A stretch of DNA of 48,172 nucleotides from Actinomycetota bacterium. Lineage in GTDB: Bacteria > Actinomycetota > Actinomycetes > Nanopelagicales > Nanopelagicaceae. The position numbers and the translations under genes are program-made. Under the pieces are notes generated by a model, which saw only the letters and a program-made list of their open reading frames with translations, was not told where the DNA came from and did no database searches. Positions within the stretch are counted from its first letter, which is position 1. Every line of letters starts with the position of its first letter. Below, piece after piece: positions 1 to 48,172 of the stretch. The stretch is taken from the NCBI GenBank assembly GCA_010031635.1, contig RGZI01000005.1:1-48172 (forward strand), read 5' to 3'.

Positions 1-435
1 TTCATCGATCCGGTCAACGCGTCCAGAGAGTGAAAGAGTTTCAGTAGTTGCACTTACCGTTCTTTCAAGACCTCGTGGTTCATCATTTACATCAACTGTT
101 TTTAAATAATTTGTAATCCAGGCTTTGGCTCTTACAAATGATCTTTCTGCTTGTTCATCATCTTTAAATCCATCGGTGCGCCAAAACTTAGTGAGTAACA
201 CCTCGCCTACCTGGGTAGTTCGCTCCTCTCGTGGTTTGGTCCACCACTCACGCAGCGCGTTATGAACAGCTGCCCCCATGCTGGCATGGGCCCAAGGACC
301 ACCTCTAGGTGGCCGCGGAGTATCGATGTAGGTATATCGGTACTTTCGTGGGCAATCTAGCCAGGTATCTAATCTTGAAGGAGTGCAGGAAAACAACTTT
401 GTCGGCATACCCTCAAAAGTTGGTTGATCACTCAT
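1..435 (-). CDS. RecB-family PD-(D/E)XK nuclease, C-terminus outside window (partial)
   Basis: Minus-strand frame from ATG at 435 reads MSDQPTFEGMPTKLFSCTPSRLDTWLDCPRKYRYTYID...LSGRVDRIDE, open to the window edge. CPRKYRY and GRVDRID are typical of RecB-like nucleases. Confidence 0.8.
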   Translation of the reverse strand, partial: MSDQPTFEGMPTKLFSCTPSRLDTWLDCPRKYRYTYIDTPRPPRGGPWAHASMGAAVHNALREWWTKPREERTTQVGEVLLTKFWRTDGFKDDEQAERSFVRAKAWITNYLKTVDVNDEPRGLERTVSATTETLSLSGRVDRIDE

Positions 436-451
436 AAGATTTTTCGCATTT

Positions 452-1002
452 TCAGCCGGCAATAAATGCGGTTACTGAGTTAGCAATCATTTGAACTGCA
501 ATTGCAGCAAGTAATAGACCAGCAATTCGGGCAATCAAAGTACTAAATGCAAAACTCCAATTGCGGCAAAGAGTGCAATACCCATTTCAACGCCGTCGAT
601 CTGCTTAACAAAGATAATTGTTGCCACAATCGCGCCAGGACCAGCAAGTAGTGGAGTACCCAAAGGAACTAGAGCAACATTTACATCACCATGTCCGGGT
701 TCTTCACCTTTTTTCTCATTTTTGCCAGTCAGCAATTCAAGTGCGACCAGCAGCAATAGCAACCCTCCGGCACCTTGCATTGCCGGAAGTGAAATCTTTA
801 AATATCCCAAGATAAATTGGCCAAATAATGCGAAGGTAATAATTACCGTAAAAGAAACAATCGCAGTTTTAACTGCAAGTTTCCGTCTTTCCTTTTCAGT
901 GAATGGAGAAACTAAACCAAGAAAAATTGGAACGACCCCAGGTGGATCCATAATTACAAAAAGAGTGACAAATACTTGCACTCCGAAAGTCCACGCATTC
1001 AT
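452..1002 (-). pseudogene. MarC-family integral membrane protein, interrupted by a one-base frameshift near 551-554
   Basis: The track ORF (535..1002) stops after ...AAIGVLHLVL. The adjacent frame continues as FAFSTLIARIAGLLLAAIAVQMIANSVTAFIAG and stops at 452-454. That tail is a typical MarC C-terminus. Confidence 0.8.
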
Positions 1003-1853
1003 CGAGTGAATACCTCATCTCCCCTTGCCTTGCTTGCTAAATTCTCCCAGAGATCAAGTGGAGTTTGCTCTTCTCCCAATTGATTTGCGCGCGCCGAACC
1101 GTGGTAATCACTTGATCCGACTTTAATTAAATTGTGATCACTGGCTAATTGATCGATTTTTGAGTGGGCTGCTTCGTCCTGGTCCCGCTTATTTCGCTCA
1201 ATTCCATTTAGTCCAGCAGTAGCAAGTGCGCTGACTTCACCAAAAGTTAAGACCGGTCCGCGTTTTTCAGCAAATGGGTGGGCCAAAATCGATACCCCTC
1301 CAGCTGCCGCGATTGCTTTAATCGCGTCGATCGGTGATGGAGCCCAATGCGAAACATAAAACTGGGAATTGTTATGTAGCAACTCTTCAAATGCCGCATC
1401 CCGCGAAGCCACAATTCCATTTTTAATTAAAGCATCCGCTAAATGTGGGCGGCCAAGTGTGGCCCCTATTGGTTTTACATCCTCGACATCTTGCATCGAA
1501 ACTTGATAGCCCGCAGCTTGTAATTTTTCCACCATTTTTTCCATGCGCGGAATTCGATCATCTCGCGTATCCGCTAATAATTTGGCTAATTGTGTATTTT
1601 CAGCGTCAAATAAAAGCCCAACAATATGAACACTCATTCCTAATTCAGTGCGAGTCGAAACTTCAGCACCCGGAATAATGGTTAAACCGTCTGGGATTAG
1701 ATTTCGTTGCGCCCTAACCTCACGCCAGCCTTCTGTGGTGTCATGGTCAGTCATTGCCACCATGGTTAATCCGGCTTTGCGGGCATTTTCCAACATCTCA
1801 AAAGGTTTATCGGTTCCATCACTAGCAGTTGTATGTGTATGTAAATCAATCAT
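999..1853 (-). CDS. PHP-domain metal-dependent phosphoesterase
   Basis: MIDLHTHTTASDG start, TDHDTTEG and AHPF motifs. The likely start is 1853, inside the track ORF. Confidence 0.85.
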   Translation of the reverse strand: MIDLHTHTTASDGTDKPFEMLENARKAGLTMVAMTDHDTTEGWREVRAQRNLIPDGLTIIPGAEVSTRTELGMSVHIVGLLFDAENTQLAKLLADTRDDRIPRMEKMVEKLQAAGYQVSMQDVEDVKPIGATLGRPHLADALIKNGIVASRDAAFEELLHNNSQFYVSHWAPSPIDAIKAIAAAGGVSILAHPFAEKRGPVLTFGEVSALATAGLNGIERNKRDQDEAAHSKIDQLASDHNLIKVGSSDYHGSARANQLGEEQTPLDLWENLASKARGDEVFTR

Positions 1854-2769
1854 TTTTCTGCACCTGAGCAACCTGTAGAGAAGCTGATTTTGTAGCCACT
1901 AACCCTGATCCAATTAACAATAAAAGCAAGCCTGGGATTACTCCAGCCGGTGGGATTTGATCTAACCACCAAACAGCTAACAATGCACCGACCGGAAGTT
2001 CAAAAAATACAATCAAAGAAACAACAGTTGGTGAAACTCTTTGCAACACCTGATTAAACATGGTGTGCCCCAAAATTTGTGCGCCTAGTATCAAACCTAA
2101 AACTAACAACCATTCATATCTTGGATAATCAATGATTGGCGCATTAGTAAATAGCACCACCACAAAACAAGTTGCGGCGCAAACAAAATAACAAACAGTT
2201 GTATATGTAGTTGTGGAAATTTCGCGAAGTACATGTCCACCAGAAATTACATAAGCTGCCGATAGTGCAGCTCCTAGCAAAGCAACTAAATCCCCAACTA
2301 CAGCTCTGGTTGACAACTGCCAATCAATCCCAGTAATTATTAAAACACCAACCATCGATATGGCCATACCAAGCCAAACTTGTATTGCTACTTTAGCGCC
2401 GCGCATGCGCACCCAAATTGCGGCGAATATTGGCTGCACCGCAGTTATTGCAACACCACTTGCCACAGTTGTTAAACGCATGGATGCAAAAAAACAGATG
2501 AAATGCAGAGCAAGAAATACACCAGCAATCACTGACCAAAGCCAGGCGTTTCGACTCATCTTGCGCCATTCACCACTCTTTAATGCAAAAGGAAGTGAGA
2601 AAAGTGCGCCACCTAAATTGCGCCAAAAAATTGCAACTGGAACTGCCATCTGGCCCAACGCAATCAATGGCCCCGAAGTACCGATGCCAAAAATGCCGAT
2701 AATTAAGCGGCCAATATCAGCCGGTTTTATACCTTTAGCGCCGCCGGTAGCGATCTCTGGAGCAGACAT
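1846..2769 (-). CDS. EamA/DMT-family transporter
   Basis: About ten hydrophobic segments with a duplicated EamA-like layout. The upstream part of the track ORF (to 2994) overlaps the divergent gene. Start at 2769 sits 7 nt from a TAGGGT -10 box. Confidence 0.8.
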   Translation of the reverse strand: MSAPEIATGGAKGIKPADIGRLIIGIFGIGTSGPLIALGQMAVPVAIFWRNLGGALFSLPFALKSGEWRKMSRNAWLWSVIAGVFLALHFICFFASMRLTTVASGVAITAVQPIFAAIWVRMRGAKVAIQVWLGMAISMVGVLIITGIDWQLSTRAVVGDLVALLGAALSAAYVISGGHVLREISTTTYTTVCYFVCAATCFVVVLFTNAPIIDYPRYEWLLVLGLILGAQILGHTMFNQVLQRVSPTVVSLIVFFELPVGALLAVWWLDQIPPAGVIPGLLLLLIGSGLVATKSASLQVAQVQKND

Positions 2770-2776
2770 GAGTCTG

Positions 2777-2793
2777 ACCCTAGCGGGTACCCT
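2777..2793. promoter_or_regulatory. Back-to-back leaderless -10 elements for EamA (minus) and MgtE-N/CBS (plus)
   Basis: Minus-strand TAGGGT (ACCCTA at 2777-2782) is 7 nt from ATG 2769. Plus-strand TACCCT (2788-2793) is 7 nt from ATG 2801. Confidence 0.65.
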
Positions 2794-2800
2794 TAGCCTT

Positions 2801-4087
2801 ATGAGCGGCGTAATCAATCTATCGAATCGAATTAATCGAGTCTTTATCGCCCGCCTATCCGGAACCGCAGTTTTTGACCCTGCCGGTGACCAAGTCGGAA
2901 AGGTGCGCGATGCAATCGCGACCCTACAAACAGGTTCAGCTCCACGAGTTTTGGGATTGATTGTTGAAGTACCTCCACGTCGACGAATCTTCATTCCAAT
3001 TACCCGAGTAACTTCAATTGAATCAGGGACTGTCGTAATTACTGGCTTGCTAAATGTGCGCCGTTTTCAACAACGTCCAGGTGAACTTCTGGTGCTCGGT
3101 GAGTTTTTAGATCGTGCTATTAATTTAACTGAAACTGGTGAGCGAGTTGTAATCGAAGATATCGCGATGGAACAAAATCGACGTGGTGATTGGCTACTGA
3201 ATAAAGTTTCCGTTTCGCGTAAACATTCTGGATTGCGTCGTCGCGGTCCAAGTATGACTTTGGATTGGAGTGAAGTTTCAGATTTCACAATCTCTGAAAC
3301 AGATCATGGCGTTTCAAATTTACTTTCTACTCTTGTTTCACTACATGCGGCCGACCTTGCAAGTGCACTTCAAAATCTCTCTATGCACCGCCGCATTGAA
3401 GTTGCCCGCGCCCTTGATGATGAGCGCCTTGCTGACGTACTTGAAGAAATGAATGAAGAAGAGAGAGTCGCACTTATTGCTCAATTAGAAGGTGAGCGTG
3501 CTGCCGATGTGCTCGGTGAGATGGATCCTGATGATGCTGCCGACCTCTTGCGCGAAGTTGGCAGTGAAAAAGCCGAGACTCTTTTGCAATTGATGGAGCC
3601 AGAAGATGCTGAAGATGTGCGCCGTCTGATGACTTACGAAGATTATTCAGCAGGTGGAATGATGACGACCGAACCTATCGTTCTTGCTGCTGATAACACG
3701 GTTGCAGAAGCACTTGCTGCGCTTCGAGAAAGTGACATTACTCCAGCACTGGCTTCGCAAATTTATGTAACTCGCGCACCGTATGAAACTCCTACTGGAA
3801 AATTTCTTGGTATTGCGCATTTCCAACGTTTATTGCGTGAACCTCCAGCAACTTTGCTAGGTGCCGTAATAGATACTGAGAATGAAGCGCTATCTGCTGA
3901 TAAAACTCTTGCTGAACTCTCTTCATACTTTGCTACATATAACTTAGTTGCAGTCCCAATTGTCGATTCTAATGATCGGTTGCTAGGAGTTGTGACTGTT
4001 GATGACGTACTTGACCACTTACTCCCTGAAAACTGGCGTAATGCAAATGATGGCCATTTAATGGGCAGAACGGAGACACCCTCATGA
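2801..4087 (+). CDS. MgtE intracellular (N) domain plus CBS-domain protein, without the MgtE membrane domain
   Basis: PRC-barrel-like N-terminus, then MgtE-N repeats (LADVLEEMNEEERVALIAQLEGERAADVLGEMDPDDAADLL) and a CBS pair (YSAGGMMTTEPIVL...GVVTVDDVLDHLLPENWR). ATG at 2801 follows TACCCT by 7 nt. Confidence 0.85.
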   Translation: MSGVINLSNRINRVFIARLSGTAVFDPAGDQVGKVRDAIATLQTGSAPRVLGLIVEVPPRRRIFIPITRVTSIESGTVVITGLLNVRRFQQRPGELLVLGEFLDRAINLTETGERVVIEDIAMEQNRRGDWLLNKVSVSRKHSGLRRRGPSMTLDWSEVSDFTISETDHGVSNLLSTLVSLHAADLASALQNLSMHRRIEVARALDDERLADVLEEMNEEERVALIAQLEGERAADVLGEMDPDDAADLLREVGSEKAETLLQLMEPEDAEDVRRLMTYEDYSAGGMMTTEPIVLAADNTVAEALAALRESDITPALASQIYVTRAPYETPTGKFLGIAHFQRLLREPPATLLGAVIDTENEALSADKTLAELSSYFATYNLVAVPIVDSNDRLLGVVTVDDVLDHLLPENWRNANDGHLMGRTETPS

Positions 4088-4557
4088 GCAATCGTTTAGA
4101 TATGCCGCGCTCAATGAAGCGCTCTTTCCGATTTGGGTTTAACTCAGAAGCGTTTGGTGTGCTCTCAGAGCGTTTCGCACGTTTCCTAGGCACTGCAAAT
4201 TTCCTGGTATACATGAGCGTATTTGTTATTTCGTGGGTCCTTTGGAATTCACTTGCTCCAGCACACCTTCGTTTTGATGATTACCCATTTATTTTCTTAA
4301 CTTTGATTTTATCTCTGCAAGCATCATATGCAGCACCGCTTATTCTGCTCGCCCAAAATCGCCAGACTGACCGCGATCGCATCCAATTTGCTGAAGACCG
4401 CGCACGTGATGAGCGCAACTTGGCTGATACCGAGTACATCACCCGCGAAATTGCATCTTTACGTACTGCATTAAATGATGTGGCAACTCGTGATTTCATC
4501 CGTGGTGAAATTCGCGACTTACTCGGTGAAATTAAAGAGGTTAAAGAAAAAGATTAA
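4084..4557 (+). CDS. DUF1003 family membrane protein
   Basis: Two TM helices, then RDERNLADTEYITREIASLRTALNDVATRDFIRGEIRDLL. Overlaps the upstream stop by 4 nt. Confidence 0.85.
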   Translation: MSNRLDMPRSMKRSFRFGFNSEAFGVLSERFARFLGTANFLVYMSVFVISWVLWNSLAPAHLRFDDYPFIFLTLILSLQASYAAPLILLAQNRQTDRDRIQFAEDRARDERNLADTEYITREIASLRTALNDVATRDFIRGEIRDLLGEIKEVKEKD

Positions 4558-4558
4558 A

Positions 4559-5695
4559 TTACTTGGTAAAAAGCGGAAGCGGCTTACCGGCCAGAGTTTT
4601 ATTTCGCTTCAACAATGCATCCGCCAATTGATAGATTGCTTGTGCCGCTGGAGTTTCTGGATCACCTAACACAATTGGTTTGCCACTATCTCCACCGGAG
4701 CCAAGGCGTGGATCAAATGGAATTTGGGCAAGCAGCGGAACTTCGAAACCAGTTAGAAGTGAAAGCCGGCGCGCGCTTTCGGCGCCTCCACCACTTCCAA
4801 ATAACTCAACAACAGGCCCACCTGGAATCAAGGGAGCTGGTGACATGTTTTCAACTACCCCAGCAATATGTTGCTTTAATTGGTGCGCAATTCTTCCAGC
4901 TCGTTCGGCGACCTCCGCGGCAGCAACTTGTGGTGTTGTAATGACAATAATTTCAGATGATGGGATTAGCTGTCCGAGTGAAATCGCCACATCACCAGTT
5001 CCTGGTGGAAGATCCAAAAGTAAGAAATCTAAATCTCCCCAATATGCATCTGCTAATAATTGTTCTAGCACTTTATGCAACATCGGTCCGCGATATGCAA
5101 CCGCATCATCACGTTCTGGTTTAAACATCTCCATTGAAGCAACACGGATTCCATAATTCTCAGGTGGAATAAAGGTGGTGCTATCAATCGCAGTGGGTCT
5201 CGCGCCAAGCATTCCGAGCAATCGTGGAATGGAGTGGCCATAAACATCCGCGTCTAAAATTCCAACAGTTTGTCCACGTTGGGCTAAAGCCACAGCAAGG
5301 TTGGCAGTCAGGGAAGATTTTCCAACTCCGCCTTTGCCAGATGCAATTCCAAAAACCCGGGTAAGTGATGAAGGTTGCGCAAAAGTAATTACTCGCTCTG
5401 GGGCGCCTCCGCGAATAATCTTTTTTACATTTTCGCGCTGTGCATCACTCATTACATCGTACTTAACTCCGACTTCGGTGACTTCGGGAACATCGGCTAG
5501 CGCTTTTTGGATTTCACTAAAAATCCGATCTTTCATTGGGCAGCCTGAGATTGTTAAGTAAATTTCAATTTGAGCGATGCCTTCTTTAAACGCGACACTT
5601 TTTACCATTCCTAATTCGGGAAGTGGCTTGTGAAGTTCAGGGTCAATCACCTTATTTAAGGCAAGATGAATTAAATCAATCACCGAATCCGACAT
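4559..5695 (-). CDS. mrp: Mrp/NBP35-family Fe-S cluster carrier ATPase with N-terminal MIP18/DUF59 domain
   Basis: GIASGKGGVGKSSLTANLAVALAQ Walker A, DADVYGHSIPRLLG, LLLDLPPGTGDVAIS. Confidence 0.93.
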   Translation of the reverse strand: MSDSVIDLIHLALNKVIDPELHKPLPELGMVKSVAFKEGIAQIEIYLTISGCPMKDRIFSEIQKALADVPEVTEVGVKYDVMSDAQRENVKKIIRGGAPERVITFAQPSSLTRVFGIASGKGGVGKSSLTANLAVALAQRGQTVGILDADVYGHSIPRLLGMLGARPTAIDSTTFIPPENYGIRVASMEMFKPERDDAVAYRGPMLHKVLEQLLADAYWGDLDFLLLDLPPGTGDVAISLGQLIPSSEIIVITTPQVAAAEVAERAGRIAHQLKQHIAGVVENMSPAPLIPGGPVVELFGSGGGAESARRLSLLTGFEVPLLAQIPFDPRLGSGGDSGKPIVLGDPETPAAQAIYQLADALLKRNKTLAGKPLPLFTK

Positions 5696-5698
5696 TGA

Positions 5699-6001
5699 TT
5701 AAGGCGCTTCTGGATCTAATTTTGCATTATTGACCGGCTGATCACTTTCATTGTTTTCATCTAAAACAGAATCCATTTGCTTACGAATAAAAGTTTTTGG
5801 ATTTAAATCTGCGATATCCAAATTTTCGAAACCTGGCCCAAGATTTTCACGCAATTCAGCGGTTGCATTTGCGGTAAATCCTTTGACTTTATGCAGAAAT
5901 TTGGCAGCGTCAGAAGCGAAAGTTGGCAAGCGTTTTGGCCCAAGTAGCATCAGCGCTACTACGCCAAGTCCCAAAATTTCACCCGCACCAATATCGAACA
6001 T
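5699..6001 (-). CDS. tatB: Sec-independent protein translocase TatB
   Basis: MFDIGAGEILGLGVVALMLLGPKRLPTFASDAAKFLHKVKGF: single TM followed by an amphipathic helix. Gene order next to mrp and htrA. Confidence 0.85.
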   Translation of the reverse strand: MFDIGAGEILGLGVVALMLLGPKRLPTFASDAAKFLHKVKGFTANATAELRENLGPGFENLDIADLNPKTFIRKQMDSVLDENNESDQPVNNAKLDPEAP

Positions 6002-6017
6002 GTTGCCATCTTAATCC

Positions 6018-7235
6018 TTATTCTGAAGAAGCTGCCAACGTAACCTTGACGGTGCGCTTACTGCCATTGGCTAGTAACAATAATTTCACTGAATCACCTG
6101 GTTGCTTGGCTCGAACAGCCACGATTAATTCATCAGCGGTATTAACGGCTCTACCGTCAATTCCCACGATCGTATCTCCCACAACAATTCCAGCTTTATC
6201 CGCTGGGCTGTCGGCCAACACCTGTGCGATACGCGCACCACCACCTGAATATCTAGTATCAAGCGAGACTCCGATTACCGGATGTGAAGACTTACCACTC
6301 TTTATCAATTGTTCTGCTGTGCGACGAGCTTGGTTAATAGGAATCGCAAATCCAAGTCCAATTGATCCAGTCTGGGAAGAAGAAGATGAATCTAAAGTTG
6401 CAATCGCTGAATTAACGCCAATAACTGCACCAGATTTATCTACTAATGGACCGCCAGAGTTTCCTGGATTAATCGCAGCGTCGGTTTGTAATGCGTTTAT
6501 AAAAGAGCCTTCACTAGTACTGCTTCCGGCCGTTACTGCTCGATTTTTTGCACTAATGATTCCTGATGTCACAGTTCCTGCTAAACCAAGTGGCGACCCA
6601 ATCGCAATCACACTATCTCCAACTTGGACTTTCTCACTATCTCCAAATTGCAACGCAGTCAGATTTTTTAACTCAACTTTGATTACTGCTAGATCGTATG
6701 CAGAATCTGTCCCAACTATTTTTCCATCGACAGTTTTACCATCATTAAATGAAACTCTAAGTGATCCACCGCCGACCACACCTGCTACAACATGGTTGTT
6801 AGTTAATAAATATCCATCAGATCGAATTACAAAACCTGTTCCTGTTCCGCCTTCTGAACCATTTCGCGTGGAGATTGAAACTACTGAAGGCAAAACTTTT
6901 GCTGCTAATGCTGAAATTGAATCAGGGGCACGCTCAATTGAATTACTTACTGAAACAAATTTTGCCCCTGAATCGAAAAGAGATCCGCTTCCCGCATTTC
7001 CGACTACACCACCTATGGCTCCGGCAATGACGGCCATCGTGACTGCGACATTAAATGGAATATAACCCTTGCGTTTTCGTGATGATCGTGACGGCTGCGA
7101 AAAATTGTTTGTGTATTTTGCCGGCAGTGAATTAGTGACAGTATTTTGTGGCACGGCAAATGAACGGGGCACTTCCGGCAGATCTGCACCTGAGTTTGGA
7201 TTGCTCGGTGTTGACCACCAACCGGGTTCACTCAT
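6018..7235 (-). CDS. HtrA/DegP-like S1C serine protease with TM anchor and PDZ domain
   Basis: Catalytic triad motifs TNNHVV, YDLAVIKV, GNSGGPL, plus C-terminal PDZ (SPADKAGIVVGDTIVGIDG). GGAG Shine-Dalgarno 6 nt before ATG at 7235. Confidence 0.92.
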   Translation of the reverse strand: MSEPGWWSTPSNPNSGADLPEVPRSFAVPQNTVTNSLPAKYTNNFSQPSRSSRKRKGYIPFNVAVTMAVIAGAIGGVVGNAGSGSLFDSGAKFVSVSNSIERAPDSISALAAKVLPSVVSISTRNGSEGGTGTGFVIRSDGYLLTNNHVVAGVVGGGSLRVSFNDGKTVDGKIVGTDSAYDLAVIKVELKNLTALQFGDSEKVQVGDSVIAIGSPLGLAGTVTSGIISAKNRAVTAGSSTSEGSFINALQTDAAINPGNSGGPLVDKSGAVIGVNSAIATLDSSSSSQTGSIGLGFAIPINQARRTAEQLIKSGKSSHPVIGVSLDTRYSGGGARIAQVLADSPADKAGIVVGDTIVGIDGRAVNTADELIVAVRAKQPGDSVKLLLLANGSKRTVKVTLAASSE

Positions 7236-7302
7236 TTGAATCTCCTTACTAATCTCAAGAAATTTAAAGTGAAGGTAATTATTGGGGGAAAAAACTAAAG
7301 AA

Positions 7303-7941
7303 TCATGAGAGTTTGCTGGGTGCTTTAAGGGCAATTAGCAAACCATCCCCGATGGGCAGTAAAAGGGTAAGCCAACGTACCCGGTCACTGCGAATTCCAC
7401 GGATCGCCTCCCGAAGTGAGACAGTCACCTCATCTCGCTGCGAAAGATCGGCCACTTTTCCATCTCGCATTGCGTGGTCAATAACTAGCGCACCTCCTGG
7501 GCGCAAAATTCGGTATGCATCTTCAACCAAATGTTCACTACCTATTTCGCGCAGAACGACCATGTCATAACCTTCATCAGTCAGTCTGCGTAAAATTTCA
7601 GCACCTTCTCCATTAATGAGTCGCACTCGGCTTGGAGGGACATCTTCATCTTCTAGCGCCGCACGTGCCATCTGTAAATGTTCAGCTTCTGCATCGATTG
7701 AAGTAATTACTGAGTTCTCATCGCACCCTCGCAATAGCCACAATGTTCCAACAGCACTTCCACAACCAACTTCAACAATTGCTTTAGATTGCAACGCTGC
7801 TGCTAGAAATTTTAATGTTGCCCCAGTTCCAGTTGAAGTTTCATTACTTCCTAATTCAACTCCACGTGCACGTGCTTCTTGAATAATCTCATCTTCAGTT
7901 ATAAAACTTTCAGCAAAGGTATGCATCTGTTCAATTTTCAT
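7303..7941 (-). CDS. O-methyltransferase (SAM-dependent, class I)
   Basis: VEVGCGSAVGTLWLLRG SAM motif, ITSIDAEAEH, GGALVIDHAMRDGKV. Syntenic position next to htrA. Confidence 0.88.
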   Translation of the reverse strand: MKIEQMHTFAESFITEDEIIQEARARGVELGSNETSTGTGATLKFLAAALQSKAIVEVGCGSAVGTLWLLRGCDENSVITSIDAEAEHLQMARAALEDEDVPPSRVRLINGEGAEILRRLTDEGYDMVVLREIGSEHLVEDAYRILRPGGALVIDHAMRDGKVADLSQRDEVTVSLREAIRGIRSDRVRWLTLLLPIGDGLLIALKAPSKLS

Positions 7942-9386
7942 AGGGAACTTATCCATTCCACAAGCAACCGAACTCCAAAGCCAGTTCCACCTTTGACATT
8001 TTCGCCGGCATCTACTTCAGAGCGGGCAGTTCCGGCGATATCAAGATGCACCCATCGACTATCGCCCGCAAAATGCTCTAAGAAAAGCGCTGCGGTAATT
8101 GAGCCGCCAGAAACATGTGGCTTATCTCCTAAATGATTGAAGTCCGCAATGGGCGAAGCAAGCGATGGAATGTAATCATCAACCAATGGCATATGCCAAA
8201 CTCGATCTCCAGATTTTTCGCCGATCTCTTGTAACTGTTTTGCCAGTTTTTGATCGCGGGTATACATCGCACCATGTTGGCGGCCAAGACCGAGTGTTGC
8301 GGATCCAGTAAGAGTCGCGATATCTAACAAATAATCAGGTTTTAATTTTGCATTTGCATAAGCAAGTCCATCTGCTAACACTAATCGTCCTTCTGCATCT
8401 GTATTTCGAACTTCGACAGTCGTTCCACCGTAATGGGTAATTACATCTGATGGTCGTTGCGATGTTGCTGAAAGTAAATTTTCGGCACATATCAATAAAC
8501 CAGTTACTCGCACATTCAACCCAAGTGCGGCAATCGCTTTCATTGTTCCGATTATCGCTGCAGCTCCTGCCATGTCACTTTTCATCGCAACCATGGTGTC
8601 GTAAGGGCGCTTCAATGAAACACCACCGGTGTCAAACATAATTCCTTTACCTACTAAAACTACATGTGGAACTTTCCGTTTAGTTTTGTTATAAAAAAGT
8701 TCAATCATCACAGGTGGGCGTTTTGGAGATGAGTTTCCTACTGCACGCAACCCACCAAATTTTGCTAGATCCGCTCCTGTATGCACTTTGATTTCAATTT
8801 CACTACGCGATAGCGCGCTCTTTGCTTGCTTTGCCATCCATTGCGGACTTTTCAGATTTGCAGGAGTATGAATCAAATCTCTGGTTAGCCAAACTGAACT
8901 CAAAATAGTTTTTGCGCCTGCTAAGTCTTCAGCCGACATCCCAAGAACGCCGATAGTCGGAACTTTTACTTTTGCTGCAGCTCCAGTTTTTAAATGCCAT
9001 GAGTAATTTGCAAGACCAGCACTAATCAAATGTCTTTGTTGCCCGTGGGATCCTGATGCGCAAGCACTAAGCAATACTTTTTCGCTTCCCCGGGCTTTGC
9101 GACCTAATGCAGCACCTACTTTTGCAAAATCAGCGGGAGTTGCTTTGCCTATTCCAACAAAATAGATTTTTTCCAACTTCGGATATTTTTTACTACTGAC
9201 CGAAAGTTCGGTAATTTCTCCAACCTTCCCACCATGTTCACTTTTTTTAATTTCAGCATCTATTGCAATTTCAAACTCTTTTGAAATCTGCTTAAAAAGA
9301 TTTGCTTGTCCTGCTAATTGCTCAGTTGGCAAAGCCAGAATATGGGCTTGGCTAATATCTACATTCGTCAAAGTGGGGGCCAACAT
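7938..9386 (-). CDS. pepA: Leucyl aminopeptidase (M17)
   Basis: VLVGKGIMFDTGGVSLK, MKSDMAGAAA and NTDAEGRLVLADGLAYA metal-site motifs. Confidence 0.93.
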   Translation of the reverse strand: MLAPTLTNVDISQAHILALPTEQLAGQANLFKQISKEFEIAIDAEIKKSEHGGKVGEITELSVSSKKYPKLEKIYFVGIGKATPADFAKVGAALGRKARGSEKVLLSACASGSHGQQRHLISAGLANYSWHLKTGAAAKVKVPTIGVLGMSAEDLAGAKTILSSVWLTRDLIHTPANLKSPQWMAKQAKSALSRSEIEIKVHTGADLAKFGGLRAVGNSSPKRPPVMIELFYNKTKRKVPHVVLVGKGIMFDTGGVSLKRPYDTMVAMKSDMAGAAAIIGTMKAIAALGLNVRVTGLLICAENLLSATSQRPSDVITHYGGTTVEVRNTDAEGRLVLADGLAYANAKLKPDYLLDIATLTGSATLGLGRQHGAMYTRDQKLAKQLQEIGEKSGDRVWHMPLVDDYIPSLASPIADFNHLGDKPHVSGGSITAALFLEHFAGDSRWVHLDIAGTARSEVDAGENVKGGTGFGVRLLVEWISSL

Positions 9387-9392
9387 GCTCCA

Positions 9393-9398
9393 ACGCTA
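9393..9398 (-). promoter_or_regulatory. Putative leaderless -10 of pepA
   Basis: TAGCGT followed by 6 nt (tggagc), then ATG at 9386. Confidence 0.6.
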
Positions 9399-9440
9399 GC
9401 GAAGATCAGCAGTAGGGGGCGGCATTTAGATCGAGTTAGT

Positions 9441-9446
9441 TAGAAT
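9441..9446 (+). promoter_or_regulatory. Putative leaderless -10 of nhaA
   Basis: TAGAAT followed by 6 nt, then GTG at 9453. Confidence 0.6.
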
Positions 9447-9452
9447 TAGAAA

Positions 9453-10460
9453 GTGGCTATAGCGAGAGGTTTCTCAAACTCGATTCGAGCTTTCTTCCGT
9501 ACTGAGAGTTCTGGCGGAGTTTTCTTACTCATTGCGGCATTAATTGCGCTGATCGCGGCGAACTCCCCTTGGAGTGCTGGCTACTTAACTTTTTGGCATG
9601 AGTATGAAGTTTTTATCAACGATGGCTTAATGGCAATATTTTTCTTTTTAGTTGGCCTAGAAATCCGCCAAGAGGCGCGGTCTGGTCAATTTCGTGATCC
9701 AAAATCTGCAGCACTTCCAATTATCGCTGCGATCGGCGGAATGGTAACTCCCGCATTAATTTTTGTAATCTTTAATTCAGGATCAGCCACCTCTAACGGC
9801 TGGGCAATCCCAATGGCTACAGATATCGCGCTTGCACTGGGAGCACTTGCGCTTTTAGGTAAACAAATTGACACCTCTTTAAAAGTTTTCTTGTTGACTC
9901 TTGCCATAGCCGATGATTTGGGATCAATTTTGGTTCTAGGGATTTTTTATAGCGATGGATTAAGCCTGATTAAAGTTGCTTCCTCAATTGGAGCAGTACT
10001 TCTTGCTTGGATAATTCCGCTCAGGGGCAGATTTAACACGGAAAAATTAATCAAAATTATTCATCCCTGGAGCGCATTTCTCGTAATTCCACTTTTCGCA
10101 CTTGCCAACGTTGGAATCCAAATTAACTTACCAAATATTGATCAAATGCTTTCTGCGCCAGTAGTAATTGGAATTATCATTGGGCGTGTAATTGGAAAAG
10201 TAGTTGGAATTACATTTTTTGCTTGGGCAGCAGTTAAATTAGGATTTGCAAAATTACCTGCTGCTTTATCATTTAAGGAGATTGCCGGAGCTGGCGCATT
10301 GGCTGGAATGGGATTAACTGTTTCGCTCTTCGTTGCAAAAGTAGCCCTTACCGATCAAAGTGCAATTGCGGAAGTTAAATTTGCGTTATTACTTGCCGCA
10401 TTGATTTCAGGAGTGCTTGGATTAACGTTGCTGCGAATATTCTCAACTAAACAGGATTAA
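9453..10460 (+). CDS. nhaA: Na+/H+ antiporter NhaA, apparently lacking a central segment
   Basis: GWAIPMATDIALALG, LAIADDLGSILV, HPWSAFLVIPLFALANVG. 335 aa instead of about 385; see finding. GTG start 6 nt after TAGAAT. Confidence 0.85.
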   Translation: MAIARGFSNSIRAFFRTESSGGVFLLIAALIALIAANSPWSAGYLTFWHEYEVFINDGLMAIFFFLVGLEIRQEARSGQFRDPKSAALPIIAAIGGMVTPALIFVIFNSGSATSNGWAIPMATDIALALGALALLGKQIDTSLKVFLLTLAIADDLGSILVLGIFYSDGLSLIKVASSIGAVLLAWIIPLRGRFNTEKLIKIIHPWSAFLVIPLFALANVGIQINLPNIDQMLSAPVVIGIIIGRVIGKVVGITFFAWAAVKLGFAKLPAALSFKEIAGAGALAGMGLTVSLFVAKVALTDQSAIAEVKFALLLAALISGVLGLTLLRIFSTKQD

Positions 10461-10462
10461 AA

Positions 10463-10642
10463 CTACTTCTTAACTAGCGCAACCGCTCCAGCAAGAACTT
10501 CTGCCAAACGGGTAGCTTCATCTGCATTTAATTCCACGACTAATCTTCCGCCACCTTCAAGAGGTAGGCGCATAACAAGGGACCGGTTTTCCTTGGTGCA
10601 CTCCATTGGGCCATCGCCCGTACGCGGTTTCATCGCTGCCAT
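10463..10642 (-). CDS. DUF3117 domain protein
   Basis: MAAMKPRTGDGPMECTKENRSLVMRLPLEGGGRLVVELNADEATRLAEVL. GGGAGG Shine-Dalgarno upstream of the start at 10642. Confidence 0.88.
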   Translation of the reverse strand: MAAMKPRTGDGPMECTKENRSLVMRLPLEGGGRLVVELNADEATRLAEVLAGAVALVKK

Positions 10643-10720
10643 CTTCGACCTCCCGCTGTCTGATCTGAACCTGAAATGCCCAGTGGGCAATTATCTCGCA
10701 AATTGGCCGATAGTGGGAAA

Positions 10721-10924
10721 TTAGCGCTGGGAATCTAATCCTGATAGGACAAGAGTACTGGTCAGACGGGTGCGGCCCGAGGTCAGCACTGCAGCCACAG
10801 CACTTTCAGGTACCTGAAGCAGGCCGGCGATCTCATTGAGGGTTTTGCTGCGCAAGTAGAACAGGGTGAGCACGACCCGCTCCTCCTCAGGGAGTGCGGC
10901 AATCACCTGGACCAGAGTGCTCAT
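10721..10924 (-). CDS. Sigma-70 region 4-like stand-alone HTH protein (67 aa)
   Basis: ALPEEERVVLTLFYLRSKTLNEIAGLLQVPESAVAAVLTSGRTRL resembles sigma region 4. No region 2 is present. TACCTT lies 7 nt before the ATG. Confidence 0.7.
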   Translation of the reverse strand: MSTLVQVIAALPEEERVVLTLFYLRSKTLNEIAGLLQVPESAVAAVLTSGRTRLTSTLVLSGLDSQR

Positions 10925-10931
10925 AGGCTAA

Positions 10932-10937
10932 AAGGTA
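10932..10937 (-). promoter_or_regulatory. Putative leaderless -10 of the sigma4-like gene
   Basis: TACCTT followed by 7 nt, then ATG at 10924. Confidence 0.55.
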
Positions 10938-10950
10938 CCGCCTATAGGGT

Positions 10951-11367
10951 TTAGACGGAGGCTGCAAACCGTCTGAGTGAGAGTTTCACACCAAATAATA
11001 AGGATGGCGCTAGAAATGGGAGGTACCAACCAACCAGATCTTCGCTCCAATTAAATCGAGTCAAGGTGGGCGAGATTTGGTACAACTCAAAAGTTCCACT
11101 GCCACGTAACCAGCGGCCAGTATGGATCACATCGCAGCGGTTCGGCGGTTGCCACAAATTAACCTCCATTGTGTCCAAAATTCCAAACAATTTTTGTTTT
11201 GGAAAGAGTCCGGTAAACGCTGCGATCTTGGTTCCTACGCCATCAGTTTTTCTTTCCACCACAACATCAGTTGCCAACATCCAACTGCCTTGGCTCTCCC
11301 AATCAACCATTTTGTTCCAAACTTTATCAACTGGTGCAGCAATCTCTATCGTTAGTTTAAGCAACAT
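10951..11367 (-). CDS. SRPBCC/START-like lipid-binding protein
   Basis: LKLTIEIAAPVDKVWNKMVDWESQGSWM start, typical polyketide cyclase/SRPBCC fold. Confidence 0.75.
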   Translation of the reverse strand: MLLKLTIEIAAPVDKVWNKMVDWESQGSWMLATDVVVERKTDGVGTKIAAFTGLFPKQKLFGILDTMEVNLWQPPNRCDVIHTGRWLRGSGTFELYQISPTLTRFNWSEDLVGWYLPFLAPSLLFGVKLSLRRFAASV

Positions 11368-12580
11368 TTCTTAAACTCCTAACCTCTTTGAAAGTTACTG
11401 GCGTTAGTACAGCTATAGCTGTCATCAGTGCTAGGAGGCGCGAAGTTTGTACCACTCCGATTGCTTCAATGATTGGTCCGATTACAACTAACCCAATTGG
11501 CGCAAGTGCATATGATCCAAGTGCGTCGTAAGAAATAACTCGTGAATACGATTCACTCGGAATATGTTGTTGCATAGATGTACTCCAAGCGACATAAAAG
11601 ATTTCAAGTGAAATCCCAGTTGCAAATGCCACCAAAAGCGTCGCAACAAGTTGGTTTGGAACTCCAATCATGAAAATCCAAACTCCAACAAATATTTCAG
11701 GAAGAATTCCAATCAAAAGTGGACGGCTAAAGTGGACTCTTAGCGCTAGAACTCCCCCAACGATCATTCCTAAAGTAATCGCTGCTATTACCCATGACCA
11801 TTGTTTTGGTCCACCATTGTGTTCTTTAGTGGCAATTGGACCCAGTACGCCTAGCGTCGCCTCATAAGCAAGATTGACAAAGCTAAAAGCAATTACAACA
11901 ACTACAACCCATTTCCGGGAAATAAATTCACTCCAACCTTCTCGTAATTCGCGCCACATCGCTGGAGGTTTTTCATTATCACTTGTACTAATTGACGGTA
12001 AATCAATTCCCCAAACAAGAACTCCAGCAATCAAAAAAGAAATCCCATCAATTAAAATTGCCCAACCGGCTCCAAATGATGCAACCAATATTCCGGCCAC
12101 CAATGAACCGGCTACATAACCAAAATTAGTCAGTAAGCCAACAGTTGCATTTCCTTTTTGTAACTGCTCTTTTGGAAGAATTTCTGGAAGCATCCCCGAA
12201 AATGCCGGCCACCAAAATGCATTTAAAACTCCAAAAATAAATCCGGTAATACATAAAAGTGCAATTGAAGTAAAGCCAAAAATAAAAGAAGCAGCGCTCA
12301 GGAAAACAAATAAACTTCCAATTACATCTGATCCACCTACAATTTGATTTCGTTTGAAGCGATCCCCAGCCACACCACCAAAAATCATAAATGCAATTGT
12401 TGGCGCTAATTGCACCCCAAGAACCAGACTTACATCAGATGCGCTTCCTCCAGGCAAGGCAAGAATTCCAAAAGAAAGCGCAATCGGCATAAAACCATTT
12501 CCAAAATTGGAAATCAGACGCGCGCTGATCAACCTGGTAAATCCAGGATATTTTCGCAGGGTACGCAAGTCGCCAAACAT
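11357..12580 (-). CDS. MFS transporter (enterobactin exporter-like MFS_3)
   Basis: About twelve TM segments, FGGVAGDRFKRNQIVGGSD motif. The start could be 12580 or 12622. Confidence 0.8.
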   Translation of the reverse strand: MFGDLRTLRKYPGFTRLISARLISNFGNGFMPIALSFGILALPGGSASDVSLVLGVQLAPTIAFMIFGGVAGDRFKRNQIVGGSDVIGSLFVFLSAASFIFGFTSIALLCITGFIFGVLNAFWWPAFSGMLPEILPKEQLQKGNATVGLLTNFGYVAGSLVAGILVASFGAGWAILIDGISFLIAGVLVWGIDLPSISTSDNEKPPAMWRELREGWSEFISRKWVVVVVIAFSFVNLAYEATLGVLGPIATKEHNGGPKQWSWVIAAITLGMIVGGVLALRVHFSRPLLIGILPEIFVGVWIFMIGVPNQLVATLLVAFATGISLEIFYVAWSTSMQQHIPSESYSRVISYDALGSYALAPIGLVVIGPIIEAIGVVQTSRLLALMTAIAVLTPVTFKEVRSLRNVA

Positions 12581-12584
12581 CTTA

Positions 12585-13124
12585 TTAAACTGACTTAATG
12601 CATGCGTCAAGAGCCTCATCAATCGTTTTTGTCCAAATTAATGCCTCTAACTGGTGTGGCTTTAAAAAATTTTCACTTTCTAGGTGAGTTAAGAATCCAG
12701 ATAGTGGGCCATAAAAATCTGTTGGATCTAAAATGATTAACGGCTTTTTACTAAAACCTAGAGATTTGCCAACCCAAATTTCGAAAAACTCTTCCATTGT
12801 CCCAGCACCACCGGGCAAGGTAATAAATGCATCGGAAAAATCATCCATCAATGCTTTTCGCACTCGCATGTCATCGACAATATGCAACTCGTCAGCCTGT
12901 CGGTCTGCAAATTCGATATCAGCTAACTTTTTAGGAATTACGCCTACTGTTCGGCCCCCTGCTTCTCTACATGCGCGTGAAACTGCACCCATCATGGAAA
13001 TCTGGCCACCACCCCAAACTAAACTCCAACCTCTTTTTGCAATTGCTTCTCCCAATGCACCAGCCAACTCGACGTACTTACCATCGATTGCCTCTGAGGC
13101 GGAACAGTAGACACAGATTCGCAT
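12585..13124 (-). CDS. LOG/TIGR00730 family Rossmann-fold phosphoribohydrolase
   Basis: MRICVYCSAS start, WGGGQISMMGAVS, LPGGAGTMEEFFEIW motif. TATCCT lies 6 nt before the ATG. Confidence 0.9.
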   Translation of the reverse strand: MRICVYCSASEAIDGKYVELAGALGEAIAKRGWSLVWGGGQISMMGAVSRACREAGGRTVGVIPKKLADIEFADRQADELHIVDDMRVRKALMDDFSDAFITLPGGAGTMEEFFEIWVGKSLGFSKKPLIILDPTDFYGPLSGFLTHLESENFLKPHQLEALIWTKTIDEALDACIKSV

Positions 13125-13130
13125 CCACTC

Positions 13131-13154
13131 AGGATAGAGGGAAAGCGGTAGCGT
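13131..13154. promoter_or_regulatory. Divergent leaderless -10 pair for the LOG gene and dapD
   Basis: Minus TATCCT (13131-13136), 6 nt to ATG 13124. Plus TAGCGT (13149-13154), 7 nt to ATG 13162. Confidence 0.65.
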
Positions 13155-13161
13155 TTGCCCC

Positions 13162-14085
13162 ATGAATGCGACGGGTTCTGGAATTGGTATTGCCACGGTT
13201 GCCAGTTCAGGCGCAACGCTAGATGTTTGGTACCCAGCGCCAAATCTTGGCCCCTTAATTAAAAGTGCGAAAATTAAATCAGCTTTAGAGTCGTTAGCGG
13301 TTCCAGATGAAGTTCGTGGAGTCACGAAAAAAGTTATTGAAATTGAAATTGACTTAGCAACACCTCCTAAGTCAACAGAAGATGCCTATCTGCGCTTGCA
13401 CTTACTCTCACACCGACTAGTTGCGCCACATGGCCTAGCACTTGATGGCATATTCCCATTACTTGCTAATGTCGTTTGGACGTCGCAAGGACCTTGTGAA
13501 AATCTTGATTTTGAAACTACGCGGATGCGAATGCTCGTACGTGGTCCGGTGATCGTTTATGGCGTAGATAAGTTTCCGCGGATGGTTGATTACGTCATAC
13601 CGACTGGTGTTCGCATAGCTGACGCTGATCGCGTTCGACTTGGTGCGCACCTTGCAAGTGGCACAACTGTTATGCATGAAGGTTTCATAAATTTTAACGC
13701 TGGAACTCTGGGAACTTCGATGGTTGAAGGTCGCATCTCTGCTGGAGTTGTTGTTGACGACGGCTCTGATGTGGGTGGTGGAGCATCAATCATGGGAACA
13801 CTCAGCGGTGGTGGCAAAGAAGTTATCTCAATCGGAAAAGGATGCTTGCTTGGTGCCAATTCTGGACTAGGAATTTCGCTCGGTGATAACTGCATTATTG
13901 AATCAGGCACTTACATAACAGCGGCCTCAAAAGTATTACTTCCAGATGGGCAGATCGTAAAAGCTCGTGAATTATCTGGTGCGAATGGATTGCTATTCCG
14001 CCGTAATTCACAAAGCGGTGGACTCGAAGTGATTCCACGCACCGGAACTTGGGGCGGCTTAAACTCTGTATTGCACGCGAATTAA
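13162..14085 (+). CDS. dapD: 2,3,4,5-tetrahydropyridine-2,6-dicarboxylate N-succinyltransferase (actinobacterial type)
   Basis: Left-handed beta-helix C-terminus: HEGFINFNAGTLGTSMVEGRISAGVVVDDGSDVGGGASIMGTLSGGG. Divergent from the LOG gene. Confidence 0.92.
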   Translation: MNATGSGIGIATVASSGATLDVWYPAPNLGPLIKSAKIKSALESLAVPDEVRGVTKKVIEIEIDLATPPKSTEDAYLRLHLLSHRLVAPHGLALDGIFPLLANVVWTSQGPCENLDFETTRMRMLVRGPVIVYGVDKFPRMVDYVIPTGVRIADADRVRLGAHLASGTTVMHEGFINFNAGTLGTSMVEGRISAGVVVDDGSDVGGGASIMGTLSGGGKEVISIGKGCLLGANSGLGISLGDNCIIESGTYITAASKVLLPDGQIVKARELSGANGLLFRRNSQSGGLEVIPRTGTWGGLNSVLHAN

Positions 14086-16115
14086 TTAATCCCCGCATAA
14101 AGATTCGCAGGGATATCTGAGCCGATAATCATGACCGCTGCGATTGTTGGATATAAATTTAAAATATCTCGAACTACTTCAATGCTTTGTTCATCAGAGA
14201 TTTCATCGCTCAAAACAACTATTGGTGAGCGCCATGATCCGCTTAGAATTGCCGCTGCAAGCGAACGGGTGATTATCACCTTGCTCGGTGCGGGATTTTC
14301 AACTACTTGATACGGATAAATGCCAGAACTTTTTCGCTTCGCCAAAAATTGTGAAACTGACTTGCTTTCACGTCCTAAAGAGTGCCAAATAATCGGCGCA
14401 TTTGCTGAAAGTAAAGTATTTGATTGAGTTGCCAGCCAATTACTCTCTTCATTAAAAACTATTAACGGATTGCCACTCATTTTTTGGCCAAGGGTAAGCC
14501 CCACGCTTTCAAAGTTAGTACCCGAAATGAAAGTTGGTACAACTCCGGCTTTCTTCATGGTTGTTTTTGATGGAAGTGCATCAAGAGTTCCTACTAATGT
14601 TACTTTTTTGATCTTGCGACGTTTTAGTTCAGAAATTGTTGCCTCACTTAATTTTCGCCCAGTAGTTACAAATACTGGGGCCTTTTGTGAGTTAGCAAAT
14701 GCTAAAGCTGAGATTGCAATCTCAGGCTCTGCTTCAACATTAACTAAAATTGCATTTTGCGAAGTAGTCCAAAAATTCTTAGCGATGGAAATTGCAATCT
14801 CATCTATGGCATCTGTATTAATCAATTTGGCGTTTAATTGAATCCAAGCTGAAGGCAATTTCAATAGGGATCTAAATTTCTCGCCCGTTAGCTGAGTACT
14901 TTTTCCATCTGTGCTAAATGCAGAAATACTTTTTACAGCACCGCCCCCTGTGCGTGCAGTGACTTCATATCTAGCAACATCTGGCAAATTAAAAGCTTTT
15001 GCCATATTTGCCTGAGTAATCGACCGCACCCAACTACTATATGAAGGATTAAGCGTTGGATCTAAACTCCACGGATCTGGCACCGACAAAAGGTATGGGA
15101 CTGCCGTTCCCCAGACATCTTGCACATTTTCAGTTACGCCTCCCGTTGAGGATGCGTAATAGGCAAAAATTGGTTTTCCGTTATACAAAATTGCCAATCC
15201 AGTCGTCGTATCAGGTTGAGTGATGGAAACCGCCTCCACCCATTTTTTGCCATACACCGCTTCAATCTCTTTAGACCAACCAACAAAATTTTGATCTTGA
15301 ACTGAAGAATATAAATTACAATCACAAATTTTCCGTAAATTATCTTTTTTGGCTAACCCAAAAGTGCGCGCTGCGATTACTTGGGCTTCGAGTGCGGCAC
15401 TTGGCCAAGAAGATGAAACCTCTCCGATACCCCTTAAATACTCATCATGTAAACGTAAAGTATTTGTGACAATAATTGCGGCAGAGGTTAAACCATCTGG
15501 GATTAACTTAATTTGCGCCTGTCCATAACGATAACGCTTTGTGGTTGTGCCAACCTTCATTCGCAGCAGTGAATTTTCACCCGGGAAAGCGGTCGTTCCA
15601 CTCCAGCGAATCGTCCAAATTCCTCCTTGCGGAAGAGGTGAATTAGCCCCTGACGCCGGGTCTGTCATCGAAGTGATTAAAGATTGACCTAGTATCGAAA
15701 AAGTTAGTGAACCTCCGATAGGAAGCGTTGTACCTTGCGTTGCACTCTCAACCACACCTGGAGCCAGATCGCCAGGGAAAATCTGAAGAACACTGGGAGT
15801 CGGCGTTAAAGATTCATTGGTGAAAGTTACTGATTGAATTTTGTCAGCAATATTTATTCGTAAAAATGCTGAGTCATCAACAGGTGCAACCTCTACTCCA
15901 GAGTAGTAATGATTCAAAATTTCAGTAGCGGTTTTCCCTTCTCGAGCCATTCCAAATGCTCCTACTTGACTCATTCCAACTCCATGGCCATAACCTGAAC
16001 CGCGGAAATCAAATTTTTCGGGCAGATCCGTTGCGAAAGATGCCACTGGTGAAAGAGTTTGAAAGATTAGGAGAAAAGTTAGCGTAAATGAAAAGCGACT
16101 ACTAAAGATCTTCAT
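14082..16115 (-). CDS. Secreted SpoIID/LytB-domain protein with C-terminal cell-wall-binding type 2-like repeats
   Basis: Signal peptide, FDFRGSGYGHGVGMSQVGAFGMAREGKTATEILNHYYSG, EVSSSWPSAALEAQVIAARTFGLAKK. The C-terminal half has CWB2-like segments. Confidence 0.85.
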   Translation of the reverse strand: MKIFSSRFSFTLTFLLIFQTLSPVASFATDLPEKFDFRGSGYGHGVGMSQVGAFGMAREGKTATEILNHYYSGVEVAPVDDSAFLRINIADKIQSVTFTNESLTPTPSVLQIFPGDLAPGVVESATQGTTLPIGGSLTFSILGQSLITSMTDPASGANSPLPQGGIWTIRWSGTTAFPGENSLLRMKVGTTTKRYRYGQAQIKLIPDGLTSAAIIVTNTLRLHDEYLRGIGEVSSSWPSAALEAQVIAARTFGLAKKDNLRKICDCNLYSSVQDQNFVGWSKEIEAVYGKKWVEAVSITQPDTTTGLAILYNGKPIFAYYASSTGGVTENVQDVWGTAVPYLLSVPDPWSLDPTLNPSYSSWVRSITQANMAKAFNLPDVARYEVTARTGGGAVKSISAFSTDGKSTQLTGEKFRSLLKLPSAWIQLNAKLINTDAIDEIAISIAKNFWTTSQNAILVNVEAEPEIAISALAFANSQKAPVFVTTGRKLSEATISELKRRKIKKVTLVGTLDALPSKTTMKKAGVVPTFISGTNFESVGLTLGQKMSGNPLIVFNEESNWLATQSNTLLSANAPIIWHSLGRESKSVSQFLAKRKSSGIYPYQVVENPAPSKVIITRSLAAAILSGSWRSPIVVLSDEISDEQSIEVVRDILNLYPTIAAVMIIGSDIPANLYAGIN

Positions 16116-16890
16116 CAGCCGACGATGATTTTGCAACTTGTAGTGATTCCTTATAGGCCGCAACCACTTCGTCTGGATTACCGCGCATCACAATTTTACC
16201 TTTATCTAACCAAATTATATCGTTGCAAATCTCTTTAATTGTCGCAAGCGCATGACTTACCAAAATAATTGCTCGATTTTCACCACGTAGTGTTTTAATT
16301 TTTTCTAATGATTTCTTTTTAAATTTTGCATCACCTGTACTTAATGCTTCATCTATGATTAATACATCTGGTTCGACAATCACTGCTACAGCAAAAGCTA
16401 AACGTGAGTACATGCCAGCTGAGTAGGTTTTCATCGGCGAGTCGATTGCTTCACCAATATCTGCAAAATCGGCAATCGCGGGAAATTGCTTTTCAATTTC
16501 GGCTCGCGTTAATCCAGCAGCCAATCCACCAAGAATTACATTTTCGCGTCCTGTTAAGCGCGCATTAAAGCCCACTCCTAAGGAAAGAAGAGTGCTTACC
16601 TGGCCATAAACTTCTACTCTTCCAGCTGTTGGTGGAACGATTCCAGCAATTACCCGCATCAAAGATGATTTTCCGGCGCCATTTGCTCCGATTACTCCCA
16701 AAACTGATCCGTATGGGATTTCAAGATTTAAATTTGTTAGAGCATTAACAGTTCGGATTTTGCGACCCGTGCGAGTTAGCGCTTGTCGAAATGTAGGTTT
16801 CTTTTGAACAGTCGTTTTATAAGTTAGATTTAAATTTCGAACAGAGATTGCTACCTGTCCTGATTTGTGGGCTTCAGATTCGAAGAGCAA
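16102..16890 (-). CDS. ABC transporter ATP-binding protein, polysaccharide/teichoic acid export type (Wzt/TagH-like)
   Basis: GVIGANGAGKSSLMRVIAGIVPPTAGRVEVYGQVSTLLSLGVGFNARLTGREN, YSAGMYSRLAFAVA. Confidence 0.9.
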   Translation of the reverse strand: MLFESEAHKSGQVAISVRNLNLTYKTTVQKKPTFRQALTRTGRKIRTVNALTNLNLEIPYGSVLGVIGANGAGKSSLMRVIAGIVPPTAGRVEVYGQVSTLLSLGVGFNARLTGRENVILGGLAAGLTRAEIEKQFPAIADFADIGEAIDSPMKTYSAGMYSRLAFAVAVIVEPDVLIIDEALSTGDAKFKKKSLEKIKTLRGENRAIILVSHALATIKEICNDIIWLDKGKIVMRGNPDEVVAAYKESLQVAKSSSADEDL

Positions 16891-17698
16891 ATTCGCGCTC
16901 CCGTCTCATAAACATAAACACTGCAATCAACAAAAATGCAAATGCCCACGAAAACATCGTGATGAAATTCGCTAGCGACGGGGCGACACCTTTGATTAAA
17001 ATATCAGTCCAGGAGCTAATAAATGTATATAAAGGATTTAAATATGAAATTGGTTTTAACGATGGTTTTAATTGTTCAGTTGTATAAAGGACTGGTGAGA
17101 GATAAAGCCATGCACGAGTAAAATATGGCAAAAAGTTTCTTGTATCGCGGAAATACACATTTAAAATTGAAGTAAGAATCGCAATTCCAAGTGCAAAAAA
17201 TATTGCTGCGATCAAAACTGGTATCAGGTAAAAAAGTTCGGGACCGATTGGTAGCCCAAGTATCAGATCAATAAAGCCTAAAACAAAAAAAGTTGGTAGA
17301 AATTTAAAAAACGATATAACAGTTGCGGATATTGGAAGGATTATTCTTGGGAATGCGGAGTTAAGAACCAATTTTCCGCCACTAGTGATTGATTTTGATC
17401 CAGCCATCATCGAATTTGTAATGAAATAAAATAAAAATAATCCCGCAGTTAAATGAGCAAATCTTTCCGAACCAGCATTTCCTCCAATAACTATTATCAA
17501 TAAATAATAAACAAATGCAAGAATGAGAGGATTAAGGATTAGCCAAAGCTGCCCGAAGACTGATCCAAAATTTTGCGCACGCAACTCTGATCGGGAATAA
17601 GCACTAATGAATTCACGGCGTCTCCAAACATCAGAAAAGTAGGGTTTGACCGGAGGTAGTCCTCCTTTAAATGGCTCATATATCTGTACTTTTCCCAT
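16874..17698 (-). CDS. ABC-2 type polysaccharide export permease (Wzm/TagG-like)
   Basis: WRRREFISAYSRSELRAQNFGSVFGQLWLILNPLI, six TM layout, adjacent to its ATPase. TACGAT lies 6 nt before the ATG. Confidence 0.88.
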   Translation of the reverse strand: MGKVQIYEPFKGGLPPVKPYFSDVWRRREFISAYSRSELRAQNFGSVFGQLWLILNPLILAFVYYLLIIVIGGNAGSERFAHLTAGLFLFYFITNSMMAGSKSITSGGKLVLNSAFPRIILPISATVISFFKFLPTFFVLGFIDLILGLPIGPELFYLIPVLIAAIFFALGIAILTSILNVYFRDTRNFLPYFTRAWLYLSPVLYTTEQLKPSLKPISYLNPLYTFISSWTDILIKGVAPSLANFITMFSWAFAFLLIAVFMFMRREREFALRI

Positions 17699-17704
17699 TT
17701 GCTT

Positions 17705-17710
17705 ATCGTA
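17705..17710 (-). promoter_or_regulatory. Putative leaderless -10 of the polysaccharide export permease gene
   Basis: TACGAT followed by 6 nt, then ATG at 17698. Confidence 0.55.
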
Positions 17711-17714
17711 CCGG

Positions 17715-18698
17715 CTAGCCTCGACGTAGACCTCTTTTTGAAGAGGTAAGGAAGCCCAAGCCCCAAGACATATGCATCGTTAACAGCACTATCGGCAGCA
17801 TGAGCTTTGTCGCAAAACTCTTTCCTACAATAAATCCGCTAACTACCACTCCCACTAAATATCCAATTGGTGCGATAAAAAAGATGGATGAGAAAAGAAA
17901 GCCCGCAAAAAATCCAACTGTACTTATTGCCAAAGTTACTGGCGGTGCCAAATATCTTAAGTTGATCGTGCCAGGATGTGTTCGCATGACTTCACGGCGC
18001 CATCTTCCATATTCAAAATACTGCCTTGCTAGCGCGCGAACTGTTGATCTTGGGCGATAGGTAACATGTAAATCTGGTTGAAAAAAAACTACTCCACCAT
18101 TTTTTCGCAATCTGAAATTTAACTCCCAATCTTGAGCGCGAATAAAAGCTGGATCAAAACCACCAATCGCATCAATTGCGGATTTTAGAAAAACGCCAAG
18201 ATAAACAGTGTCTGTGGGTCCGGCTTCTCCCCCTGTGTGAAAACGTGAACCTCCAACACCAATAGGTGAGCGCATTGCTAACGCCACACTTTTTTCAAAT
18301 AATGTTTCACCTTGCGCTGCCATGATGCCGCCAACATTTACCGCACCAGTTTCAAGTAATGTTTTTACTGCAATCCGAATGTAATCTTTTGGTAAATGAG
18401 CATGACCATCTACTCGAACAATAATTGGATGAATTGCTGCAGCAATTGCAGCATTTAAAGCTGCTGCTGTTTTGCCACTTGGGTTTTGAATCAATTTAAT
18501 TCGAGAATCTTGCTGAGCTAATTGGGCAGCTATCGCATTTGTTTGATCTTTTGATGGTCCCAGCGCCAAAATAATTTCAAAATCACCTTTGAAATCTTGT
18601 CCCGTAATGGCAGCCAAAGTTGCCGCTAAGTATTTCTCCTCATTTAAGACGGGGAGGATTACTGAGACGGAGTTCTCATGAGCATCGGGCGTGGTCAT
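17715..18698 (-). CDS. Family 2 glycosyltransferase with C-terminal TM helices
   Basis: SVSVILPVLNEEKYLAATLAAITGQ, IVRVDGHAHLPKDYI, GGFDPAFIRAQDWELNFRLR. Start set at 18698. Confidence 0.85.
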   Translation of the reverse strand: MTTPDAHENSVSVILPVLNEEKYLAATLAAITGQDFKGDFEIILALGPSKDQTNAIAAQLAQQDSRIKLIQNPSGKTAAALNAAIAAAIHPIIVRVDGHAHLPKDYIRIAVKTLLETGAVNVGGIMAAQGETLFEKSVALAMRSPIGVGGSRFHTGGEAGPTDTVYLGVFLKSAIDAIGGFDPAFIRAQDWELNFRLRKNGGVVFFQPDLHVTYRPRSTVRALARQYFEYGRWRREVMRTHPGTINLRYLAPPVTLAISTVGFFAGFLFSSIFFIAPIGYLVGVVVSGFIVGKSFATKLMLPIVLLTMHMSWGLGFLTSSKRGLRRG

Positions 18699-18722
18699 AT
18701 AGGTAAGAAGGTACCCTCCGTT

Positions 18723-18728
18723 TAGGCT
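18723..18728 (+). promoter_or_regulatory. Putative leaderless -10 of the LCP gene
   Basis: TAGGCT followed by 7 nt, then GTG at 18736. Confidence 0.6.
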
Positions 18729-18735
18729 GTGCGCT

Positions 18736-19908
18736 GTGAAAGCCACCGAAACTTTGCTCGCAGGTCGCACTTCTGGGCAACGCCGGGTGGCCTTGCTTTC
18801 AACAATTATTGTGCTGATCTCAGCAGTTTCATGGGGTTCCTTTTCATTAGCATCAGCGAGCATCAAACGTGTGGATGTATTTAAAGGACGCGTAGAACGT
18901 CCAGATCGCCTTGCGGGGTCGGCGATAAATTACTTGATAGTTGGTTCAGATACCCGAGTCGGGTTGACCAAGGCCGAGATTAAAGAGTTAAGAGTTGGTT
19001 CAACTGCAGTAGCTGCTGGCAAACGTGCCGACACCATGATTTTGGTGCACATAAGTAAATCGCGAGACCGCGCAACAATTATTTCAATACCGAGAGATAC
19101 TTACGCAACTGTTCCAGAATGGACTGACAGCACCGGAAAAATCCACCCGCCAAGCCATTCCAAGATTAATGAGACTTTTGGAAAAGGCGATGCAAAATTA
19201 CTAGTACAGACTTTAGAGGGAATGACAAACTTACGTGTTGATCATTACGTTGAAGTAAGTTTTCTGGGATTTAAAAATATGGTTGACGCACTTGGTGGTG
19301 TAACAATTTGTAATAAAAGAGATATTAATGATCCAAAGAGTTATTTAGTTCTTAAGGCCGGCCTCCATAAATTAAATGGAATCGATTCGCTTAAATATGT
19401 TCGAACTAGGTACTTTGATGGAATGGGTGATTTAGGGCGCATGCAAAGACAGCAGCAATTTGTAAGTGCAATGATTAGAACTGCTGCAAGTAAAAGCACG
19501 TTACTAAATCCAGTAAAAGTAGTTAAATTTGTAAATGCTGGGCTTGCCTCTGTTGTTACCGATCCTGATTTAACGCAAGATGATTTGATCGTGCTTGCCG
19601 AACAGTTGCGTGGCATCTCCACCAAAAAGGTACGAACTTTGACAGTGCCACTTTCAAATACTTTCTATAACAGCCACGGAGTCCGCGGTTCTGTTCTCTG
19701 GGATAAAAAATTAGCTCCCGCACTTTGGGAAACATTAATAAAAGATGAAGATTTGGTTAAGGAAGTAGCAGCAACTCCGTCAGAAAGTGCAGCACCCACT
19801 GATAGTTCTAAGAGTTCTGCTGCTCCAAGCACAAAGCCAAGTACAGAGATCATTGATCCCTTTAAAACTCGTACAGCAGAAGCAGATACTTGCGGCTCGC
19901 TCCGTTAA
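18736..19908 (+). CDS. LytR-CpsA-Psr (LCP) family ligase
   Basis: INYLIVGSDTR, RADTMILVHISKSRDRATIISIPRDTYATVP, HSKINETFGKG, YVRTRYFDGMGDLGRMQRQQQF. GTG start 7 nt after TAGGCT. Confidence 0.92.
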   Translation: MKATETLLAGRTSGQRRVALLSTIIVLISAVSWGSFSLASASIKRVDVFKGRVERPDRLAGSAINYLIVGSDTRVGLTKAEIKELRVGSTAVAAGKRADTMILVHISKSRDRATIISIPRDTYATVPEWTDSTGKIHPPSHSKINETFGKGDAKLLVQTLEGMTNLRVDHYVEVSFLGFKNMVDALGGVTICNKRDINDPKSYLVLKAGLHKLNGIDSLKYVRTRYFDGMGDLGRMQRQQQFVSAMIRTAASKSTLLNPVKVVKFVNAGLASVVTDPDLTQDDLIVLAEQLRGISTKKVRTLTVPLSNTFYNSHGVRGSVLWDKKLAPALWETLIKDEDLVKEVAATPSESAAPTDSSKSSAAPSTKPSTEIIDPFKTRTAEADTCGSLR

Positions 19909-19927
19909 TTCTGGGCGAATCATGCGC

Positions 19928-19933
19928 TAATCT
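19928..19933 (+). promoter_or_regulatory. Putative leaderless -10 of the UDP-glucose dehydrogenase gene
   Basis: TAATCT followed by 6 nt, then GTG at 19940. Confidence 0.6.
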
Positions 19934-19939
19934 TGAAGG

Positions 19940-21256
19940 GTGCCTGAAACTTTGAAAATCTCGGTAATTGGTACCGGCTATTTAGGTGCAACACACGCGG
20001 CCTGTATGTCAAAACTTGGATATACCGTTGTTGGTGTTGACTCTGATGGTGCAAAAATTTCAGCACTTCAAAAAGGTCAACTACCTTTTTATGAGCCAGG
20101 GCTGGCAGAGTTATTGATTGAACAGTTAGCAACTGGTCGTTTAACTTTCACAACATCTTTTGAAGCAGCACAAGATGCAGATATCCACTTCTTATGTGTC
20201 GGTACACCGCAAAAAGCTGGAAGTAACGCTGCCGATCTCACCTATGTAAATGGCGCATTTGATCAACTGCTGCCACATTTAAAAGTTGGCTCCCTGGTTG
20301 CTGGAAAATCTACAGTTCCAGTTGGAACCGCAGATTTGCTCGCCGCTAAATTGGATGCACAAGCCCCACACTCTGATTTGGCATGGAATCCGGAATTTCT
20401 TCGCGAGGGTTTTGCGATTGAAGATACTCTTGAGCCAAATCGTTTGGTTGTTGGCGTTCGTAAACCTGAAGCGGAAAAATTACTTGCCGAGTTATATGCA
20501 CCTCTTATTGCCGCTGGTGTTCCGTGGATATCTTCTGATTTACGTACCGCCGAACTCGTCAAAGTTGCGGCAAATTCATTCTTAGCCACAAAGATTTCAT
20601 TTATAAATGCAATGGCCGAAATTTGTGAAGCGGCTGGTGGTGATGTCACTGTTCTTGCTAAAGCAATTGGATATGACCCACGAATTGGAAGCCGTTTTCT
20701 TCAAGCTGGAATTGGTTTTGGAGGTGGTTGCCTTCCTAAAGATATTAGAGCATTTATGGCGCGTGCTGAAGAAATCGGAGCAAACCAAGCAGTTGAATTT
20801 TTACGTGAAATAGATTCGATAAATCTCCGTGCACGTACCCGGATGGTTGATGTAGTTAGCTCTGAATTGAGTCAAGGATTAAATGGTGCCCGAATTGCAG
20901 TTTTAGGTGCAGCGTTTAAACCAGATAGTGATGATGTACGTGACTCCCCAGCACTCGATATCGCCGCCTCCCTACTTGCAAAAGGTGCCAGTGTTGTAGT
21001 TCATGATCCAAAAGCGATTGACAATGCTCGTTTACGTTTTCCCAACTTAGAGTTCGCTACTGATATCAAGAGTGCTCTTACTGATGCAGATATAACTTTG
21101 CACTTGACTGAATGGAAGATTTATCGTGAACTTGATCCAGTTGAAATAAAAAAGTGGGTAAAGAGTGCAAAGATGATTGATGGTAGAAATGCTTTAGATA
21201 GCGATAAATACTTACTGGCCGGATGGCGCTTCCGGGCTTTGGGACGCAATCTTTAA
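19940..21256 (+). CDS. UDP-glucose/GDP-mannose dehydrogenase family protein
   Basis: [45 protein letters not shown] catalytic Cys motif. Confidence 0.92.
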
Positions 21257-21739
21257 GGCTTTTGCTTTTATTTTTACATTTTCATTTAATTTAACCATCT
21301 GATTTTCTACTGCTTTAACCAAATCTGGATTGCCAACGCTCAACATTCTTACCGCCAATAATCCAGCATTTTTTGCATTACCAATTCCAACAGTTGCCAC
21401 AGGTATTCCGGCAGGCATCTGCGCAATTGATAATAAGGAGTCAATACCTTCCAACGCTTTAAGCATGATTGGTACGCCAATTACCGGTAGTGCGCTAATT
21501 GATGCGAGCATTCCTGGAAGATGTGCGGCGCCACCTGCTCCAGCAATAATTATTTTGATTCCCCGACTTGCCGCACTTTTTCCATAAGCCATCATCTCTT
21601 CTGGCATCCGGTGTGCAGAAAGTAACTCAACTTCGTAAGCAATTTTGAACTCGGCGAGTGTTAATGCGGCTGCTTCCATTATTGGCCAATCAGAATCTGA
21701 GCCCATCACAATTGCAACTTCTGGATTTAGATTACTCAT
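21212..21739 (-). CDS. purE: 5-(carboxyamino)imidazole ribonucleotide mutase
   Basis: [47 protein letters not shown]. Confidence 0.94.
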
Positions 21740-21760
21740 TAAGGCTCCTCTTATTCATTC

Positions 21761-22873
21761 TTATTCATCTACAACTCCACTTATGTAATCGATTGCATGC
21801 GCTGCTCGACTACGTAATTCTGCCAAATCATCTCCAACAACAGTTGCATGGCCAACTTTACGACCAGGTCGTACCTCTTTGCCATAAATGTGAATTTTGA
21901 GTTCAGGATCACGTGCAAAGAGATGCAAATAAGGTCGATATAGATCTGAATTCTCGGTACCCAAAATATTTGCCATAACCGCCCAATTAGCGGTCATTTT
22001 TGTTTCACCCAGAGGTAAATCTAAAACTGCGCGCAGATGTTGTTCAAATTGGCTAGTGACTGAACCTTCGATACTCCAATGACCTGAATTATGTGGTCTT
22101 AGCGCAATTTCGTTAACAATTAATTTATCTCCAACTTGAAAAAGTTCGACCGCCATTACTCCAACTAATTTAATTGTCATTGCGATATCACTCGCAATTT
22201 TTTGGGCAAGATTTGCAACTTCTTCAGAGAGATTGGGTGCCGGAGTTATTGTTTCGATACAAATTCCATCGCGTTGAATCGTCTCACTCACTGCCCAAGT
22301 GGCTACTTGATTATGAGGGGAACGCGCAATCAAAATCGCAAGTTCCCGATCAAATGGAACTACCTCTTCATAGAGTGCTTTGCCCCATTCAGCGATAACT
22401 TTTTTAGCAGAATCTTGATCTTCTACTAATTGCACTCCGCGACCGTCATATCCCCCAGTAATTGATTTTAGAATTGCCGGAAACGCCGGAATAGCAGCGG
22501 CGCTATCTATAACTTGCCATTTCGGACAAGGAATCTGGTTTTCTGTAAAAACTTTTCGCATATGTGCTTTGTCCTGGGCCACAAGGAGTGAGTTAGAACT
22601 TGGTCTAATCACAAAACCTTCAGCTTCCAGAGCCCGTAGATGTCCATTTGGAACTAATTCATGTTCGAAAGTTAAAAAATCACATGTTTTAGCAAAGTTT
22701 CGCAGCACTTCTAAATCTCGGTAATCGCCAATCTCTACTTTTGCAATCTTTGCCGCGCTATCAGATATATCTGCTGCCAAAATCTTCAGATTGATTCCAA
22801 GAGCGATCGCTGGAGCCAAGGACATCTGCGCAAGTTGACCCGCCCCAATCATTCCGACCGTTGGCGCGCTCAT
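21761..22873 (-). CDS. purK: 5-(carboxyamino)imidazole ribonucleotide synthase
   Basis: TVGMIGAGQLAQMSLAPAIALG, VNEIALRPHNSGHWSIEGSVTSQFEQHLRA. Adjacent to purE. Confidence 0.94.
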   Translation of the reverse strand: MSAPTVGMIGAGQLAQMSLAPAIALGINLKILAADISDSAAKIAKVEIGDYRDLEVLRNFAKTCDFLTFEHELVPNGHLRALEAEGFVIRPSSNSLLVAQDKAHMRKVFTENQIPCPKWQVIDSAAAIPAFPAILKSITGGYDGRGVQLVEDQDSAKKVIAEWGKALYEEVVPFDRELAILIARSPHNQVATWAVSETIQRDGICIETITPAPNLSEEVANLAQKIASDIAMTIKLVGVMAVELFQVGDKLIVNEIALRPHNSGHWSIEGSVTSQFEQHLRAVLDLPLGETKMTANWAVMANILGTENSDLYRPYLHLFARDPELKIHIYGKEVRPGRKVGHATVVGDDLAELRSRAAHAIDYISGVVDE

Positions 22874-22880
22874 AGTTGTA

Positions 22881-22886
22881 ATCCTA
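22881..22886 (-). promoter_or_regulatory. Putative leaderless -10 of purK
   Basis: TAGGAT followed by 7 nt, then ATG at 22873. Confidence 0.6.
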
Positions 22887-22894
22887 CTTGAAGA

Positions 22895-23686
22895 TTACTG
22901 GATGGCTCGAAGATGAGTTATGTCAGCAGAAACGATAGTTTCACCGCTGGAAATCAGCAATCCACCATTTTCTGCAATACCAGTGGCAGTACTTTCTTTT
23001 GTATCTCCATTTTGAAAATCCAATTTAATCTCTTTTCCGAGAGTCGCTGATAACTTTGAATATTTTTTGAGAATTTCAACATTATCGTGAGCTAGGTTCC
23101 AGGCATCGAATTCACTTCTAACCTCTTGCAGCAAATAGGCAATCAATTGTTCGCGGGCATTTATCGCATCTTCTTCACATTCCAAAAGTAATGAGGTTGC
23201 AGTCGGGACCGGAAGTTCATCAATATTTTGTAAAACATTTATTCCAATTCCAATAACAACACAATCTTCAACCTGCTCTGCGATGATCCCGCCAACTTTG
23301 AAATCTCCAATCAAAATATCATTTGGCCATTTCAATACTGGCGCTAATCCACAGTATTTTGAAATTGCATTTGCAGCCGCAACACCAGCAATTAATGGGA
23401 TCCATCCTTGATCTGCTGAATTTCGGATTGGATATAGGACTGTAGAAAGTAGGAGTGCAACTTGGGGTGGAGTTTCAAATGTACGTGTTAACCGTCCGCG
23501 TCCAGCGCTTTGGTGATCGGCAATAAAAACAGTACCTGCAGGTATTTTTTCGGTCTTTAACACTTCGACCAATTTGATCTGAGTTGAGGGAATACTCTCA
23601 AAGAGGCTTACTCGCCAGTAACTATCACCAAGTAGTGAGATGATTTGTTCCTGATTTAATGGCGCTCGCTGCCAGTTGCTAATCAT
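22895..23686 (-). CDS. birA: Biotin--[acetyl-CoA-carboxylase] ligase, no N-terminal HTH
   Basis: [47 protein letters not shown] at 23686 is 7 nt after TACCGT. Confidence 0.9.
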
Positions 23687-23692
23687 GAGAGG

Positions 23693-23699
23693 TACGGTA
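23693..23699. promoter_or_regulatory. Interlocked -10 elements of birA (minus) and acyl-CoA carboxylase beta (plus)
   Basis: TACGGTA: plus TACGGT (23693-23698), 6 nt to ATG 23705. Minus TACCGT (23694-23699), 7 nt to ATG 23686. Confidence 0.7.
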
Positions 23700-23704
23700 C
23701 GGGT

Positions 23705-25276
23705 ATGAGCGGTGACATTCACACAACTGCAGGAAAACTCGATGATTTACAGGCACGAATCAATGCAGCCACACATGCTGGTTCTGAACGCGCAATTGAG
23801 AAACAACATGCCAAAGGCAAAATGACCGCACGTGAGCGGATCGCTGCCTTAGTGGATGTTGATTCATTTACCGAGTTTGATGAATTAGCCCGTCATCGCA
23901 GTGTCAACTTCGATATGCCACAAAATCGGCCATATGGTGATGGTGTAGTTACCGGTATCGCCACAGTAGATGGAAGACCAATCGCACTCTTCTCGCAAGA
24001 TTTCACTGTGATGGGTGGAAGTCTTGGTGAAGTTTTTGGTGAAAAAATTGTAAAAGTAATGGATTTTGCATTGCGAACTGGCGTTCCACTTATTGGAATC
24101 AATGATTCGGGTGGAGCCAGAATCCAAGAAGGGGTGGTTTCACTTGGTCGCTATGGTGAAATTTTCCGACGCAATGCCCGTTCTTCTGGAGTAATACCGC
24201 AAATTTCATTAATTCTTGGACCATGCGCGGGTGGTGCGGTTTATTCGCCAGCAATGACAGATTTCACAATTATGGTTGATCAAACTTCACATATGTTCAT
24301 CACTGGACCTGAAGTAATTAAAACGGTCACAGGAGAAGAAGTTGAGATGGAAGAACTTGGGGGCGCACTCACTCATAATTCAAGAACTGGAAATTCTCAC
24401 TACTTGGCCGCTAATGAATTAGATGCAATTGATTATGTAAAAACCTTGTTGTCTTACTTGCCAAGCAATAACACTGACAAGCCTCCAGTATTCCCAGTTA
24501 GCAGTTCAGATTCTTTGCACTCAAGTGATGTTGCGCTAAATACTTTGATACCTGATGCACCTAACCAGCCTTATGACATGCATCAAGTTATAAAAGCTTT
24601 ACTTGATGATTCTGAATTTTTAGAAGTTCAAGAACTTTTTGCGCCAAACATAATTATTGGATTTGGAAGAATTGAAGGACGCTCTGTTGGTGTTGTTGCT
24701 AATCAGCCCATGCAACTGGCAGGAACTTTAGATATTAACGCGAGTGAAAAGGCGGCAAGGTTTGTTAGGACTTGTGATGCGTTTGGTGTCCAGATATTAA
24801 CTTTGGTTGATGTGCCTGGATTTTTGCCTGGTACCGATCAAGAATGGAATGGAATTATTAGACGTGGCGCTAAATTGCTCTACGCCTATGGAGAAGCATC
24901 AGTTCCAATGGTCACTTTGATTACGCGAAAAGCATATGGCGGCGCATATGACGTGATGGGATCTAAACATTTAGGTGCTGATATCAACTTCGCTTGGCCT
25001 ACTGCGCAGATTGCTGTGATGGGTGCCCAAGGCGCAATAAATATTTTGTATCGAAAAGAGCTCACAGACTCTAATAACTCTGAAGAGTTACGTAAAAAAC
25101 TAATAACAGAGTATGACGACACACTTGCTAATCCTTATCTTGCGGCAGAGCGTGGCTTCATTGATGCTGTTATTGAACCGCAGCAAAGTCGAATTCTGAT
25201 CACACGAGCGTTCCGTGCACTACAAAACAAAAAAGATGTGCTTCCTTATCGTAAGCATGGAAATATCCCACTCTAA
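23705..25276 (+). CDS. Acyl-CoA (propionyl-CoA type) carboxylase beta subunit
   Basis: [61 protein letters not shown], typical AccD5/PccB. Confidence 0.93.
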
Positions 25277-25410
25277 TGGGCACTATAAAGATTATTAAGG
25301 GTGAGGCAACTGTTGAAGAAATTGCTGCTATCGAAAAGGCATTATCCCAACGGCAATCTCAACTTATCAATAATAGTAATTACGGAAAAACGGAAATAAT
25401 TCGTGACTAA
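25276..25410 (+). CDS. Acyl-CoA carboxylase epsilon subunit-like small protein (44 aa, not in ORF track)
   Basis: Manual translation: [44 protein letters not shown]. Start overlaps the beta-subunit stop (TAATG) and the end overlaps maf. The IKGEATVEEIAAIEKAL pattern matches AccE. Confidence 0.75.
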   Translation: MGTIKIIKGEATVEEIAAIEKALSQRQSQLINNSNYGKTEIIRD

Positions 25411-26014
25411 AGTAATACTCGCATCTGCTTCCCCTGCTCGCTTACAATTATTGAAAAGCGCGGGAATCTTTGCTGAAGTGAAAATAAGTGGAGTCGATGA
25501 GGAGTTGCCAGAATTTTTAAATTTGCCGCCGATGCAAATGGTTGTCGCGTTAGCAAAAGCCAAAGCACAAGCAGTTGCCTCAGAGTTCAATGGTGACCAA
25601 TTAATAATTGGCGCTGATTCAACACTTGAATTTGAAGGGAAAAATATTGGGAAACCAGCAACTCCCGATAAGGCTTTTTCACTATGGCACTCCTACCGAA
25701 ATAAAAGTGGGGTTTTATATACTGGACAAGTTGTAATTGATGCTTCAAATGGAGCCACAGTAGAAAGAGTCTCATCAACTAAAATTACTTTCGCAAATAT
25801 TAGCGATGAAGAGATTAGTGCCTACATCAAAACTGGGGAACCTCTTCAAGTCGCTGGCGGTGCAACGCTGGATGGAATTGGATCTGCATTTATTTCTCGA
25901 ATTGAAGGGGATGCAACAGGTGTAATTGGATTAAGCATGCCCCACCTTTTTGAGATGGTGACCTCCCTTGGACACTCTTGGCACAAGTTACGCCAGATAG
26001 GATCTGCAATATGA
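25403..26014 (+). CDS. maf: Maf-like nucleoside triphosphate pyrophosphatase
   Basis: [38 protein letters not shown] start inside the end of the AccE-like ORF. Confidence 0.92.
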
Positions 26015-27717
26015 AGAGTGTGTTAATAGCCAATCGCGGTGAAATTGCGATTCGTATTGCGAGAGCAGCCCGTGACCACGGAATCAAATCCATCGCGATT
26101 TACGCTGATGGTGACCGTAACGCGCTGCATGTAAAAGCCTGCGACGAGGCTTATGCACTTGGTGGAGTAACGGCAACAGAATCTTATTTAAATATCGAAA
26201 AAATAATCTCAGTCGCCAAAAAAAGTGGTGCTGAAGCAATTCATCCTGGCTATGGATTTCTTTCTGAAAATGCAAAATTTGCCCAAGCGGTAATCGATGC
26301 GGGTTTGGTTTGGATTGGCCCTCCTCCTGCTGCGATTGCGGCTTTAGGAGATAAAGTTTCAGCCCGAAAAATCGCAGCACAAGTTGGAGCCCCACTTGTT
26401 GCGGGAACTGCAGATCCGGTTGCCAGCAGCAAAGAAGTTTTAGCTTTTGCTAAAGAGTTTGGACTTCCTGTTGCCATCAAAGCTGCTCATGGTGGTGGTG
26501 GACGTGGCTTAAAAGTTGCATTCACAATGGAGGAGATTCCAGAACTTTTTGATTCAGCAGTTCGTGAAGCAGTTTCTGCATTTGGTCGCGGTGAATGTTT
26601 TGTTGAAAGGTATTTAGACCGTCCGCGTCACGTTGAAACTCAAGTTCTGGCAGATACTCATGGAAATGTAGTAGTTGTATCAACGCGCGACTGCTCTTTG
26701 CAACGCCGTCACCAAAAATTGGTCGAAGAAGCTCCTGCTCCATTTCTTTCTCAAGCTCAAGTTGATGAGTTGTATCGTTCAAGTAAAGAAATCATTCGTG
26801 CTGCTGGTTATGTCGGAGCTGGAACTTGTGAGTTTCTAGTCGGAGTTGATGGAACTATCTCTTTTCTCGAAGTTAATACTCGTTTACAAGTAGAGCATCC
26901 GGTCAGCGAAGAGGTTTCTGGTCTTGATTTGGTAAGAGAACAGTTCAGAATTGCCGATGGCGAGAAGATAACCTCAATTGATCCGCAACTACGCGGCCAC
27001 TCCATTGAATTTCGAATCAATGGTGAAGATCCTGGGCGAAATTTCTTGCCCACTCCTGGTGTGATAACTGAATGGGAAGAACCTTCAGGTCCTGGAGTTC
27101 GCGTAGATGCTGGTTTCACCAAAGGTGATGTAATTGGTGGAAATTTTGACTCCTTGCTTGCAAAATTAATTGTTACTGGCGCAACACGAAAACAGGCATT
27201 GGAGCGAGCCCGTCGCGCGCTTGCTGAATTCAAAATTGAAGGAATTGCAACTGCTTTGCCTTTTCATCGTGCGGTAATAAATGACAAAGCCTTTATTAAT
27301 GAGCCTTTTGCGGTTTATACGGGATGGATTGAGAGTGAGTTTAACAATCAGATTCCACCATATGGAGCCAGCAGCGAAGCAAATGCAACTCCAGTTGTAG
27401 AAGAATTAGTTGTTGAAGTTAATGGTCACCGTTTTGAGGTTGGCGTTTTGAGTCCAATTCCTAAACGCAAACGGGCGCTCAGTGCTAGAACTGCTTTGCA
27501 AACCGGGGATTCTTTAACTAGTCCAATGCAAGGAACAGTTATAAAAATCGAAGTTACTGAAGGACAAAGTGTAGAAGAGGGTGATTTAATTGTGGTTTTA
27601 GAGGCGATGAAAATGGAACAGCCACTTAAAGCCCACAAGAGTGGAAAAATAAGTAACTTAAATATTTCCGTTGGAGATACCCTTGCCAGCGGAACTTTGC
27701 TTTGCAAAATTATTTAA
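26011..27717 (+). CDS. Acyl-CoA carboxylase alpha subunit (biotin carboxylase plus BCCP)
   Basis: [41 protein letters not shown] biotinylation site. ATGA overlap with maf. Confidence 0.94.
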
Positions 27718-29262
27718 CTACCAAATTTCGGTAGCTCGATAACTTCCCCATTCGCCTCGAAGCGCATTGGAAATTTCTCCAAGAGTTGCATTTGCAAGTA
27801 GTGCAACCTTCATTGGATAAAGCAAATTTAATTCACCCTTAGCTGCAGCGCTTAAATCAGCTAAAGCCTTGGTAATTTCATCCTGATTTCGTCCAGCACG
27901 CAATTTTGCCAACTTTGCACCTTGCTCTTTTGCAATCTCAGGATTTATTTCAAGGGGTAAATAAGTGCTTGCCTCTTCAACAAATGCATTTACACCGACA
28001 ATAACTCGATTACCTGATTCAATCTCTTGTGAGATTCGATATGCACTTTTTTCAATTTCACTTTTTTGGAATCCAGCTTCAATTCCTGCGACAGCACCAC
28101 CCATCTGGTCAATTTTTGCAATTAACTCTTTAGCGGATGTTGCAATCTCAGTTGTCATAGCCTCAATTACTGCGGATCCTGCAAGTGCATCAACTGTTGC
28201 AGCAACATCACTTTCATTCGCAATTACTTGCTGGGTACGCAGTGCAAGGCGCGCAGCTTTCTCAGTTGGTAATCCAAGTGCCTCATCAAATGAGTTTGTG
28301 TGTAGAGATTGCGTGCCGCCAAGAACTGCGGCTAAAGCCTGAAGTGCCACACGAACTAAATTTAATTCAGGTTGTTGAGCAGTTAATTGGACACCTGCGG
28401 TTTGAGTGTGAAAGCGAAGGTGCATCGCGCGCTCGGAAGTTACCCCAAATCGTTCTTTCATGATTTGAGCCCATAATTGGCGTGCCGCTCTAAATTTAGC
28501 AACCTCTTCTAGCACGGTAGTTCTTGATACAAAAAAGAAGCTCATCCGCGTTGCAACATCTTCAATAGATAATCCGCGCTCTTTTGCACAATCTAGATAA
28601 GCAATCGCATTTGCAAAAGTAAAAGCAATCTCTTGGACTGGATTAGCGCCGGCTTCGGCCATGTGATAGCCAGAAACTGAAATGCTATTCCACTTAGGTA
28701 ACTCTTTTGTACAGTATTCGAAAATATCAGTCGTTAAACGTAATGATTGTTTTGGCGGATAAATATAAGTTCCTCGAGAAATATATTCCTTTAACAAATC
28801 ATTTTGGATAGTTCCTTGCAATTGCTCGCTTTGAATTCCACGTTCTTCAGCAATAATCTGATACATCAGTAGTAAAATTGCTGCTGGCGCATTGATCGTC
28901 ATTGAAGTTGAAACTTTTTCAAGTGGGATATTGTCAAAAAGTTCACGCATATCTTCAAGTGAATCTATGGCAACCCCTACACGTCCAACTTCACCAAGTG
29001 ATTGTGGCGCATCGGAGTCATAACCCATCTGAGTTGGTAAATCAAAAGCTACTGATAATCCACCGGTACCTGCGGCTACTAGTTGTAGGTAGCGCTCATT
29101 AGATTCTTTTGCATTACCAAAACCTGCATACTGACGCATAGTCCAAGGTTTTTGTAAATACATTTGTTCATAAATGCCACGCGTAAATGGGTAAACGCCA
29201 GCTTTCTCACCATTTAAATAATCTGCATTTATTGGGAACCCAGACTCTGTGATATCTCGCAC
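27718..29262 (-). CDS. Methylmalonyl-CoA mutase family large (catalytic) subunit, no B12-binding domain
   Basis: RQYAGFGNAKESNERY, VAFDLPTQMGYDSD, SVSGYHMAEAGANPVQEIAF, LGGTQSLHTNSFDEALGLPTEKAARLALRTQQVI. GTG start 6 nt after TAGGAT. Confidence 0.92.
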   Translation of the reverse strand: MRDITESGFPINADYLNGEKAGVYPFTRGIYEQMYLQKPWTMRQYAGFGNAKESNERYLQLVAAGTGGLSVAFDLPTQMGYDSDAPQSLGEVGRVGVAIDSLEDMRELFDNIPLEKVSTSMTINAPAAILLLMYQIIAEERGIQSEQLQGTIQNDLLKEYISRGTYIYPPKQSLRLTTDIFEYCTKELPKWNSISVSGYHMAEAGANPVQEIAFTFANAIAYLDCAKERGLSIEDVATRMSFFFVSRTTVLEEVAKFRAARQLWAQIMKERFGVTSERAMHLRFHTQTAGVQLTAQQPELNLVRVALQALAAVLGGTQSLHTNSFDEALGLPTEKAARLALRTQQVIANESDVAATVDALAGSAVIEAMTTEIATSAKELIAKIDQMGGAVAGIEAGFQKSEIEKSAYRISQEIESGNRVIVGVNAFVEEASTYLPLEINPEIAKEQGAKLAKLRAGRNQDEITKALADLSAAAKGELNLLYPMKVALLANATLGEISNALRGEWGSYRATEIW

Positions 29263-29268
29263 AGGTTA

Positions 29269-29274
29269 ATCCTA
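29269..29274 (-). promoter_or_regulatory. Putative leaderless -10 of the mutase large subunit gene
   Basis: TAGGAT followed by 6 nt, then GTG at 29262. Confidence 0.6.
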
Positions 29275-29331
29275 CTCAATTCGGTGTGGCGGGTAATCGC
29301 ATAGGATTTATCTCTCTATTCTTTAGCATCT

Positions 29332-30273
29332 ATGCAACTCTCAACAATAAAAAAACGTAACCGCTTATTGCCGGCCGCCCTTCTTGTACTTGCGCTAACC
29401 GCCACCTCTTTCTCGACATTCTCGGCCAGTGGAGATGAAGTTATCGGCGGTGGAAGACTTGGGGAAAGTGGCGTAATTTTCGATGACACAAAAGGGGATG
29501 GAATTGCCGCTCCCCCAGATACTCTCGCTTCTTCTTTCATAATCGCAGATTTAGATTCTGGTGAAATTCTGGCTGCCAAAAATCCACATAAGAAATTGCC
29601 ACCTGCAAGTACTTTGAAAACATTAACTGCTTTAACACTTCTGCCAAGGCTTGGTATGAATAAAATTTATGTCGGTACTAAAAAAGAGCCAGCAACAATT
29701 GGCAACAAAGTTGGCATCTATCCAGGACGAAAATATAAAATAAAAGATATTTGGTATGGCTTGATGCTGCACTCTGGAAATGATGCTGCTGTTGCACTCG
29801 CAAATGCATCAGGCGGAATTAAAAAAACTGCTGCACTAATGCAAGCTAAAGCTGAATCGATTCAGGCATTTGATACAACTCCTAAATCCCCCCACGGACT
29901 TGATACTCCTGGACAACTTTCAAGTGCATATGATTTAGCATTAATCACGCGTGCCGCTATGAATAGATCTGATTTTCGCAAAATTGTGAAAACTAAGAGA
30001 TACACATTTCCAAAATCTGGACCAAAAAATCGAAATCGTAAGATTCACAATTTGAACAAATTACTTTTTACTTATCCTGGAACTTTAGGTGTTAAGACTG
30101 GATGGACTACTAAAGGGCAAAATACATACATTGGAGTTGTTAAACGTGATGGACACACCATCATCATAACTTTTATGCATTTAAAGTACGGACGGGATGC
30201 CTTAGCAAAAGAGCTATTCAATTGGGGATTTAAAGCAATTGGAGTAGTTGACCCGATTGGTAAATTAGTTTAA
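29332..30273 (+). CDS. D-alanyl-D-alanine carboxypeptidase (S11), secreted
   Basis: Signal peptide, SxxK in PPASTLKTLTAL, SGN in LHSGNDAAVALA, KTG in LGVKTGWTTKGQ. Confidence 0.9.
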   Translation: MQLSTIKKRNRLLPAALLVLALTATSFSTFSASGDEVIGGGRLGESGVIFDDTKGDGIAAPPDTLASSFIIADLDSGEILAAKNPHKKLPPASTLKTLTALTLLPRLGMNKIYVGTKKEPATIGNKVGIYPGRKYKIKDIWYGLMLHSGNDAAVALANASGGIKKTAALMQAKAESIQAFDTTPKSPHGLDTPGQLSSAYDLALITRAAMNRSDFRKIVKTKRYTFPKSGPKNRNRKIHNLNKLLFTYPGTLGVKTGWTTKGQNTYIGVVKRDGHTIIITFMHLKYGRDALAKELFNWGFKAIGVVDPIGKLV

Positions 30274-30275
30274 AA

Positions 30276-31292
30276 CTAGCCTCTAGCCACTAGTCCCATC
30301 GCCGAGTAAACATTTCTAAGTGTTTGTGCAGCAACTGAACCCGCTCTTTGTCCACCATCTTTCAAAATACTTTGCAGCTGAGCCGGATCTTTTAAATAAT
30401 CTAATGCGCTATTTCTGATTGGTTCTAGCACCCCAACAACGACATCAGCTAACTCTTTCTTTAAATCTCCATACCCTTTACCGGAATAATTTTCTTCCAA
30501 CTGCTTAATACTCTGACCGGTTAAAGCAGAGTAAATAGTGAGCAAATTGCTGATTCCGGGCTTATTTTTTTCATCAAACTTAATTTCTCGCTCAGTATCA
30601 GTCATGGCACTTTTAACTTTTTTTGCATTTATCTCTGGTGCATCCATTAACTCAATAACTCCAGCCATTGTGGCAGCTGATTTACTCATCTTCGAAGTTG
30701 GATCTTGGAGATCCATAATTTTTGCAGTGCCCTTAATAATATGAGCATCAGGAATTGTGAAAGTTTCCCCAAAGCGTGAGTTAAATCTTTGACCTAAATC
30801 GCGAGTTAATTCAATGTGTTGGCGTTGATCTTCCCCAACTGGAACTTGATTAGCCTGATAAAGCAAAATGTCTGCAGCTTGCAATATCGGGTAAGTAAAT
30901 AATCCAACAACAGTACGATCTGCTCCTGATTTCTGAGATTTATCTTTAAATTGGGTCATACGATTTGCTTCACCGAATCCAGTGATGCATTCAAGCACCC
31001 ATCCAAGTTGATTATGTGCTGGAACATGTGACTGAATAAATAATGTGCTCTGCGTTGGATTTATTCCAAGAGCCAGTAATTGAGCAACTGAAGCAAGTGT
31101 GCGTTGATGCAAAAGTTTTGGATCAGTTTCGATAGTTAAGGCATGTAAATCGACAACACAATAAAAAGCATCATGGGTATCTTGTAAAGCAACCCATTGA
31201 CGCAATGCTCCAAGGTGATTTCCTAGATGAAATGAATCGTGAGTTGGTTGAATCCCAGATAGCACTCTTTCTTTACTTTCTTCAGTACTCAT
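30276..31292 (-). CDS. trpS: Tryptophanyl-tRNA synthetase
   Basis: [19 protein letters not shown] (HIGH-like), KMSKSAAT (KMSKS), [20 protein letters not shown]. Confidence 0.95.
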
Positions 31293-32599
31293 TTGAGTTT
31301 TTCCTCTGCCTTTGATTGCCCTTGATCTGTGACAATCATACGGATTCGCCCAGCACGCTTACCCTCAATTGATTCAATTTCAAACTCAGCATTTGGTTGG
31401 GAGATCTGGTCCCCTACTTCTGGAATTCTGCCGAGTTGGTGCATTAAAAAGCCCCCGACAGTTTCATAAGGTCCATCAACAACTTCTACACCAGTTTCAT
31501 CTAGAACATCATCAAGTGATGTAAGTCCGTCAAAGTGATACTCACCAGCGCGACCTGGTTGCACTTCATTTTTTTCATGTCCGTCGTATTCGTCACGAAT
31601 TTGGCCAATAAATTCTTCGACGATATCTTCGAGAGTCACGATTCCATCAGTCCCGCCATACTCATCAACAACGATTGCTAAATGCTGACCTGCGGCTCGC
31701 ATTTCAGTTAATGCCGGCAACAATCCTTTAGTTCCTGGCATAAATAATGCTTCGCGTACGAAATCTCCGACTCGAACTTGGCGCTCTCGCAAATTTGGAT
31801 CTAACAAATCACGAATGTGAATAAAACCAACTATCTCGTCAAATGAACCTTTCACAACTGGATAACGTGAATGACCCGATTCAATAATTGTTTTTATGGC
31901 TTGTGAAATTGGTGTGTTTGAATCAAGAAAATCAACTTCGGTGCGCGGAAGCATTACTTCATGTACTTGGCGATCACCAGCGAGAAAAACCTCTTCTACA
32001 ATTTCACGCTCTTGTTCGGTTAGCCTGGCGTGTCCGGTAAGTAAATCAAGGAGTTCTTCTTCAGACATTTTATCTCTGGCTTGTGCAGGATCAATTCCTA
32101 GTGTGCGAACAATTAAATCTGTTGACTTAGATAGTATCCAGATAATTGGACGAAATAAACGCGCTATCCGATCTACAGTTGAAGCTGCGGCGAGCGCAAT
32201 GCTTTCGGAGCGAACAATTGCAATTCGCTTTGGTACTAACTCACCAATAATTAAAGTGAAGTACGCAATAACAATCGTAATTAAAATAATGGATATTAAA
32301 TTCGCTGCCGCTTCGCTTAATCCAAAATCTTGTAATTGTGGAATTAAATATTTTCCAAAACGTTCTGCACCTATGGCCGCTGAAAAAAGGCCAAACAAAG
32401 TAATTCCGACTTGAATTGCGGCCAAGAAGCGATTGGGATTGCTGGCCAGCGCTGCTACTCGGGCGCCACGCCTACCCCTTTGGCCGATCGCTCGAATCTG
32501 GGACTCTCTAAGGGAGATCAAGGCGATTTCAGCCGCCACAAAGAGGCCGCCGAGCAGGATCAAGGTAGCTACGAGGGCGAGATCCCCAAATATCTGCAC
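31289..32599 (-). CDS. Hemolysin/CorC family (CNNM plus CBS plus CorC_HlyC) membrane protein
   Basis: DUF21/CNNM N-terminus, [67 protein letters not shown]. Confidence 0.92.
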
Positions 32600-32605
32600 G
32601 GGATA

Positions 32606-32611
32606 AGGGTA
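32606..32611 (-). promoter_or_regulatory. Putative leaderless -10 of the CNNM/CorC-like gene
   Basis: TACCCT followed by 6 nt, then GTG at 32599. Confidence 0.6.
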
Positions 32612-32663
32612 CTCAGGAGCGTCCCACTTCCCCTAAACCCTCTCTATCTAGTACTTTTCACCC

Positions 32664-32717
32664 GACCTCAACCGAGGTCACCTTCCTCCTACGGACCGTC
32701 CGGCACGTACCTGCCGG
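32664..32717 (+). promoter_or_regulatory. Two hairpins in the leader of the sugar ABC ATPase gene
   Basis: GACCTC-AACC-GAGGTC (32664-32679) and CCGGCA-cgtacc-TGCCGG (32700-32717). The second ends at the purine-rich Shine-Dalgarno. Confidence 0.5.
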
Positions 32718-32734
32718 GAGAAGGAGTTACCAGC

Positions 32735-33823
32735 ATGGCAACAGTTGTATTCGATAAAGCAAGTCGTACCTATCCAGGTACAACAAGTCCAGCAGTTGAT
32801 CAACTAGAACTCACAGTTGCAGATGGTGAGTTTCTTGTATTAGTTGGTCCATCAGGTTGCGGAAAATCAACATCACTCCGCATGCTTGCCGGACTTGAAG
32901 ATGTAGATACTGGATCTATTCGCATTGGCGATCGTGATGTCACACATGTGGCACCAAAAGATCGTGACATTGCAATGGTGTTCCAGTCTTATGCGCTCTA
33001 CCCACACATGACTGTGGCAGAGAACATGGGCTTCGCGCTAAAGATCGCTGGCGTTAGCAAAGATGAGCGCGCACGTCGCGTTCAAGATGCTGCAAAGTTG
33101 CTAGACCTTGAGCCTTACCTAGATCGCAAGCCAAAAGCGCTTTCAGGTGGACAACGTCAGCGCGTTGCAATGGGCCGCGCAATTGTGCGCGAACCTCAGG
33201 TCTTCCTTATGGATGAGCCGCTATCAAACCTTGATGCCAAACTTCGTGTAGCAACACGTACGCAAATTGCTGCGTTGCAACGTCGTCTTGGAATCACCAC
33301 TGTTTACGTAACTCACGACCAGGTTGAAGCTATGACCATGGGTGACCGCGTAGCAGTATTGAAGGATGGTCTACTTCAGCAAGTAGATACACCTCGCAAT
33401 CTTTATGACAAGCCAGCAAATGCATTCGTTGCTGGATTCATTGGCTCACCAGCAATGAACTTAGTTGTCGCTCCAGTAAGTGGTGGACAAGCAGCTCTTG
33501 GCGCTCTCAAGATCGCTGTTCCTGCATCAGCAGGTGCAAGCGTGACTGTTGGTATCCGCCCAGAAGGCTTCCGTCCAACAAGTGCCGGTGCTGGTTTTGA
33601 TATCAAGGTAAATGTTGTTGAAGAACTTGGTTCTGATGCATTTGTTTACGGAGTTCCTGCTACTAGTGGAGTAACTCTTGCTAACGCAAACGCAGAAGAA
33701 GGTGCTGAAGTTATCGTCCGTTGGGATCCAAAGAACCCACCAAAGCCTGGCGACACCATCACAGTTACTGCAGATCAAGCAGCAGTTCACCTATTCAATG
33801 CAACAACAGGTGCACGTCTCTAA
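32735..33823 (+). CDS. Sugar ABC transporter ATPase (UgpC/MsmK/MsiK-like), orphan
   Basis: [76 protein letters not shown]-terminal TOBE domain. Start set at 32735 after GGAGAAGGAG. Confidence 0.93.
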
Positions 33824-33833
33824 AGTTAAAAGT

Positions 33834-33868
33834 AAAAAACCCCGCCAGATTATCTGGCGGGGTTTTTT
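33834..33868 (+). terminator. Rho-independent terminator after the sugar ABC ATPase gene
   Basis: aaaaaaCCCCGCCAGAttaTCTGGCGGGGtttttt: perfect 10-bp stem with 3-nt loop and T-run. Confidence 0.95.
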
Positions 33869-33915
33869 ATTGCGCACTAATTGATAATCAACTCGAAGAA
33901 GAGTGAAACCTAAGT

Positions 33916-33921
33916 TATATT
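33916..33921 (+). promoter_or_regulatory. Putative leaderless -10 of the 543-aa secreted protein gene
   Basis: TATATT followed by 6 nt (cacgtt), then GTG at 33928. Confidence 0.6.
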
Positions 33922-33927
33922 CACGTT

Positions 33928-35559
33928 GTGCACTTGCGGAGTTCTCGACTTTCAATAACTTCTTTAATAACAGTGAGCCTTATGGTGCTGGGGACTTTTC
34001 AATTTCAAAGCGCGGTTGCTGAAAATATAAGTGATGAGCAGTTTGCAGTACAGCCACCTCCCGGTGTGGGCTATACCGGCTACCTGGTTAACAACACTAG
34101 GTCCTTAGTTCGCTTTAGCTCTTTTTTAGTTAATTTCAAAACAAATGGCGGGAAAATAACTGGCGTAGTCCCATGTAACAATTTAAGAAAATGCCCAACC
34201 AACTTTGGTGCGCAATACACAGACGTGAATCTTTCTTTATGTGAGAATAATGCCGACACTAAGGGAAATGATGGAGATGTAAATTGTGTTCGCGCAATTA
34301 AAACAAAAAATTTATTAACAAACAAGGAATCTGCGCAATTCATTCCCCGTCCAGAATTAACAGCCGAGTTCAATGCAATAGTAAAAGGGGATCGAACTCA
34401 AGGTTTGCCTAATGGTGGAAATCCGCTTGTAGTTTCCATTCCATCAGCACCTCACGAAGGTGGAAACTTATATCTAGTGAAAACCGACTTCTATGCAATG
34501 CGCAATTCGATAAACGAACCATTTAAATTAGATCTGATTACAAGTGGAATTTACCCAGTGACAATCGAACGTGGAAGTTTCCAGCCAGGTGGGGCAAATC
34601 TCACTCCAGACAATTATGTGGGTCAGATGCTGGCTGCGCGCGAGAGAGCAACAGAACCTCCATATATCGGCGGTTCGGCACCTGATCCCCATTGCTTAAT
34701 GGCAACTAAAAAAATCTGCATAGTGCCACAAGCATTTCCAGAAAATATTGCATTTGGCTTAACGCTTAGGCTGCAAAAGGGATTCACCAGTTGGCTTTAC
34801 GGACGCATGGCCAATCCGCTTATCTCAGTTGTTAAACCAGGAGCAGCAAACCCTGACAACATGTTAGTAAATATTTTTGCTGAACCAGTAAAAGTTCCAG
34901 TCCCGTATGGCTGGATTAAAAGTTCTGAGTTGCCACCTCCTTTGTTAGATAAATACAGCCAAGATCGAAGTGGAACTTTTTACGCTGGAAAAAATCGAGG
35001 TGCACCACTTGATTCAGTCTCTATCCTAAAAGGATTAAGCAATAATTTTGGAGCAAGTGCGATTGATGAATTATTGGGCTGGATGCCACTGCTTGGTGAC
35101 AAAGCCGCAGCGATGCCAAGTCAATGGAGTTTTCAAACCTTAATTCTTGATAGCAGCACTGCTTCCGAAATCTCCAGATGTACCAATGAAACCAAAGGCC
35201 TTACTGGATTGATTTTCACAAACGCAACTGTCTACTCATCTGGCGCCCCTACTTATGATGCCAGCGCAGGATCGCTCGACTACCACGTTGCTGCGCCACA
35301 CTTTAAGCCAGACGGCTCGCTTATGGCTGGTTCATATGATTTAGTTTTGAACTCTGATGTTGCGCGTTGTTTATACGGATTTACAAAAGCACCAGTTGGG
35401 GCATCTGTTTCAGTCACAAGCAATGACGGAATTGAGCAAGTGGCCACCGTCATTGTCAATGAGAAAGATGGCTTTTTGCGATTAGGTGCATATGGATTTG
35501 GTTTCTCAGCGCCAACAATTAAAATAAAACTTAATCAACCTAAAGCAATAAAGAAATAG
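33928..35559 (+). CDS. Secreted protein of unknown function (543 aa)
   Basis: GTG start with Sec signal peptide (SRLSITSLITVSLMVLGTFQFQSAVA). TATATT lies 6 nt upstream of the start. No family recognised. Confidence 0.85.
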   Translation: MHLRSSRLSITSLITVSLMVLGTFQFQSAVAENISDEQFAVQPPPGVGYTGYLVNNTRSLVRFSSFLVNFKTNGGKITGVVPCNNLRKCPTNFGAQYTDVNLSLCENNADTKGNDGDVNCVRAIKTKNLLTNKESAQFIPRPELTAEFNAIVKGDRTQGLPNGGNPLVVSIPSAPHEGGNLYLVKTDFYAMRNSINEPFKLDLITSGIYPVTIERGSFQPGGANLTPDNYVGQMLAARERATEPPYIGGSAPDPHCLMATKKICIVPQAFPENIAFGLTLRLQKGFTSWLYGRMANPLISVVKPGAANPDNMLVNIFAEPVKVPVPYGWIKSSELPPPLLDKYSQDRSGTFYAGKNRGAPLDSVSILKGLSNNFGASAIDELLGWMPLLGDKAAAMPSQWSFQTLILDSSTASEISRCTNETKGLTGLIFTNATVYSSGAPTYDASAGSLDYHVAAPHFKPDGSLMAGSYDLVLNSDVARCLYGFTKAPVGASVSVTSNDGIEQVATVIVNEKDGFLRLGAYGFGFSAPTIKIKLNQPKAIKK

Positions 35560-35565
35560 AACTTA

Positions 35566-36780
35566 TTAATTCATTGCTTTCTTTAAGTTCTCATCAATAG
35601 CAGCTAAAAATTCTTGAGTATTTAACCAAGGGCTCTCTTTGCTAATCAGTAATGCCAAATCCTTTGTCATTTTTCCAGTTTCCACTGTTTCAATGCATAC
35701 TCTTTCAAGGGTGTCACTAAATCTGGCAAGTTCTGGATTGTTATCCAACTTAGCACGGTGTGATAATCCACGAGTCCATGCAAAAATTGAAGCGATTGGA
35801 TTTGTAGATGTGGCTTTACCTGCTTGATGATCACGGAAGTGGCGCGTAACAGTTCCGTGCGCTGCTTCTGATTCTACAATTTTTCCATCTGGAGTCATTA
35901 ATACTGAAGTCATTAATCCAAGTGATCCATAACCTTGTGCGACGGTATCTGATTGAACATCGCCGTCGTAATTCTTACAGGCCCAAACATAGCCACCTTC
36001 CCAGCGAAGTGAGGTAGCAACCATGTCATCAATTAAACGGTGCTCATATGTAATTCCAGCAGCGGCAAATTGATCTTTGAATTCAGCTTCGAAAATCTCT
36101 TCAAAAATATCTTTGAAGCGACCATCATAAGCTTTCAAAATTGTGTTCTTTGTTGACAAGAAAACCGGATATTTGCGATTAAGTCCGTAATTCATAGACG
36201 CACGCGCAAAGTCACGAATTGATTCGTCAAGGTTGTACATCGTCATAGCCACACCAGCGCCTGGGAAATCAAAGACGTTGAACTCCATAGGTTTTGAACC
36301 ATCAGTCGGCGTAAAAGTAACTGTTAATTTTCCAGCACTTGGAACTTTGAAATCAGTTGCTCGGTATTGATCACCAAATGCGTGACGACCGATGACGATT
36401 GGCTTAGTCCAATGTGGAACCAAACGTGGAACGTTGCTAATGATGATTGGCTCCCGGAAAATTACGCCACCAAGAATATTACGGACAGTTCCGTTGGGGG
36501 ACTTCCACATTTGCTTTAATCCAAACTCTTTTACCCGTGCTTCATCTGGAGTGATTGTGGCGCACTTAACTCCGACGCCATGCTTTTGGATTGCATGAGC
36601 ACTGTCAATTGTTACTTGGTCACTGGTTGCATCGCGATGTTCGATACCTAAGTCGTAATAATCTAGATTTACATCTAGGTAAGGAAGTATCAATTGCTCT
36701 TTGATGAACTGCCAAATGATGCGGGTCATCTCGTCGCCATCAAGTTCAACAACTGTTCCGGTTACTTTAATTTTTGCCAT
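35566..36780 (-). CDS. icd: NADP-dependent isocitrate dehydrogenase
   Basis: [74 protein letters not shown]. Confidence 0.95.
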
Positions 36781-36809
36781 TCGAAACGCTCCCTATTTAA
36801 ATTATTTGC

Positions 36810-37760
36810 CTAAAGAGTTTTTACATCAGCTTGTTTTGCACGAACTGCTTCTGCAGCAACTTTCAACTCGGCAATTTCAGATTCAGTTAACTTGCTTTCA
36901 ACTACGCGACGGATTCCCTCTTTGCCAATTTCAGCTTCGACTCCAAGGTAGACACCACTAATTCCATATTGACCTTCGACCCAAGCACAAACTGGAAGCA
37001 CTGCACCTGAATCTTCAATCACTGCTTTTGCCATTCGGGCAGCTGCGGCAGATGGTGCGTAGTAAGCCGAACCTGTTTTCAGCAATGCCACAATTTCAGC
37101 GCCACCATTGCGAGTGCGAACTACCAGATCTTCAATCTCTTCCGCGGAAAGTAACTCGGAAAGTTGCTTTCCTTTAACTGTGCAACGACTTGGAACTGGA
37201 ACCATAGTGTCACCATGAGATCCCAACGTTAAAGTTTGCACATCACCAACTGCAACATTTAATTTAGTAGCAACAAAGTTTGTAAAGCGCGCTGTATCAA
37301 GCATTCCCGCTTGACCCATTACGCGGTTGTATGGAAACGCAGATGCAATTTGGGCAAGTGCTGTCATTTCATCTAATGGATTTGAAACTACGATGATCAC
37401 TGCATTTGGACTGTGCTTTGCAATATTTTCAGCAACACCACGAACGATTCCAGCATTGATGCCGATTAAATCCATCCGACTCATGCCTGGCTTACGTGGG
37501 ATTCCGGCAGTGATTACAACAACATCAGAACCGGCAGTTTTTTCATAGCCGCCACCTTCGGCAGTAGTTGTTACACCGATAATTTCTGTCTCAAATCCTT
37601 CAATGGAACGGGATTGATTCATATCTAAAGCAATACCTTCTGGTTTGCCTTCGAGAATGTCAGTGAGGATGACCTCTTTGAAAATGTTGTATTCAGCTAA
37701 ACGAAGAGCGGTGGTTGAGCCGTAAAAACCAGCCCCCACCACTGTGACCCGACCGCGCAT
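36810..37760 (-). CDS. mdh: Malate dehydrogenase (LDH-like type)
   Basis: RVTVVGAGFYGSTTALRLAE, VVITAGIPRKPGMSR, VSNPLDEMT, LGSHGDTMVP. Confidence 0.92.
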   Translation of the reverse strand: MRGRVTVVGAGFYGSTTALRLAEYNIFKEVILTDILEGKPEGIALDMNQSRSIEGFETEIIGVTTTAEGGGYEKTAGSDVVVITAGIPRKPGMSRMDLIGINAGIVRGVAENIAKHSPNAVIIVVSNPLDEMTALAQIASAFPYNRVMGQAGMLDTARFTNFVATKLNVAVGDVQTLTLGSHGDTMVPVPSRCTVKGKQLSELLSAEEIEDLVVRTRNGGAEIVALLKTGSAYYAPSAAAARMAKAVIEDSGAVLPVCAWVEGQYGISGVYLGVEAEIGKEGIRRVVESKLTESEIAELKVAAEAVRAKQADVKTL

Positions 37761-37793
37761 GGGAACCCAATCTCTCTTGATATCAAGATAACT

Positions 37794-38033
37794 CTACCCC
37801 CCGTTTGGAAGCAGTAGCGCGAGGGTAGCGATCACTACCGCCAAGGTCACCAACAGGAGAAGATCAGTGCTCCGACTCCGCCAAACCGTTACCCCATTTC
37901 GGTCCCTAAACCGCTCTCCAGCGATAATCAACAAGGCAACTGATACCAACAGTGAGCCAACCCTTACAGAGGCGCTGAGCGCGATTATCAGCCCAAGCAG
38001 GGTGGTAAGGGCAGCTGCGAGAGTGGATTTCAC
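37794..38033 (-). CDS. DUF3017-like small membrane protein
   Basis: 79 aa with about three hydrophobic segments, directly downstream of folD as in other Actinobacteria. Confidence 0.65.
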
Positions 38034-38881
38034 TTAATCAGCGCCGCTTCCGCAATTTCCACCACATTGCGGAGCAGCATCGCCCGGGTCATCGGGCCAA
38101 CTCCCCCTGGCATCGGGGCGATATGGCCGGCCACCTTTGCCACATCAGGGTGCACATCTCCAGCCAAGCCGGCTTCAGTTCTGGTGATACCGACATCAAT
38201 AACCGCTGCCCCTGGTTTGACCAGATCTGCGGTGATGAAATGCGCTTTGCCAAGTGCGGCGACAACAATATCTGCGCGCTTAATGTGCGCGGCTAAATCT
38301 TTTGTTGCCGAATGGGTAAGTGTGACCGTCGCACTTTCTCGTTTGCGACTTAACAACAAACCAAGTGGACGACCCACAGTTAATCCGCGACCTATTACAA
38401 CAACATCAGCACCTTTAATCGGAATGTTGTACTGCTCGAGTAGAGCCACAATTGCGCGAGGTGTGCAGGGAAGTGGTGCATGTTGATCAAGAACTAATTT
38501 TCCAAGATTAAGTGGGTGCAAACCATCAGCATCTTTATTCGGATCCATTGCTTCTAAAATTGCTAACGAATCAATTCCATTTGGTAAAGGTAATTGCACG
38601 ATATATCCGGTGCACTCCTTTGAATTATTTAAATCTTTTACTGCGCTTAATACATCTTTAAAGGATGCGCTCGCCGGAAGATCGACCCGAATTGAAGAGA
38701 TGCCAACTTCAGCACAATCGCGATGTTTCCCACCCACATATGAATGAGAGCCTGGGTCGTCACCAACTAATACCGTTCCAAGTCCTGGAGTAATTCCCTT
38801 TGCACTTAATTGTTTTACGCGAACCGCTAACTGCGCTTTAATAATCGCAGCAGTAGCTTTGCCATCAAGAATTATGGCCAT
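38030..38881 (-). CDS. folD: Bifunctional methylenetetrahydrofolate dehydrogenase/cyclohydrolase
   Basis: [56 protein letters not shown] upstream of ATG at 38881. Confidence 0.94.
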
Positions 38882-38906
38882 CGGGTTCACTCCTAACTTT
38901 TAAAGT

Positions 38907-40457
38907 TTAAGCATGTGCAAAATGTCGCACTCCGGTGAAATACATTGTTGCTCCCAATTTATTAGCAGCCTCAATCACTTCATTATCCCGAACGCTACCG
39001 CCTGGTTGCACTATCGCGCTTACTCCCGCGGCTAATAAAATCTCTAATCCATCAGCAAATGGGAAGAATGCATCACTTGCCGCGACACTACCGCTGGCTC
39101 TATCCCCCGCTCGAGAAACAGCTAACCGTGCGCTATCAACGCGATTAACTTGCCCCATTCCAATTCCAACTGCTGCTAAATCATTTGCCAATAAAATTGC
39201 ATTACTTTTCACAGCACGTACTGCTTTCCAAGCAAATTGCAAATCTTTTAACTGCTCAGATGTCGCCGCTTTGCCGGCAACTAATTGCCAATTGCCTGGC
39301 GCATCACCCTCTGCGTCAATTCGGTCAAAGTTTTGCACTAACGCCCCGCCCAGAATTGGTCTTAACTCTAAGAGTGGTGCCGTTGGCTCAATTGTAAGGA
39401 TTCGGATTGAAGGTTTTTGACTCAAAATCTCAATAGCAGCTTTTGTAAAACTAGGGGCTGCAATAACTTCAGTAAAAACTTCACTTACTGCTTTTGCCAT
39501 TGTTTCATTTACTTCACGGTTTGCTGCAATAACTCCACCAAATGCAGAAATTGGATCGCAGGCATGAGCTTTCAGATAAGCCGACTCGATGTTGGCACCA
39601 ACTGCAATTCCGCATGGGTTTGTATGTTTGATAATCGCAACAGCTGGATCGGCATGATCATAAGCGGCCCTCCATGCGGCCTCTAAATCAACATAATTGT
39701 TGTATGACATCTCTTTACCGTGCAATTGAATTGCGCCAGCAACTCCAGTGCCAGTTAATTCACTCGCGTCGTTTAAATATAAAGCGGCACTTTGATGTGG
39801 GTTTTCGCCATAACGCAAATTTGCGCTGTGAGAGTACGAGTTACCGATCCACTCAGGTAAAAGTTGATCAGTACTTACTGAGTTGAGCCATGTTGAGACT
39901 GCAATGTCATATTTAGCGGTAGTTCTATAAGCCTCTATCGCAAATTGCCGACGCAAATTCTCATCGGTACCGCCATCTGCGAGAGCCGCAACTATCTGCG
40001 GGTATTGATTTGGCGAAACCACAACTGCAACAGATGGATGATTCTTTGCCGCTCCGCGAACCATGCTTGGCCCACCAATATCAATCTGCTCAATACATTC
40101 ATCAATAGTTGCTCCACTTTTTACGGTTTTTACAAATGGATATAAATTGACGACAACTAAATCAAAGGGCGCTATTTTTAACTCTACTAATTGCGCAACA
40201 TGTGATGGCAATCTAAGGTCAGCTAAAATTCCAGCATGAATAATTGGATGTAAAGTTTTTACCCGACCATCAAGTGATTCAGGAAAGCCAGTTAACTCTT
40301 CGACTTTGACAACCGGGATTCCAGCCTTAGCGATAGTGGCTGCAGTTGAGCCTGTTGAGACAATCTCAACTCCGTGAGCATGAAGTTCTTTTGCAAACTC
40401 AATTAATCCATTTTTGTCGTAGACGCTGATCAATGCTCGCTTGATTGGTTGCTTCAT
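38907..40457 (-). CDS. purH: Bifunctional AICAR formyltransferase/IMP cyclohydrolase
   Basis: [55 protein letters not shown]. Confidence 0.95.
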
Positions 40458-41044
40458 ACTGACTCCTCATCCCTCTCGACTAACTCTCTAATCGTTTGCA
40501 CAAGTATTTTCCGCTCCTCTATTTTAATCCGTTCATGTAATTGCGCTTGGTTATCCCCTTTGTGTACTCGAACACTCACTTGCTTAATAATCTGACCGGT
40601 ATCTACGCCCTCATCTACAAAATGAACCGTTGCACCGGTTACTTCCACCCCAGCAGCCAAAGCATCTGCCACTGCATGAGCTCCCGGAAATGCTGGCAAT
40701 AACGCCGGATGAGTATTAATGGTGCGAAATTGATTTACAAAATCTGGCGAAAGAATCCGCATAAATCCGGCACTGATAACTAGCCACGGTTTTGATTTAG
40801 CGACCTCGTCTATCAACGCTTGATTCCACTCTGCCCGATTAGCAAAATCCTTAATCGGTAATGTAACTGTTGGAATCCCTGCTTGCTTTGCCCGATTGAG
40901 CACTCCTGCCTCAGGTTGATCACTAATAACTTTTTCTATCTTGATAACTCCGGCAAGTTCACCATGTAAAAATGCATCAAAAACTGCTTGAGCCACTGAG
41001 CCATCACCTGAGGCCATAACTGCGACAGATTTAACTTTATTCAT
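40454..41044 (-). CDS. purN: Phosphoribosylglycinamide formyltransferase
   Basis: [46 protein letters not shown]. Confidence 0.93.
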
Positions 41045-42155
41045 TATTTTTACTTTGCAATTTTGTTATTTTTGTTATTTTTGTTATTCCAAAATATATT
41101 CCTGCTCCGATGCCAGCCTCTAATAAATAAATTAACGGAAAGATCCAAAGAGAGGGCCCTATGTCCGCTAGGCGTTCACCCAGCAAAGTTCCATTGCTGA
41201 AGTAGTTGATTATTGCGAGAACTACTGCGCTAACCACGATGAGTATCGGCATTGCTAAAAGATCATCTGCCCGTTCCGTCTTCTGCATTAATAAAGCGAT
41301 CATGAACCCGGCACCAACTCCAAGCAGTACCCCAATAAATAAAAATTTATTTGTGTTAGTTGGTACGGCTGCAAGTAATGGGAAAGCGGGAATCTCACCA
41401 ATTCGATGGACGCCTGGATTAATTAAAGTTCCAGAACCAATTGCAAAACCCGGGCCTAACAAATAAGCCAGGGCCGAAACAGCCATATTTGGAATTGTTA
41501 CAATTACCAAAATAAGTAGCAGAATTCCACCAAGAATTCCCGGCTGCAACACGGTTATCAAATCCTTTAGTACTGAAAAATGGAGCGCTAAAGAAGCAGA
41601 GAAAAATATTAATGAGATTCCGAGCAGCATCCCTAAAACCAGCAAAAGAATCCGAATAACTTGATTAAGATAATTATTAGCTTTAGCTATTTGTTGTAAT
41701 TGCGTCAAACTTGCAATTCCTAAAAGTACAATCATTGACAGCGGAGCGACATACCATCTTGGTGAGATTGAAATAGTTTTACTTGCCACGCTGAGTGTGA
41801 TTAAAATGAAAATATAAAAAATTGCAAGTGAGAAAATAGATTGCCTAAGTTGCACACCTTGAAGTTCAGAGCGCAATCTTCGCAATGAACCGCGAAAAAT
41901 GATTATCGGGAATAGCAGTGCTCCCAGTGGAATAAATGAAAGTGACCCAGGTAAGCCAGAGGGTGGAAGCGCCAAAGTAAAAGTTATGTGATGTACGCCA
42001 AGCCAGATCCAAATGCCACCGCGAAGTGCATCAGTTAAAACCCCGCTTGCAGAACCAGCCGTTGCCCATGCCATTAGCACGAACAACGCAATTGGGATAT
42101 ATGAAGTTAGCGCTGCGCGCACTGCTTCTGTGGCGCCGGCAATTAGCGGGCGCAA
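41037..42155 (-). CDS. DUF6350/PerM-like polytopic membrane protein
   Basis: Polytopic protein immediately upstream of purN and downstream of sucD, as Rv0955 in mycobacteria. Confidence 0.7.
   Translation of the reverse strand: MRPLIAGATEAVRAALTSYIPIALFVLMAWATAGSASGVLTDALRGGIWIWLGVHHITFTLALPPSGLPGSLSFIPLGALLFPIIIFRGSLRRLRSELQGVQLRQSIFSLAIFYIFILITLSVASKTISISPRWYVAPLSMIVLLGIASLTQLQQIAKANNYLNQVIRILLLVLGMLLGISLIFFSASLALHFSVLKDLITVLQPGILGGILLLILVIVTIPNMAVSALAYLLGPGFAIGSGTLINPGVHRIGEIPAFPLLAAVPTNTNKFLFIGVLLGVGAGFMIALLMQKTERADDLLAMPILIVVSAVVLAIINYFSNGTLLGERLADIGPSLWIFPLIYLLEAGIGAGIYFGITKITKITKLQSKNNE
41061..41087. repeat. Three perfect copies of 9-bp tandem unit tttgttat(t) near the 3' end of the DUF6350-like gene
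   Basis: Units ttttgttat at 41061-41069, 41070-41078 and 41079-41087. They encode ITKITKITK in the minus-strand frame. Confidence 0.95.
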
Positions 42156-42162
42156 AATCTAA

Positions 42163-43044
42163 TTACTTTCCGAGAATAGAGCGCAAAAGTTGAGCACTCT
42201 CACTTGGAGTTACACCAACGCGCACGCCAACCGCTTCGAGCGCATCGCGTTTTGCTGCGGCCGTACCAGAAGAACCAGAGACAATTGCACCTGCATGTCC
42301 CATAGTTTTTCCTTCAGGAGCCGTAAATCCAGCAACGTAACCAACGACCGGTTTAGTTACATACTCTTTAATAAATGCAGCAGCACGTTCCTCAGCATCG
42401 CCACCGATTTCACCGATCATAACTATTGCCTTTGTCTCAGGATCATCTTGAAATGCACGTAAGCAATCAATGTGCGTAGTTCCCACTACTGGATCTCCAC
42501 CAATTCCTACCGCTGTTGAGAAACCAATGTCGCGCAATTCGTACATCATTTGATAGGTAAGTGTTCCTGATTTAGAAACTAAACCTATTGGGCCAGCACC
42601 GGTGATATCTGCCGGAATAATTCCAACATTGGATTTGCCCGGACTAATTAAGCCGGGACAGTTAGGACCGATCAATCGACTCTTTCCAGATTTTTGCGCA
42701 TAAGCAAAAAATTCAGTGGTGTCATGAACTGGCACGCCTTCGGTAATCACAACAATCAGCGCAACTTGGGCATCAACTGCATCAATAACTGCTGCTTTTG
42801 TAAATTTAGCCGGAACGAAAATTACTGAAGTATCGGCATTAGTCGCAGCAACTGCTTCACTTGCACTATTGAAAACTGGAATTGCTAATCCATCAAAATC
42901 AACGACCTGTCCGCCTTTACCTGGAGTAACTCCACCAACAACTTTTGTTCCAGAAGCAAGCATTCGCTTAGTGTGTTTACTTCCCTCAGATCCAGTCATT
43001 CCATGCACCAAAACGCGACTCTTCTCAGTTAAGAAAATTGCCAT
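42163..43044 (-). CDS. sucD: Succinyl-CoA synthetase alpha subunit
   Basis: [56 protein letters not shown]. Confidence 0.95.
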
Positions 43045-44226
43045 TTACTTTGCCACCCCACTTGAAGAACTTGCTAATTCTGCGGCACGACTAGCTGCGC
43101 CATCCATTGTGTCTACTTGTTGAATAAGTGGATGTGCTGCCTCATTTAGAATTCGGCGACCTTCTACAACATTGTTTCCGTCCAATCGAACCACAATTGG
43201 CTTAGCTGCTTTAGGACCAAGAATTTCTAATGCTTGTAAAATTCCATTTGCTACAGCATCACATGAAGTAATTCCACCGAAAACATTTACGAAAACACTT
43301 TTTACATCTTTATCACCAAGAATGATTGCTAATCCGTCGGCCATAACTTGAGCAGAAGCGCCGCCGCCAATGTCTAGGAAGTTTGCTGGCTTTACTCCAC
43401 CAAATTTTTCACCGGCATAAGCCACAACATCAAGTGTGCTCATAACAAGACCTGCGCCATTTCCGATTATTCCTACTTCGCCATCAAGTTTTACGTAATT
43501 CAAATCTTTTTCTTTTGCCATTGCTTCAAGCGGATCAGCCGCATCATGATCCACTAGCGCTTCATGATCTGCATGTCTAAATATTGCATTGTCATCAAAA
43601 GTCACTTTTCCATCAAGTGCAATTATTTTTCCATCATTAGTTTTTACAAGTGGGTTAATTTCCACCAGTGTTGCATCCTCTGCTACAAAACATTTCCAAA
43701 GGTCAAGCAATACTTTTGCCACGCTATCTCTAATGTCCGCCGGAAAATTTGCTTGTGTTGCAATAGCTAGGGCGTGCGCTTGATCAATTCCTTTAAGCGG
43801 ATCGACTAATACTTTCGCAAGTTTTTCGGGGGTCTTGTGCGCTACCTCTTCGATATCCATTCCGCCAGAAACTGATGCCATCACTAAAAAAGATCGCTGG
43901 GCTCTATCTAGTAAAATCGCTAAGTAATATTCGGAATCTATTGGTGCGGCTTGGGCGACCATCACGGCATTTACGCGGTGACCTTTGATATCCATCCCGA
44001 GAATTGCACTTGCTTTTTCAAAAGCCTCATCTGAATTTTCAGCGACTTTCACACCACCAGCTTTTCCACGACCGCCAGTTTTAACTTGAGCCTTAATTAC
44101 AACTCGTCCACCAATTGCATTTGCAGCAGAGCGAGCTTCTTCTGGGGTGCGAGCGACTTTAGCTGGCAATACTGGAATGCCATGAGCTTCAAAAAGATCG
44201 CGCGCTTGATATTCAAATAAATCCAC
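43045..44226 (-). CDS. sucC: Succinyl-CoA synthetase beta subunit
   Basis: [60 protein letters not shown] start. Confidence 0.95.
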
Positions 44227-44248
44227 TTGTGTCCCCCTGTGCTAAATC

Positions 44249-44632
44249 CTAGTGATTAGCCAACGCACTTTTTAACCATTCGGCGATTTCAGTTGTTGAG
44301 GCGCCGGGAGTAAAAATTTGAGCAACTCCCATCTCTTTCAATTTCGCGATATCCCCATCTGAGATGATCCCTCCACCAAAAACTAAAATTGGCTGTGATT
44401 CAAGTAACTCCATGATTCGAGCAAAAATTGTTAAATGCGCTCCAGATAGAACTGACAATCCAATTGCATCAGCATCTTCTTGACGCGCAGTCGCAACGAT
44501 CTCTTCAGGAGATTGATGCAGGCCGGTATAAATAACTTCACATCCAGCATCACGCAAAGCTCGGGCGACTACTTTCGCACCCCTGTCATGGCCATCTAGG
44601 CCAGCTTTTGCGACAACTACTCTGATCGCCAT
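44249..44632 (-). CDS. Cobalamin-binding small subunit of methylmalonyl-CoA mutase type
   Basis: [59 protein letters not shown]: the DxHxxG...SxL...GG B12-binding pattern. Confidence 0.92.
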
Positions 44633-44683
44633 AGGGCTACCGTGCCACGAGTTGGATCAGGGAGTCCAATCGTGTGGGATTAA

Positions 44684-46804
44684 TTAGATCTTCTCAACGG
44701 GGGCATACCGCAGCAATAAGCGGCGATCCCCATATGTGCCGAAATTTATGGTGGCTTCGGCCTTGTCTTCTGCGCCAGTTAGCGCAATTACAGTGCCCAT
44801 CCCAAATGTTTGATGGAGCACTCGATCACCAATAGCTAAATTTAAATTTTCAATTGAGCCATTAAGACCATTAGAAGAAGTTCGTTTTCCAGTTGCGGCA
44901 ACTTTTGGATTTACTTTTGATTTAAGTCGAATCTCAGGAGCTTTCCATTGAATTATCTCTTCAGGTATTTCACTTAAGAATCTTGAAGGAGAGTTGTAAG
45001 TTGGCGATCCAAATGCAAATCGGGTGCTTGCTCTAGATAGAAAAAGATTTTTTCGGGCTCGTGTTAATCCAACATACGCAAGTCTGCGTTCCTCTTCGAT
45101 CTCACTTGGTTCACCTAGGGACCTGGAATGAGGGAAAACATTTTCTTCCATTCCAGTTAAGAAAACAGTTGGGAACTCTAATCCTTTAGCAGTGTGCAAA
45201 GTCATCAAGGTAACAACTCCACCATGGTCTTCACCATCAGGAATTTGATCTGAATCTGAAACAAGTGAAACTCGTTCTAAAAATCCAACAATAGAAACTT
45301 CTTCGCCTTCTAATCGTTCATCTTCTTCATACTCCTGGGCAACTGCAACCAACTCTTGTAAATTCTCTAAACGCGCTTCATCTTGCGGATCTTCACTATC
45401 TGATAACTCTTCTCCAAGTTTGCTTTGTTCCAGCACCGCCTCGGCGATAACTGAAGGGCGCACATTTGCTGCAACTAATTCCCGTAATGAAATCATTAAA
45501 TTTGCAAAACCTTCAATTGCGGCTGTTGCCCTAGCGGTCGCACCAGGCGCATCTTTTGCATTTAACAGTGCATCCCAAAGTGGAATTCCCATCTGCTCCA
45601 AGCCATCGATTGCTTTATCGCCAATTCCTCTTTTTGGAGTATTAATTATTCGCCGTAAAGAGATCTCGTCATATGGATTAGCCAGCACTCTTAAATAAGC
45701 AAGAAAATCTCGAACTTCTTTACGCTCATAGAAACGAACTCCCCCAACAACTTTGTATGGCAATGTGTTGCGCATGAAGACTTCTTCAAATGCACGGGAT
45801 TGGGAATTGGTTCGATAAAAGATTGCGGTATCACCGGGCTGAGAAACATTTTCACTTTGTAAGCGGAAAATTTCATTCATGACATACTCTGCTTCATCAC
45901 GTTCATCCTCAGCAACATAGCCAGTTATTAAAGCCCCGTCACCAGAATCCGACCAAAGATTTTTAGCTTTACGGCTGGCATTATTTGTAATGACCGCATT
46001 TGCAGCGCTCAAGATATTTTGAGTTGATCGACCTACAACACAAAGTTCAGCCGGTTGGATGCCGTCAGCAGCAGTCCCGACCAATTCGCGAACCAAAATG
46101 TATTGGGCATGGTTTGTATCTTGATACTCATCTACCAATACATGTCTAAAGCGGGAACGATATCTGGCTTTAGCTTCCGGAAATCTTTGGAGAACTTCAA
46201 CTGTCTTTAAAATAAGATCATCGAAATCAAAAGCATTGGCATCTCGCAGACGCTTTTGATAAAGACCGTAACACTCTGCGACTACTTCTTCGATATGGGT
46301 TTTTGCTTGGTTTGTATAATCTGCTGGCCCGATTAATTCATTTTTAGCATTACTGATCATTGCTGCAATTTGACGTGGTGGATAGCGTTTAGGATCTAAA
46401 TTTAAATCTCTTCCGATTAATGTGACAAGTCGCACGCTATCTGCTTGATCATAAATTGAAAATGATGGCGAGAATCCAGCAATTGAAGCTTCTTGACGCA
46501 AAATTCGCACACAAGCAGAGTGAAAAGTTGTCACCCACATTGATTTAGCTCTTGGCCCCACCAATGCCGCTACTCGTTCACGCATTTCTCCTGCGGCCTT
46601 ATTCGTAAAAGTAATTGCCATAACTTCATATGGAGCAACTCCACATTCGGCTAGCAAGTAGGCGATTCGATTTGTCAGTACTCGAGTTTTTCCAGAGCCG
46701 GCGCCGGCCACAATCAACAATGGAGAACCGGAATGAACCACTGCATCACGCTGGGAGGGGTTTAATCCATCAAGGAATGGGTTATTTCCGGTCTGATCAC
46801 TCAT
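44684..46804 (-). CDS. pcrA: UvrD/PcrA-type superfamily 1 helicase, with apparent in-frame deletion of motif III
   Basis: LNPSQRDAVVHSGSPLLIVAGAGSGKTRVLTNRIAYLL, FTNKAAGEMRERV, VLVDEYQDTNHAQY, TLHTAKGLEFPTVFLTGMEENVFPHSRS, RRLAYVGLTRARKNLFLSRA. Confidence 0.93.
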   Translation of the reverse strand: MSDQTGNNPFLDGLNPSQRDAVVHSGSPLLIVAGAGSGKTRVLTNRIAYLLAECGVAPYEVMAITFTNKAAGEMRERVAALVGPRAKSMWVTTFHSACVRILRQEASIAGFSPSFSIYDQADSVRLVTLIGRDLNLDPKRYPPRQIAAMISNAKNELIGPADYTNQAKTHIEEVVAECYGLYQKRLRDANAFDFDDLILKTVEVLQRFPEAKARYRSRFRHVLVDEYQDTNHAQYILVRELVGTAADGIQPAELCVVGRSTQNILSAANAVITNNASRKAKNLWSDSGDGALITGYVAEDERDEAEYVMNEIFRLQSENVSQPGDTAIFYRTNSQSRAFEEVFMRNTLPYKVVGGVRFYERKEVRDFLAYLRVLANPYDEISLRRIINTPKRGIGDKAIDGLEQMGIPLWDALLNAKDAPGATARATAAIEGFANLMISLRELVAANVRPSVIAEAVLEQSKLGEELSDSEDPQDEARLENLQELVAVAQEYEEDERLEGEEVSIVGFLERVSLVSDSDQIPDGEDHGGVVTLMTLHTAKGLEFPTVFLTGMEENVFPHSRSLGEPSEIEEERRLAYVGLTRARKNLFLSRASTRFAFGSPTYNSPSRFLSEIPEEIIQWKAPEIRLKSKVNPKVAATGKRTSSNGLNGSIENLNLAIGDRVLHQTFGMGTVIALTGAEDKAEATINFGTYGDRRLLLRYAPVEKI

Positions 46805-46844
46805 AATGTACGAGCCTAGCCATAAGAGCCGTCAAGGAGAGTTC

Positions 46845-47570
46845 ATGCCACCGATCGAAGACAGTGAAATCAAACGCGTTTTAGTCATCAGTGCTCATCC
46901 CGATGATTCAGATTTTGGAGCTTCAGGAACAATTGCGCAGTGGATTAAAAAGGGTATTGAAGTGGCATATGTTTTTTGCACTAATGGCGATCAAGGCGGC
47001 GAAGCATCAGGTTTCACTAAGGAAGAGATGCCCGCGATTCGCCAACGTGAACAAATTGCAGCAGGTGCGGTAATCGGCGTAACTGATATTACATTTTTAA
47101 ATTATGTTGATGGACATCTTGAAGCAACACTTGGTTTACGAAAAGACATTGTTCGCCAGATTCGTAAATCTCAACCAGATCGAATGGTTTGTCAAAGTCC
47201 AGAAAGAAATTGGGATCGCATTGGTGCCAGCCATCCAGATCATTTAGCTGCAGGTGAAGCATCAATTCAAGCGGTCTACCCAGATGCTCGTAATCCTTTT
47301 GCATTCACCGATTTGTTGGACAATGAAGGCTTACAACCTTGGCGGGTTAAAGAAGTTTGGGTGACAGCTTTCGCTAATCCAGATCATTATGTTGACATCA
47401 CTGACACTTTTGACTTGAAAATGAAAACATTGCACGCTCATGCATCGCAAACGTCACATAACCCGGAGTTGGAAAATTTAGTTAAAGAGTGGGGAACGCG
47501 AACTGCCGAGGCAGCTGGTTTTGCTGAAGGCCGAATTGCTGAAGCATTCCGAATCGTTAATACAAATTAA
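46845..47570 (+). CDS. PIG-L family deacetylase (LmbE-like)
   Basis: RVLVISAHPDDSDFGASGTIAQWIKKG, NWDRIGASHPDHLAAGEA. aaggaga Shine-Dalgarno before the ATG. Confidence 0.9.
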   Translation: MPPIEDSEIKRVLVISAHPDDSDFGASGTIAQWIKKGIEVAYVFCTNGDQGGEASGFTKEEMPAIRQREQIAAGAVIGVTDITFLNYVDGHLEATLGLRKDIVRQIRKSQPDRMVCQSPERNWDRIGASHPDHLAAGEASIQAVYPDARNPFAFTDLLDNEGLQPWRVKEVWVTAFANPDHYVDITDTFDLKMKTLHAHASQTSHNPELENLVKEWGTRTAEAAGFAEGRIAEAFRIVNTN

Positions 47571-47583
47571 TTTAATTGTTTAA

Positions 47584-48172
47584 TTAATTTGCTGCAGGTG
47601 CAGCTGGTGCTCCTCCCCCTTGTCCGCCGCGTTGTCCGCCGCCACCTGGGCCGCCTTGTCCACCACCGAATCCGCCGCCACCTGGAAATTGCGCACGACA
47701 TTTTTCAAATGCAGCGGAGATAGTTGGATCAGTCAGATCTGGTCGAGCACCAGGTGCAAATTCAATTCCTGCGTCAGTCAAACATTTACGGAGCTCACCG
47801 TTTCCGCCACCTGGGCCACCTGGGCCACCTGGCCCACCTTGCCCACCCTGACCGCCAGGTGCAGCACCATCAACTGCAGGAGCGCCATTTTGTGTTGTCG
47901 GACTCTTGCCGTTTTTATTTTTAGTTGTGGCTTTTTGTTTTCCACTTTTATTACTGGTAATTGGAGTTTGGTTTGCTTGAGTGCTGGTAATTGTTCCTTG
48001 TGGGGAAAGTACGCCGTTACCAGCGCCACTACGACCTTGGCCACCACCGAATCCACCGCCCATTCCACCGCCTTGAGTTAGTGCAATTGGAGTTATTGAT
48101 CCATCAGCTGCGGTTTCACCTGTTGCAGTTAATCGATCGCCAACTTTAAGTGCTGCTATATCTTGGCGAGAA
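47584..48172 (-). CDS. Gly/Pro-rich protein with DUF5666-like segment (N-terminus outside window)
   Basis: Frame stays open upstream of the track ATG: SRQDIAALKVGDRLTATGETAADGSITPIALTQGGGMGGGFGGG...ELRKCLTDAGIEFAPGARPDLTDPTISAAFEKCRAQFPGGGG... Confidence 0.75.
   Translation of the reverse strand, partial: SRQDIAALKVGDRLTATGETAADGSITPIALTQGGGMGGGFGGGQGRSGAGNGVLSPQGTITSTQANQTPITSNKSGKQKATTKNKNGKSPTTQNGAPAVDGAAPGGQGGQGGPGGPGGPGGGNGELRKCLTDAGIEFAPGARPDLTDPTISAAFEKCRAQFPGGGGFGGGQGGPGGGGQRGGQGGGAPAAPAAN

Follow-up and report, generated by a model that had tools for sequence, protein, structure and literature searches.

A conserved NhaA homologue without TM VI-VII in freshwater Nanopelagicaceae, predicted to be a minimal Na+(Li+)/H+ antiporter

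The stretch of DNA analysed here (the window, 48,172 nucleotides of an Actinomycetota draft genome) carries on its forward strand a gene for a short homologue of the sodium/proton antiporter NhaA, which in the window's genus lies downstream of pepA. The 335-residue product matches a single Pfam-A family, PF06965 (335 bits against a cut-off of 23.5), and also passes the NhaA equivalog model TIGR00773 (286 bits, cut-off 254), while the BASS/SBF profile (PF01758) was not matched in the same Pfam-A search. The PF06965 match is split in two, covering profile positions 2-191 and then 218-374. An earlier reading made from the sequence only had described an open reading frame of this length with a missing central segment, and both the reading-frame check and the split profile match bear this out. 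The features discussed below are the following, all on the forward strand and in window coordinates:

9453..10460, forward strand: coding sequence of the short NhaA homologue, GTG start, 335 residues; orthologues of the same length with the same start region are found in three congeners (G001-G003)
9492..9560, forward strand: TM I (residues 14-36), from the AlphaFold/DSSP model; absent from the 268-residue class
9597..9602, forward strand: position at which the beta-hairpin is missing (H49 is followed directly by E50), with no counterpart of E. coli residues 44-57
9819..9824, forward strand: T123-D124 (E. coli T132-D133), in the crossing region of TM IV
9912..9917, forward strand: D154-D155 (E. 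coli D163-D164), the ion-binding aspartates of TM V
9963..9983, forward strand: deletion junction (residues 171-177), ambiguous in placement over this range, from register analysis and spacing
9969..10022, forward strand: residual helix (residues 173-190), mainly in TM VIII register with counterparts of T227, V231 and P238, from model and alignment
10041..10067, forward strand: start of TM IX (residues 197-205), aligned with E252 replaced by I200, H253 by K201, and H256 kept as H204
10185..10187, forward strand: R245, at the aligned position of E. coli L296, one turn before K300
10197..10199, forward strand: K249 (E. coli K300), in TM X

When the protein is compared with E. coli NhaA, residues ~187-226 are gone, that is 40 residues comprising TM VII together with most of TM VI and the beginning of TM VIII, and the cardiolipin-binding arginines R203/R204 of E. 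coli fall inside this deleted part; E. coli residues 243-245 are likewise without counterpart. The spacing between D164 and the T227 equivalent is 23 residues in 39/39 homologues of the 335-residue class (mid forms) and 28/28 of a 268-residue class (short forms), whereas E. coli and 21 of the 22 full-length (long) homologues have 63, so that the gap amounts to exactly 40 residues. In place of the twelve transmembrane segments of E. coli NhaA there are ten, with TM VI-VII absent, and membership of the NhaA family is claimed here by homology only, as a topological variant.

A breakpoint scan in which both registers were allowed placed the change from TM V/VI to TM VIII register most favourably at residues ~171-177, the latter register being anchored by counterparts of T227, V231 and P238 that are found in ASSIGAVLLAWIIP (consensus ASTIGAV...P). 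The residual helix that follows TM V, LIKVASSIGAVLLAWIIPLR, is mainly TM VIII, with an ambiguous first turn; a TM VI register, given by the first ungapped profile score, was dropped after the breakpoint scan. The sequence-only reading was right that there is a real gap, but since TM VIII survives in altered form, its junction after GAVLLA lies too far downstream (the junction being at nucleotides ~9963-9983). The HATLAGV element that it reported as absent is lost in part, as LKSG and H225 are deleted, but the TLAGV half is present in altered form. Its proposal of recombination between GAVLLA and GVxLA sequences has to be abandoned, as the junction lies elsewhere and, after so long a time, the breakpoints of the event can no longer be read.

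Structure models were built with AlphaFold on shallow alignments of only 33 and 26 sequences, and helices were assigned with DSSP. The 335-residue model (pLDDT 81, pTM 0.82) consists of TMs I, II, III, IVa/c, V, VIII, IX, X, XIa/c and XII, and is predicted to fold like NhaA, TM IV and XI being broken and crossing each other (TM-score 0.87 and rmsd 2.2 Å to NhaA structure 7s24). Its structural matches rank as NhaA, SLC9C1 exchangers and then ASBT_NM (10 TM, TMt ~0.61); the ten helices and two five-helix inverted repeats of the model recall BASS/SBF proteins, which is a likeness of scaffold and not of membership. The 268-residue model (pLDDT 85.6) has nine TMs, with NhaA as best match (0.77) and rat NTCP next. 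Counts of Lys+Arg in loops give 17.7 vs 2.3 for the mid form as an N-in 10-TM protein and 11.8 vs 2.2 for the short form as an N-out 9-TM protein, and the C-terminus lies inside in both arrangements, like in NhaA. The models and the positive-inside count agree with the earlier suggestion that two transmembrane segments were removed in frame with downstream topology kept, and the predicted 10-TM NhaA fold makes the minimal, folded antiporter that it had thought conceivable a plausible one. The loss of the hairpin, the existence of a conserved 9-TM derivative and the engineered E. coli precedent (see below) did not feature in that reading.

Conservation was scored in an alignment of 39 mid, 28 short and 22 long forms. 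T132-D133, D163-D164 and K300 are invariant in all three classes, and the equivalents of G299, G303 and G338 are likewise invariant in the mid and short forms. The surroundings of the site differ: the L296 position is Arg in 67/67 mini (mid and short) forms and Leu in 21/22 long forms, the A167 position is Ser in all mini forms aligned, and the F339 position is Leu in mid forms and either Leu or Met in short forms. A thermostable triple mutant of E. coli NhaA carries L296M among its changes (PMC9606361). Of the pH-gate residues described for E. coli (PMC9606361, PMC5059715), mid forms keep D11 (as Glu), E78, E82, H256 and K153 (K144 in the window protein), while E252 has become Ile or Val, H243 is gone and H253 mostly gone; R81 is retained in 29/39 mid forms and is Gln in the window protein, from which H225 is deleted. 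Half of the gate residues are kept in the window protein and half lost; the short class, with TM I gone, has also lost most of E82 and H256.

The gene is not an isolated case. Every congener that gave a match has this form, at 90-94% identity and in the same gene order, no NhaA match being found in congener G004 (78% complete). Several genera of a single freshwater family (Nanopelagicaceae, acI) share the 40-residue gap, closed chromosomes included. Among 206 family genomes that are at least 80% complete, 30 carry the 335-residue form, including the single-contig genome G166, and 60 the ~268-residue form (counts made by hand from the match list), the remaining genomes having full-length NhaA, other variants or none. 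The 268-residue class includes records from Ca. Planktophila lacus MMS-21-148, IMCC26103, IMCC19121 and SCGC AAA044-N04; homologues of this length (L010-L017, L056-L075), which are 9-TM, N-out NhaA proteins by prediction without TM I, beta-hairpin or TM VI-VII, are conserved in many Planktophila-like genomes, again with closed chromosomes among them. A sample of 395 genomes of the class, in whose match list contiguous hits stand first, showed no contiguous mini form outside the family among the matches listed. No copies were found in viral contigs, and of 1013 plasmid records with NhaA matches, the 12 listed span ~1120-1280 bp, which is full length. In a 265-column tree from which the TM I and TM VI-VII columns were excluded, a branch with 99% SH-aLRT support separates the mid and short forms together from the others.

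In genera other than that of the window, most mid and short genes adjoin glnA, an NCS1 permease gene (PF02133) or both, and CopC, RDD and SDR genes are further neighbours. Full-length NhaA genes of three loci (L079, L082, L084) occupy the same glnA/NCS1-permease slot in opposite orientation, which looks like gene displacement and not like shortening in place. No PF00999 antiporter was detected in 27 of 33 family genomes, including the drafts of the window's genome and three congeners, and mini NhaA may be the sole CPA-type antiporter there, as judged by a PF00999 search. A lithium/sodium riboswitch upstream of the window's gene was sought in Rfam without a match.

The closest known system is E. 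coli NhaA itself (PDB 1zcd, 4au5, 7s24), which is homologous along its whole length (36% identity in the structural alignment) with the same core, broken helices and active-site residues; unlike E. coli NhaA, with its 12 TMs and beta-hairpin, the window protein makes do with 10 TMs, lacks the hairpin, the R203/R204 cardiolipin site and H225, and carries Ile in place of E252. The same two elements have been removed in the laboratory: E. coli mutants lacking the beta-hairpin, TM VI-VII or both are all monomeric, the hairpin mutant is wild-type-like on routine media, and the two mutants without VI-VII grow scantily at pH 7 and not at all at pH 8.2-8.3 in 0.6 M NaCl, a defect that the authors ascribe to lost cardiolipin binding (PMC6881326). 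Padan et al. (2015, PNAS) state in their title that NhaA 'functions using 10 helices'. In contrast to these lab-made monomers, the window form is natural, conserved across species and marked by further changes such as L296R. A different parallel is offered by the BASS/SBF proteins, where the mid form resembles 10-TM ASBT_NM and the short form without TM I resembles NTCP, whose nine helices are equivalent to TM2-10 of ASBT (PMC9242859), but these are bile-acid-type Na+ symporters and not antiporters, with 12-19% identity to the window protein. A 2021 superfamily survey gives PF06965 a single topology of 10 helices plus 2 broken ones, and holds that differences among proteins of one fold type are always found in the N-terminal scaffold (PMC8396727); the loss of TM I in the short class fits that statement, and the natural loss of helices between the two repeats is outside it. 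A literature search covering few subscription papers found no natural NhaA without TM VI-VII.

Taken together, the window protein is probably a working NhaA-type Na+(Li+)/H+ antiporter that nature has pared down to a minimum. It keeps both inverted five-helix repeats (TM I-V and VIII-XII) with the crossed broken helices IV/XI and D163/D164/K300, and does without two elements, the hairpin of TM VI-VII and the beta-hairpin, that in E. coli provide dimer contacts and cardiolipin binding. It would work by the same elevator mechanism, either as a monomer or through another dimer interface. Its pH gate would be reduced by the loss of E252, H253, H225 and H243, with equivalents of D11, E78, E82, K153 and H256 kept. 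The 40-residue deletion most likely took place once, before the genera of the family separated, after which one line of descent would have lost TM I and most of the pH gate, giving the 268-residue, 9-TM form. We infer the antiport activity, oligomeric state and pH behaviour, as well as the single origin of the deletion. The activity could be weak, given how poorly E. coli with the engineered deletions grew at 0.6 M NaCl, and a freshwater life at low Na+ would presumably tolerate a lower capacity under stress.

Other explanations have to be weighed against this predicted antiporter. Collapse during assembly, or a deletion local to one strain as the earlier reading had it, might be suspected in a draft of 224 contigs and 85% completeness; that reading had itself named close relatives as the check, and the same gap is found in all 67 mini homologues aligned, identically in three congeners, in other genera, where it is fixed, and in single-contig genomes, which refutes collapse, rules out recent recombination and leaves this explanation with practically no probability. 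The same negligible weight falls to a decaying pseudogene, which a large deletion might evoke even though it is in frame: dN/dS among the four congeners is 0.07-0.10 over 335 codons without stops, the catalytic residues are invariant, and the gene is under purifying selection. The alternative that deserves most attention, though it is rather unlikely, is that the fold was kept and the substrate or coupling changed (K+, Li+ only or another stoichiometry), so that the protein is no longer mainly a Na+/H+ antiporter. The mini-specific L296R, A167S and F339L around the site, which could alter ion preference, and the loss of E252, H225, H253 and H243 speak for it; the invariance of T132, D133, D163, D164 and K300 in 67 sequences and the score above the NhaA equivalog cut-off speak against.

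Two further explanations concern the missing helices themselves. It is very unlikely that NhaA started out with ten helices and that TM VI-VII are a later gain of its other members: the backbone of the tree is poorly resolved and counts of changes do not separate gain from loss, but TM VI-VII are common to E. coli and to full-length NhaA of many actinobacterial families, their spacing is identical in the aligned full-length proteins, and the mini clade is nested when E. coli serves as outgroup. Still a little less credence is due to a split complex in which another protein supplies the helices; the known dimer contacts are indeed removed along with TM VI-VII and the hairpin, but in the short flanks that were examined no conserved small membrane-protein gene directly adjoins mini nhaA, nor any conserved partner carrying the missing helices.

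A minimal antiporter of the kind preferred here would bear on a question raised by the engineered E. coli result, namely whether TM VI-VII have a role beyond dimer stability, as natural selection has kept an NhaA without TM VI-VII, and another also without TM I, across many freshwater species. These proteins offer natural material for probing the minimal NhaA unit, function as a monomer, the role of cardiolipin and the pH gate apart from transport. They also show that topology varies inside PF06965, as opposed to the single 12-helix topology of PMC8396727, and that losses can reach helices lying between the two repeats as well as those of the N-terminal scaffold. A more tentative proposal, which we hold possible and somewhat short of an even chance, is that NhaA was reduced stepwise in freshwater actinobacteria, to a 10-helix and then a 9-helix, N-out monomeric antiporter, both without the TM VI-VII dimer/lipid element and the latter without most of the pH gate, with proteins of 274-355 residues and other junction lengths (see below) suggesting more than one excision. 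If true, the stepwise-reduced form would be the smallest natural NhaA, in parallel to the ASBT/NTCP pair.

More divergent proteins lacking TM VI-VII were also encountered. A 286-residue group (L177, L215, L216) keeps HPT at the start of TM VIII and has shorter junctions than the main mini clade, relatives of 308 and 274 residues are found at L178 and L095, and L175 (2217-3281, minus strand) encodes a 355-residue form in a different class of Actinomycetota, with no protein of this type in the other searched genome of its genus. Since junction spacing differs among these forms, separate excisions are possible, L175 possibly being an independent case. The best tree places all TM VI-VII-less forms on one side with weak support (49, 76, 24), its deeper part being poorly resolved. 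In genome G216, an NhaA of full-length type (L176, 1253-2260, plus strand) follows the family sequence until shortly ahead of K300, then departs from it and stops prematurely, in the manner of a frameshift. The metagenome-assembled genomes with L113, L125, L162, L169 and L170 have public titles naming Streptomyces griseus or Bifidobacterium breve and are probably mislabelled. Elsewhere in the window, positions 32673-32732 match the msiK cis-regulatory RNA (RF01747, 63 bits).
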